41,123 nt of DNA, taken from positions 1 through 41,123 of the forward strand of contig CAMATX010000013.1 of NCBI GenBank assembly GCA_945861345.1, given 5' to 3'. This DNA is from Comamonas sp. lk (GTDB taxonomy: Bacteria > Pseudomonadota > Gammaproteobacteria > Burkholderiales > Burkholderiaceae_C). Position numbers and translations under genes: made by a program. Of this stretch, positions 1 to 41,123 are shown piece after piece. The notes below the pieces were generated by a model. The model did not search any database, was not told the origin of the DNA, and was given only the letters and a program-made list of their open reading frames with translations. How positions within the stretch are numbered: the first letter of the stretch is position 1; each line of letters starts with the position of its first letter.

Positions 1-621
1 GGGAATGTACAAGCCTACGATGTCGTCGTCGCTGACATCGTCCAGATACTTCACCAGCGCGCGAATCGAGTTGCCGTGGGCGGCGATCACCGGTCGGCGC
101 CCGGCGCGCAGGGCCGGGGCGATGGACTCCTGCCACAAGGGCATCACCCGCTCAACGGTGTCTTTCAGGCATTCGCTCAGGGGAATCTGCTCGGGTGCCA
201 GCTTGGCATAGCGCGGATCGCTGCGTTCGCTGCGCGGGTCGTGAGCCTCCAGGGCTGGCGGCGGCGTGTCAAAGCTACGCCGCCACATCAGCACCTGCTG
301 CTCGCCGTATTGACGTGCCATATCGGCTTTGTTCAGACCTTGCAGGGCGCCGTAATGGCGCTCATTGAGGCGCCAGCTGTGCACCACCGGCAGCCAGGTG
401 CAGTCCATCTCGTCCAGACAGTGCCATAGCGTGCGCGTGGCGCGTTTGAGCATGCTGGTGTAGGCCAGGTCGAACACAAAGCCTTCGGCCTTGAGGCTCC
501 GGCCGGCCTGCTTGGCCTGTTCGATACCGTTGGCCGTGAGATCGACATCGGTCCAGCCGGTAAAGCGGTTTTCCAGGTTCCAGGTGGATTCGCCATGGCG
601 AATAAGGACAAGTTGGTGCAT
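1..621 (-). CDS. gpmA: 2,3-bisphosphoglycerate-dependent phosphoglycerate mutase, 3' end cut off
   Basis: This enzyme interconverts 3- and 2-phosphoglycerate in cytoplasmic glycolysis and gluconeogenesis. The N-terminus carries the phosphohistidine signature [10 protein letters not shown] (His9), followed by the family motifs [13 protein letters not shown] and [12 protein letters not shown]. The last visible part reads [13 protein letters not shown], the conserved second histidine region (AAHGNS). About 207 codons are present and the frame runs off the window edge at base 1; the usual length is about 230-250 residues, so only the C-terminal tail is missing. The ATG at 619-621 is chosen because the conserved [12 protein letters not shown] begins there. 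The gene is divergent from the rhodanese-like gene at 729, and the roughly 107 bases between should hold both promoters. Identification is secure. Confidence 0.95.
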
Positions 622-728
622 ATTTGGAGGTGGGCTGCTCGGGTGCAAAACCCTGTTTGCGTGCTGGGTTGGGGCCTGCATTCTAAAATGCGACGCTTTG
701 GCCTTCGGGCTTAGCCAAGGGAGCCCCT

Positions 729-1136
729 GTGAAATTTATTCTTGATAACTGGATGTTGATCGCACTTGCGCTGGCTTCGGGCACGTTGCTCCTGGTCCCC
801 GCCATGCAAGGCGCGGTAGCTTCGGGCCTGAGTGCCAATGATGCGGTCCTGCTTATCAACCGGGAGCGCGCCGTGGTTGTCGACGTCTGCGAACCGGCCG
901 AATTTGGCGCAGGACACATCGTCGGGTCGCGCAATATTCCCCTGAGCGATTTGGACCAAAAACTGGCCGGTGCCGTGAAAAACAAGAACTTGCCGCTGAT
1001 TTTGGTCTGCCAGTCGGGCGCCCGCTCCGGGCGTGCTTTGGCCGCCGCGAAGGCGCTAGGCTATACCCAGGTGCATTCCCTGAGCGGCGGTCTGGCTTCC
1101 TGGAAAAGCGCCGGCCTGCCGCTCGAAAAAGCCTGA
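729..1136 (+). CDS. Rhodanese-like domain protein with N-terminal membrane anchor
   Basis: A 135-residue protein with one rhodanese domain. Residues 8-27 form a hydrophobic segment that should anchor it in the inner membrane. The domain follows, with the CH2A-like [18 protein letters not shown] stretch and the active-site loop CQSGARSGR (Cys94). Family knowledge: such proteins move sulfane sulfur through a cysteine persulfide; the physiological acceptor here is unknown. It starts a forward cluster with grxC (46 nt downstream), secB and gpsA, an order I associate with betaproteobacteria, which would fit a thiol or sulfur role beside glutaredoxin. Start ATG at 729 follows an AAGGGAGC ribosome-binding site. 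The domain assignment is firm; the substrate is not. Confidence 0.9.
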
Positions 1137-1182
1137 TCCTCCCTTCTGTTAATTTGCCATTCCCACCCAACACTGCCGATTT

Positions 1183-1443
1183 ATGCAAGCCGTCAAGATG
1201 TACACCACCGCCGTCTGCCCCTATTGCGTGCAGGCCAAACGCGTCCTCAAGTCCAAAGGCGTAGAGCACATCGAAGAAATTCGTATCGACACCGACCCGG
1301 TCCAGCGCACCGCCATGATGGAGCTGACGGGGCGGCGCACCGTGCCACAGATATTCATCGGGCAAACCCATGTGGGCGGTTGCGATGACCTGATGGCCTT
1401 GGACAGCCAAGGTGGCCTGGAGCCACTCTTGCAGCAGGCCTAA
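1183..1443 (+). CDS. grxC: Glutaredoxin 3
   Basis: An 86-residue monothiol/dithiol oxidoreductase that reduces protein disulfides and glutathionylated cysteines using glutathione in the cytoplasm. The dithiol active site is CPYC (Cys12-Cys15). The cis-proline/glutathione-binding stretch [10 protein letters not shown] and the terminal [10 protein letters not shown] motif are both present, and length matches GrxC. It lies 46 nt after the rhodanese-like gene in the same direction and is separated from secB by a strong hairpin terminator, so the first two genes may form their own transcription unit. The ATG at 1183 gives the normal family N-terminus; a second ATG six codons later is too close to the active site to be preferred. 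Confidence 0.95.
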
Positions 1444-1519
1444 CCGAGGCCACGAGCCGCTGCTGCCATAATCACCGCGCCCGGCGGCACCGCTGCGGCG
1501 ACTCTTTTTATCCCCTGTG

Positions 1520-1545
1520 CCCGGCGCTGCGCCGGGTTTTGTTTT
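1520..1545 (+). terminator. Intrinsic terminator after grxC
   Basis: A perfect 7-bp GC stem CCCGGCG (1520-1526) / CGCCGGG (1530-1536) with a CTG loop is followed directly by TTTTGTTTT (1537-1545). It lies 76 nt after the grxC stop and 17 nt before the secB start, so secB would need its own promoter nearby or read-through. Confidence 0.8.
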
Positions 1546-1562
1546 CACTGAAAGAAATTGCC

Positions 1563-2021
1563 ATGGCAGACCAAGAGCCCGTTTTCCAGATCCAGCGCGT
1601 TTATTTGAAAGAGGTCTCTTTGGAGCAACCCAATTCGCCTGCCATCTTGCTAGAGCAAGAGCAACCCACCGTGGACATTCAGCTCGGCGTGCAAGCCGAT
1701 CCGGTCTCCGAAGGTATTTTCGAAGTCAGCGTCACAGCCACGGTGCACACCAAAATTAAAGACAAAACCGTGTTTTTGGCTGAAGTTAAACAAGCCGGCA
1801 TTTTTGAGGTGCGCAACTTGCCCCAAGAGCAGATGGGCCCGATCATGGGCATTGCCTGCCCGCAAATCGTCTATCCCTATCTGCGCGGCAACGTGGCGGA
1901 CATGATCCAACGCGCAGGCTTTCCGCCTGTGCATTTGTCGGAAATCAATTTCCAGGCGATGTATGAGCAGCAGCAAAGCCAGGCCGCCCAAGCCAGTGAC
2001 GGCGCCACACTGCCACAGTAA
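1563..2021 (+). CDS. secB: Protein-export chaperone SecB
   Basis: SecB is a homotetrameric cytoplasmic chaperone that keeps preproteins unfolded and delivers them to SecA. The 152-residue protein contains the family core [19 protein letters not shown] near the N-terminus, the beta-sheet region with [21 protein letters not shown], and the conserved C-terminal half [20 protein letters not shown] followed by [16 protein letters not shown]. Length is normal. The start is set at 1563 (MADQEPVF), because the eight upstream in-frame codons from 1539 fall in the T-run of the preceding terminator. gpsA follows 45 nt downstream; a secB-gpsA pair is a widespread proteobacterial arrangement. Confidence 0.95.
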
Positions 2022-2066
2022 GCGCTGGCGCTTGCCCGCGCAGTGCCCGCTCGGGACGCTTTGCAC

Positions 2067-3077
2067 ATGAAAATCACCATTCTCGGCGCCGGCGCCTGGG
2101 GCAGCGCCTTGGCCGTCAGTGCCAGCGCCAACCCGGCCCACGCCGTTACTCTGTGGGCGCGCGATGCGGGCCAGCAGCGCGCCATGCGCTCTGAGCGGCA
2201 AAATCCGCGCTACCTGCCTGGTATTGCCTTTCCTGAAGGCTTGCGCATCAGCCAGTTGCAAGGCACCTACCTGCAAGCCCATTTAGCGTCTCAGGATTTG
2301 GTGGTCATCGCCACACCGATGGCGGGATTGCGCCAAATGCTCGCGACCGTGGCCACGGGTAAAGCCCCGGTGGCTTGGCTGTGTAAAGGCTTTGAAGCAC
2401 CGCTGCGCACCGATGCCTTGGGCCTGATGGGCCACGAAATCCAGGCCAAAGTGGCGCCCGGCTTGGCCGCAGGCGTACTCAGCGGCCCCAGCTTTGCCCA
2501 AGAAGTCGCCCATGGCCAACCCACCGCGCTGGTGGCCGCCAGTACGCACGCCAACGTGCGTGACGCCCTGGTCGCTGCCTTTCACAGCCCGACGCTGCGC
2601 ATTTACGCCAGTGAGGATGTGGTCGGCGTCGAGGTGGGCGGTGCCGTCAAAAATGTACTGGCCATCGCCACGGGTCTGTGTGATGGGCTGCAACTGGGCC
2701 TGAACGCCCGCGCCGCGCTGATCACCCGCGGTTTGGCCGAAATCACCCGCCTGGGTGTGGCGCTGGGCGCGCGCGCCGAAACCTTTATGGGCCTGAGCGG
2801 CCTGGGCGACTTGGTGCTGACCGCCACCGGCGATCTGTCGCGCAACCGCCGTGTGGGTTTGGCGCTGGCGCAAGGCCAAAGCCTGGAGCAGGCGGTGCAG
2901 TCGCTGGGCCATGTGGCAGAGGGCGTGTACAGCGCCCGCACCGTTGTTGGGCGGGCGCAAGCCATGGGCCTGGAAATGCCGATTGCCCAGGCCGTGCTGG
3001 ACTTGCTAGAAGGGCGCTTGCTTCCCGCCCAAGCGGTGGCTGCGCTCATGGGGCGCAACCCGGCCGCCGAGATGTAG
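2067..3077 (+). CDS. gpsA: NAD(P)H-dependent glycerol-3-phosphate dehydrogenase
   Basis: Reduces dihydroxyacetone phosphate to sn-glycerol-3-phosphate, the entry point to phospholipid synthesis, in the cytoplasm. The 336-residue protein opens with the Rossmann dinucleotide motif GAGAWG (residues 7-12). It has the ATPMAGLRQ segment, the CKGFE motif (about 106-110), [11 protein letters not shown], and the catalytic lysine in [13 protein letters not shown] (Lys195). The ATG at 2067 is preferred to the one at 2043 because the Rossmann fold starts immediately. It ends 8 nt before the convergent cphA stop, with no terminator visible between them. Confidence 0.95.
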
Positions 3078-3085
3078 TCGCCCGC

Positions 3086-5668
3086 TTAGCCCGACTGAAG
3101 GCTTTTTTGAACCTTGGCGGCAATGTGCGCCAAAGCTTCGGGCACCTGGTCGACCAGCACCAGGCACAATTCGCCCGCTTGTAGGCGGTCCATCGCCGTG
3201 TCGATGGCCAAAAACTCACCATAAATTTCGCTGCGTTGCTGGGCTTTTTTGGCCTTGGCTAAGCCCTCGCGCAGCAGCGCCATGACTTCGCCGTCGGAGC
3301 GGCCGCGCTGGCACTGGTCCTCGTACATCACCACTTCCTCAAACGCGTCGCCCAATATCTGCGTGATTTGGCGGATGTCTTCGTCGCGCCGGTCGCCCGG
3401 CCCGCTGATCACCACCGAGCGGCGTGTCGCCGGCATGGCTTGCACTGCCTGCACCAAGGCCAGCATGGCATCGGGGTTGTGGCCGTAGTCGGCGATAACC
3501 GTCGCGCCTTTGTAATGAAACAAATTAAAGCGACCCATGGCATTGTTTTGCTCGGTAGAAAAACTCGCCAGCGCGGCGCGCACGGTGGACCAATCGAGCC
3601 CCAGCGCCCAGGCAGCCGCTACACTGGACATCACGTTTTCAACCTGGAAACCCACCGCGCCGCCCAAGGTGACCGGAATTTCGGCCAGGTTCAGGTAATG
3701 TTTTTCAGCGCCACGTGCGGCGACGATTTGATGGTTTTCGACGTACACCACCGCCCGCCCTTGGGCGCGGTGCGTGGCCATGATTGGGTTGAACTGGTCG
3801 AGCGCAAAAAAGATGACAGCACCTTTGCACTTGGCCGCCATGGCCGCAACCACCGGGTCGGCGGCGTTGAGCACGGCGGTGCCCCGGGGTGAAACGTTTT
3901 GCACGATGACGCGCTTGAGCACCGCCAATTCGTCCACGGTGGTGATGTAGTTCAGGCCCAAATGGTCACCACTGCCCACGTTGGTGACCACGCCGACGTC
4001 GCAGTAGTCAAAGGCCAGGCCCTCGCGCAGTACGCCACCGCGTGCGGTCTCGAGCACGGCGGCGTCGACATCGGGGTGGTGCAAGACATTTTTGGCACTC
4101 TTGGGGCCGCTGCAGTCGCCGGTGTCTATGCACTGGCCGCCCACGTAGACGCCGTCGGTGTTGGTCATGCCTACGCACCAGCCTTGCTGGGCCAGCAAAT
4201 GCGAGATCAGGCGCACGGTCGTTGTTTTGCCATTGGTGCCGGTGACCGCGACGATGGGTATGCGCCCATCCTGCCCCGGCTTGAAGAGGGCGGAAATGAT
4301 AGCCTCGCCCACCGGGCGGCCTTTGCCAAACGAGGGACTCAGGTGCATGCGCAAGCCCGGCGCTGCGTTGACCTCGACCACGCCGCCGCCTTGCTCCTCG
4401 ATCGGGCGCAAGATGCTGTCGCAGACCAAATCGACACCGCAAATATGCAAACCCACCATATGCGCCGCGGACACGGCCCGCGCAGCCACGTCGGGGTGCA
4501 CATCGTCGGTGACGTCGGTGGCCGAGCCGCCGGTGGACAGATTGGCGTTGTTGCGCAAGTTCACGCGCTGGCCTTTTTGCGGCACCGACGTGGCATCAAA
4601 GCCCTGGGCTTGCAGGCAGGTCAGCGCAATATCGTCAAAGCGGATTTTGGTGAGCGAGGTGGCGTGCCCATCGCCGCGACGAGGGTCCAGGTTGACAATA
4701 TCGACCAACTGCGCGACGGTGTGCACGCCATCGCCCACCACTTTGGGCGGGTCGCGCCGGGCAGCAGCCACCAGTTTGTCGCCCACCACCAGCAAGCGAA
4801 AATCGTTGCCCGGCATGTAGCGCTCCACCAGCACGGTGTCGCGAAACTCGCTGGCCACCAAATAGGCGGCGCGCAGCTCAGCCTCGGTGGTGATGTTGAC
4901 GGTTACGCCCTTGCCTTGGTTGCCATCGAGGGGCTTGAGCACCACGGGCAGGCCGATTTCTTGGGCCAGCGCCCAGGCGTCGTCGGCATCGCGCACGGCG
5001 CGTCCACGCGGTACCGGTACGCCGGCAGCGTGCAACAGGCGTTTGCTGAGTTCTTTGTCCTGGGCAATCGACTCGGCGATGGCGCTGGTGGCGTCAATCT
5101 CGGCGGCCTGAATGCGCCGCTGGCGGCTGCCCCAGCCAAAGCGCACCATGCTGCCTTCGGTCATACGGCTAAAGGGGATGTTGCGCGCCAAGGCGGCATT
5201 GACCACCGAACCGGTGCTCGGGCCCAGGCGCACGTCTTCATCGAGTTCGCGCAGCTGGTGCAGCACGGCGGCTAGGTCAAAGGAGGTGTTTTGCAAGGCA
5301 GAGTTGCATAGCTGCTCGGCCAACGCCAGGGCCAAGCGGCCCACCGCCTCTTCGCTGTATTCGACTACCACCTGGAACACACCGGCTTCCAGCGTCGGTT
5401 TGGTGCAGCTAAAGGTGACGGGGCAGCCCGCCTGGGCTTGCAGGCCCAGTGTGGCGAGTTCCAAAACGCGGGCCAGGGGCACGCCTTGGTCGTTGCCAAT
5501 CGGCGCAAAGGCGCTAATTTCGGGAAAACGCGCGCGCAAGCGCACCTCAAACCCGGCCAGGTCGCCGACCGCGCATTCCTCAGGGCTGCAGGTGACCACC
5601 GCCTGAACGGCGGTGTGGTGGCTCCACAGATTGGGGCCGCGCAGGGCGCGAATGCGGGTGACTTCCAT
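3086..5668 (-). CDS. cphA: Cyanophycin synthetase with intact Mur-ligase half
   Basis: An 860-residue CphA. Family knowledge: CphA builds cyanophycin, an Asp backbone with Arg side chains and a nitrogen/carbon store, using two ATP sites. An ATP-grasp domain adds Asp and a Mur-ligase-like domain adds Arg. Visible here are an N-domain (about 1-160), an ATP-grasp domain (about 195-460, with VVLKPLDGNQGKGV near 242-255 and VVEVNAAPG near 430-438), then the Mur P-loop GTNGKTTT (477-484) and the Mur C-domain with MGRFNLF (711-717) and ADYGHNPDAM (726-735). Length is normal for full CphA. The N-domain lacks the His/Glu-rich motif present in the upstream paralogue. It is second in an operon, 42 nt after cphA', so co-transcription is likely. 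Confidence 0.93.
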   Translation of the reverse strand: MEVTRIRALRGPNLWSHHTAVQAVVTCSPEECAVGDLAGFEVRLRARFPEISAFAPIGNDQGVPLARVLELATLGLQAQAGCPVTFSCTKPTLEAGVFQVVVEYSEEAVGRLALALAEQLCNSALQNTSFDLAAVLHQLRELDEDVRLGPSTGSVVNAALARNIPFSRMTEGSMVRFGWGSRQRRIQAAEIDATSAIAESIAQDKELSKRLLHAAGVPVPRGRAVRDADDAWALAQEIGLPVVLKPLDGNQGKGVTVNITTEAELRAAYLVASEFRDTVLVERYMPGNDFRLLVVGDKLVAAARRDPPKVVGDGVHTVAQLVDIVNLDPRRGDGHATSLTKIRFDDIALTCLQAQGFDATSVPQKGQRVNLRNNANLSTGGSATDVTDDVHPDVAARAVSAAHMVGLHICGVDLVCDSILRPIEEQGGGVVEVNAAPGLRMHLSPSFGKGRPVGEAIISALFKPGQDGRIPIVAVTGTNGKTTTVRLISHLLAQQGWCVGMTNTDGVYVGGQCIDTGDCSGPKSAKNVLHHPDVDAAVLETARGGVLREGLAFDYCDVGVVTNVGSGDHLGLNYITTVDELAVLKRVIVQNVSPRGTAVLNAADPVVAAMAAKCKGAVIFFALDQFNPIMATHRAQGRAVVYVENHQIVAARGAEKHYLNLAEIPVTLGGAVGFQVENVMSSVAAAWALGLDWSTVRAALASFSTEQNNAMGRFNLFHYKGATVIADYGHNPDAMLALVQAVQAMPATRRSVVISGPGDRRDEDIRQITQILGDAFEEVVMYEDQCQRGRSDGEVMALLREGLAKAKKAQQRSEIYGEFLAIDTAMDRLQAGELCLVLVDQVPEALAHIAAKVQKSLQSG

Positions 5669-5710
5669 AAATGAGCGTTCCGGGTGGCGGGCAGGGCGTT
5701 TCGGGCCGGT

Positions 5711-7885
5711 TTAGTACGGGGTTTTTTGCGGATTGGATTCAAAGGTGCGCAGGCCGGCGGCGATCAGCTCGGGGGCGATGTGCAGCGCCCAGGCAGCGGC
5801 GACGGCGGCCATCACCATTTCGGGCTGGGCCGCTTTGGTCGGCTTGAGGCTGCTCAGGCGCACCAGTGCTGTCTCGTTGGCGCCGGTGGCCAGCACCAAG
5901 GTGTTTTCGCGCAGGAAAACCACCTGGTGCCCCTGGGCGCGGTGCACAGCCAGCCTAGCATTGTCCGGCGACAAGGCATAAAAAATCACCCGGCCATCGC
6001 AAAGCTGCGCCAGTTCGGCCGCTTGGCTGTCTGCGGCGTTGATGACGGCGGTGCCCGTGGGCAGCACCACGTCGATTTGGGTGCGGATCACTTTGAAGTT
6101 CTGCTCGATGTCCAAGATGTCGAAGTCCTGCAGCGCCGGGTCCCAGGCGCTGTCAGTGACCAGGCCGACATCGCATTTGTCGTAGGCAAGGCCCTGGCCC
6201 AGGATGGTCGCGCACGGGTTTTCAAATACCGCTGCCTGTACCGAGCGGTTCATCAATATCCGCTGGCCTGCCTCCCAGTGGGTGCTGTCGGCGGCGTCCA
6301 CGCGCCGGCTGTCCAGGTATAGCCCTTCGCTACAAGCCAGGCCCACGTGCTTGCCGCTGATGTGGATCAGCCAGGCCACCAACCGGGCGATACGCCCGGT
6401 ATTGCCCGAGCCGGTGATACCCACCACCGGGATACGCCCGTCTTGCTTGCTGTCAAACAAATGGTCGATGATGGCGCGCCCAACCGGCTGCCCGGCGCCG
6501 TTGGCCGGCTTGATGTGCGACAGCAGGCCCGGACTGGCGTTGACCTCGATCACGGCGGCGAGCTGGCTGCTCAGGGGCTCGCTGCAGTCTTGTAGCACCA
6601 TGTCCACGCCGGCAATGTCCAGGCCCACCACGCGCGCGGCCAAGGCGGCCGCTGCCGCAACGCTGGGGTGAACCTGGTCGGTCACATCCAAGGCCACGTT
6701 GCCATTGCGCTGGATGAGCACGCGCTGGCCAGCGGCCGGCACCGACTGGGGCGTGAGGCCCACGCGCTCGAGCTCCAAAATCACTTCGGCACTTTCGCTG
6801 GGCACCACCACATTGAGCGGGAAGTCTTCGCCCCGGCCACGCCGGGGGTCGTTGTTGATTTGGGCGTTGGCCAACGCATCCAGCGTGCTGACGCCATCGC
6901 CCTGCACATACAGCAGCTCGCCACGCGCCGCTGCCACCATGCGCCGGCCCACCACCAGCAGGCGGTGTTCATCGCCGGGGATGAATTTTTCGACGATGAC
7001 GCTGCCCCCGCCTTTGCGATGCGCCAATTGGTAGGCGGCGCGGACATCGGTCTCGGAGCGCAAATCGAGCGAAACGCCGCGCCCGTGGTTGCCATCGTAG
7101 GGTTTGACCACCACCGGCACGCCCACACTTTGGGCCGCTTGCCAGGCGGCATCGGCACTTTGGACCAACTCGCCCTCGGGCACCGGCACGCCACAGGCTT
7201 TGAGCAAGGACTTGGTTAAATCTTTGTCGCCGGCAATTTCTTCGGCAATGGCGCTGGTTTGGTCGGTTTCGGCCGTCCAGATGCGCCGCTGGGCGATGCC
7301 GTAGCCCAGTTGCACTAAATTGCCCTCGGTCAGGCGCATGTGCGGGATGCGCCGGGCGGTTGCAGCGTCCACGATGTGCGCCGTGCTCGGGCCCAGACAC
7401 AGCGAGTCCACCATGTCGGTGAGCTCGGTGACGGCTGCGGCCATGTCAAACGCGCGGTCGTGGATGGCCGCCTCCAGCAAGTCGCGCCCCAGGTGCAGGG
7501 CGCGGCTCCCTACGTCTTCCTGGCGGGTGCGAAAAGCGACTTTGTAGATGCCGGGCTTGGAGGTTTGGCGCGCTTTGCCAAAGCCGGTGCGCATGCCGCC
7601 CAGGTTTTGCAGCTCCAGGCAGACGTGCTCCAGAATGTGGGCGGCCCAGGTGCCTTCTTGCAGGCGCTGCAAAAAGCCGCCGCGCACGCCCGGGCTGCAT
7701 TCGTGCTCAATCAGGCCGGGCAGCCAGGCCGTCAGGCGCTCGTAGAGGCCATCAATGGTGTTGGAGGGGAAGTCTTCGAGCGCACCGATGTCGACCCAGG
7801 CCTCAATGACGGGCCGATAAGTCCAGATGTTGGGGCCGCGCAGGTGGGTCACCCGCAAAATATCGATTTTTTTCTGGCGCGTCAT
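5711..7885 (-). CDS. Cyanophycin synthetase paralogue with degenerate, truncated Mur half (CphA'-type)
   Basis: A 724-residue CphA paralogue. The N-domain holds HECSPGVRGGFLQRL (61-75) and EGTWAAHILEHVCLELQ (77-93, with His83, Glu86 and His87), a pattern typical of canonical CphA. The ATP-grasp domain follows (about 210-475; VVVKPYDGNHGRGVSL at 258-273, VIEVNASPG at 445-453). The Mur-like P-loop is replaced by GITGSGNTGRIA (489-500): the lysine and TTT of GTNGKTTT are lost. The protein stops where the Mur C-terminal domain would begin, about 140 residues shorter than its neighbour. The Mur site is therefore probably inactive, while ATP-grasp chemistry may persist, as in cyanobacterial CphA2. 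The ATG at 7883-7885 precedes the conserved THLRGPNIW; upstream in-frame codons look non-coding. First gene of the minus-strand operon. Confidence 0.9.
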   Translation of the reverse strand: MTRQKKIDILRVTHLRGPNIWTYRPVIEAWVDIGALEDFPSNTIDGLYERLTAWLPGLIEHECSPGVRGGFLQRLQEGTWAAHILEHVCLELQNLGGMRTGFGKARQTSKPGIYKVAFRTRQEDVGSRALHLGRDLLEAAIHDRAFDMAAAVTELTDMVDSLCLGPSTAHIVDAATARRIPHMRLTEGNLVQLGYGIAQRRIWTAETDQTSAIAEEIAGDKDLTKSLLKACGVPVPEGELVQSADAAWQAAQSVGVPVVVKPYDGNHGRGVSLDLRSETDVRAAYQLAHRKGGGSVIVEKFIPGDEHRLLVVGRRMVAAARGELLYVQGDGVSTLDALANAQINNDPRRGRGEDFPLNVVVPSESAEVILELERVGLTPQSVPAAGQRVLIQRNGNVALDVTDQVHPSVAAAAALAARVVGLDIAGVDMVLQDCSEPLSSQLAAVIEVNASPGLLSHIKPANGAGQPVGRAIIDHLFDSKQDGRIPVVGITGSGNTGRIARLVAWLIHISGKHVGLACSEGLYLDSRRVDAADSTHWEAGQRILMNRSVQAAVFENPCATILGQGLAYDKCDVGLVTDSAWDPALQDFDILDIEQNFKVIRTQIDVVLPTGTAVINAADSQAAELAQLCDGRVIFYALSPDNARLAVHRAQGHQVVFLRENTLVLATGANETALVRLSSLKPTKAAQPEMVMAAVAAAWALHIAPELIAAGLRTFESNPQKTPY

Positions 7886-8058
7886 GCGTGGGGGTGGCCG
7901 CTTAAGTCCACCGAGCTGGTTCGTCGTGCGTTGTGTATTCTCGCCGATTGCGGGAAGGTTTCTTGGCTTGCAAAGCGCTTGGGGCGGCTTGCGCGGTCGG
8001 GCCGGGGCCGATTGGACGGACAATTGCGCAAGTTTTTTTAATTTCACCATGGACCTAC
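7886..8058. promoter_or_regulatory. Divergent intergenic region between cphA' and the ABC exporter
   Basis: These 173 bases separate two divergent cyanophycin-related operons and must hold both promoters. The palindrome TTGCGCAA (8024-8031) followed by a T-rich run (8033-8039) lies just upstream of the forward gene. A six-codon ATG frame (8049-8069) overlaps the start at 8059. I cannot assign -35/-10 boxes with confidence. Confidence 0.4.
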
Positions 8059-10332
8059 ATGAACATTGACCAAGCGCCCGGCCTGCCCGGCGCGGGTGAT
8101 ATTCCAGCGCCGTGGCAATCGGTTGTTCAAGCGCTGCTCGCTCCCCAAGAAAACGTTTTTGCGGTCCTTGAGGTTGACCTGGACACCCAATTGCGTTTTC
8201 AGCCCAGCCTTTTGCTGGCAACGGACCGCCGACTTTTATGGGTGCCAACCGCCAAAGCCGAGGTGCAAAGCTGGGATTACCGGCCCGGTTTGCGCCTGGA
8301 GCACCACGACCACGCCGGTCTGGCACACCTGCAATTGCTGGACACGGCCCAGCTTTTGGCCCATTGGCGCTTTACCTTGGGGCGCAATTTGCAGGCCTTG
8401 CGCCTGGTGGACCAGTTCAGCGCCCGGCATAACAGCGCGCTGAGCGGCCAGCCGGTGCCAGTACCGGCCCAGGCCGTGTGCCCGAGCTGCAAAGCGCCGC
8501 TAGACCCCGAGGCCGAGGAATGCCCGGTCTGTACCAAAGTCGTGCATACGGCGCCTTCGACCTGGACTTTGCTACGCCTGTGGCGTTTTGCCAAACCCTA
8601 TCGGGGCCAGTTGCTGTGGGGCTTTGTCCTCATGCTCTTGGGCACAGCGGCCAGCCAGGTGCCGCCGTACCTGACCATTCCCCTTGTGGACGAGGTGCTG
8701 ATCCCGCTTCAAAACGGAGAAAACATTCCGACTGAGAAAATTGTTTGGTATCTGGGTGGTTTGCTGGGCTCAGGTTTATTGGCCTGGATTTTGAGCTGGG
8801 CCAAGACCTACATCCTGGCGCTGGCTTCGGAGCGCATCGCGGCCGATTTGCGCACCACCACCTACGAGCATTTGCTGCGCCTGTCGTTGGAGTATTTCGG
8901 CGGCAAACGCACCGGCGACCTGCTCTCGCGCGTGGGCAGCGAGAGTGACCGTATTGCCGTCTACCTATCGCTGCACCTGACCGACTTTGCCAGCGATGTG
9001 GTGATGATCACCATGACGGCCGTGATTTTGTTCTCGATGAACCCGTGGCTGGCGCTCATTACGCTGGTGCCGCTGCCCTTTATCGGCTGGATGATCCACT
9101 ACGTGCGCTACCGCCTGCGCACCGGTTTTGAAAAAATCGACCGCGTCTGGGGCGAAGTGACCAATATTTTGGCCGACACCATTCCTGGTATCCGCGTGGT
9201 CAAGGCCTTTGCCCAAGAGCAGCGCGAGGCCAAGCGCTTTGCCGAGGCGAACCGGTACAACCTGCTGGTCAACGACCGGATCAACAAAATCTGGTCCTTG
9301 TTCTCGCCCTCGGTGTCTTTGCTCACCGAGATGGGCTTGCTGGTCGTCTGGGGTTTTGGCATATGGCAGGTGGCCCACGGGCAAATTACCGTGGGTATGT
9401 TGCTGGCGGCTATTGCCTACATCGGGCGCTTTTACGGGCGGCTGGACTCGATGAGCCGCATCGTCTCGGTGACGCAAAAGTCGGCCTCGGCGGCCAAGCG
9501 CATTTTTGACATTTTGGACCACGTCTCCAGCGTGCCCGAGCCGCAAAACCCGGTGCATGTGGACCGGGTGCAGGGCCACATCGTGCTACGTGAGGTGGGT
9601 TTTCGCTATGGCAACCGCGCCGTCAACCGGGGCATCAACCTGAACATTGCGCCCGGGGAAATGATCGGCCTGGTTGGCCACAGCGGTTCTGGAAAAAGTA
9701 CGCTGGTCAACCTGATTTGCCGCTTTTATGACGTCTCCGAGGGCGCGATTTTGGTCGATGGCGTGGACATCCGCTCTTACGCGATTGCCGATTTCCGGCG
9801 CAATATCGGGCTGGTTTTGCAAGAGCCGTTTTTGTTTTTCGGCACCATTGCCGACAACATCGCCTACGGCAAACCCGATGCCACGCGCGCCGAGATCATT
9901 GCGGCTGCGCGCGCCGCCCATGCCCACGAGTTCATCTTGCGCCTGCCGCATGGTTACGACTCCATGGTTGGCGAGCGCGGCCAGGGCCTGTCGGGCGGCG
10001 AGCGCCAGCGCATCTCGATCGCACGCGCTTTGCTGATTGACCCGCGCATTTTGATTTTGGACGAGGCCACGTCCTCTGTGGACTCCGAGACTGAAAAAGA
10101 GATCCAAAAAGCCCTGGAAAACCTGGTCCAGGGCCGCACCACGATTGCCATTGCGCACCGCCTCTCGACCCTGCACCGCGCCGACCGTTTGGTGGTGCTG
10201 GACCGGGGTCGCGTCGTCGAGGAGGGCAGCCACGATGTGCTCATGGCCCAGCAAGGCGCTTACTTCAACCTCTACCAAGCCCAGGCGCGCAATGCCGAGA
10301 CGCTCGATGGGATCGCCGGGAGCCCGCCATGA
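8059..10332 (+). CDS. Cyanophycin-associated ABC exporter with N-terminal PH-like and zinc-ribbon extension
   Basis: A 757-residue half-transporter fusing membrane and ATPase domains. Residues 1-125 form a soluble domain with LLLATDRRLLWVP (51-63), resembling bacterial PH-like folds. A four-cysteine zinc ribbon CPSC...CPVC follows (141-158). Residues about 185-470 form an ABC exporter membrane domain, and the ATPase has Walker A GHSGSGKST (540-548), signature LSGGERQ (644-650), Walker B ILILDEATS (664-672) and the switch His700. It resembles the transporter annotated in Burkholderiales as cyanophycin metabolism-associated; the cargo is unknown. It is divergent from the two synthetases and overlaps the DUF1854 start by 4 nt. 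The start is set at 8059 because the 42 upstream in-frame codons (from 7933) look non-coding; the ribosome-binding site is weak. Confidence 0.85.
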   Translation: MNIDQAPGLPGAGDIPAPWQSVVQALLAPQENVFAVLEVDLDTQLRFQPSLLLATDRRLLWVPTAKAEVQSWDYRPGLRLEHHDHAGLAHLQLLDTAQLLAHWRFTLGRNLQALRLVDQFSARHNSALSGQPVPVPAQAVCPSCKAPLDPEAEECPVCTKVVHTAPSTWTLLRLWRFAKPYRGQLLWGFVLMLLGTAASQVPPYLTIPLVDEVLIPLQNGENIPTEKIVWYLGGLLGSGLLAWILSWAKTYILALASERIAADLRTTTYEHLLRLSLEYFGGKRTGDLLSRVGSESDRIAVYLSLHLTDFASDVVMITMTAVILFSMNPWLALITLVPLPFIGWMIHYVRYRLRTGFEKIDRVWGEVTNILADTIPGIRVVKAFAQEQREAKRFAEANRYNLLVNDRINKIWSLFSPSVSLLTEMGLLVVWGFGIWQVAHGQITVGMLLAAIAYIGRFYGRLDSMSRIVSVTQKSASAAKRIFDILDHVSSVPEPQNPVHVDRVQGHIVLREVGFRYGNRAVNRGINLNIAPGEMIGLVGHSGSGKSTLVNLICRFYDVSEGAILVDGVDIRSYAIADFRRNIGLVLQEPFLFFGTIADNIAYGKPDATRAEIIAAARAAHAHEFILRLPHGYDSMVGERGQGLSGGERQRISIARALLIDPRILILDEATSSVDSETEKEIQKALENLVQGRTTIAIAHRLSTLHRADRLVVLDRGRVVEEGSHDVLMAQQGAYFNLYQAQARNAETLDGIAGSPP

Positions 10333-10814
10333 TCGCAACCGCCAGGGCAGCCGATTTCCAGCTGCACCGCACCCCCTTTGGCAAGCTGGTGCTCACCGAT
10401 GCCACGGGCACCGAGCACACGCCGGTTTTGCCTGTGCGCGCTTTTCCGATCCAGGCGCCCGAGGACGGCGTGTCTTTGCTCAGCAGCGACGGCCACGAGC
10501 TGGCCTGGATTGAGCGCCTGGATGATTTGCCGCCCGCGCACCAAACTCTGGTGCGCGAGGAGCTGGCGCGCCGTGAATTTATGCCCACGCTGCAGCGCAT
10601 TGAGGGCGTGAGTAGTTTTTCCACGCCCTGCACCTGGACGGTGGAAACCGACCGCGGCCGCTGCGAGTTTGTGCTGCGTGGCGACGAGGACATCCGGCGC
10701 ATCGGTGCGCAGCACAGCTTGCTGATTGCCGACGCGCACGGCATTCATTATTTCGTGCCCGATTCGCTGGCACTCGATGCGCACAGCCGGCGCATCCTGG
10801 ACCGTTTTTTGTAG
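10329..10814 (+). CDS. DUF1854 family protein, cyanophycin-associated
   Basis: A 161-residue soluble protein with no signal peptide or membrane segment. It matches my recollection of DUF1854, a family of unknown biochemistry repeatedly found beside cyanophycin genes and this ABC exporter in Burkholderiales. Visible landmarks are HRTPFGKLVLTD near residue 14, PVRAFPIQAPEDGVSLL near 35, RREFMPTLQRI near 82 and GDEDIRRIG near 120. Its ATG overlaps the exporter stop (ATGA), which indicates translational coupling and a shared role, perhaps as an accessory cytoplasmic subunit. That role is inference only. Confidence 0.8.
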   Translation: MIATARAADFQLHRTPFGKLVLTDATGTEHTPVLPVRAFPIQAPEDGVSLLSSDGHELAWIERLDDLPPAHQTLVREELARREFMPTLQRIEGVSSFSTPCTWTVETDRGRCEFVLRGDEDIRRIGAQHSLLIADAHGIHYFVPDSLALDAHSRRILDRFL

Positions 10815-10854
10815 CCACCGGCCTGCCGGTAAATTTATTGAACGTCGAACCATC

Positions 10855-12282
10855 ATGACAAACCACCAACAGTTTTATATCAACGGCGCCTGGGTTGCGC
10901 CCAGCAGCACGCGCACCCTGGACGTGATCAATCCCGCCACCGAGCAGGCCTACACCCGCATCGCCATGGGCAATGCGGCGGACGTCGACAAGGCCGTGGC
11001 TGCTGCGCGCGCCGCCTTTCCGACGTTTTCGCAAACCGACAAGGCTGCGCGCCTGGCTTTGCTGCGCCGCATACTGGCCCTGTACAACGAGCGCGCCGAA
11101 GAAATCGCCCAAGCCATGTCCGACGAAATGGGCGCGCCCATGGCCTGGGCCCGCGACGCCCAAACCTGGGCTGGCCGCGTGCACCTGGAGGCCACCATTG
11201 CGGCCTTGGAGGACTACGAATTTGAGCACCAGCGCGGCACCACGCGCATCGTCAAAGAAGGCATTGGCGTGGTCGCTCTGATCACGCCCTGGAACTGGCC
11301 GCTCAACCAAATCGTGTGCAAAGTGGCCCCAGCATTGGCAGCGGGCTGCACCATGGTGCTCAAGCCCAGCGAGATTGCGCCTATCAGCGGCATGGTGTTC
11401 TCGCAAATCATGCACGACGCCGGTGTGCCCGCCGGCGTGTACAACATGGTCAATGGCGACGGCCCCAGCGTTGGCCAGGTGATGGCCGGCCACAAAGACG
11501 TAGACATGGTCTCTTTTACCGGCTCGACCCGGGCCGGCGTCATCGTCGCCAAAACGGCGGCCGATACCGTCAAGCGTGTGGCCCAGGAGCTCGGTGGCAA
11601 GTCGCCCAACATCATCTTGGATGACGCTGACTTGCGCACCGCCGTGCGCAAAGGCGTAGAGAGCTGCATGAGCAACACCGGCCAGTCCTGCGACGCGCCT
11701 ACGCGCATGTTGGTGCCGCGCGCGCTGCACGCGCAGGCCCTGCAAATCGCCGCCGAATGCGCCGCCGAGCAAGTCGTGGGTGACCCGCGCGACCCGGCCA
11801 CCACCATGGGCCCCTTGGTGAGCCAAATGCAGTTTGACAAGGTGCAGGCGCTTATCCAGGCCGGTATCGACGAAGGCGCGCAACTGGTGGCTGGCGGTCT
11901 GGGCCGCCCCGAAGGCCTGACCCAGGGCTACTACGTGCGCCCGACCGTGTTTGGCGCGGTCAAGCACAGCATGCGCATTTCACGCGAAGAGATTTTTGGG
12001 CCCGTGCTGGCCATCTTGCCCTATGACAGCGAGGCCCAAGCCATCGATATGGCCAATGACACCGAGTTTGGCCTGGCCGCTTTTGTGCAGTCGGGCAGCT
12101 TGGAGCGCGCGCGCGCCGTGGGGCGCCAGTTGCGCGCCGGGCAGGTCAATATCAATTACCCGGATTGGGATGTGTTTGCCCCTTTTGGCGGCTACAAACA
12201 ATCGGGCAATGGCCGCGAATACGCCGACTGGGGCATCCACGACTTTTTGGAAGTCAAAGCCTTGATCGGCTACGGCGCTTAA
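10855..12282 (+). CDS. NAD(P)-dependent aldehyde dehydrogenase family protein
   Basis: A 475-residue class-3-fold aldehyde dehydrogenase oxidising an aldehyde to the acid in the cytoplasm. The catalytic cysteine is Cys279 in NTGQSCDAP and the general base is Glu245 in AQELGGKSPNI. TPWNWPLNQ (about 144-152) and KPSE (170-173) belong to the cofactor-binding region, and EEIFGPV is present near the C-terminus. The ATG at 10855 gives the usual N-terminus; upstream in-frame codons overlap the DUF1854 gene. It lies 40 nt after that gene and may be co-transcribed, but the substrate cannot be read from sequence. Its TAA stop overlaps that of the convergent panC within TTAA (12279-12282). Confidence 0.88.
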   Translation: MTNHQQFYINGAWVAPSSTRTLDVINPATEQAYTRIAMGNAADVDKAVAAARAAFPTFSQTDKAARLALLRRILALYNERAEEIAQAMSDEMGAPMAWARDAQTWAGRVHLEATIAALEDYEFEHQRGTTRIVKEGIGVVALITPWNWPLNQIVCKVAPALAAGCTMVLKPSEIAPISGMVFSQIMHDAGVPAGVYNMVNGDGPSVGQVMAGHKDVDMVSFTGSTRAGVIVAKTAADTVKRVAQELGGKSPNIILDDADLRTAVRKGVESCMSNTGQSCDAPTRMLVPRALHAQALQIAAECAAEQVVGDPRDPATTMGPLVSQMQFDKVQALIQAGIDEGAQLVAGGLGRPEGLTQGYYVRPTVFGAVKHSMRISREEIFGPVLAILPYDSEAQAIDMANDTEFGLAAFVQSGSLERARAVGRQLRAGQVNINYPDWDVFAPFGGYKQSGNGREYADWGIHDFLEVKALIGYGA

Positions 12283-13103
12283 ATTTCCAGGTTGTCGATG
12301 AGGCGCGTGCTGCCCAGGCGCGCCGCCGTCAGGGCCAGCAGGCTGTGGCCGGGCTGCGCGGGGCCTAAATCGGCTTGGCGGCGCAGCGCTACATAGTCGG
12401 GCTGCCAGCCTTGGGTGCGCAGTTGCGCCATAGCCTGGTTTTGCAGCGCCTCAAAGTCACTATCGCCTGCCCGCACCGCATGGGCCAAGGTCTGCAGCAC
12501 GGCATGCAACTGCGGCGCCTGGGCGCGCTCGGCAGCACTCAAGTAGCCGTTGCGCGAGGACATGGCCAGGCCGTCTGCGGCGCGGCGCGTGTCGGCGCCG
12601 ACGATGCGCACCGGCAAATTAAATTGGTTCACCATATGCCGGATAACCATGAGTTGCTGGTAGTCTTTTTTGCCAAAAACAGCGGTGCGTGCCTGGGTAC
12701 AAGCCAACAGCTTCAAGACCACTGTGCAAACGCCAGAGAAGAAGCCAGGCCGAAACTGCCCTTCCAACACATCGGCCAGTTCGGGTGGCGGCACGACCTT
12801 AAAACCCTGGGGCTGCGGGTACAGCGTCGCCTCGGTGGGCGCAAACAGCAGGTCGCAGCCGGCGGCCTCGAGCTGCGCGCAGTCGGCGGCAAAGGTGCGC
12901 GGATAGGTGTCAAAGTCTTCGCTGGGGCCAAACTGCAGTCGGTTCACAAAGATGGTCGCCACCTGCACATCGCCCAGTGGCTTGGCAATGCGTACCAGGT
13001 CCAGATGGCCCTCGTGCAAATTGCCCATGGTGGGCACAACGGCGGGGTGGCGATAGGGCTGCAGGGCCTCTGCCAACGCAGGCAGGGTGTTGACGATGCG
13101 CAT
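12279..13103 (-). CDS. panC: Pantothenate synthetase
   Basis: Condenses pantoate with beta-alanine using ATP, the last step of vitamin B5 synthesis. The 274-residue protein has the nucleotidyl-transferase signature PTMGNLHEGH (24-33, the HxGH pair being His30 and His33). The pantoate-binding FVNRLQFGPSEDFDTYPR, the FGKKDYQQL segment and the KMSKS-like MSSRNGYL are also present. Note NRLQFGP where many homologues have NPxQF. The start at 13103 puts MRIV directly before the conserved core; the open frame extends upstream into panB without coding character. panB lies 13 nt upstream on the same strand, so the two form a panBC operon. Confidence 0.94.
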   Translation of the reverse strand: MRIVNTLPALAEALQPYRHPAVVPTMGNLHEGHLDLVRIAKPLGDVQVATIFVNRLQFGPSEDFDTYPRTFAADCAQLEAAGCDLLFAPTEATLYPQPQGFKVVPPPELADVLEGQFRPGFFSGVCTVVLKLLACTQARTAVFGKKDYQQLMVIRHMVNQFNLPVRIVGADTRRAADGLAMSSRNGYLSAAERAQAPQLHAVLQTLAHAVRAGDSDFEALQNQAMAQLRTQGWQPDYVALRRQADLGPAQPGHSLLALTAARLGSTRLIDNLEI

Positions 13104-13116
13104 GCGGGTCGGGGCT

Positions 13117-14025
13117 TTACCAGGCGTGCTGGGCATTGACCGGAAAACTGCCGTCTTTGACGGCGGCCACATAGGCCTGCATGGCGCCGCGAATCGAGCC
13201 GCCGTCGGCCATGAAGTTGCGTACAAACTTGGGCATCTTGCCCAGGTTGACGCCCAGCATATCGTGCAGTACCAGCACCTGGCCGGCGGTGTCTTTGCCC
13301 GCACCAATGCCGATGGTGGCGCAGTGCTGCAAAGCGCGCGTGAGCTCGGCCGACAAATCGGCAGGCACCATTTCCAAAACCACCATCGAGGCGCCCGCGT
13401 CTTCCAGCGCGTGGGCTTGTTGGGTGAGAATCTCGGCGGCGGCATCGCCTTTGCCTTGCACCCGGTAGCCGCCCAGCGCATGCACGGTTTGCGGTGTCAG
13501 GCCCAGGTGGGCGCACACCGGAATGCCGCGTTCGACCAAAAAGTGCACCACCTCGGTGGTCCAGCCACCGCCCTCTAACTTGATCATGTGGGCGCCGGCT
13601 TGCATCAGCACCGAGGCGCTGCGAAACGCTTGTTCTTTGGACTCTTGGTAGGTGCCAAAAGGCAGGTCGGCAATCAGCCAGGCCGTGCCCTGGGCGCGCC
13701 GGATGCCGCGCGAGACGCTCTCGGTGTGGTAACGCATCGCATCGAGGCTGACGCCTACCGTGCTGTGCAGGCCCTGGCAGACCATGCCTAGTGAGTCACC
13801 GATCAAAATACATTCCACGCCCGCGGCGTCGGCCACAGCGGCAAACGTAGCGTCGTAGGCCGTAAGCATGGTGATTTTTTCGCCTCGGCTGCGCATCTCC
13901 AAAAGGCGCGGCAGGCTGATGGGCTTGCGACTGGCCATGGGCGAGGCCGGCGGCAAGGTGCCGTAGGGCGTGCCGCTGACCTGGCTGGCCAGTTCGGCTG
14001 CTTGGGGGTTGTGCGCTGTGGACAT
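13117..14025 (-). CDS. panB: 3-methyl-2-oxobutanoate hydroxymethyltransferase
   Basis: Transfers a hydroxymethyl group from methylene-tetrahydrofolate to alpha-ketoisovalerate, giving ketopantoate, the first committed step to pantothenate. The 302-residue protein holds [20 protein letters not shown], the metal-binding [29 protein letters not shown] and [10 protein letters not shown] motifs. About 30 residues precede the core, slightly longer than in E. coli PanB. The ATG at 14023-14025 is the first in frame; a later methionine at [11 protein letters not shown] would also be compatible with the family. It lies between scpA (42 nt upstream) and panC (13 nt downstream) in one minus-strand unit. 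Confidence 0.95.
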
Positions 14026-14067
14026 ACGGTCTCTCCAAAAAGCAGTCAGGCGGGCTAGCCGGTGGTC

Positions 14068-14919
14068 TTAGTTGGGGGTAAAGGCCAGGCGCACATAAAT
14101 GGGCGCAAAGGCCTCGGCCTGGGTGATCTCGATCAGCGTCTCTTTGGCCAGCTCCAGCATGGCGATAAACGTCACAACCAGCACCGGCATGCCCTGGCTG
14201 GGCTCAAACAGGTCTTCAAAACCGACAAAGCGCTTGCCTTGCAGCTTTTTGAGTACCAGACTCATGTGCTCGCGTACCGACAACTCGGCGCGGCTGATAC
14301 GGTGGTGCTGCACCAGCTTGGCCCGCTGCACCATGGCGCGCCAGGCCTCTTGCAGGTCCAGCACATCCACATCGGGAAAGCGGATGGCAATGCTTTGGTC
14401 CACATACACGCTGGCTTTGAGGAAGTCGCGGCCAAATTGCGGCACGGTATTCAGTTGCATAGCGGCGCGCTTCATTTGCTCGTACTCGAGCAGGCGGCGC
14501 ACCAACTCGGCGCGCGGGTCTTCGGGCTCTTCGCCTTCGGCGCTCTTTTTGGGCGGCAGCAGCATGCGCGATTTGATCTCGATCAGCATGGCTGCCATCA
14601 GCAGGTACTCGGCGGCCAGCTCTAGGTTGCGCTTGCGGATTTGCTCGACGTAGACCAGGTACTGCTTGGTCACGCTGAGCATCGGGATATCCAGGATGTT
14701 GAAGTTTTGCTTGCGGATCAAGTAAAGCAAAAAGTCCAAAGGCCCTTCAAAAGCCTCCAAAAAAACCTCTAAGGCGTCCGGCGGGATGTACAAGTCCAGC
14801 GGCATGGTGAACAGCGGCTCGCCATACAGGCGCGCCACGGCCACGTGGTCGACTACCTCGGGCGCGCTTGGCCCATCGGGCAGGGCGGGTTCAGACGGGG
14901 AAAGGGCTGTGCTGCTCAT
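14068..14919 (-). CDS. scpA: Segregation and condensation protein A (ScpA)
   Basis: ScpA is the kleisin that bridges SMC heads in bacterial condensin. The 283-residue protein carries the kleisin N-terminal core EVFLEAFEGPLDFLLYLIRKQNFNI and then AAEYLLMAAMLIEIKSRMLLP, both diagnostic. The C-terminal region VVTFIAMLELAKE fits the winged-helix end. An acidic, Pro-rich N-terminal extension of about 45 residues precedes the core. It sits in a minus-strand unit between DUF3460 (55 nt upstream) and panB. scpB is not in the window. Confidence 0.92.
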   Translation of the reverse strand: MSSTALSPSEPALPDGPSAPEVVDHVAVARLYGEPLFTMPLDLYIPPDALEVFLEAFEGPLDFLLYLIRKQNFNILDIPMLSVTKQYLVYVEQIRKRNLELAAEYLLMAAMLIEIKSRMLLPPKKSAEGEEPEDPRAELVRRLLEYEQMKRAAMQLNTVPQFGRDFLKASVYVDQSIAIRFPDVDVLDLQEAWRAMVQRAKLVQHHRISRAELSVREHMSLVLKKLQGKRFVGFEDLFEPSQGMPVLVVTFIAMLELAKETLIEITQAEAFAPIYVRLAFTPN

Positions 14920-14974
14920 TGTGGCGTGACCACCAAAGGCGAAAAAACGGTGCGGACCGGACCGAAGGCGCCGC

Positions 14975-15184
14975 TCAGTGGTCCGACTGGGTTTGGTACA
15001 CGTAGGCCGGTTGGGCTACGCGGGCGTCTTTGAAGCCTTGTTGTACCTCGCGGTCCAAGCGCAGGTCCCACAACAGGGCGCGCCCATCTCGCTGCTGGCG
15101 CTCCAATGCGGGTTTGGCGGTTTTGAGCTGGTTGAGGAACTCGGAGGCCTCAGAGTGGTAATCAGGGCGGCGAAAGATAGACAT
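14975..15184 (-). CDS. DUF3460 family small protein
   Basis: A 69-residue protein beginning MSIFRRPDYHSEASEFLNQL and containing RALLWDLRLDREVQQGF, which fits DUF3460, a small betaproteobacterial family of unknown function that I recall next to scpA. It is hydrophilic, with no signal or membrane segment. The start ATG at 15182-15184 is fixed by this family N-terminus; the frame is open far upstream but that part lies antisense to nadC. It is the first gene of the scpA-panB-panC unit and is divergent from nadC across 93 bases that should contain both promoters. Confidence 0.82.
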   Translation of the reverse strand: MSIFRRPDYHSEASEFLNQLKTAKPALERQQRDGRALLWDLRLDREVQQGFKDARVAQPAYVYQTQSDH

Positions 15185-15277
15185 AGGGGAAATCCTTGTT
15201 GCGGCCGATTTTACGGGCAGCGGCCAGTGTAGGCCCAAAGCGTGGGGGTTGGGCGTTGCCGCTATGCTACGCGCCCT

Positions 15278-16147
15278 ATGACGCCGTTTGACTTTTCGCC
15301 CGCCGCCATTGCGGCCTTGGCCCAATCCGACGCCGCCCGTGCCCTCCAGGAGGATGTGGGAGCCGGCGATTTGACCGCCGCCCTGGTGGACCCCGCCGCC
15401 CAGGCCCGCGCCCGCGTGTTGTTGCGCGAACGCGCTGTACTGTGCGGCCAGGCCTGGGCCAGCGCCGCATTGCATGCCCTGGCCCCCCAGGCCCGGCTGG
15501 ACTGGAAACTGGCCGAAGGCGCCTGGGGCGAGCCCAACCAGGTGGTGGTGGAGCTGCAGGGCCCTGCGCAGGCCTTGCTCAGCGCCGAGCGCACCATGCT
15601 CAATTTTCTGCAAATGATGAGTGGCGTGGCCACCCATTGCGCCCATTTTGTCGCCGCCGTGCAGTCGGTGCCGGGCAACCGGGCCCAGATTGTGGACACC
15701 CGCAAGACCCTGCCTGGCCTGCGCCTGGCCCAAAAATACGCGGTACGCACTGGTGGTGGCACCAACCACCGCATCGGCTTGTTTGACGCGGTGCTGATTA
15801 AAGAGAACCATATTGCCGCGGCCGGCGGCGTCAGCGCCGCGCTGCTTCGGGCGCAGGCCGTGGCGGCGCAGGCCCAGTTTGTGGAGATAGAGGTCGAAAC
15901 CTTGGAGCAACTGCGCGAGGCGTTGCAGGCCGGCGCCCGCATGGTGCTTTTGGACAATATGACGCACGCCCAGCTGACCGAGGCCGTGGCCATCAATGCC
16001 GGGCGGGCGGTGCTCGAAGTCTCGGGCGGCGTCACGATGGACAGCGTACGCGCCATTGCCGCCACGGGCGTGGACCGCATTTCGATTGGCGCGCTGACCA
16101 AAGACATCCGCGCCACGGATTTTTCTATGCGACTGGAGCAAATCTGA
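15278..16147 (+). CDS. nadC: Nicotinate-nucleotide diphosphorylase (quinolinate phosphoribosyltransferase)
   Basis: Converts quinolinate and PRPP to nicotinate mononucleotide, carbon dioxide and pyrophosphate in de novo NAD synthesis. The 289-residue protein has [10 protein letters not shown] near the N-terminus, the active-site stretch [49 protein letters not shown], and [29 protein letters not shown] in the C-terminal barrel. All are family hallmarks. The start at 15278 (MTPFDF) is preferred to the in-frame codon at 15242. Its stop overlaps the nadA start by one base (TGATG), so the two are translationally coupled. Confidence 0.95.
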
Positions 16148-17256
16148 TGTCCACCGCCACCCTGAACCGTATTGACGTCGAGTACGAACAGCCTGCGTGC
16201 AGCACGCGCCATGCCTGGGCACGCGTGCCGGTGGAGCCCTCCTTGGCCGAGCGCGCCGCTTTGAAGGAAAAAATAGCCCGCCTGCTGGTCGAAAAAAACG
16301 CCGTGATGGTCTCGCACTACTACGTACACCCGGATTTGCAGGACCTGGCCGAGGCTACCGGCGGCCTGGTCAGCGATTCGCTGGAAATGGCGCGTTTTGG
16401 CCGCGACCATGCGGCCCAGACCCTGGTCGTCTCTGGCGTGCGCTTTATGGGCGAGACCTCCAAAATCCTGAGCCCGGACAAGCGCGTGCTCATGCCCGAC
16501 CTGGACGCCACGTGTTCGCTGGATTTGGGCTGCCCCATTGAAGCGTTTTCCGCGTTTTGCGATGCCCATCCCGACCGTACGGTTGTGGTCTACGCCAATA
16601 CCAGCGCTGCCGTGAAAGCACGCGCCGATTGGGTGGTGACCTCGAGCTGCGCGCTCGATATCGTGCGCGCCCTCAAAGACGCTGGCCAAAAAATACTCTG
16701 GGCGCCAGACAAACATCTGGGCGGCTACATCCAGCGTGAAACGGGTGCGGACATGGTGTTATGGCAAGGCTCGTGCATCGTGCATGACGAGTTCAAGGCC
16801 TTTGAGCTGCAGGCCCTGATGGCCGAGCATCCGCGGGCCGGCGTGCTGGTGCATCCCGAATCGCCTGCCGATGTCATTGCACTGGCGCATGCGGTGGGCT
16901 CCACCTCGGCGATTCTCAAGGCCGCCCAGACCATGGACGCCGACACCTTCATCGTCGCCACCGACAAGGGCATGCTGCACAAGCTGCGCACGCTCAACCC
17001 CGGCAAAACCTTCATCGAAGCGCCGACCGCAGGCAATAGCGCCACGTGCAAAAGCTGCGCCCATTGCCCCTGGATGGCCATGAATGGCCTGGCCGACGTG
17101 GCCCGGGTGCTCGAAACCGGGGCAGGCGAGGTGCAGGTGGACAGCGCACTGGGCCTGCGCGCCCGTTTGCCCATCGACCGCATGCTGGCGTTTACGGCCG
17201 CGCTGAAAAATGGCCAGCCCACCGCCGGCCTGGTGCCGCATCTGGGCGCGGCCTGA
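16147..17256 (+). CDS. nadA: Quinolinate synthase (NadA)
   Basis: Condenses iminoaspartate with dihydroxyacetone phosphate to quinolinate using a [4Fe-4S] cluster. The 369-residue protein shows [36 protein letters not shown], and three cysteine stations expected to ligate the cluster: CSLDLGCP, the CIVHDEF region and the C-terminal [13 protein letters not shown]. Length is normal. Coupled to nadC by a one-base overlap. nadB is not in the window. The last bases are followed by an AT-rich region that breaks the GC-rich character of the neighbourhood. Confidence 0.95.
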
Positions 17257-17270
17257 TCGTCGGGCATCTA

Positions 17271-17308
17271 TTTTTTTGAAAAAAACCTGAAATTCGCAAG
17301 CGAATTTC
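17271..17308 (-). terminator. Hairpin with T-run, terminator-like on the minus strand
   Basis: GAAATTCGC (17289-17297), AA, GCGAATTTC (17300-17308) is a perfect 9-bp inverted repeat. Read on the minus strand it is followed by AGG and a run of seven T (17285-17279). Read on the plus strand it is followed only by ATTTCTGG. A TTTTTTTGAAAAAAA palindrome (17271-17285) adjoins it. It would stop minus-strand transcription, though no minus-strand gene now ends here; it could also serve weakly after nadA. Confidence 0.5.
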
Positions 17309-17379
17309 ATTTCTGGAAATTATTTATAAAATACATTACCATTGCCTAATGAAGTATTAAAACTAGGCAAGGGGGATGT

Positions 17380-20300
17380 ATGCAACACAGTCCAATACGC
17401 GGTGCGTCCGCGCAGCGCTGGCTTGGCATGGTCGTGGCGGCGCTGGCAATGTGCCTGGCCGTTGGGTGCGGCGGTGGCTCTACAGGTTCAACCGGTACCT
17501 CGAGCACTGGTGCATCGGGTACCAGTTCGCCAGGCGATGCGGCCGCAGCCCGCATTGCAGCGGCATTGCAGGCCGGTGACAGCAATTTGCTCAAAGCCGA
17601 AGACGCCGCGGCCGTCATTGCCGCCGCCCATACCAGCTTTCAGCAAACGGCGCGCACCCAAAAAGCTTTGTTAGACGCTTTCTACGTCAATGACAGCACC
17701 CGCTTTGAGTTAATCAGAGAAAGCTATATGGTGCAGCCGCTGCCGACCATGCTGGACCAGACCTTCCCGCTGGTGGTGGGCGACAAAGGCAATGTGCTCG
17801 CCTCGGTCAGTACTGTGGGAGGTGGTCGTATCGCCGGCTATGGCTACGACATTCTGTCTGGCTTTGACAAGAGCAATACCGTACAAGGCACCAGCCGCAG
17901 CAACCAGGATGCGCACCGGCCTGTGTTCAAGCGCGTTCTGGCTTGGCTGGTGGCCAATGACGCGGCGCGCGACCTGACGGCCGCCGCGCCCAGCAGCCTG
18001 GCTATTGCTTGGGGCAGCTTGCCCTTGGCATCGCCGGCGGCTTATTTGGATAGCACTGCGAGCACCAAACTGCGAAAACCCGCTGCTGTCGCTGGCATGG
18101 AGGCGCTGGGAGTCAAGTTCAATAACCTTAATTGTGATCCGCTCAGTGCGCCGATGGCCGACTGCGCCGCCAAAGCGCAGCTGGTGGTCATTGGCGCTAT
18201 CGACAGGCGCGCTGGCGTCGATCTGGCGACCCAACTCGCACGCATCCGGGCCATCGTGCAGGCCAAAATTCCGGTGCTCTATCTCAATGCGCATCCCGAT
18301 GGCGGTGCCCCCAATGACTACGCCCGCGCCGCCTTCGCCGATGACTATCCGCGACTCACAGCGCTAGGCTTTGCGGCGAGCGAAGAACCGGACCGGCGCA
18401 ATTACTACGCACTAGACCAAGTGGCTGAGGGGCTGGGCCTTGCCGTTCTCAAAGCCCGTACGTCGGTCTATGCCGATGTGGTGGCCCGCATCAGCAATAA
18501 CAATTTCACCAGCTACAACTGGGCCGACTGCCCCAACCAGGACAAATGCAGCAAGCCGGCCGCTTTTGTCGCCGAACTGGAAGCCCCCATGGGCTTGCTG
18601 CGCGATACGATCAATGGTCTGAACACCGCGGGCATCAATATTTTTGACAATGCGGCCAATTCGAAATCCTTGCCCTTGTGGGTGCTTTGGGCCGACACCT
18701 ACCGCAAAAATATCGTCTACCCGATTGATAAATCGACCAACCAGGCCGATTTCCAACGCGCCTATGTCGCCGATGCCTTGGTGGCCTATGTGCGGCCGGC
18801 CGGGTCCGCGCAAACCGATCTGGGAAATTTTCTGGGCAAAGAGGTCAGCAGCGTGACGGGCAGCGCAGATTTTGAAACCCTGACCGTCACCCTGCCTGGC
18901 AGTGACGGGTATACCGCCATAGGGCGGTTCGCCTTACCCGGCCAGCCCGTCACCGTGCAACTGCTCAGTCCAGCCCCTGCTGGGGTGTTTAATTATTTTT
19001 TCAATACGGCTATTGAAGGAACCACCAAATATTTGAATGCCGCCGTCGACAGCAACGGTAACCAGCTGCCTGGCACCGGATACCGTCGGCCGCTTTATCT
19101 GAACAGTCCGGATTTTTCGCTCTCGGCGCAGTCGTCCACCGTGGTCAGCCCCTATGGCGGCCCGATACTGTTGCGCTTTGCCGGCGCGCAGGATGCGAGC
19201 ATTAGCGTGCGCATCAAGGGCGCTGCCCGCCATCCCTTTTACGATACCACCCAAGGTACGCCCGACGCGGCTGCATTTTTCAGCGATGTCAAATCGACCA
19301 AGCTGGGCTGGCTGGAAATTAAAACTCCTGGCATGGAGATCCATTCGCTTGCCAGCATGGCGTTTAATTTTTTGTCGCCTAAGCCAGGCGATACCGCTGC
19401 CACGGTATATCCCAATCCCAAATCAGCCTATTACAGCAACCAAGGCGGAATCAATATGGCCAAGTATTTGGACGAGGCCAAGCATTTTGTGATGGACGAT
19501 GCCTACCAATTGGCGGGTTTTCAGTCGCGGGGTTTACTCCTACCTACGGGTGTCAGCACATTTTGCGCAGACAAGGGCTGGGATTGCACCAATGCCAGCC
19601 TGCACAAGCCTCCTACCGCTTTGCATTACCACATTGATTTTGCGGCGGTGTGCGGGTCCATGTGCTCCACCAATCCGATTACGTCCAATGCTGCTTTTGA
19701 CCCGCGTGGCTGGGGTGAAAGCCATGAACTCGGCCACCGGTTGCAGGCACTTTATGTTTACGGCGGCATGAGTTCGGAAGTGTCGAACAATATATTTCCC
19801 CTGCACAAACGCTGGCGCCTCTTGCGTGAACTCGGCCGCGATGCCATTGGGTATGAAAATGGACTGGGCGAAACCCAAACCGTATTTGACATGCTTAAGG
19901 CGGCATCTAAATTAGCGCCCGCAGACCAGGTGGCCACCATCAAAGCGCAGCTGTGGACCGATGCGTCCTATGCGGCGCAAAACCGCGCACGGCTGTATTT
20001 TTATGTGCAATGGGTATTGATTTACTACGAGGCCTTGAAAGCCAAAAATACCACCTGGACCGATGCCCAGTTATGGAGCCAGGCCTGGGATGTTTTCCCC
20101 TTGCTTTATTTGCAGCAACGCCAGATCGCCGGCCTGACTGCGGCCAACTGGGATGCCAATAAAGTGAAATTTGGCTTTGCGGCCAACGAGCCGTATTTGG
20201 CGACCCGGCTGAGCGATACCCTGAGTTACCACGACTATTTACTCACCGCTCTGAGTTTTATCACCGGTCGCAATCAGAGTACCCTGTTCAATATGTGGGG

Positions 20301-20523
20301 AATTCAAACCTCGGCCACGGCCCAAGCCCAAGTGGCGAGCAAAAACTACCCCCTGCAGCCGGCCAAGTTTTACGCCGTGGTTTGCAGCGATGACTTCCGT
20401 TCCTACCAGGCCGTGGACATGACGGCGGCCCAGCCCGCTTTGCCCTGGGTGGGCGCCTTTAGCAGCGCCTCGGCCAATCTGGCGGCATGCAATGCAGCAA
20501 GCGCCCGCTTGCCCGCACCCTAA
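17380..20523 (+). CDS. ImpA/M60-like zinc metallopeptidase, predicted lipoprotein
   Basis: A 1047-residue secreted protein. The N-terminus has a hydrophobic signal (about 14-29) ending LAVGC (Cys30), a slightly unusual lipobox, then a Gly/Ser/Thr linker, so it is probably anchored to an outer membrane. The zinc motif is HELGH (782-786), followed by SSEVSNNIF with Glu800 as likely third ligand; this spacing is typical of M60-like and ImpA-type peptidases. Family knowledge: P. aeruginosa ImpA cleaves O-glycosylated mucin-type proteins, and M60-like enzymes act on glycoproteins; the substrate here is not known. The gene has a clear GGGGGATGT ribosome-binding site and an AT-rich leader. It uses more AT-ending codons than its neighbours, suggesting transfer. 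No secretion partner is adjacent. Confidence 0.82.
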   Translation: MQHSPIRGASAQRWLGMVVAALAMCLAVGCGGGSTGSTGTSSTGASGTSSPGDAAAARIAAALQAGDSNLLKAEDAAAVIAAAHTSFQQTARTQKALLDAFYVNDSTRFELIRESYMVQPLPTMLDQTFPLVVGDKGNVLASVSTVGGGRIAGYGYDILSGFDKSNTVQGTSRSNQDAHRPVFKRVLAWLVANDAARDLTAAAPSSLAIAWGSLPLASPAAYLDSTASTKLRKPAAVAGMEALGVKFNNLNCDPLSAPMADCAAKAQLVVIGAIDRRAGVDLATQLARIRAIVQAKIPVLYLNAHPDGGAPNDYARAAFADDYPRLTALGFAASEEPDRRNYYALDQVAEGLGLAVLKARTSVYADVVARISNNNFTSYNWADCPNQDKCSKPAAFVAELEAPMGLLRDTINGLNTAGINIFDNAANSKSLPLWVLWADTYRKNIVYPIDKSTNQADFQRAYVADALVAYVRPAGSAQTDLGNFLGKEVSSVTGSADFETLTVTLPGSDGYTAIGRFALPGQPVTVQLLSPAPAGVFNYFFNTAIEGTTKYLNAAVDSNGNQLPGTGYRRPLYLNSPDFSLSAQSSTVVSPYGGPILLRFAGAQDASISVRIKGAARHPFYDTTQGTPDAAAFFSDVKSTKLGWLEIKTPGMEIHSLASMAFNFLSPKPGDTAATVYPNPKSAYYSNQGGINMAKYLDEAKHFVMDDAYQLAGFQSRGLLLPTGVSTFCADKGWDCTNASLHKPPTALHYHIDFAAVCGSMCSTNPITSNAAFDPRGWGESHELGHRLQALYVYGGMSSEVSNNIFPLHKRWRLLRELGRDAIGYENGLGETQTVFDMLKAASKLAPADQVATIKAQLWTDASYAAQNRARLYFYVQWVLIYYEALKAKNTTWTDAQLWSQAWDVFPLLYLQQRQIAGLTAANWDANKVKFGFAANEPYLATRLSDTLSYHDYLLTALSFITGRNQSTLFNMWGIQTSATAQAQVASKNYPLQPAKFYAVVCSDDFRSYQAVDMTAAQPALPWVGAFSSASANLAACNAASARLPAP

Positions 20524-20545
20524 ATTTTGGAAATACGGCAAGCGC

Positions 20546-21196
20546 TTACACAGTGCTGATGCCGTTTGGCCCCAGCTGCAGCACCCGGTCAGCATCGCGG
20601 GCGGCCGCGTCCGAGTGCGTTACCAACACCAGTGCGGCGCCTTGGGCGCGGCATTGGGCGCGCAGCGCGTCCATCACTACGGCGGCGGTGCTCGGATCTA
20701 AATTGCCTGTGGGCTCGTCGGCCAGCAACAGGCCAGGCCGATGCACCAAGGCGCGGGCGATCGCCACGCGCTGCAGCTGCCCGCCGCTGAGCGTCTGCGG
20801 CAGGCGCGCGCCCAGACCGTCCAGACCCACGGCCTGCAGCATGGCCTGCACGTGCTGCGCATCGGGCGTGCCCAAAAGCAGCAGGGGCAGACCCACGTTT
20901 TGGGCCACATCTAAGTGCGGCAGCACATGAAATGCCTGAAAAACAAAGCCAATATCTTTGCGCCGCAGCCCGGCCAGTGCCGTTTCATCCAGGGCGCCCA
21001 GGTCTTGCCCGTTGAGCGTGACGCTGCCGCTGTCCCAGCGGTCCAGGCCCGCCATGCAGTTGAGCAAGGTGGATTTGCCCACGCCCGATTCGCCCCGGAT
21101 GGCCACAAACTCGCCTGCCTGCACTTGCAGCGACACCTGGCTGAACACCGATTTGTCGCCATAGCGTTTGCACAACTGGTCAATCACTAAGCGCAT
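20546..21196 (-). CDS. ABC transporter ATPase, LolD/MacB family, no permease in view
   Basis: A 216-residue ATP-binding subunit. Walker A is GESGVGKST (about 34-42), the signature is LSGGQLQR and Walker B is [12 protein letters not shown], the form typical of the LolD/FtsE/MacB group. These work with FtsX/MacB-type permeases in lipoprotein release or export. The start MRLVID (21194-21196) is fixed by homology; the frame continues upstream within miaA. It overlaps the miaA stop by 10 nt. Downstream there is only the convergent ImpA-like gene 22 nt away, so no permease is adjacent within the window. Confidence 0.87.
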
Positions 21197-22152
21197 GTTC
21201 GGTGGGTCTCTATCAGTGTGCGGGCGCAGGCCATGGTGTGCGCCAGGGCATTCTGGTGGTCGCAGGCGATGATGTGCCGATGCGGCATGGAGCGCAGCCA
21301 GGTGAGTTGGCGTTTGGCCAATTGGCGGGTCGCAAAAATGCCTTTGTCGCGCATCAGCGCGGGGCTGCTGTGCCCGTCCAGCATTTCCCAGACCTGACGG
21401 TAGCCCACGCAACGCATGGAGGGCAAGTCCGGATGCAAATCGCCGCGCGCGCGCAGGTCCCGCACTTCCTCGATCAGACCCAGATCGAGCATGGCGTCAA
21501 AGCGTTGTGCGATGCGCTCGTGCAGCCAGCTGCGCGCTTGTGGTTCCAGCGAAATCAAGGGCGCTGGGGCCGGGTCGTCGGCTGTCGCTGGCTTTCGTAG
21601 CTGCAACTGCGACAAGGGCACGCCCGCGCTGCGCCACACTTCCAGCGCACGCCCAATGCGCTGGCTGTCTGCGGGCGCCAGGCGGGCTGCCGTCACGGGG
21701 TCGACCTGGGCCAGTTGCGCATGCAGGGCCGGCCAGCCCTCGGTCAGCGCCTGGGCGGCAATGTCGGCGCGAATCTGCGGATCGGCGCCCGGCATGGCGT
21801 CCATGCCCTGGGCCAGCGCTTTGAAATACAGCATAGTGCCGCCCACCAGCACCGGCAGCTTTCCGCGCGCGCTGATGGCGCGTACCAGTGAGTCGGCATC
21901 GCGGGCAAAGTCGGCTGCGTTGTAGGCCTGCAGCGGGTCGCGAATATTGATCAGGTGGTGCGGCACTACTGCCAGTTCTTGGGCGCTGGGTTTGGCCGTG
22001 CCAATGTCCATGCCGCAATACACCAGGGCCGAGTCCACGCTGATGATTTCGCCGTCAAAGGCTTGCGCAATGGCCAAGGCTGCAGACGTTTTTCCGGCCG
22101 CCGTTGGGCCGGCAATGCACAGGTGAAAGGGCAGGGCTGCGCGGGGGTTCAT
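21187..22152 (-). CDS. miaA: tRNA dimethylallyltransferase
   Basis: Adds an isopentenyl group to A37 of tRNAs reading codons that begin with U, supporting reading-frame fidelity. The 321-residue protein has the P-loop [15 protein letters not shown], the [19 protein letters not shown] motif, [25 protein letters not shown] and [14 protein letters not shown], all diagnostic of MiaA. The start [10 protein letters not shown] at 22152 is preferred; fifteen upstream in-frame codons lie before the family core. The MATE gene ends 8 nt upstream and the ABC ATPase overlaps downstream, suggesting an operon mutL-MATE-miaA-ABC. Confidence 0.94.
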
Positions 22153-22160
22153 GGCAGTGC

Positions 22161-23594
22161 TCAGCGCGGCGCGCTCGGGGCCAGGTCCTGCGCGCAATGC
22201 TGCTCAGAAATCAAACGCAGCATCCATGTCAGGCCAATCCCAGCAATCGTCAGGCCCAGCACCAGCGCCAGCCAAAAGCCGGTGGCCTGCATGGGCTGGT
22301 CGGGGCGCCAGGGCGCCCAGTGCGGGGCGATGCCCAGCACATAGCCCAGCGGCAGCGAGAAGCCCCAAAACGCCGTCAGGTGCAGCGCCATCGGCGGCCT
22401 CGTCACCTTGTAGCCCCGAATCGCGCCGCTCAAAACCACCTGCGCCGCGTCCGACAGCTGGAACACCGCCGCCAAAAACAGCAGCGGCACGGCCGCTGCA
22501 ATTACCTGCGCATCACGCGTATAAAACTGCGCAATCTCGTAGTCAAACACGCCGATGCACAGCGCCGAGACCACTGCAAAACTCAGGCCTGCGCCCAGGC
22601 CGGTCCAGGCGCGGTAGCGCGCCGCCATCGGGTCGCCCGCGCCCAGCGACTGACCCACGCGCGTGAGCACGCCCACGCTCAGGCTGAGCGGTACCATGAA
22701 CACCAGCGAGGCGAAATTGAGCGCAATTTGGTGGGCCGCAATCTGCGTGCTGCCAAAGCGCGCCACCAAGAGCGCAATCAGCGCAAAGGCGCTGGTTTCG
22801 GCGAAATAGGTCATGCCAATGGGCAGCCCTAAATACAGCAGGGTGCGCACCGTCGCCCAGTGCGGCCACTCAAAGCGGGCCAGCGGATAGGTGCGCCGGT
22901 GCGCCGGGCTCAGGCGGATCCACAGCAGCAGGCCGCCCAGATTGAACCAGACGCACAGCAGCGTAGACCAGGCGCAGCCCAAGCCGCCCTGGGGCGCAAA
23001 GCCGCCATGCCCAAAGACCAGTAACCAGTTGATCAAAACATTAAGCAGCAAGGCCGCCAGCGCCACCACCATCATCGGTTTGGTTTGGTTGATGCTGGCG
23101 CTGTAGCCGTACAGCACGCGGTAGCAGGCAAAGGCCGGCAACCCGAAGCTACAGATCTGCACAAAGCCACGCGCCACCTCGCGGGTGTAGGGCTCCAGGT
23201 CCATAGCGTCAAATATCAGCACACTGCTTTGCAAAACGGCGCCAGCCAAAACGCCCAGCAGCAGGCCTTTCCACAGTGCCTGACGCACCACGCGCGGGAT
23301 GGCGTCCAGCTCCTGGGCTCCCACATGGTGGGCCACTGTGGGGTTGACCGACATCAGCACGCCCATCAGCGTAATGATGACAATATTCCACACCGAGACG
23401 CCCAGCGAGACACCTGCCAAGTCTTGTGCCGACACATGGCCGGCCATGGCGACGTCGACCACGGACATGCCCACATTGGCCAGTTGCCCCACCAAAATCG
23501 GCCAGGACAGGCGCCACAGTGCGCGCAGCTCTGCGCGCAAGGCTTGCCACGGGGAAAGTGGTGCGGCTGCGGCACCCAAAGCGTCGACCCGCAT
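22161..23594 (-). CDS. MATE family multidrug/cation efflux transporter
   Basis: A 477-residue polytopic inner-membrane protein with about twelve hydrophobic segments. The N-terminus has [27 protein letters not shown], the MATE hallmark (compare NorM), and the second half repeats the fold with [24 protein letters not shown]. The family exports cationic drugs in exchange for sodium or protons; the substrate here cannot be told. It lies 4 nt after mutL and 8 nt before miaA, so it is probably co-transcribed with these housekeeping genes. Confidence 0.9.
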
Positions 23595-23598
23595 CGCC

Positions 23599-25521
23599 TT
23601 AGCGTCCGCGCATAAACCATTTGTCCAGATCGGCCACGCTGATCTGGCGCCAGGTGGGGCGCCCGTGGTTGCACTGGTCGCTGCGCTCGGTCACTTCCAT
23701 TTGGCGCAGCAAGGCGTTCATCTCATCGAGGTTCAGGCGCCGGTTGGCCCGTACGGCGCCATGGCAGGCCATGGTGGACAAAATCTCGTCCTGTGCGCGC
23801 TCCAGCACAGTGCTGGCATCGTGCTGGGCCAGCTCGGCCAGCACACTGCGCGCCAGCGCCACCGCGTCGCCTTGGGCTAGGCTGCTGGGCACGGCCCGCA
23901 CCGCCAGCGTGACCGGCGAAAACGCGCCCACCTCCAGGCCCAGCGCGTGCAGCGTCTCCGCGTGGGCCTCGGCCGTGGCCGACTCTGCGGGGGTGGCGGC
24001 GAAGGTGGCAGGAATGAGCAAGGGCTGGCTCGCCATCGGCGCGGCCTGCGCGCCAGCTTCTTGGCGGCTATGCCACTGCGCCTTGAGCCGCTCGTACACG
24101 ATGCGTTCGTGGGCGGCGTGCATATCCACCACGATCAGGCCTTGTGCGTTTTCGGCCAGGATGTAAATGCCTTGCAGCTGCGCCAGCGCCCGGCCCAAAG
24201 GCCAGTCCTGGGGCGCTTGGTCCGCCTCGGGTGCGGACCTTGGTGCCTCAGCCAGTGGCGCCTTGGCAGGCGTGCGGTTCCACAAAGCGGCCAGATCGCG
24301 CACCGGCTGGCCAGCGGGCGCGGTAGGCGCAAAGGCCATGCCCTGCTGGCGCATATAGGGCGCAACCGCAGGGGCCGCGATGCTGGGCGGCCAAGGCGCG
24401 CTGGCTTCATCGCCGACTGCGGTGGGCGCCAAGGCGTTGCCCGCGTCGGCGCGTCCGGCGCGGGGCGCAGCCAGGGCCTCTTCGGCGGCGTGGCGCACGG
24501 CCTGGTGCACCTCGCGGCTGTCCCGAAAACGCACTTCGATCTTGGTCGGGTGCACGTTCACGTCCACCCGCGTCGGGTCCATGTCCAGGTACAGGGCGTA
24601 AACCGGCTGGCGCTGGCCGTGCAGCACGTCCTCGTAAGCGCTGCGGGCGGCGTGGGTCAGCACCTTGTCGCGCACAAAGCGGCCGTTCACATAGCAAAAC
24701 TGCTGGTCGGCGCGAGCACGGGCGGCGTCCGGAATGCCCACCCGCCCCCAGACGCGGATGCTGCGCGCACCTTGGCCGCTGGGGTCTTGCGCGCTGGCCG
24801 GGCTGTGCCAATCAAGTGCAATGGACTGGGCCAAAAACTCCCGCCCCAGCACGTCGGCCAGGCGTCGCTCCAAAGCTTCGCTGCCCAGGCCGCACTGCGG
24901 CCACTGCGCGACCAACTTGCCTTCATGCCAAATCGCAAAACCCACATCGGGCCGGGCCAGCGCGTGGCGGCGCACCGATTCGATGCAATGGGCCAGCTCG
25001 GTGGCATCGGTTTTCAGAAACTTGCGCCGCGCCGGGGTGCTGTAAAAAAGCTCTTTGACTTCCACCGTGGTGCCGGTCTCGCGGGCGATGGGGCGCAGCT
25101 CGCCGGTGCGCCCGTCCAGGGCAAAGGCCTGCGACTGACCGGTGGCGCGCGAGTGGATGGCGCAATCGGCAATGGCGTTGATGGCCGCCAGCGCCTCCCC
25201 TCGAAAGCCCATGGTGGCCACCGATTCGAGGTCCTGCAAGCTGCCGATTTTGCTAGTGGCGTGGCGCTCAAAGGCCAGGGGCAACTCGGCGCGCTCGATG
25301 CCGATGCCATCGTCTTCCACCGCGATCAGGCGCACGCCACCGGCCAGCAGGCGTACCTGAATGGTGTGCGCGCCGGCATCGAGCGCGTTGTCCACCAATT
25401 CGCGCACCACCGAGGCCGGGCGTTCTACCACCTCGCCAGCGGCAATCTGGCTGATCAAGGTGTCGGGCAGGGGCCGTATCGGGCGGCGCGGGCGGGGGCT
25501 GGGCAGGGTCACGCCGGGCAT
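23599..25521 (-). CDS. mutL: DNA mismatch repair protein MutL, endonuclease-type
   Basis: Links MutS mismatch recognition to strand removal. The 640-residue protein has the GHKL ATPase motifs IAAGEVVERPASVVRELVDNALDAGA, VEDDGIGI and MGFRGEALAAI at the N-terminus, then a Pro/Ala-rich linker. The C-terminal dimerisation domain carries DMHAAHERIVYE (466-477), the metal-dependent nicking motif usually written DQHAxxERxxYE, plus ACHGAVRAN and CNHGRPT (from Cys617). MutL of this type nicks DNA itself, unlike that of E. coli, which needs MutH. The start MPGVTLPS (25519-25521) is chosen over the upstream codon at 25569. Divergent from dedA with only 32 nt between. Confidence 0.94.
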   Translation of the reverse strand: MPGVTLPSPRPRRPIRPLPDTLISQIAAGEVVERPASVVRELVDNALDAGAHTIQVRLLAGGVRLIAVEDDGIGIERAELPLAFERHATSKIGSLQDLESVATMGFRGEALAAINAIADCAIHSRATGQSQAFALDGRTGELRPIARETGTTVEVKELFYSTPARRKFLKTDATELAHCIESVRRHALARPDVGFAIWHEGKLVAQWPQCGLGSEALERRLADVLGREFLAQSIALDWHSPASAQDPSGQGARSIRVWGRVGIPDAARARADQQFCYVNGRFVRDKVLTHAARSAYEDVLHGQRQPVYALYLDMDPTRVDVNVHPTKIEVRFRDSREVHQAVRHAAEEALAAPRAGRADAGNALAPTAVGDEASAPWPPSIAAPAVAPYMRQQGMAFAPTAPAGQPVRDLAALWNRTPAKAPLAEAPRSAPEADQAPQDWPLGRALAQLQGIYILAENAQGLIVVDMHAAHERIVYERLKAQWHSRQEAGAQAAPMASQPLLIPATFAATPAESATAEAHAETLHALGLEVGAFSPVTLAVRAVPSSLAQGDAVALARSVLAELAQHDASTVLERAQDEILSTMACHGAVRANRRLNLDEMNALLRQMEVTERSDQCNHGRPTWRQISVADLDKWFMRGR

Positions 25522-25553
25522 TGTAGGTGGGGGGTGGCGGCGATAATGGGCGC

Positions 25554-26213
25554 ATGGAAATAGCTGCACAACTGCTCGACTTCGTACTGCACGTCGACAG
25601 GCACCTCGAAATTTTTGTCAGCCAGTACGGCATGTGGGTCTATGCGCTGCTGTTTTTGATCATCTTTGTGGAGACCGGTCTGGTCGTCATGCCCTTTTTG
25701 CCGGGCGACTCGCTGCTCTTTGTGGTGGGTGCTATGTGCGGTGTCGGGCTGATGGAATACTCGCTGGTGGTGCCGCTTTTGCTGGCCGCCGCCGTGCTGG
25801 GCAACCAGACCAACTACACCCTAGGTCGCTACTTTGGCGCGCGGGTGTTTCAGTGGCAAGACTCGCGCTTTTTCAACAAAGCTGCTTTTGATCAGGCGCA
25901 TGCTTTTTACGAGCGCTACGGCGGCATTACCCTGGTGGCAGCGCGCTTTATGCCGTTTGCGCGCACATTTGCGCCCTTTGTGGGTGGTGTGGCGAATATG
26001 ACCCGCGCGAAGTTCACGTTTTTTGATGTCTTGGGCGGTTTCTTGTGGGTTGTTGGTATCGTCACCGTAGGCTATTTTTTCGGCAACATCCCTTGGGTCA
26101 AACAACACCTGGACAAAATCATTTGGGCCATGATATTTGTGCCTGGCTTGCTGGTGCTAATCGGTGCTTGGCGCGCGCGCAGGGCGGCTGTATCGACTGC
26201 CGCCAAGCACTAG
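25554..26213 (+). CDS. DedA family (SNARE-associated/VTT-type) membrane protein
   Basis: A 219-residue inner-membrane protein. It has the DedA hallmarks ETGLVVMPFLPGDSLLF (about 44-60), the GNQTNYTLGRYFGARVF stretch, FYERYGGITLVAARFMPFARTFAPFVGGVANM, and a C-terminal hydrophobic hairpin. DedA proteins have been linked to undecaprenyl-phosphate or phospholipid flipping and to envelope proton-motive-force homeostasis; the precise role of this member is unknown. The start is set at 25554 (MEIAAQLL). The stop lies 4 nt from the convergent MFS gene. Confidence 0.92.
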   Translation: MEIAAQLLDFVLHVDRHLEIFVSQYGMWVYALLFLIIFVETGLVVMPFLPGDSLLFVVGAMCGVGLMEYSLVVPLLLAAAVLGNQTNYTLGRYFGARVFQWQDSRFFNKAAFDQAHAFYERYGGITLVAARFMPFARTFAPFVGGVANMTRAKFTFFDVLGGFLWVVGIVTVGYFFGNIPWVKQHLDKIIWAMIFVPGLLVLIGAWRARRAAVSTAAKH

Positions 26214-26217
26214 CGCG

Positions 26218-27420
26218 CTAGCCCCGCGCCAGCGCGTGGTCCACGGCCTGCCGGCTGGCCCACCAGCTCACGGCCATGGCGGCGAGCAGGCCCACCAGGC
26301 CGTACCAGTGCAAATCGCGCATCTGGCCTTGGGCAATCAGCCAACCGCCGCTGGCCGCGCCCATGGCCTGGCCGGCGTACATGGCCGAGCTGTTAAGGGC
26401 AATCGAGGCCGAGGCCAGCGCTGGCGCAATACCTGCGAGGCGCGCCTGCTGCGCCGAGTTGGACGCAAAGCAGCCCAGGCCCCAGGGCAGGACGATCAGC
26501 GCGGCCAACACAATGTTGCTGCCCAGCGGCCAAAGCAAGAGGCTCAGCGCCATGGCGCCCACGCTCCACATCACCGCGCGCGGCGCCCCGGTACGGTCGA
26601 TATTGCGCGACATCAGCACATTGCCGACAAAGCCAAATGCGCCAAACCAGGCAAACAAAAGGCTGAGTTGCGCCGGGCCAAACTGCAGCTCCTGCTTGAA
26701 GTAGGGCGCGAAATACGAGAACAGCACAAACTGCCCCGCCGAAAACAAGACTGTCACCGCCACGCACAACATGAGCGCGGGCGAGCGCAGCGTCAGGCCC
26801 CAGGCCGCACGCGAGAGCGCGGGTGGCCGCACGCCGTTGGGCAAGGTGCGCCACACCCAAAAGGCGCTCAGCAAGCTCAGCGCAGCGATGGCGCCAAAGG
26901 CGGCGCGCCAGCCCAGCGTGCCGCCAATCCAGGCGCCCAGCGGCGTGCCCAGCACCGAGGCCACCGACCAGCCCATGAACACAAAGGTAATCGCCCGTCC
27001 CCGCTGCGCCGGCGCAACCAGCAAGTTGATGCACGAGGCTGCCTGGGGCGTAAAAATCGCTGGCGCCAGCGCGGCGAGCATGCGCACCGCCAAGAGCGCG
27101 CCAAAGTCCGGCATGCAGGCGCTGGCCAGCAGAAAAACGCCGTACCACAGCAATGACAGCGCCAGCAAGCGCCGCCGGTCCCATCCGGCCACCAGCGTGG
27201 CGCACAAGGGCGCGCCCAGACACATCACCACGGCCGCAGCGGTAATGAGTTGCCCTGCCACGGGCACCGAAACCTGCAAATCAGCGCTGATGTCATTGAG
27301 CGTGCCCGGCACCACCATCACGCCGGTGCCGATCACAAAGTTGCCAAACAACAAAGGCCACAGCACCCGGGGCAGGGGCGCGTCGGCGGGCAGGTCGGCG
27401 GTGTCATGGGGCGCGGGCAT
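26218..27420 (-). CDS. Major facilitator superfamily transporter
   Basis: A 400-residue membrane protein with about twelve hydrophobic segments and the MFS loop GWDRRRLLALSLLWYG after the second segment. It resembles AraJ/Cmx-type drug or sugar efflux permeases, for example FGNFVIGTGVMVVPGTLNDISADL at the start and RGRAITFVFMGWSVASVLGTPLG in the first half. The substrate is unknown. It lies 41 nt downstream of the FAD oxidoreductase on the same strand and may be co-transcribed, so export of an amine-related compound is possible but unproven. Confidence 0.88.
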   Translation of the reverse strand: MPAPHDTADLPADAPLPRVLWPLLFGNFVIGTGVMVVPGTLNDISADLQVSVPVAGQLITAAAVVMCLGAPLCATLVAGWDRRRLLALSLLWYGVFLLASACMPDFGALLAVRMLAALAPAIFTPQAASCINLLVAPAQRGRAITFVFMGWSVASVLGTPLGAWIGGTLGWRAAFGAIAALSLLSAFWVWRTLPNGVRPPALSRAAWGLTLRSPALMLCVAVTVLFSAGQFVLFSYFAPYFKQELQFGPAQLSLLFAWFGAFGFVGNVLMSRNIDRTGAPRAVMWSVGAMALSLLLWPLGSNIVLAALIVLPWGLGCFASNSAQQARLAGIAPALASASIALNSSAMYAGQAMGAASGGWLIAQGQMRDLHWYGLVGLLAAMAVSWWASRQAVDHALARG

Positions 27421-27461
27421 GGGCTACTTTGGTGTACGCCAGGGGTGGCCTGGCGCCGGGG

Positions 27462-28847
27462 TTAACGGTTGGTAAGCGTGTCGGCCAAAGTGGCCAGGTG
27501 CGAGGTGCGATCCAGCCCGGCAAACTCGCGCTTGTCAGCCCAATGGTAGAGCTTGTACATGCCGTGGATGCCCAGCCAGCGCAAAGGCTCGGGCTCCCAG
27601 GGGCGCACTTGGCGGTTTACCCAGGGCAGGCGCGTCAAATCGGTGTCGCGCCCCAGCAGCAAATCGGTCAACGTGCGGCCGGCCAGGTTGGAGCTGGACA
27701 CGCCCAGGCCCACATAGCCGCCCGCCCAGGCCATGCCACTGGCGCGGTCCAGGCCGACGGTGGTGCACCAGTCGCGCGGCACGCCCAGCACGCCGCACCA
27801 GGCATGGTCTATGCGCAACCCCTGCGCTTGCGGAAACCAGCGCAGCAGCATGGCGTGCAGACGCTCGATGGTGGCTTGCTGCGTGACGCCCTGCACATCG
27901 GTGGCCGAGCCAAAGCGGTACGGCACGCCGCGCCCGCCCAGGGCAATGCGCCCTTCGCGCGTGCGCTGGGCGTAGCCATAGGCGTGGGCCGAGTCGCTGA
28001 CCAGTTCGCAGCCGCGCCAGCCAATCGAATCCCACAGCGCGTCCGGTAGCGGCTCGGTAATCAGCAAGGCGCTGTTCATCGGAATCCACTGGCGCTTGAG
28101 GCCGGGCAGGCTGGCCGTAAAGCCTTCGGTGGCCCGCACGATGAGCGGTGCGCGCACGGTGCCGTGCGGCGTTTGCACCCGCCCCGGCTCCAGGCCGATG
28201 ACCGCGCTTTGCTCGTAAATCCTAACGCCCATGCGCTCTACCGTCTGGGCCAGGCCGCGCACCAGTTTGGCGGGCTGCACGCGTGCCGTGCCGTGGTGTA
28301 CCAGTGCGCCTTGGGCTTGGTCCATGTGCAGACGCGCGCGGGTTTGGGCGGCGTCCAGCAGGCTGATGCGCTGGGGCGGCACGTCCCAGCCCAGCGCCTC
28401 GTGGTAGTTGGCCCGCACCCGCTGCATTTGGGCCGCGCTGGTGGCCACCCGCAAGGTGTCGGCGCGCACCATGTCGGCCTCGATGCCCTCGCGCGCGGCC
28501 ACGGCCAGCACCTCGTCCACGGTGCCGTGCATCGCCGTCTCCATGGCGACCACGGCCGCGCGGCTGGAGTGCGCCAGGTATTTCTCGCGCGACCAGCTAA
28601 ATCCGCCCGACAGCCAGCCGCCGTTGCGCCCCGACGCGCCAAAGCCGCAAAACTCTTTTTCCACCACGGTAATGCGCAAATCCGGCTGCGCCCGCTTGAG
28701 GTAATACGCCGTCCACAAACCGGTATAGCCGCCGCCCACGATGCAGACATCGGCATCGCGGTCGCCGGGCAAGGGCGCACGCGGCGCTGGCAGGCCGCCG
28801 ATGTCGGCGTACCAGAAGGAGATTTGGCCGTTGGTGGGGTGGGGCAT
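27462..28847 (-). CDS. FAD-dependent amine oxidoreductase, DAO family (PuuB-like)
   Basis: A 461-residue flavoprotein of the DAO family. The FAD-binding motif is CIVGGGYTGLWTAYYL (35-50) with the adenosine-binding VVEKE (61-65), followed by GFGASGRNGGWLSGG, a signature shared by gamma-glutamylputrescine oxidases and related enzymes. The C-terminal FAD contact WAGGYVGLGVSSSNLAG is also present. Such enzymes oxidise amines or amino acids, producing an aldehyde or keto acid, ammonia and hydrogen peroxide. The exact substrate is not readable. The start at 28847 (MPHPTNGQ) is preferred to the codon at 28913, which lies in the AT-rich intergenic region. Confidence 0.85.
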   Translation of the reverse strand: MPHPTNGQISFWYADIGGLPAPRAPLPGDRDADVCIVGGGYTGLWTAYYLKRAQPDLRITVVEKEFCGFGASGRNGGWLSGGFSWSREKYLAHSSRAAVVAMETAMHGTVDEVLAVAAREGIEADMVRADTLRVATSAAQMQRVRANYHEALGWDVPPQRISLLDAAQTRARLHMDQAQGALVHHGTARVQPAKLVRGLAQTVERMGVRIYEQSAVIGLEPGRVQTPHGTVRAPLIVRATEGFTASLPGLKRQWIPMNSALLITEPLPDALWDSIGWRGCELVSDSAHAYGYAQRTREGRIALGGRGVPYRFGSATDVQGVTQQATIERLHAMLLRWFPQAQGLRIDHAWCGVLGVPRDWCTTVGLDRASGMAWAGGYVGLGVSSSNLAGRTLTDLLLGRDTDLTRLPWVNRQVRPWEPEPLRWLGIHGMYKLYHWADKREFAGLDRTSHLATLADTLTNR

Positions 28848-28964
28848 GGGCAGTAGCTTAATCGCGAGTAAATCCGCCAACCCAGGGTAAACCCTGTAGA
28901 AATTGCTCCTCATTGGCGCAAAATGGTTACATTAAAAATAATTGTTATCTAAATAGATATTTTC

Positions 28965-29281
28965 ATGTTGTTCCGGCAGGAAGTAGCCGCTGCACAAGCG
29001 GCCCAGTACCTAGGCAGCGTGCGCTTGCAGCGGCCTTGGTCTTATGCTGGGGTAACCGGCCTCGCATTGGCCCTGGCCCTGATGCTGGTCGCCTTTGCCA
29101 CCTGGGGCGAGGTCAACCGAAAAGCACGCCTAAGCGGTGTGGTGGTGCCTAGCCAGGGCAGCCTCAACATCAGCGCGCCGCAAGCGGCTTAGTGATGGAC
29201 CTACCAGTGCGTGAAGGCCAAAGCGTACGCATGCAGCCGGTGTTCTCGCGCCACGCTAAAGCGCCGCAGATGCGCTTGTGA
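28965..29281 (+). pseudogene. Remnant of an HlyD/CvaA-family secretion adaptor, frameshifted and truncated
   Basis: The first 75 codons (28965-29192) resemble the start of a type I secretion periplasmic adaptor. A short cytoplasmic N-terminus, LFRQEVAAAQAAQYLGSVRL, is followed by one membrane segment (about 30-46, ALALALMLVAFATWGE) and SGVVVPSQGSLNISAPQ. A stop then interrupts. Shifting one base back at 29186 continues the expected biotinyl-lipoyl hairpin as GLVMDLPVREGQSVRMQPVF until a stop at 29279-29281. This is a one-base deletion followed by loss of about 300 codons. No ABC exporter or cargo peptide is nearby. Confidence 0.75.
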
Positions 29282-29318
29282 TCATCACTTCATTCTTACA
29301 CTCCGTGCTACATTTTTC

Positions 29319-29334
29319 TGCTAATATGCTTTTA
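29319..29334 (+). promoter_or_regulatory. Extended -10 promoter abutting the antitoxin start
   Basis: TGCTAATAT (29319-29327) matches an extended -10 element. The expected transcription start, about seven bases downstream, falls on the ATG at 29334, and no Shine-Dalgarno sequence precedes that ATG. The antitoxin mRNA may be leaderless. Confidence 0.5.
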
Positions 29335-29594
29335 TGCGTACTACCCTCGACTTACCCGACCCGCTGATGCGCGAGCTCAAGGCCCGCGCGGCGATGGAGG
29401 GGGTCAAGCTCAAAGACTACTTTGCGGCCATGGTGCGCGATGCTTTGCAAAAGCCCCCTACTTTGGCCGCAGAGCAGGTGCGTAGCCAGGTTCCGGTATT
29501 CACGCGCAAGGGCATCAAAAAATTGCCCCCTATGCCTGCCCTGACCAATCGGCAAATCAGCGCGCTGCTGGATGCGTCGGATAGCGCTTCTTAG
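29334..29594 (+). CDS. VapB-like antitoxin, ribbon-helix-helix type
   Basis: An 86-residue protein whose first 40 residues, MRTTLDLPDPLMRELKARAA then EGVKLKDYFAAMVRDAL, have the beta-strand/two-helix pattern of a ribbon-helix-helix DNA-binding domain. The basic, flexible C-terminal half is suited to wrapping the partner toxin. It lies 11 nt before a PIN-domain gene, the classic antitoxin-toxin order. Family knowledge: such antitoxins block the toxin and repress their own promoter. The start follows no ribosome-binding site and sits at the predicted transcription start. Confidence 0.82.
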   Translation: MRTTLDLPDPLMRELKARAAMEGVKLKDYFAAMVRDALQKPPTLAAEQVRSQVPVFTRKGIKKLPPMPALTNRQISALLDASDSAS

Positions 29595-29605
29595 GCTTAC
29601 CGGCA

Positions 29606-30055
29606 ATGGCGCAAGCGAGTGCAAGCGGAGCCGGTGATCTGCCTGACCTGAATGTTTGGTTGGCTTTGCTCAACGCCAACCACCCGCACCATGGTGCTGC
29701 AAAAAATTACTGGGATTCGCTGGCCGGTGCGCGCATGTTTTTTTGTCGCATCACCATGCTCGGTCTATTACGTTTGTCCACCAATAAAGCCGTCATGGGT
29801 GGCGTGCCCTACACCACCGCAGAGGCGTGGCAGGCTTACCGCAAGGTGGCGGGCATGCCTGAAGTAGGTTTTGTGGCAGAAACGCCAGGCATTGAGAGTG
29901 CGATGGAGCAGTTCACGCAATCCAAGGGCTTTACCCACGCAGATTTGACAGACGCCTATCTGGCCGCATTCGCCCGCGTGGCAGGCCTGCGCTTGGTGAC
30001 TTTTGATTCGGGCTTTTCCAAGTACAAGGACTTAAGCTGGCAGTTGCTGGCCTAA
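29606..30055 (+). CDS. VapC-like PIN-domain ribonuclease toxin
   Basis: A 149-residue PIN-domain protein. The first catalytic acidic residue is in LPDLNVWLALLN (Asp14). Later acidic positions are in FTHADLTDAYLAAFA and VTFDSGFSKYKDL near the C-terminus, a full set for the metal-dependent nuclease site. VapC toxins cut tRNA or rRNA; the target of this one is unknown. It follows the antitoxin by 11 nt and is closed by a bidirectional terminator. The active site looks intact, so the pair is probably functional. Confidence 0.85.
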   Translation: MAQASASGAGDLPDLNVWLALLNANHPHHGAAKNYWDSLAGARMFFCRITMLGLLRLSTNKAVMGGVPYTTAEAWQAYRKVAGMPEVGFVAETPGIESAMEQFTQSKGFTHADLTDAYLAAFARVAGLRLVTFDSGFSKYKDLSWQLLA

Positions 30056-30076
30056 GCCCTTCGTTGCCCCATCAAA

Positions 30077-30100
30077 AAAGGCCGCTTCACAGCGGCCTTT
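30077..30100. terminator. Bidirectional intrinsic terminator
   Basis: AAAGGCCGCT (30077-30086), TCAC loop, AGCGGCCTTT (30091-30100) forms a perfect 10-bp stem. An A-run (from 30074) lies on one side and TTTCTC on the other, so it can stop both the vapBC message and the convergent BMP-transporter operon. Confidence 0.85.
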
Positions 30101-30120
30101 CTCACAGGGTTAAAACCCGA

Positions 30121-31257
30121 TCACTTGCCTGGCACTTTGCCTTCCACGCCTTTGACGTAAAACATCACGCCGCTTAGGAATTTGTCGTCAGCGACTTCGC
30201 CGTCTTTCAGGATGGTCTTGCCGGTGTTGTCTACCAAGGGACCTTTCCAGATGCTGAAGGTGCCCGCTTTCAGGCCTGCTCTGACTTCATCGACTTTGGC
30301 TTTGGTTTCTGCGGGCACGTCTTCGGCCACAGAGACCAGGTCAATCGCGCCTTCTTTCACGCCCCACCAGACGCCGCCGGTAGTCCAAGTGCCTTCCAGG
30401 GCGTCTTTGGTGGCTTTGATGTAGTAGGGAGTCCAGTTAATGACGGCTGATGCCAAGTGGGCTTTGGGGCCGTAGGCGGTCATGTCCGAATCCCAACCAA
30501 AGGCGCGCTTGCCTTTGTCTTGTGCGGTTTTGAGCACAGCGGGTGAATCGGTGTTTTGGAACAGCACATCCGCGCCGCCATTGATCAGGCTGGTAGCCGC
30601 TTCGGTTTCTTTTGGCGGGTTGAACCACTCATTGACCCAGACCACTTTGGTCTTGACCTTGGGGTTGCTGGTTTGCGCGCCGAGCGTGAAGCTGTTGATG
30701 TTGCGGATCACTTCGGGGATTGGCACCGAAGCGACCACGCCTAGCGTGCCGGTCTTGCTCATCTTGCCTGCGATCAGCCCGGCCATATAGGCGCCTTCGT
30801 AGGTGCGGCTGTCGTAGGTGCGCATGTTGTCGGCGGTTTTGTAGCCGGTGGCATGCTCAAACTTGACGTCTTTGAATTCGGGGGCCAACTTGAGCATGGT
30901 TTCCATGTAGCCAAAGGTGGTGCCGAAAATGACTTTATTGCCTTGGCTGGCCATGTCGCGGATCACGCGCTCTGCGTCAGCCGATTCGGGCACGTTTTCG
31001 ACAAAAGAGGTGACGATCTTGTCACCGAATTCTTTTTCAACCGCTTTGCGCGCGTTGTCATGTGCAAAAGTCCAGCCGCCATCGCCCACCGGGCCGACGT
31101 AGGCAAATGCGATCTTGAGCGGCTCGGCCTTGGGCGCCGAGGCAGCCGGGGCGGGCGCTGCAGCTTCAGGCTTCTTGCCGCAGCCTACCAGCACCGCAGC
31201 GGCCACCGCAGTGACGGCCGCCAGTTTGAGCAGCGAACGTTTTTGCACATCTGTCAT
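30121..31257 (-). CDS. BMP family ABC transporter substrate-binding lipoprotein (purine/nucleoside type)
   Basis: A 378-residue periplasmic binding protein of the Med/BMP family, which includes nucleoside-binding PnrA and purine-binding relatives. The signal peptide ends LVGC (Cys26), so it is a lipoprotein; an Ala/Pro-rich spacer follows. The core starts at KIAFAYVGPVGDGGWTFAHDNAR (about 48-70), with FGTTFGYMETML, RTYEGAYMAGLIAG, GVVASVPIPEVIRNINSFTLGA and FGWDSDM, all diagnostic. It is the last gene of a four-gene minus-strand operon with two permeases and a double ATPase, and it faces away from xanthine dehydrogenase, so the ligand is probably a purine base or nucleoside (inference). Confidence 0.9.
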   Translation of the reverse strand: MTDVQKRSLLKLAAVTAVAAAVLVGCGKKPEAAAPAPAASAPKAEPLKIAFAYVGPVGDGGWTFAHDNARKAVEKEFGDKIVTSFVENVPESADAERVIRDMASQGNKVIFGTTFGYMETMLKLAPEFKDVKFEHATGYKTADNMRTYDSRTYEGAYMAGLIAGKMSKTGTLGVVASVPIPEVIRNINSFTLGAQTSNPKVKTKVVWVNEWFNPPKETEAATSLINGGADVLFQNTDSPAVLKTAQDKGKRAFGWDSDMTAYGPKAHLASAVINWTPYYIKATKDALEGTWTTGGVWWGVKEGAIDLVSVAEDVPAETKAKVDEVRAGLKAGTFSIWKGPLVDNTGKTILKDGEVADDKFLSGVMFYVKGVEGKVPGK

Positions 31258-31298
31258 GTCATTTCCTTTGTAAAAAATAAGGTCAGCGAGAAAAAAAC

Positions 31299-32222
31299 TT
31301 AGGAACCGGGGTAGAAGGGTTTCCCGATCGAAGCCGGCATATTAATCCGAATCCAGGCCGGATTGCGGGAAATCAGGGCCAGTACCACGATGGTCGCCAC
31401 ATAGGGCAGCATGCTCAGCACCTGGCTGGGCACGTCCACGCCGATGCCCTGCAAGTGGAATTGGAGCATGGTTACACCACCAAACAAATACGCCCCAAGG
31501 AGTACACGGCCAGGCCGCCAGGTGGCAAAAGTGGTGAGCGCCAAGGCAATCCAACCCTTGCCAGCCACCATGCCCTCGACCCACAGCGGGGTGTAAATAA
31601 CTGAGATGTAGGCCCCGGCCAGCCCGCACAGCGCACCCCCGGCCACCACGCAGGCCATGCGGATCCAGCGTACCGGGTAGCCCAGGGCGTGGGCCGACTC
31701 GGGGTTTTCGCCCACGCTGCGCATCACCAGACCGCTGCGCGTGCGGTACAAAAACCACACCAGCGCGCCGGCAAAAGCCATCGTCAGGTACACCAGCGGG
31801 TGGTGCTTGAAAAACGCCGAGCCTATGAAAGGGATGTCCGACAGGCCGGGGATGGAAAACGTCGGCCGCTCGGGGATCTTTTCTTGCACATAGCCCACGC
31901 CCACAAAGGCTGAAAACCCGGCGCCAAAAAGGCTGAGCGCCAGCCCGGTGGCGTATTGGTTGGTGTTGAGCCAGATCACCAGCGCGCCAAAGATGGCGGC
32001 CATCACGCCCCCGGCCAGCATGCCGGCGGCAAAGCCCAGCGTGTCGCTGCCGGTGTGCACCACGGTGGCAAAACCGGCAATCGCGGCGCACAGCATCATG
32101 CCCTCGGCGCCCAGGTTGACGATGCCCGCTTTTTCGTTGATCAACAGCCCCAGCGAGGCGATGGCCAGCACCGTGCCGGCGTTGAGCGTGGCGGCAATCA
32201 GCAGTGCGTAGGACTCCATCAA
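31299..32222 (-). CDS. ABC transporter permease (BMP/nucleoside-type), second subunit
   Basis: A 307-residue inner-membrane permease of the branched-chain/sugar-type permease family used by BMP importers. About eight hydrophobic segments are visible. Typical stretches are ASLGLLINEKAGIVNLGAEGMM near the N-terminus and RSGLVMRSVGENPESAHALGYPV, the cytoplasmic coupling loop contacting the ATPase, in the middle. It overlaps the upstream permease stop by 4 nt (ATGA) and precedes the binding-protein gene by 41 nt, which completes a heterodimeric membrane channel. Confidence 0.92.
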   Translation of the reverse strand: MMESYALLIAATLNAGTVLAIASLGLLINEKAGIVNLGAEGMMLCAAIAGFATVVHTGSDTLGFAAGMLAGGVMAAIFGALVIWLNTNQYATGLALSLFGAGFSAFVGVGYVQEKIPERPTFSIPGLSDIPFIGSAFFKHHPLVYLTMAFAGALVWFLYRTRSGLVMRSVGENPESAHALGYPVRWIRMACVVAGGALCGLAGAYISVIYTPLWVEGMVAGKGWIALALTTFATWRPGRVLLGAYLFGGVTMLQFHLQGIGVDVPSQVLSMLPYVATIVVLALISRNPAWIRINMPASIGKPFYPGS

Positions 32223-33298
32223 GCCGTTCCTCCAGAGGCGGCGGTGCGCAGGCGCACCAGCCGGTAGTTCACCAGCGTGTCACAGGCCAGCAGCGAAAAC
32301 AGCAGCAGGCCCTGAAATACCCCGGTCAGCGATTTGGGCATGCCCAGGCGCGACTGCGCCAACTCGCCGCCGATATAAAACATGCTCATCAGCAGGCTGG
32401 AAAATACCAGCCCCACCGGATGCAGCCGCCCCACATAGGCCACGATGATGGCGGCAAACCCATAGCCCGCCGGCACATAAGGGGTGAGCTGGCCGATAGG
32501 CCCGGCCACCTCCAGCGCCCCGGCCAGCCCGGCCATGCCGCCCGAGACCAGCAGCGCCGTCCACAAAGCCTGGCGCGCCGAAAAACCCGCGTAGCGCGCC
32601 GCCGCTGGCGCCAAGCCACCCACTTGCTGGGCAAAACCGGCCCGGGTGCGGAACAAAAATACCCACACCGCGCCGACCCCGACCAGCGCAAACAGCACGC
32701 CGATGCTCATGCGCGAGCCCGCCATCAGGCGCGGGATGTGCGTTGCTGCGTCAAAGTTTTTGGTTTGCGGGAAGTTGTAGCCCTGCGGGTCTTTCCAGGG
32801 GCCGTACACCAACAGGCCCAGCACCTGCACCGCCACGTACACCATCATCAGGCTGACCAAAATCTCGTTGGCATTAAAGCGGTCGCGCAAGAGCGCCGTG
32901 ATGGCCGCCCAAGCCATGCCGCCGAGCACGCCGGCCAAAGTCAGCGCCGCCACAATCCAGCTGCCGGTGTCCTTATCGGCCAAAAGCGCTACGCCGCTGG
33001 CGCATACCGCGCCAATGATGTACTGCCCCTCGGCGCCGATATTCCACACATTGGAGCGAAAACACACAGCCAGGCCCAGCGCAATCAGCAGCAAAGGCGT
33101 GGCTTTGACTACCAGCTCCCCCAGCGCATAACTGCTTTTGATCGGCTCCCAGAAAAACACCTGCAGCCCGCGCACCGGGTCTTTGCCCAGCAGGCTAAAA
33201 AGCAGTACGCCAATGAGCACCGTCAGCGCCAGCGCCAACAGGGGCGAGGCAAAGGTCCAAAACCCCGAGGCCTGGGGCCGCGCCTGCAGCTTGATCAT
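32219..33298 (-). CDS. ABC transporter permease (BMP/nucleoside-type), first subunit
   Basis: A 359-residue polytopic permease that pairs with the next gene. Hallmarks are ATPLLLIALGLAVCFRSNVWNIGAEGQY near residue 66, FNANEILVSLMMVYVAVQ, and a cytoplasmic coupling segment around RTRAGFAQQVGGLAPAAARYAGF. The start MIKLQARP at 33298 is chosen; it overlaps the ATPase stop by 4 nt, giving a translationally coupled chain of ATPase, permease and permease. The frame open upstream to 33328 lies inside the ATPase gene. Confidence 0.92.
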   Translation of the reverse strand: MIKLQARPQASGFWTFASPLLALALTVLIGVLLFSLLGKDPVRGLQVFFWEPIKSSYALGELVVKATPLLLIALGLAVCFRSNVWNIGAEGQYIIGAVCASGVALLADKDTGSWIVAALTLAGVLGGMAWAAITALLRDRFNANEILVSLMMVYVAVQVLGLLVYGPWKDPQGYNFPQTKNFDAATHIPRLMAGSRMSIGVLFALVGVGAVWVFLFRTRAGFAQQVGGLAPAAARYAGFSARQALWTALLVSGGMAGLAGALEVAGPIGQLTPYVPAGYGFAAIIVAYVGRLHPVGLVFSSLLMSMFYIGGELAQSRLGMPKSLTGVFQGLLLFSLLACDTLVNYRLVRLRTAASGGTA

Positions 33299-34812
33299 GT
33301 CTGCGCCTCCCACAAGCCGCTCATCCACGCGCCCAGCTGCGCCACCGTCGCTTGCGCTGCAGCCACCGAGGGCGAAAGGCGGCCATGCGCGATCACCTGC
33401 AGCCGGTCGCAGACCTCAAAGAGTTCGTCCAGCTCCTCGCTGACCACCAGCACGGCGCAACCGGCGTCACGCAAAGCCAAAATCGCGCCGCGAATCTGCG
33501 CCGCTGCGCCCACGTCCACGCCCCAGGTCGGCTGCGAGACGATGAACAGCGAAGGTTGGGCGTCAATTTCGCGGCCCACAATAAATTTTTGCAAATTGCC
33601 CCCCGACAGCGAACGCGCAGGCGCGTCCGGGCCGTTGGCCTTCACGCCAAAGCGCTCAATGATGCGCTGCGCCTGCGCGCGCAGGGCCGCAAGTTGCAGC
33701 CAGCCGCCGGCAAAACGCGGCCAGGCAATCGCTTCGGTGCGGGTGAGCAGCAGGTTGTGCGCCAGTCCCAGGCTGGGGACGGCGCCGCGCCCCAGGCGTT
33801 CCTCGGGCACGAAATGCAGGCCCAGCGCACGCCGCGCCGCCGGATGTTTGCCCGATACATCGACCTCGCCCATGCAAATGCTGCCCTTGGGTGCGCGGCA
33901 GTCCTCGCCCGAGAGCGCATACAGCAGCTCGCGCTGCCCATTGCCCGAGACACCGGCAATGCCCAGCACCTCGCCGGCGCGCACGTGCAGGTCAATGTCT
34001 TGCAGGTCCACGCCAAACTGGTCTTCGCGCGGCAGGTGCAAATTGCGCACCGTCAGGCGTGCCGCACCGGGCTCGCGCGCCTGGTGCTTGAGTTGGGGTG
34101 GCTCAGCGCCAATCATCATTTTGGAGAGCGAGGCATTGGACTCTTGCGCCGGGTTGCACACCCCGGTGACTTTGCCGCCGCGCAGCACTGTGCAGGCATT
34201 GCACAGGGCACGTATCTCGTGCAGCTTGTGGCTGATGTACAAAATGCTGCAGCCCTCGGAGGCCAATTGCTGCAGCACGATAAAGAGCTTTTCGACGGCC
34301 TGCGGCGTGAGCACCGAAGTGGGTTCGTCCAAAATCAGCAGCTGCGGCTGGGTCAGCAGGGCGCGGATGATCTCCACCCGTTGCATTTCGCCCACGCCCA
34401 GGGTGTGCACCGGGCGCGAGGGGTCGATGTCCAGCCCGTACTGGCGCGCTTTGTCGCTGATGCTTTGGCTGACCTGCGCCAAACTCAGGCTTTTGTCCAA
34501 GCCCAGCCAGACGTTTTCGGCCACGGTCGCTGTATCAAACAGGTTGAAATGCTGGAACACCATGCTGATACCCAGCGCGCGCGCCTCTTTGGGGTTGCGG
34601 ATGTGCACCGGCTGGCCGTTAAAGCGCATCTGGCCCGCATCGGGCTTGATCGCACCGTAAATAATCTTCATCAGCGTGGACTTGCCCGCGCCGTTCTCGC
34701 CCAGCACCGCATGCGTTTGGCCCGGCAGCACCGTGAGCGAGACGTCGCTGTTGGCGACCACGCCGGGGTAGGCTTTGGTGATGCCAGTCAGTTCAAGGCG
34801 GGGGTGGGTCAT
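33295..34812 (-). CDS. ABC transporter ATPase with two nucleotide-binding domains (BMP/nucleoside-type)
   Basis: A 505-residue duplicated ATPase that drives the two permeases. The first domain has Walker A GENGAGKST (38-46), signature VGEMQRVEI and Walker B LLILDEPTSVLTP. The second domain has the modified P-loop GIAGVSGNGQREL and the signature LSGGNLQKFIVGREI, as usual for sugar/nucleoside-type importers, where the second site is atypical. First gene of the importer operon, transcribed away from xdhA across 123 bases containing candidate operators. Its linkage to xanthine dehydrogenase suggests purine uptake. Confidence 0.93.
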   Translation of the reverse strand: MTHPRLELTGITKAYPGVVANSDVSLTVLPGQTHAVLGENGAGKSTLMKIIYGAIKPDAGQMRFNGQPVHIRNPKEARALGISMVFQHFNLFDTATVAENVWLGLDKSLSLAQVSQSISDKARQYGLDIDPSRPVHTLGVGEMQRVEIIRALLTQPQLLILDEPTSVLTPQAVEKLFIVLQQLASEGCSILYISHKLHEIRALCNACTVLRGGKVTGVCNPAQESNASLSKMMIGAEPPQLKHQAREPGAARLTVRNLHLPREDQFGVDLQDIDLHVRAGEVLGIAGVSGNGQRELLYALSGEDCRAPKGSICMGEVDVSGKHPAARRALGLHFVPEERLGRGAVPSLGLAHNLLLTRTEAIAWPRFAGGWLQLAALRAQAQRIIERFGVKANGPDAPARSLSGGNLQKFIVGREIDAQPSLFIVSQPTWGVDVGAAAQIRGAILALRDAGCAVLVVSEELDELFEVCDRLQVIAHGRLSPSVAAAQATVAQLGAWMSGLWEAQT

Positions 34813-34904
34813 GCGCGGACAGGCGGGGAGGAGGGCAGATGCGGATAGCTGAGAAACAGTGCATATGCTAACGTCTAAGCCACGCAGGACCTTCCTGATT
34901 TACC

Positions 34905-34921
34905 CTTGCATCTGACGCAAG
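34905..34921. promoter_or_regulatory. LysR-type-like operator in the importer/xdh divergent region
   Basis: CTTGC (34905-34909) and GCAAG (34917-34921) form a perfect inverted repeat with a 7-base spacer, containing the T-N11-A pattern of LysR-type regulator boxes. It lies 14 nt before the xdhA ATG. A second palindrome, GCATATGC (34861-34868), lies between it and the importer operon. No regulator gene is adjacent in the window. Confidence 0.45.
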
Positions 34922-34935
34922 TAACGCACTTTTTC

Positions 34936-36435
34936 ATGACCAAGCCCCAAGCACAAACCAAGCCGATTCGATTTATCCAGGCCGGTCGCCTGCGCACCTT
35001 GCACGATGTGCCGCCCGAGCGCACCGTCTTGGAGGTTTTGCGCGAGGATTTGCACCAAACCGGTACCAAAGAGGGCTGCGGTGAGGGCGATTGTGGTGCC
35101 TGCACCGTGGTGCTGGGCGAGCTGCGCGGCGGCCAATTGCACACCCGGGCGGTCAATAGCTGCATCCACATGGCCCATGCGCTCGATGGCCTGGCCTTGT
35201 GGACGGTGCAAGACCTGCCCGGCCCCGAGGGCCATTTGCACCCCGCCCAAGAGGCGTTGGTGCAGTACCACGCCTCGCAATGCGGCTTTTGCACCCCCGG
35301 TTTTGTGATGAGCTTGGCCGCGCTCTACCAAAACCAGGGCGGCGCACCGGTGAGCCGGGCCACGGCCCAGCAGGCTTTGTCGGGCAATTTGTGCCGCTGC
35401 ACGGGCTACCGCCCCATCGTGGACGCGGCCTGCAGCATGCACCAACTGCCACCGGCCAGCCTGGACAACCCGGCCCTGCGCCAGCAACTGCGCGCCTTGG
35501 CCACCGACGCCAAACCTGGCGCCGATGCCAAGCCCGCCACCGGCGCCTACCTGGCCCCGCGCACCTTGCCCGAGCTGCTGGCCCTGCGCAAACGCCACCC
35601 TCGCGCGCAGCTGGTGGCCGGCTGCACCGACGTGGGTCTGTGGGTGACCAAGCAGCACCGCCAGTTCGGGCAGGTGATAGACACCACCCGCGTGGAAGAA
35701 CTGCGCCAGATCGACCGCTACCGCCACCACATCGCCATTGGCGCGGCAGTGCGCCTGAGCGAGGCTTTTGCCGCTTTGTGCCAGGACCGCCCGCAGCTGC
35801 AAAGTTTTGCCGACCGCTTTGCCGGCATTCCGGTGCGCAACGCCGGCACACTGGGCGGCAATGTGGCCAACGGCTCGCCCATTGGTGACTCCATGCCCTT
35901 GCTCATCGCGCTGGGTAGCAACATCGTGCTGGCCAGCAGCAAGGGCTACCGCGAAATGCCGCTCGAAGCGCTGTACACCGGCTACCGCAGCACCCTGATG
36001 CGCCCCGACGACGTGCTGGCCTGGATCAAAGTGCCGCGTCCGCAAAAAGGCGAGTTCAGCCGGGTCTACAAAGTCTCTAAGCGCACCGAGGACGATATTT
36101 CTGCCGTCTGCCTGGCGCTGCAAGTGCACATTCGCAAAGGCGTGGTGGCGCAGGTTTCGCTAGGCGCAGGTGGTGTGGCCGCCACGCCCGCGCGCGCCGC
36201 TGCCACCGAGGCGGCTTTGCGCGGCCAGCCCTGGACCGAGGCTACCGTGCGCGCCGCCATGGACACGCTGCGCGCCGAGTTTGCGCCCATCTCGGACATG
36301 CGTGCCAGCGCCGCCTACCGCCGCCAGGTGCTGGGCAATTTGCTCTGGCGTTTTTGGCTGGAAAGCCAGGGCACACCGGCCATCGATATCCACGCGCTGC
36401 AAACAGGCCCTGTGGCCTTGGAGGCCCAGCCATGA
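34936..36435 (+). CDS. xdhA: Xanthine dehydrogenase small subunit (2Fe-2S and FAD domains)
   Basis: A 499-residue electron-transfer subunit. The plant-type 2Fe-2S cluster motif is GCGEGDCGAC with a distant fourth Cys (Cys48, 53, 56, 76). The second cluster is CGFC...CRC (Cys116, 119, 153, 155). A FAD domain follows, with LVAGCTDVGLW and AGIPVRNAGTLGGNVANGSP, then a CO-dehydrogenase flavoprotein C-terminal domain. It passes electrons from the molybdenum subunit to NAD. The ATG at 34936 is preferred to the TTG at 34906, which lies in the operator. Its stop overlaps the xdhB start (ATGA). It works with the divergent importer and the xdhB product in hypoxanthine/xanthine oxidation to urate. Confidence 0.94.
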   Translation: MTKPQAQTKPIRFIQAGRLRTLHDVPPERTVLEVLREDLHQTGTKEGCGEGDCGACTVVLGELRGGQLHTRAVNSCIHMAHALDGLALWTVQDLPGPEGHLHPAQEALVQYHASQCGFCTPGFVMSLAALYQNQGGAPVSRATAQQALSGNLCRCTGYRPIVDAACSMHQLPPASLDNPALRQQLRALATDAKPGADAKPATGAYLAPRTLPELLALRKRHPRAQLVAGCTDVGLWVTKQHRQFGQVIDTTRVEELRQIDRYRHHIAIGAAVRLSEAFAALCQDRPQLQSFADRFAGIPVRNAGTLGGNVANGSPIGDSMPLLIALGSNIVLASSKGYREMPLEALYTGYRSTLMRPDDVLAWIKVPRPQKGEFSRVYKVSKRTEDDISAVCLALQVHIRKGVVAQVSLGAGGVAATPARAAATEAALRGQPWTEATVRAAMDTLRAEFAPISDMRASAAYRRQVLGNLLWRFWLESQGTPAIDIHALQTGPVALEAQP

Positions 36436-38768
36436 GCAGCGCCCAAGCACCTGGCAAAGAGCTTGCCGCCCCCTTAGCCGCCAGTGGCCGCGACGCGCCC
36501 CACGAAAGCGCCCATGCCCAGGTGGCCGGTGCTGCCACGTATGTGGACGATATGCCCGAGCTGCAGGGCACGCTGCATGCCGCGCCCATTCTCAGCACCG
36601 TAGCCCACGGCCGCCTGCGCGGCGTGGACAGCGCGGCCGCCCGCGCCATGCCCGGCGTCGTGGCCGTCGTGCTGGCCGCGGACATTCCAGGCGACCCGAT
36701 GCTGGCCTCTTTTGCCGGCGACGAGCCCATTTTTGCGCGCGACACGGTGCAGCACATCGGCCAGGTGGTGGGTCTGGTGGTGGCGCGCACCGTCATGCAG
36801 GCGCGCCGCGCCGCGCGCGCCGTGCTGCTCGATATCGAACCCTTGCCACCGGTGCTGACCGTGGAGCAGGCCCTGGCCGCGCAAAGCTATGTGCTGCCGC
36901 CTGTTTTTGTGCGCCGCGGCGATGCGCAAGCCGCCCTGCAAAGCGCCGCCCATACCCTGAGCGGCCGCCTGGAAGTGGGCGGACAAGAGCATTTTTATTT
37001 GGAGGGGCAGGTGGCCTACGCGCTGCCCCAAAGCCAGGGCCAATGGACGGTGCACAGCAGCACCCAGCACCCGGCCGAAGTGCAGCACTGGGTGGCGCAC
37101 GCCCTGGGTCTGCACAACCACGCGGTGCAGGTGCAATGCCGGCGCATGGGCGGCGGCTTTGGCGGCAAAGAAACGCAGGCCGGCCATGTCGCCGTGTGGG
37201 CCGCAGTAGCCGCCCATGCCGTGGGCGCGCCAGTCAAGCTGCGCCTGGACCGCGACGACGACTTCATGATTACCGGCAAGCGCCACCCCGTGGTGTGCCA
37301 CTACACCGTGGGCTACGACGACAGCGGGCGCCTGCACGGCCTGCAACTGCACATGGCGGTGAACTGCGGCTTTAGCGCCGACCTCTCCGGCCCGGTGGCC
37401 GATCGCGCGATTTTTCACAGCGACAACGCGTACTTTTTGCAAGACGTGGAGATCGCCTCCTACCGCTGCAAAACCAACACCCAAAGCCACACCGCCTTTC
37501 GCGGCTTTGGCGGCCCGCAGGGGGTGATCCTGATTGAAACCATCATGGGCGACATCGCCCGCGCGCTGGGCCAAGACGCCTTGGATGTGCGCCTGCGCAA
37601 CCTCTACAGCGACGAGCCCCTGGCCCCGGGCGCCGCCGCCCGCCGCGACACCACGCACTACCAAATGAAGGTGGAGGACAACATCCTGGCGCCGCTGCTC
37701 ACGCGCCTGCAAAGCAGCGCGCAGTACCGCCAGCGCATGCAAGAAGTGGCCCGCTGGAATGCCAGTGCGCCGGTGGTGCGCCGGGGGCTGGCGATAACAC
37801 CAGTCAAGTTCGGCATCAGCTTTACCGCCACGCTGTTTAACCAGGCCGGCGCGCTGGTGCATGTGTACCTGGACGGCAGTGTGCGCGTGCACCACGGCGG
37901 CACCGAGATGGGACAGGGCTTGCACACCAAAATCAGCCAAATCGTCGCCGACGAGCTGGGGGTGCCGCTGGCCTCGGTGCTGTGCAGCGCCAGCGATACG
38001 CACACCATCCCGAATGCCTCGGCCACGGCCGCTTCAGCAGGCACCGACCTCAATGGCCGCGCCGCCCAATTTGCCGCCCGCCATGTGCGCGACAACCTGG
38101 CCGCTTTTGTGGCCGGCCTTGACGGCTGCGGCGCAGGCGCTGTGGAGTTTGGCGGCGGGCAAGTGCGCTCGCCCAAAAACACGCGCCGTTTTGAGGACGT
38201 GGTGCAAGCCGCCTATGCCAACCGCATCCAGTTGTGGAGTGATGGCTTTTACCGCACGCCCAAAATCCATTACGACAAAACCACGCTCACCGGCCGGCCT
38301 TTTTTCTACTTCGCTTACGGCGCCGCCTGCACCGAGGTGGCCATCGACACCCTGACCGGCGAGACGCGGGTGCTCAAGGTCGACATCCTGCACGACGTGG
38401 GGCGCAGCATCAACCCGGCGCTGGACATCGGCCAGATCGAGGGCGGTTTTGTGCAAGGCATGGGCTGGCTGACCAGCGAGCAACTGGTTTGGAATGCCCA
38501 AGGGCATCTGAGCACACACGCGCCAAGCACCTACAAAATCCCCACCGCGGGCGACGTGCCCGAACACTTCAAGGTGGACTTGTGGCCCGAGCCCAACCGC
38601 GAGGACAACGTCTTTGGCTCCAAAGCCGTGGGCGAGCCGCCTTTCATGCTGGCCATCAGCGTGTACGAAGCCATTCGCCACGCGATTGCTAGCTGTCGCA
38701 GCGGCGCGGTGTATTTAGAGGCGCCTGCCACGCCAGAGCATGTGCTGCGGGCGCTGCAAGCGCAGTAG
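36432..38768 (+). CDS. xdhB: Xanthine dehydrogenase molybdopterin-binding large subunit
   Basis: A 778-residue catalytic subunit that hydroxylates hypoxanthine and xanthine at the molybdenum cofactor. Visible are HVSAH-like HESAHAQVAGAATYVDDMPEL near the start, GGGFGGKE and FRGFGGPQG (cofactor contacts), GGTEMGQGLHTK, and the catalytic glutamate in SKAVGEPPFML (Glu735). Length is normal for the XdhB type. It is coupled to xdhA by a 4-nt overlap. xdhC, the cofactor-insertion chaperone often placed just after, is absent here; a toxin-antitoxin pair lies convergently 18 nt downstream instead. Confidence 0.94.
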   Translation: MSSAQAPGKELAAPLAASGRDAPHESAHAQVAGAATYVDDMPELQGTLHAAPILSTVAHGRLRGVDSAAARAMPGVVAVVLAADIPGDPMLASFAGDEPIFARDTVQHIGQVVGLVVARTVMQARRAARAVLLDIEPLPPVLTVEQALAAQSYVLPPVFVRRGDAQAALQSAAHTLSGRLEVGGQEHFYLEGQVAYALPQSQGQWTVHSSTQHPAEVQHWVAHALGLHNHAVQVQCRRMGGGFGGKETQAGHVAVWAAVAAHAVGAPVKLRLDRDDDFMITGKRHPVVCHYTVGYDDSGRLHGLQLHMAVNCGFSADLSGPVADRAIFHSDNAYFLQDVEIASYRCKTNTQSHTAFRGFGGPQGVILIETIMGDIARALGQDALDVRLRNLYSDEPLAPGAAARRDTTHYQMKVEDNILAPLLTRLQSSAQYRQRMQEVARWNASAPVVRRGLAITPVKFGISFTATLFNQAGALVHVYLDGSVRVHHGGTEMGQGLHTKISQIVADELGVPLASVLCSASDTHTIPNASATAASAGTDLNGRAAQFAARHVRDNLAAFVAGLDGCGAGAVEFGGGQVRSPKNTRRFEDVVQAAYANRIQLWSDGFYRTPKIHYDKTTLTGRPFFYFAYGAACTEVAIDTLTGETRVLKVDILHDVGRSINPALDIGQIEGGFVQGMGWLTSEQLVWNAQGHLSTHAPSTYKIPTAGDVPEHFKVDLWPEPNREDNVFGSKAVGEPPFMLAISVYEAIRHAIASCRSGAVYLEAPATPEHVLRALQAQ

Positions 38769-38786
38769 GGTGGCTGGGGGCGCCGT

Positions 38787-39041
38787 TTAGGCTTTATTTT
38801 TTGCGGGCCACTCGTCGCCTGCCGCTGGCGCATTTCTGGCGACTTTGTCCCATGCTTTTTGGGCGGCTTTGGCGTCAGCGAGGGCGCCGCGTTTTTCAAA
38901 AAATGCAGCCGTTTCCATGGCGCTGATTTTTTCGGCGATAGCCACCACAAAAAACTGATTCATCGTCGTGTCATCTTGCGCGGCGATGCGTTTGGCCGCA
39001 GCCTTTAAGGACTCTGGTAGGCGCAATGCGTATTGGCTCAT
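38787..39041 (-). CDS. Ribbon-helix-helix antitoxin of the second PIN module
   Basis: An 84-residue protein. MSQYALRLPESLKAAAKRIA and DTTMNQFFVVAIAEKI give the CopG/HicB-like ribbon-helix-helix pattern, and the acidic-to-basic tail ends EWPAKNKA. The start overlaps the upstream PIN gene stop by 4 nt, so translation is coupled, with the toxin gene first and the antitoxin second, the reverse of the vapBC pair at 29334. It should neutralise the toxin and bind the operator near 39500. It ends 18 nt from the convergent xdhB stop. Confidence 0.82.
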   Translation of the reverse strand: MSQYALRLPESLKAAAKRIAAQDDTTMNQFFVVAIAEKISAMETAAFFEKRGALADAKAAQKAWDKVARNAPAAGDEWPAKNKA

Positions 39042-39493
39042 GGTGGGAATTCCTGGTTTCGCGGTAATTGAAATTGGACAAAGACCTGGGCTGGGTTGCG
39101 CACCGCCAGACCAAAGCGTGCGGCGGGGCCAAAGTCGCGGGCGTTAAACGTGACCAAGGCTTGCGCTTGGGCGTTGACTGCGGCCTCGAGCACCATTTCA
39201 TCAGCCGGGTCTTTGAGTTGAGGGCGCCACTGGTAATGGGTGCGAATAGGCGCAATCAAACCCGCAAGCTCGTTCAAAATGGCATCGATGTCCTGCGCAA
39301 GCAGCCCACTGGCTTGTAATTGTGTCGGGCGTTTTAAGACCGCCTCGTATTCCAAAAACAAGGCCGGACTGCAACACATTTGCACTCGACCGATTCGTAT
39401 GAGCTGTATCAGGGCAAACGAGGGGCCGAGCCGGCTGCGCATCGCCGCCACCAAGATATTGGTGTCCAAGACCAGGCGAGGTGGATTTATCAT
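39038..39493 (-). CDS. PIN-domain toxin, COG1569-like
   Basis: A 151-residue PIN-family protein of the kind annotated as putative toxin component. The first acidic site is RLVLDTNILVAAMRS (Asp10); LFLEYEAVLKRP, the central DPADEMVLEAAVNAQAQALVTFNARDF region and a further acidic cluster complete the nuclease site. The target RNA is unknown. It precedes its antitoxin (4-nt overlap) and lies 28 nt after ttuD on the same strand. An inverted repeat covers its start codon. Family placement is good; toxicity is inferred. Confidence 0.83.
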   Translation of the reverse strand: MINPPRLVLDTNILVAAMRSRLGPSFALIQLIRIGRVQMCCSPALFLEYEAVLKRPTQLQASGLLAQDIDAILNELAGLIAPIRTHYQWRPQLKDPADEMVLEAAVNAQAQALVTFNARDFGPAARFGLAVRNPAQVFVQFQLPRNQEFPP

Positions 39494-39507
39494 ATCGCCA
39501 ATGATAT
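39492..39507. promoter_or_regulatory. Inverted repeat over the PIN toxin start codon
   Basis: ATATC (39492-39496) and GATAT (39503-39507) flank GCCAAT and overlap the toxin ATG (39491-39493). Position and symmetry fit a ribbon-helix-helix autoregulatory operator; the half-sites are short and AT-rich, so chance is possible. Confidence 0.35.
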
Positions 39508-39521
39508 CAAAAAACCTTGGT

Positions 39522-40841
39522 TCAAGTGATCAAAATTGCCCGAAAGTCGTTCACATTGGTATGCGTCGGGCCGGTGACGACCAGGTCGTCCAGGGCTGAG
39601 AAAAAGCCATAAGCGTCGTGGCGCGCCTGGTGGCTGGCTAAAGACACGCCGGCGGCTGACGCGCGTGCCAGGGTGTCTGGGCCTACGCGGGCGCCAGCGT
39701 TGTCCTCCACGCCGTCGATGCCGTCGGTGTCCGCTGCCAGCGCCCAGACGCCGGGTATGGCTTGCAGCGCCTGGGCCAGGCCCAAACAAAACTCGCCGGC
39801 CCGCCCGCCCCGTCCCGGCGCCGAACCCGGCAGCGGCGGGCCGATAGTGACGGTGGTCTCGCCGCCGCTTAGCAGCACGCAGGGCTTGGTAAACGCGCCC
39901 TGGCCCTTGGCCACTGCGCGGGCCAAAGCGCCATGCACTTTACCCACTTCCAGCGACTCGCCCTCGATCTCGTCGCTCAGGATGTAGGCGGCCACGCCGG
40001 CGGCGCGCGCCGCATCGGCCGCTGCCTGCAGCGATTGCTGGGGCGTGGCGATCAGCTGGTAGCGCTGGCCTGCAAAGCGCGCATCGTCGGGCGTGGGCGT
40101 CTCCAGGCTGCTATCGGCCCAGGCGGCGCGCACCGCCTCGGGTACGGCAATACCGTAGCGCTGCATGATGGCCAGCGCGTCGGCGCAGGTGCTGGCGTCG
40201 CCCACGGTGGGGCCGCTGCCGATGGTGGAGGGGTCATCACCCGGCACGTCGCTAATGGCCAGCGTCAGCACGTGCGCAGGCGTGCAGGCCAGCGCCAAGC
40301 GCCCGCCTTTGATGCGCGAGAGGTGCTTGCGCATGCTATTGATCTCTCCAATATGCGCCCCGCAGCGCAACAGTTCTTTGTTGATGCGCTGCTTGTCGGC
40401 CAGGCTCAGGCCCAGGGCGGGCAGCGTCAGCAGCGCCGAGGCGCCGCCCGACATCAGGCACAGCACCAGGTCGTCGGCAGTCAGGCCTTCGGTCAGCGCC
40501 AGGATGCGCCGGGCCGCCTGCTCGCCAGCTGCGTCGGGCACCGGGTGGGCGGCCTCCAGCACCTCGATGCGCTGCGCCACACCTGCCGGGCGCGGGGGAA
40601 TGTGGCCGTAGCGCGTCACCACCAGGCCCGACAGGGGCGCATCAAGCGGCCACAGCGCCTCTATCGCCTGCGCCATGGCGCCCGCCGCTTTGCCCGCACC
40701 CAGTACGAGCGTGCGTCCGCGCGGCGGCGGCGGCAAAAACTGCGCGGTGTTATGCAAAGGCAGTGCGCGCGTGACAGCGGCGTCATACAAGCTGCGTAAA
40801 AAAACGGGGGGGTCAGCAAGCGGGTTCATGGTCTGCATCAT
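39522..40841 (-). CDS. ttuD: Glycerate 2-kinase / MOFRL family (TtuD)
   Basis: Phosphorylates D-glycerate to 2-phosphoglycerate, feeding glyoxylate-derived carbon into glycolysis. The 439-residue protein has LVLGAGKAAGAMAQAIE near the N-terminus, VLCLMSGGASALLTLP, LRCGAHIGEINSMRKHLSRIKGGRLA, ISDVPGDDPSTIGSGPT and, in the C-terminal MOFRL domain, LLSGGETTVT and ADTDGIDGVEDNAGA. All are family hallmarks. Three in-frame methionines (40841, 40838, 40829) compete for the start; the first is listed, and none has a clear ribosome-binding site. Its place beside purine-catabolic genes fits use of glyoxylate from allantoin breakdown via tartronate semialdehyde and glycerate (inference). Confidence 0.9.
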   Translation of the reverse strand: MMQTMNPLADPPVFLRSLYDAAVTRALPLHNTAQFLPPPPRGRTLVLGAGKAAGAMAQAIEALWPLDAPLSGLVVTRYGHIPPRPAGVAQRIEVLEAAHPVPDAAGEQAARRILALTEGLTADDLVLCLMSGGASALLTLPALGLSLADKQRINKELLRCGAHIGEINSMRKHLSRIKGGRLALACTPAHVLTLAISDVPGDDPSTIGSGPTVGDASTCADALAIMQRYGIAVPEAVRAAWADSSLETPTPDDARFAGQRYQLIATPQQSLQAAADAARAAGVAAYILSDEIEGESLEVGKVHGALARAVAKGQGAFTKPCVLLSGGETTVTIGPPLPGSAPGRGGRAGEFCLGLAQALQAIPGVWALAADTDGIDGVEDNAGARVGPDTLARASAAGVSLASHQARHDAYGFFSALDDLVVTGPTHTNVNDFRAILIT

Positions 40842-40883
40842 AAAGTGGCAAGCCTGAGCCCGTGGCTACGGCACAATCGGCGC

Positions 40884-41123
40884 ATGGCCACTTTGCTGAT
40901 ACACAACGCCCACACCGTGGCCACGCAAAACGACCAAGGCGAGGAGCTGCGCGAGACTTCGGTGCTGGTGCGCGATGGCCTGATCGCGGCTATCGGCCCG
41001 GCCAGCGACATGCCGCACATGGCCGACGAGGTGATCGACGCGCGCCACTACTTGCTGGTGCCGGGCATGGTCAACACGCACCACCATATGTTCCAGTCGC
41101 TCACCCGCGCTATCCCGCAGGTG
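40884..41123 (+). CDS. Amidohydrolase, 8-oxoguanine/guanine deaminase-like (TRZ/ATZ family), 3' end cut off
   Basis: The first 80 codons of a metal-dependent amidohydrolase of the TRZ/ATZ group. LLIHNAHTVATQNDQGEEL leads into VLVRDGLIAAIGP and then LVPGMVNTHHHMFQSLTRA, where the HH(H) pair (66-68) binds the metal. The MVNTHHHMFQSLTRA stretch is especially like 8-oxoguanine deaminases (conversion to urate); other TRZ/ATZ chlorohydrolases remain possible. It is divergent from ttuD across 42 nt and runs off the window edge. Context with xanthine dehydrogenase and a nucleoside importer supports purine deamination. Confidence 0.8.
   Translation, partial: MATLLIHNAHTVATQNDQGEELRETSVLVRDGLIAAIGPASDMPHMADEVIDARHYLLVPGMVNTHHHMFQSLTRAIPQV

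What the first reader, a model, noticed from the sequence alone, without database searches (positions are those of the whole stretch)
3086..7885. Tandem cyanophycin synthetases degenerate in complementary halves
cphA' (5711-7885) keeps the N-domain motif with HECSPGVRGGF and HILEH (His83, Glu86, His87) and the ATP-grasp domain, but its Mur P-loop is GSGNTGRIA and the Mur C-domain is gone. cphA (3086-5668) has intact ATP-grasp and Mur sites (GTNGKTTT, ADYGHNPDAM), but its N-domain lacks that His/Glu motif. In canonical CphA1 the N-domain has been described as carrying a cryptic metallopeptidase-like site that makes primers; here primer formation and Arg addition seem to be split over two proteins. 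I infer either a hetero-oligomer or a division of labour in which cphA' trims or primes (or reuses dipeptides, CphA2-like) and cphA polymerises.
Basis: partly seen in the sequence, partly recalled or inferred. Interest (0 to 1): 0.75.

Follow-up and report, generated by a model that had tools for sequence, protein, structure and literature searches.

The report
Split cyanophycin synthetase: primer-cutter plus polymerase
Two neighbouring genes look like one amino-acid-polymer-making enzyme divided in two, with one copy keeping only the site thought to cut starter pieces and the other keeping the polymer-building sites, and the pair recurs in many related bacteria beside a transporter gene.

Summary
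CphA' (5711-7885, -) keeps the full Cx19HxxEH metal site that makes primers in CphA1; CphA (3086-5668, -) lacks it. The split is clade-wide: the motif is in 81/81 CphA' and 0/79 paired CphA, and in 80/80 and 0/76 at named loci; 26/27 unpaired CphA1 have it. CphA' has lost the Arg-adding M site and the Asp-recognising part of the G site, though ATP/Mg residues remain, so "keeps ATP-grasp" is half right. Of 235 M-core columns 9 are invariant in CphA', including both M residues known to touch polymer in the N site. DUF1854 is in 137/138 pair-type genomes and none of the other 261 sampled. Cyanophycinase is in 9/80 pair genomes against 32/32 single-CphA1 genomes. Best reading: a duplicated CphA1 subfunctionalised into primer-cutting CphA' and polymerising CphA. 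Interaction, activity, product and export are untested. Tandem copies, an ABC neighbour and missing cyanophycinase are in print; I did not see the complementary site split in the papers my searches listed.

The parts
5711..7885 (-). cphA' (724 aa): degenerate CphA1 paralogue that keeps the N-domain metallopeptidase-type site
   Evidence: ORF; PRK14016 983 bits against cut-off 877, TIGR02068 685 against cut-off 850 (scanned on the longer ORF 5711-8326); AF2 pLDDT 89.3; SuCphA1 entries rank first in the fold search (7lgj, TM 0.86; 7txv, TM 0.88)
7391..7864 (-). N domain of CphA' (about residues 8-165)
   Evidence: Pfam PF18921, 124 bits; alignment to 7lg5
7625..7705 (-). N-site motif H61-x-C63 ... 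x19 ... H83-x-x-E86-H87 (Cx19HxxEH)
   Evidence: aligned to SuCphA1 H57, C59, H79, E82, H83; present in 81/81 CphA'
6692..6721 (-). shortened G-omega loop (VLIQRNGNVA), 5 residues shorter than in CphA1
   Evidence: Te384-404 span is 16 residues in 80 of 81 CphA' (6 in the other) against 21 in all 79 CphA and 27 singles
6386..6412 (-). decayed Mur P-loop of CphA' (GSGNTGRIA)
6071..6085 (-). CphA' R601 and D605, equivalents of SuCphA1 S603 and E607, the M-domain residues that touch polymer in the N site
   Evidence: invariant in 81/81 CphA'; contacts from PMC9262961 passage
3086..5668 (-). cphA (860 aa): CphA1-type polymerase without the N site
   Evidence: ORF; TIGR02068 984 bits against cut-off 850; AF2 pLDDT 84.4
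4217..4240 (-). intact Mur P-loop GTNGKTTT of CphA
3470..3493 (-). intact Mur C-terminal motif ADYGHNPD of CphA
3299..3325 (-). YEDQCQRGR motif of CphA, in place of the EDDDxRGR of two cyanobacterial CphA1; possible side-chain specificity loop
   Evidence: specificity role inferred from MurE (recalled)
7886..8058 (.). short divergent intergenic region between cphA' and the ABC gene (assumes ABC start at 8059)
   Evidence: start inferred from where the NF052233 match begins
7933..10332 (+). ABC transporter, membrane domain plus ATPase, divergent from cphA' (probable start 8059)
   Evidence: NF052233 'cyanophycin metabolism-associated ABC transporter', 1367 bits against cut-off 880; next best MsbA model; Pfam ABC_membrane and ABC_tran; beside 77 of 80 named CphA' loci
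10329..10814 (+). DUF1854 protein
   Evidence: NF052234 'cyanophycin metabolism-associated DUF1854 family protein', 233 bits against cut-off 150; Pfam PF08909; in 137/138 pair-type genomes

Best explanation
An ancestral CphA1 that carried all three sites was duplicated, and the copies divided its work. CphA' keeps the N-domain metal site (Cys63, His83, Glu86, His87) and supplies the endo-cyanophycinase cut that makes short primers. Its M site is dead and its G site can no longer recognise aspartate, so it mostly acts as a scaffold around the N site. CphA keeps the G and M sites and elongates chains. It has lost the N site, so alone it should be primer-dependent. The two are probably co-transcribed and assemble in one oligomer, since the solved CphA1s are dimers or tetramers, so the nascent chain can be cut in trans. 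Shown here: site retention and loss, conservation, co-inheritance, phylogeny and gene order. Inferred: catalysis, primer making, co-transcription and hetero-oligomerisation. Rough sub-probabilities: CphA' N site is an active cyanophycin-type peptidase serving CphA's product, 0.75; physical hetero-oligomer, 0.5; product is Asp-Arg cyanophycin rather than a relative, 0.55.
For: N site: motif in 81/81 CphA', 0/79 paired CphA; 80/80 and 0/76 at named loci; 26/27 unpaired CphA1 (10 of them with exactly x19, the rest with a longer spacer up to x23). The M residues contacting polymer in the N site (Su S603, E607) are invariant R and D in 81/81 CphA', among only 9 invariant of 235 M-core columns; in CphA E607 is Gln in 59 of 79. 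Drawing both by chance has p about 0.0013 (my arithmetic, 36/27495). Conservation by domain over 75 pairs (1200 sampled comparisons), CphA' against CphA: N 0.63/0.59, G-omega 0.54/0.71, M-core 0.48/0.68. Tree without the N domain: each of the two is one side of a branch, support 100. Where the G domain itself decays (L100, L103, L124; L124 shows only the N domain to Pfam) the N site still stands. Estimated gap CphA' to CphA: median 32 bp, at most 150 bp in 74 of 76. An engineered N-G+M+/N+G-M- SuCphA1 heterodimer has similar activity to the all-in-one arrangement with primer and is somewhat less active without (PMC9262961 section 10).
Against: No biochemistry was done. A review reports that the R. 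eutropha (Cupriavidus necator) H16 cyanophycin synthetase homologues gave no detectable cyanophycin in the native host or in E. coli (PMC8560796, passage, citing Adames 2013, not read). CphA has Gln instead of catalytic His267 in 75/79, and H267A is the G-minus mutation of SuCphA1; E215 is never Glu in 79 CphA. ATP/Mg residues of CphA' are kept in 79 or more of 81 and its G-core identity equals CphA's, so its G domain probably still does something. Not all N-site contacts are kept: E90 is mostly Asn and T101 mostly Ala in CphA', and R603 is also in 69/79 CphA. The N-domain conservation difference is small (0.63 against 0.59). Tetramer residue W672 is not conserved in either protein. N-site loss is not special to paired CphA: further CphA-type genes beside cyanophycinase in some pair-bearing genomes also lack it. 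The loss in CphA may be one ancestral event, so the counts are not independent trials.
Confidence: 0.66

Rival explanations
1. CphA' is a stand-alone endo-cyanophycinase used for breakdown. It replaces the missing cyanophycinase and mobilises or shortens polymer made by CphA, with no complex needed.
For: Cyanophycinase (TIGR02069) is over cut-off in only 9 of 80 pair genomes searched (of 138), in none of them at the pair locus, against 32 of 32 single-CphA1 genomes. Papers also note tandem synthetases without cyanophycinase (PMC5178258; PMC5670224; PMC10687191).
Against: The SuCphA1 N site is slow and yields mainly 4-mers from short test substrates, not dipeptides (PMC9262961). The genes are tightly linked, which suits joint synthesis better than opposed turnover. 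The M-core fold is kept with high model confidence, which a simple hydrolase may not need.
Confidence: 0.2
2. CphA' is a CphA2-like enzyme whose altered G site joins beta-Asp-Arg dipeptides or another nucleophile instead of aspartate, recycling units.
For: Like CphA2 it lacks the Mur P-loop and, mostly, Mlid (CphA2 description in PMC9427784, passage). ATP/Mg residues, R309 and mostly H267 are kept, while R323 to Gly (78/81) and R458 to Leu (76/81) look like fixed replacements rather than drift.
Against: CphA2 sequences lack the N motif and have low N-domain identity to CphA1 (PMC9262961). Fold match is better to CphA1 (TM 0.80-0.88, 30-36% identity) than to CphA2 (TM 0.60-0.66, 19-22%). The tree places CphA' next to CphA, though no CphA2 was in it. 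Three CphA' outside the order have lost G-site residues without losing the N site. CphA2 residues at the aspartate site were not compared here.
Confidence: 0.12
3. The N site in CphA' is a conserved relic or structural zinc site and CphA' is a non-catalytic scaffold or chaperone for CphA.
For: M and aspartate sites are lost; the M-core fold is modelled with high confidence.
Against: The general base E82 and second-shell residues H57, R70, E87 and Y110 are invariant in 81/81 along with the ligands. A structural site would not need them all.
Confidence: 0.08
4. The tandem is ordinary redundancy: two cyanophycin synthetases of which one is decaying to a pseudogene.
For: The M domain of CphA' is variable and often truncated.
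Against: DUF1854, which marks the locus, occurs in 63 sampled genera of the order, and in the CphA' read from 60 sampled genomes plus the window the N site is invariant and the G-core about as conserved as that of CphA (75 pairs).
Confidence: 0.02

Closest known systems
CphA1 with N-site (SuCphA1, PDB 7lg5/7txv)
   Same: Same three-domain family, same Cx19HxxEH site with second shell in CphA', same G and M architecture in CphA
   Different: One polypeptide there, two here; each protein is missing what the other keeps
Cupriavidus necator (R. eutropha) H16 cphA/cphA' pair (Adames 2013, not read; cited in PMC8560796)
   Same: Probably the same tandem kind: loci of six other Cupriavidus genomes carry the pair, H16 itself was not fetched; I recall that paper noting a J-loop loss in CphA', which would match the shortened loop here
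   Different: It predates the N-site paper (2022), so the complementary split could not have been read then; Cupriavidus CphA' keeps Mlid, the window's does not
Two-cphA plus ABC transporter 'Group 1' cluster of activated-sludge bacteria (PMC10687191, section 11 read)
   Same: Two cphA copies, ABC gene, no cphB
   Different: That section does not examine active sites or mention DUF1854, and reads flanking insertion sequences as a possible transposon
CphA2 (PDB 7ta5, 8fxh)
   Same: No functional M site
   Different: CphA2 is described as lacking the N motif; CphA' is closer to CphA1 in sequence and fold
Primer-dependent CphA1 of Tatumella morbirosei (PDB 7lgn)
   Same: Like the paired CphA it lacks the N site (PMC9262961)
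   Different: No CphA'-type partner is mentioned for it in the passages read; its genome was not examined here

Membership tests
Cyanophycin synthetase family (NCBIfam PRK14016 / TIGR02068) | score over curated cut-off | tested here: met
   CphA meets both (1234 and 984 bits). CphA' meets PRK14016 (983 against 877) but not the TIGR02068 equivalog (685 against 850)
Primer-independent CphA1 | all of N, G and M sites in one chain | tested here: not met
   CphA lacks the N site; CphA' lacks the M site and the Asp-recognition part of the G site
Primer-independent CphA1 | Cx19HxxEH in the N domain | tested here: met
   met by CphA' only: 81/81, against 0/79 paired CphA
CphA2 | M P-loop and Mlid missing | tested here: met
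   window CphA' lacks both; 10 of 80 named CphA' keep Mlid
CphA2 | N motif absent | tested here: not met
   CphA' has it in 81/81
CphA2 | polymerises beta-Asp-Arg dipeptides | not testable with these tools
   needs enzyme assay
Cyanophycin-metabolism-associated ABC/DUF1854 locus (NF052233, NF052234) | both neighbours over curated cut-off | tested here: met
   1367 against 880 and 233 against 150 bits
M16-like (inverted zinc) metallopeptidase activity of the CphA1 N domain | Zn-dependent endo-cleavage of cyanophycin | not testable with these tools
   residues present; activity not assayed
Hetero-oligomeric enzyme | CphA-CphA' contact | not tested
   no complex prediction was available; an apparent fusion frame in one genome was only an overlong open frame

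The most novel reading that the evidence does not exclude
The four genes form a biosynthesis-and-export system rather than a storage system. CphA makes a cyanophycin-type chain, possibly with a different side chain. CphA' cuts it to short oligomers with the relocated N site. The ABC exporter and DUF1854 protein then move the oligomers out of the cytoplasm. This would explain why cyanophycinase is usually absent and why no cyanophycin was reported from the C. necator H16 genes.
Probability: 0.25. Interest if true: 0.87.

Novelty: new variant of a known kind. Interest (0 to 1): 0.68.

Why it matters
The authors of the N-site paper knew of no other polymerase with a dedicated active site for making its own primers (PMC9262961, discussion). 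A natural system that has placed that site on a dedicated partner would show that the cut can work in trans. It would give a two-protein system in which primer making and elongation can be dosed separately. It also offers a testable reason why the C. necator H16 synthetases gave no cyanophycin. The near-perfect link with an ABC gene and DUF1854, and the usual lack of cyanophycinase, suggest that the betaproteobacterial genes annotated as cyanophycin storage may do something else.

Tried and rejected
Gene fusion as evidence of contact: frames of 1575 and 1647 aa in two genomes looked like CphA'-CphA fusions. The DNA showed only an upstream open frame in G115 and two separate ORFs in G240, so this was dropped.

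CphA2 identity for CphA': rejected as family membership (see membership test). I could not line up CphA2 residues at the aspartate site, because the structure search prints only the best five alignments. Two ATP-grasp proteins fetched in the hope of reaching CphA2 through them (L236, L237) were only distant CphA relatives and were not taken further.

Conservation of W672, the SuCphA1 tetramer residue, gave no support. Site geometry in the models was not measured.

Literature: no paper in the library holds both 'J-loop' and 'cyanophycin synthetase', nor at least two of the two H16 locus tags and 'cyanophycin'. None of the ten papers listed holds DUF1854, and papers with both terms would be listed first. 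The exact NF052233 name does not occur in the twelve listed papers.

Dropped, biased or limited rows: a second fragment of one broken CphA ORF (L024) was dropped, and L024 was left out. L118 and L147 were left out of one singles comparison, and L118 out of the tree. The 27 singles were found by similarity to CphA', which may favour N-site carriers; the published share of CphA1 with the motif is 83% (PMC9262961). L147 is counted as a single although it lies at an ABC/DUF1854 locus. The genome of L118 was not searched for DUF1854 or cyanophycinase. One search scored only two candidates per genome, so 'two matches' is a floor, and both genes were not inspected in all 138 pair-type genomes. One search covered 80 of 138. 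The tree used 21 of 81 CphA' and 22 of 79 CphA. The printed rows were cut; one search recounts them. An earlier count said no CphA keeps H83; one search shows one (L054) does, so that note is wrong.
Full report
WHAT IS THERE. Two same-strand genes with a 42 bp gap encode CphA' (724 aa, 7885 to 5711) and CphA (860 aa, 5668 to 3086). Both are cyanophycin synthetase family members. A search of the window's genome finds no other full-length CphA-type gene. Facing away from cphA' lie an ABC transporter (NF052233) and a DUF1854 protein (NF052234), both over their curated cut-offs and both already named 'cyanophycin metabolism-associated' by NCBI.

THE N SITE. In SuCphA1 the residues C59, H79, E82 and H83 form a metal site that cuts cyanophycin into primers. 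E82Q removes primer-independent activity, and 83% of CphA1s (nr70) carry the motif (PMC9262961, passages and sections 10 and 12). CphA' matches every ligand, the general base and the second shell (H57, R70, E87, Y110). All seven core residues are present in 61/61 CphA' of the first set. In the enlarged set the Cx19HxxEH motif, searched without any alignment, is in 81/81 CphA' and 0/79 paired CphA; the aligned Cys is absent from all 79, and one CphA (L054) keeps HxxEH. Of 27 unpaired CphA1, 26 have all four residues, the exception being the divergent L118; 10 have exactly x19 and 16 a spacer of up to x23. In 80 named loci, the best 80 of 588 confirmed relatives found with G-domain patterns, it is 80/80 and 0/76. 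A tree of G plus M-core columns, with 21 CphA', 22 CphA and 28 others, puts each of the two on one side of a branch with support 100, so the division of the rows in it does not rest on the N site.

THE OTHER SITES. CphA': the Mur P-loop is variable, the residue aligned to the M-domain Lys602 is Lys in 1 of 61, and Mlid is absent from the window and from most relatives (kept in 7 of 81 and 10 of 80; the 10 are six Cupriavidus, one Ralstonia, two Achromobacter and one unclassified). In the G domain K220, K261, R309, D431, E450 and N452 are each kept in 79 or more of 81. R323 is Gly in 78 and R458 is Leu in 76 of 81, and the loop that carries Asn394 in TeCphA1 is 16 instead of 21 residues in 80 of 81. 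In TeCphA1 these three recognise the incoming aspartate (PMC9427784, passages). The fixed replacements, and a G-core identity (0.70) equal to CphA's (0.71), suggest the CphA' G domain still has a role, which I cannot name. CphA: aspartate and Mur residues are kept, but H267 is Gln in 75/79 and E215 is Ser or Ala in 71/79.

INDEPENDENT SUPPORT FOR THE N SITE AS THE KEPT FUNCTION OF CphA'. Only 9 of 235 M-core columns are invariant in 81 CphA'. Two of them align with S603 and E607, the only M-domain residues named as touching polymer in the N site. In unpaired CphA1s these columns vary. In CphA E607 is Gln in 59 of 79, but R603 is also common there (69 of 79). Other contacts named in the paper are not all kept: E90 is mostly Asn and T101 mostly Ala in CphA'. 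Three CphA' outside the order (L100, L103, L124) have lost G-site residues; in L124 part of the G domain is missing and Pfam sees only the N domain. All three keep the N site.

EVOLUTION. CphA and CphA' lie side by side inside a well-supported clade. One relative, L147/L238 in genome G900, has DUF1854 and ABC facing a CphA with the N site, the full Asp loop and the Mur site, plus the Gln267 of paired CphA. It may be the unsplit ancestral state, but its contig ends inside the gene, so a second copy downstream is not excluded; only one CphA-type match was found in that genome, it carries 8% contamination, and its grouping with CphA is weakly supported (82). A search of 80 genomes (G900 and relatives) found no other such case.

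DISTRIBUTION AND PARTNERS. 146 of 399 sampled genomes of the order have a CphA-type match (65 of 165 genera). Eight of these carry a single CphA; in seven a Mur-ligase-like gene lies nearby on the same contig, and all eight CphAs have the N site. Of the remaining 138 pair-type genomes 137 have DUF1854, and none of the other 261 genomes does. The one miss, G300, runs off its contig inside the ABC gene. Outside the order three of three pair genomes and G900 have DUF1854, and 0 of 32 single-CphA1 genomes (eight of them from the order) do. At the 80 named loci the ABC gene is present in 77 and DUF1854 in 73. Six of the seven DUF1854 misses run off a contig end, and one (L220) does not. Cyanophycinase is over cut-off in 32 of 32 single-CphA1 genomes, within about 6 kb of CphA1 in 28 by my reading of coordinates. 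It is in 9 of 80 pair genomes searched, in each away from the pair, and in 0 of the 4 DUF1854-bearing genomes outside the order. Against a simple rule, several of the nine also carry further CphA-type genes beside the cyanophycinase, and those that could be read there lack the N site, so N-site loss is not confined to CphA with a CphA' partner.

MECHANISM. The most economical reading is subfunctionalisation of a duplicated CphA1. CphA' provides the primer-making cut and CphA elongates. The engineered N-G+M+/N+G-M- SuCphA1 heterodimer, the same division made by mutation, works, though somewhat less well without primer. Whether CphA' and CphA touch is untested. The ABC neighbour and usual lack of cyanophycinase leave open that the product leaves the cell. 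The changed loop YEDQCQRGR (EDDDxRGR in the two cyanobacterial enzymes; other singles vary too) leaves the side chain open.

WHAT IS KNOWN. Tandem cphA genes in betaproteobacteria, an ABC neighbour and missing cyanophycinase are in print (PMC10687191 section 11; PMC5178258 passages; PMC5670224 passages). The statement in PMC5178258 that no betaproteobacterial genome then available had cyanophycinase does not hold for my sample of the order. PMC10687191 also reports two cphA in series with a cphB in Tetrasphaera (passage), which I did not examine. Lack of detectable cyanophycin from the H16 genes is reported in PMC8560796 (passage), citing Adames 2013, which I did not read. In the listings of the ten searches and the passages read I saw no statement that the N site is kept in one copy and lost in the other. 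Most subscription papers are not in the library, so novelty is provisional.

Noticed in passing
L249, L251, L253 (genomes G092, G286, G312): Some pair-bearing genomes also have a separate cyanophycinase locus with two further CphA-type genes; where the N-terminal part could be read these lack the N site.
   Followed up: partly
L073-L080 (genomes G077, G221, G121, G296, G191, G277, G158, G147): Single CphA with an intact N site; in seven of eight a Mur-ligase-like gene lies nearby, and all eight genomes have a cyanophycinase, a different cluster type from the window's.
   Followed up: partly
window 3299-3325: The CphA loop YEDQCQRGR differs from EDDDxRGR of two cyanobacterial CphA1 and has the form Y/F-E/Q-D-x-C-Q-R-G-R in most paired CphA, so the side-chain amino acid may not be arginine.
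   Followed up: partly
window CphA residue aligned to TeCphA1 H267 (in GNQGKG): Paired CphA carries Gln where the catalytic His267 stands, in 75 of 79; the relative in G900 shares it.
   Followed up: partly
window 7933-10332: The ABC protein has a long N-terminal extension with a CxxC...CxxC zinc-ribbon-like stretch before the membrane domain (read from the sequence).
   Followed up: no
L124 (G513) and L245 (G415): Two CphA' with internal deletions in the G domain that keep the N-site motif.
   Followed up: partly
PMC10687191 (passage): Tetrasphaera is reported to have two cphA in series next to cphB; whether that tandem shows the same site split was not checked.
   Followed up: no
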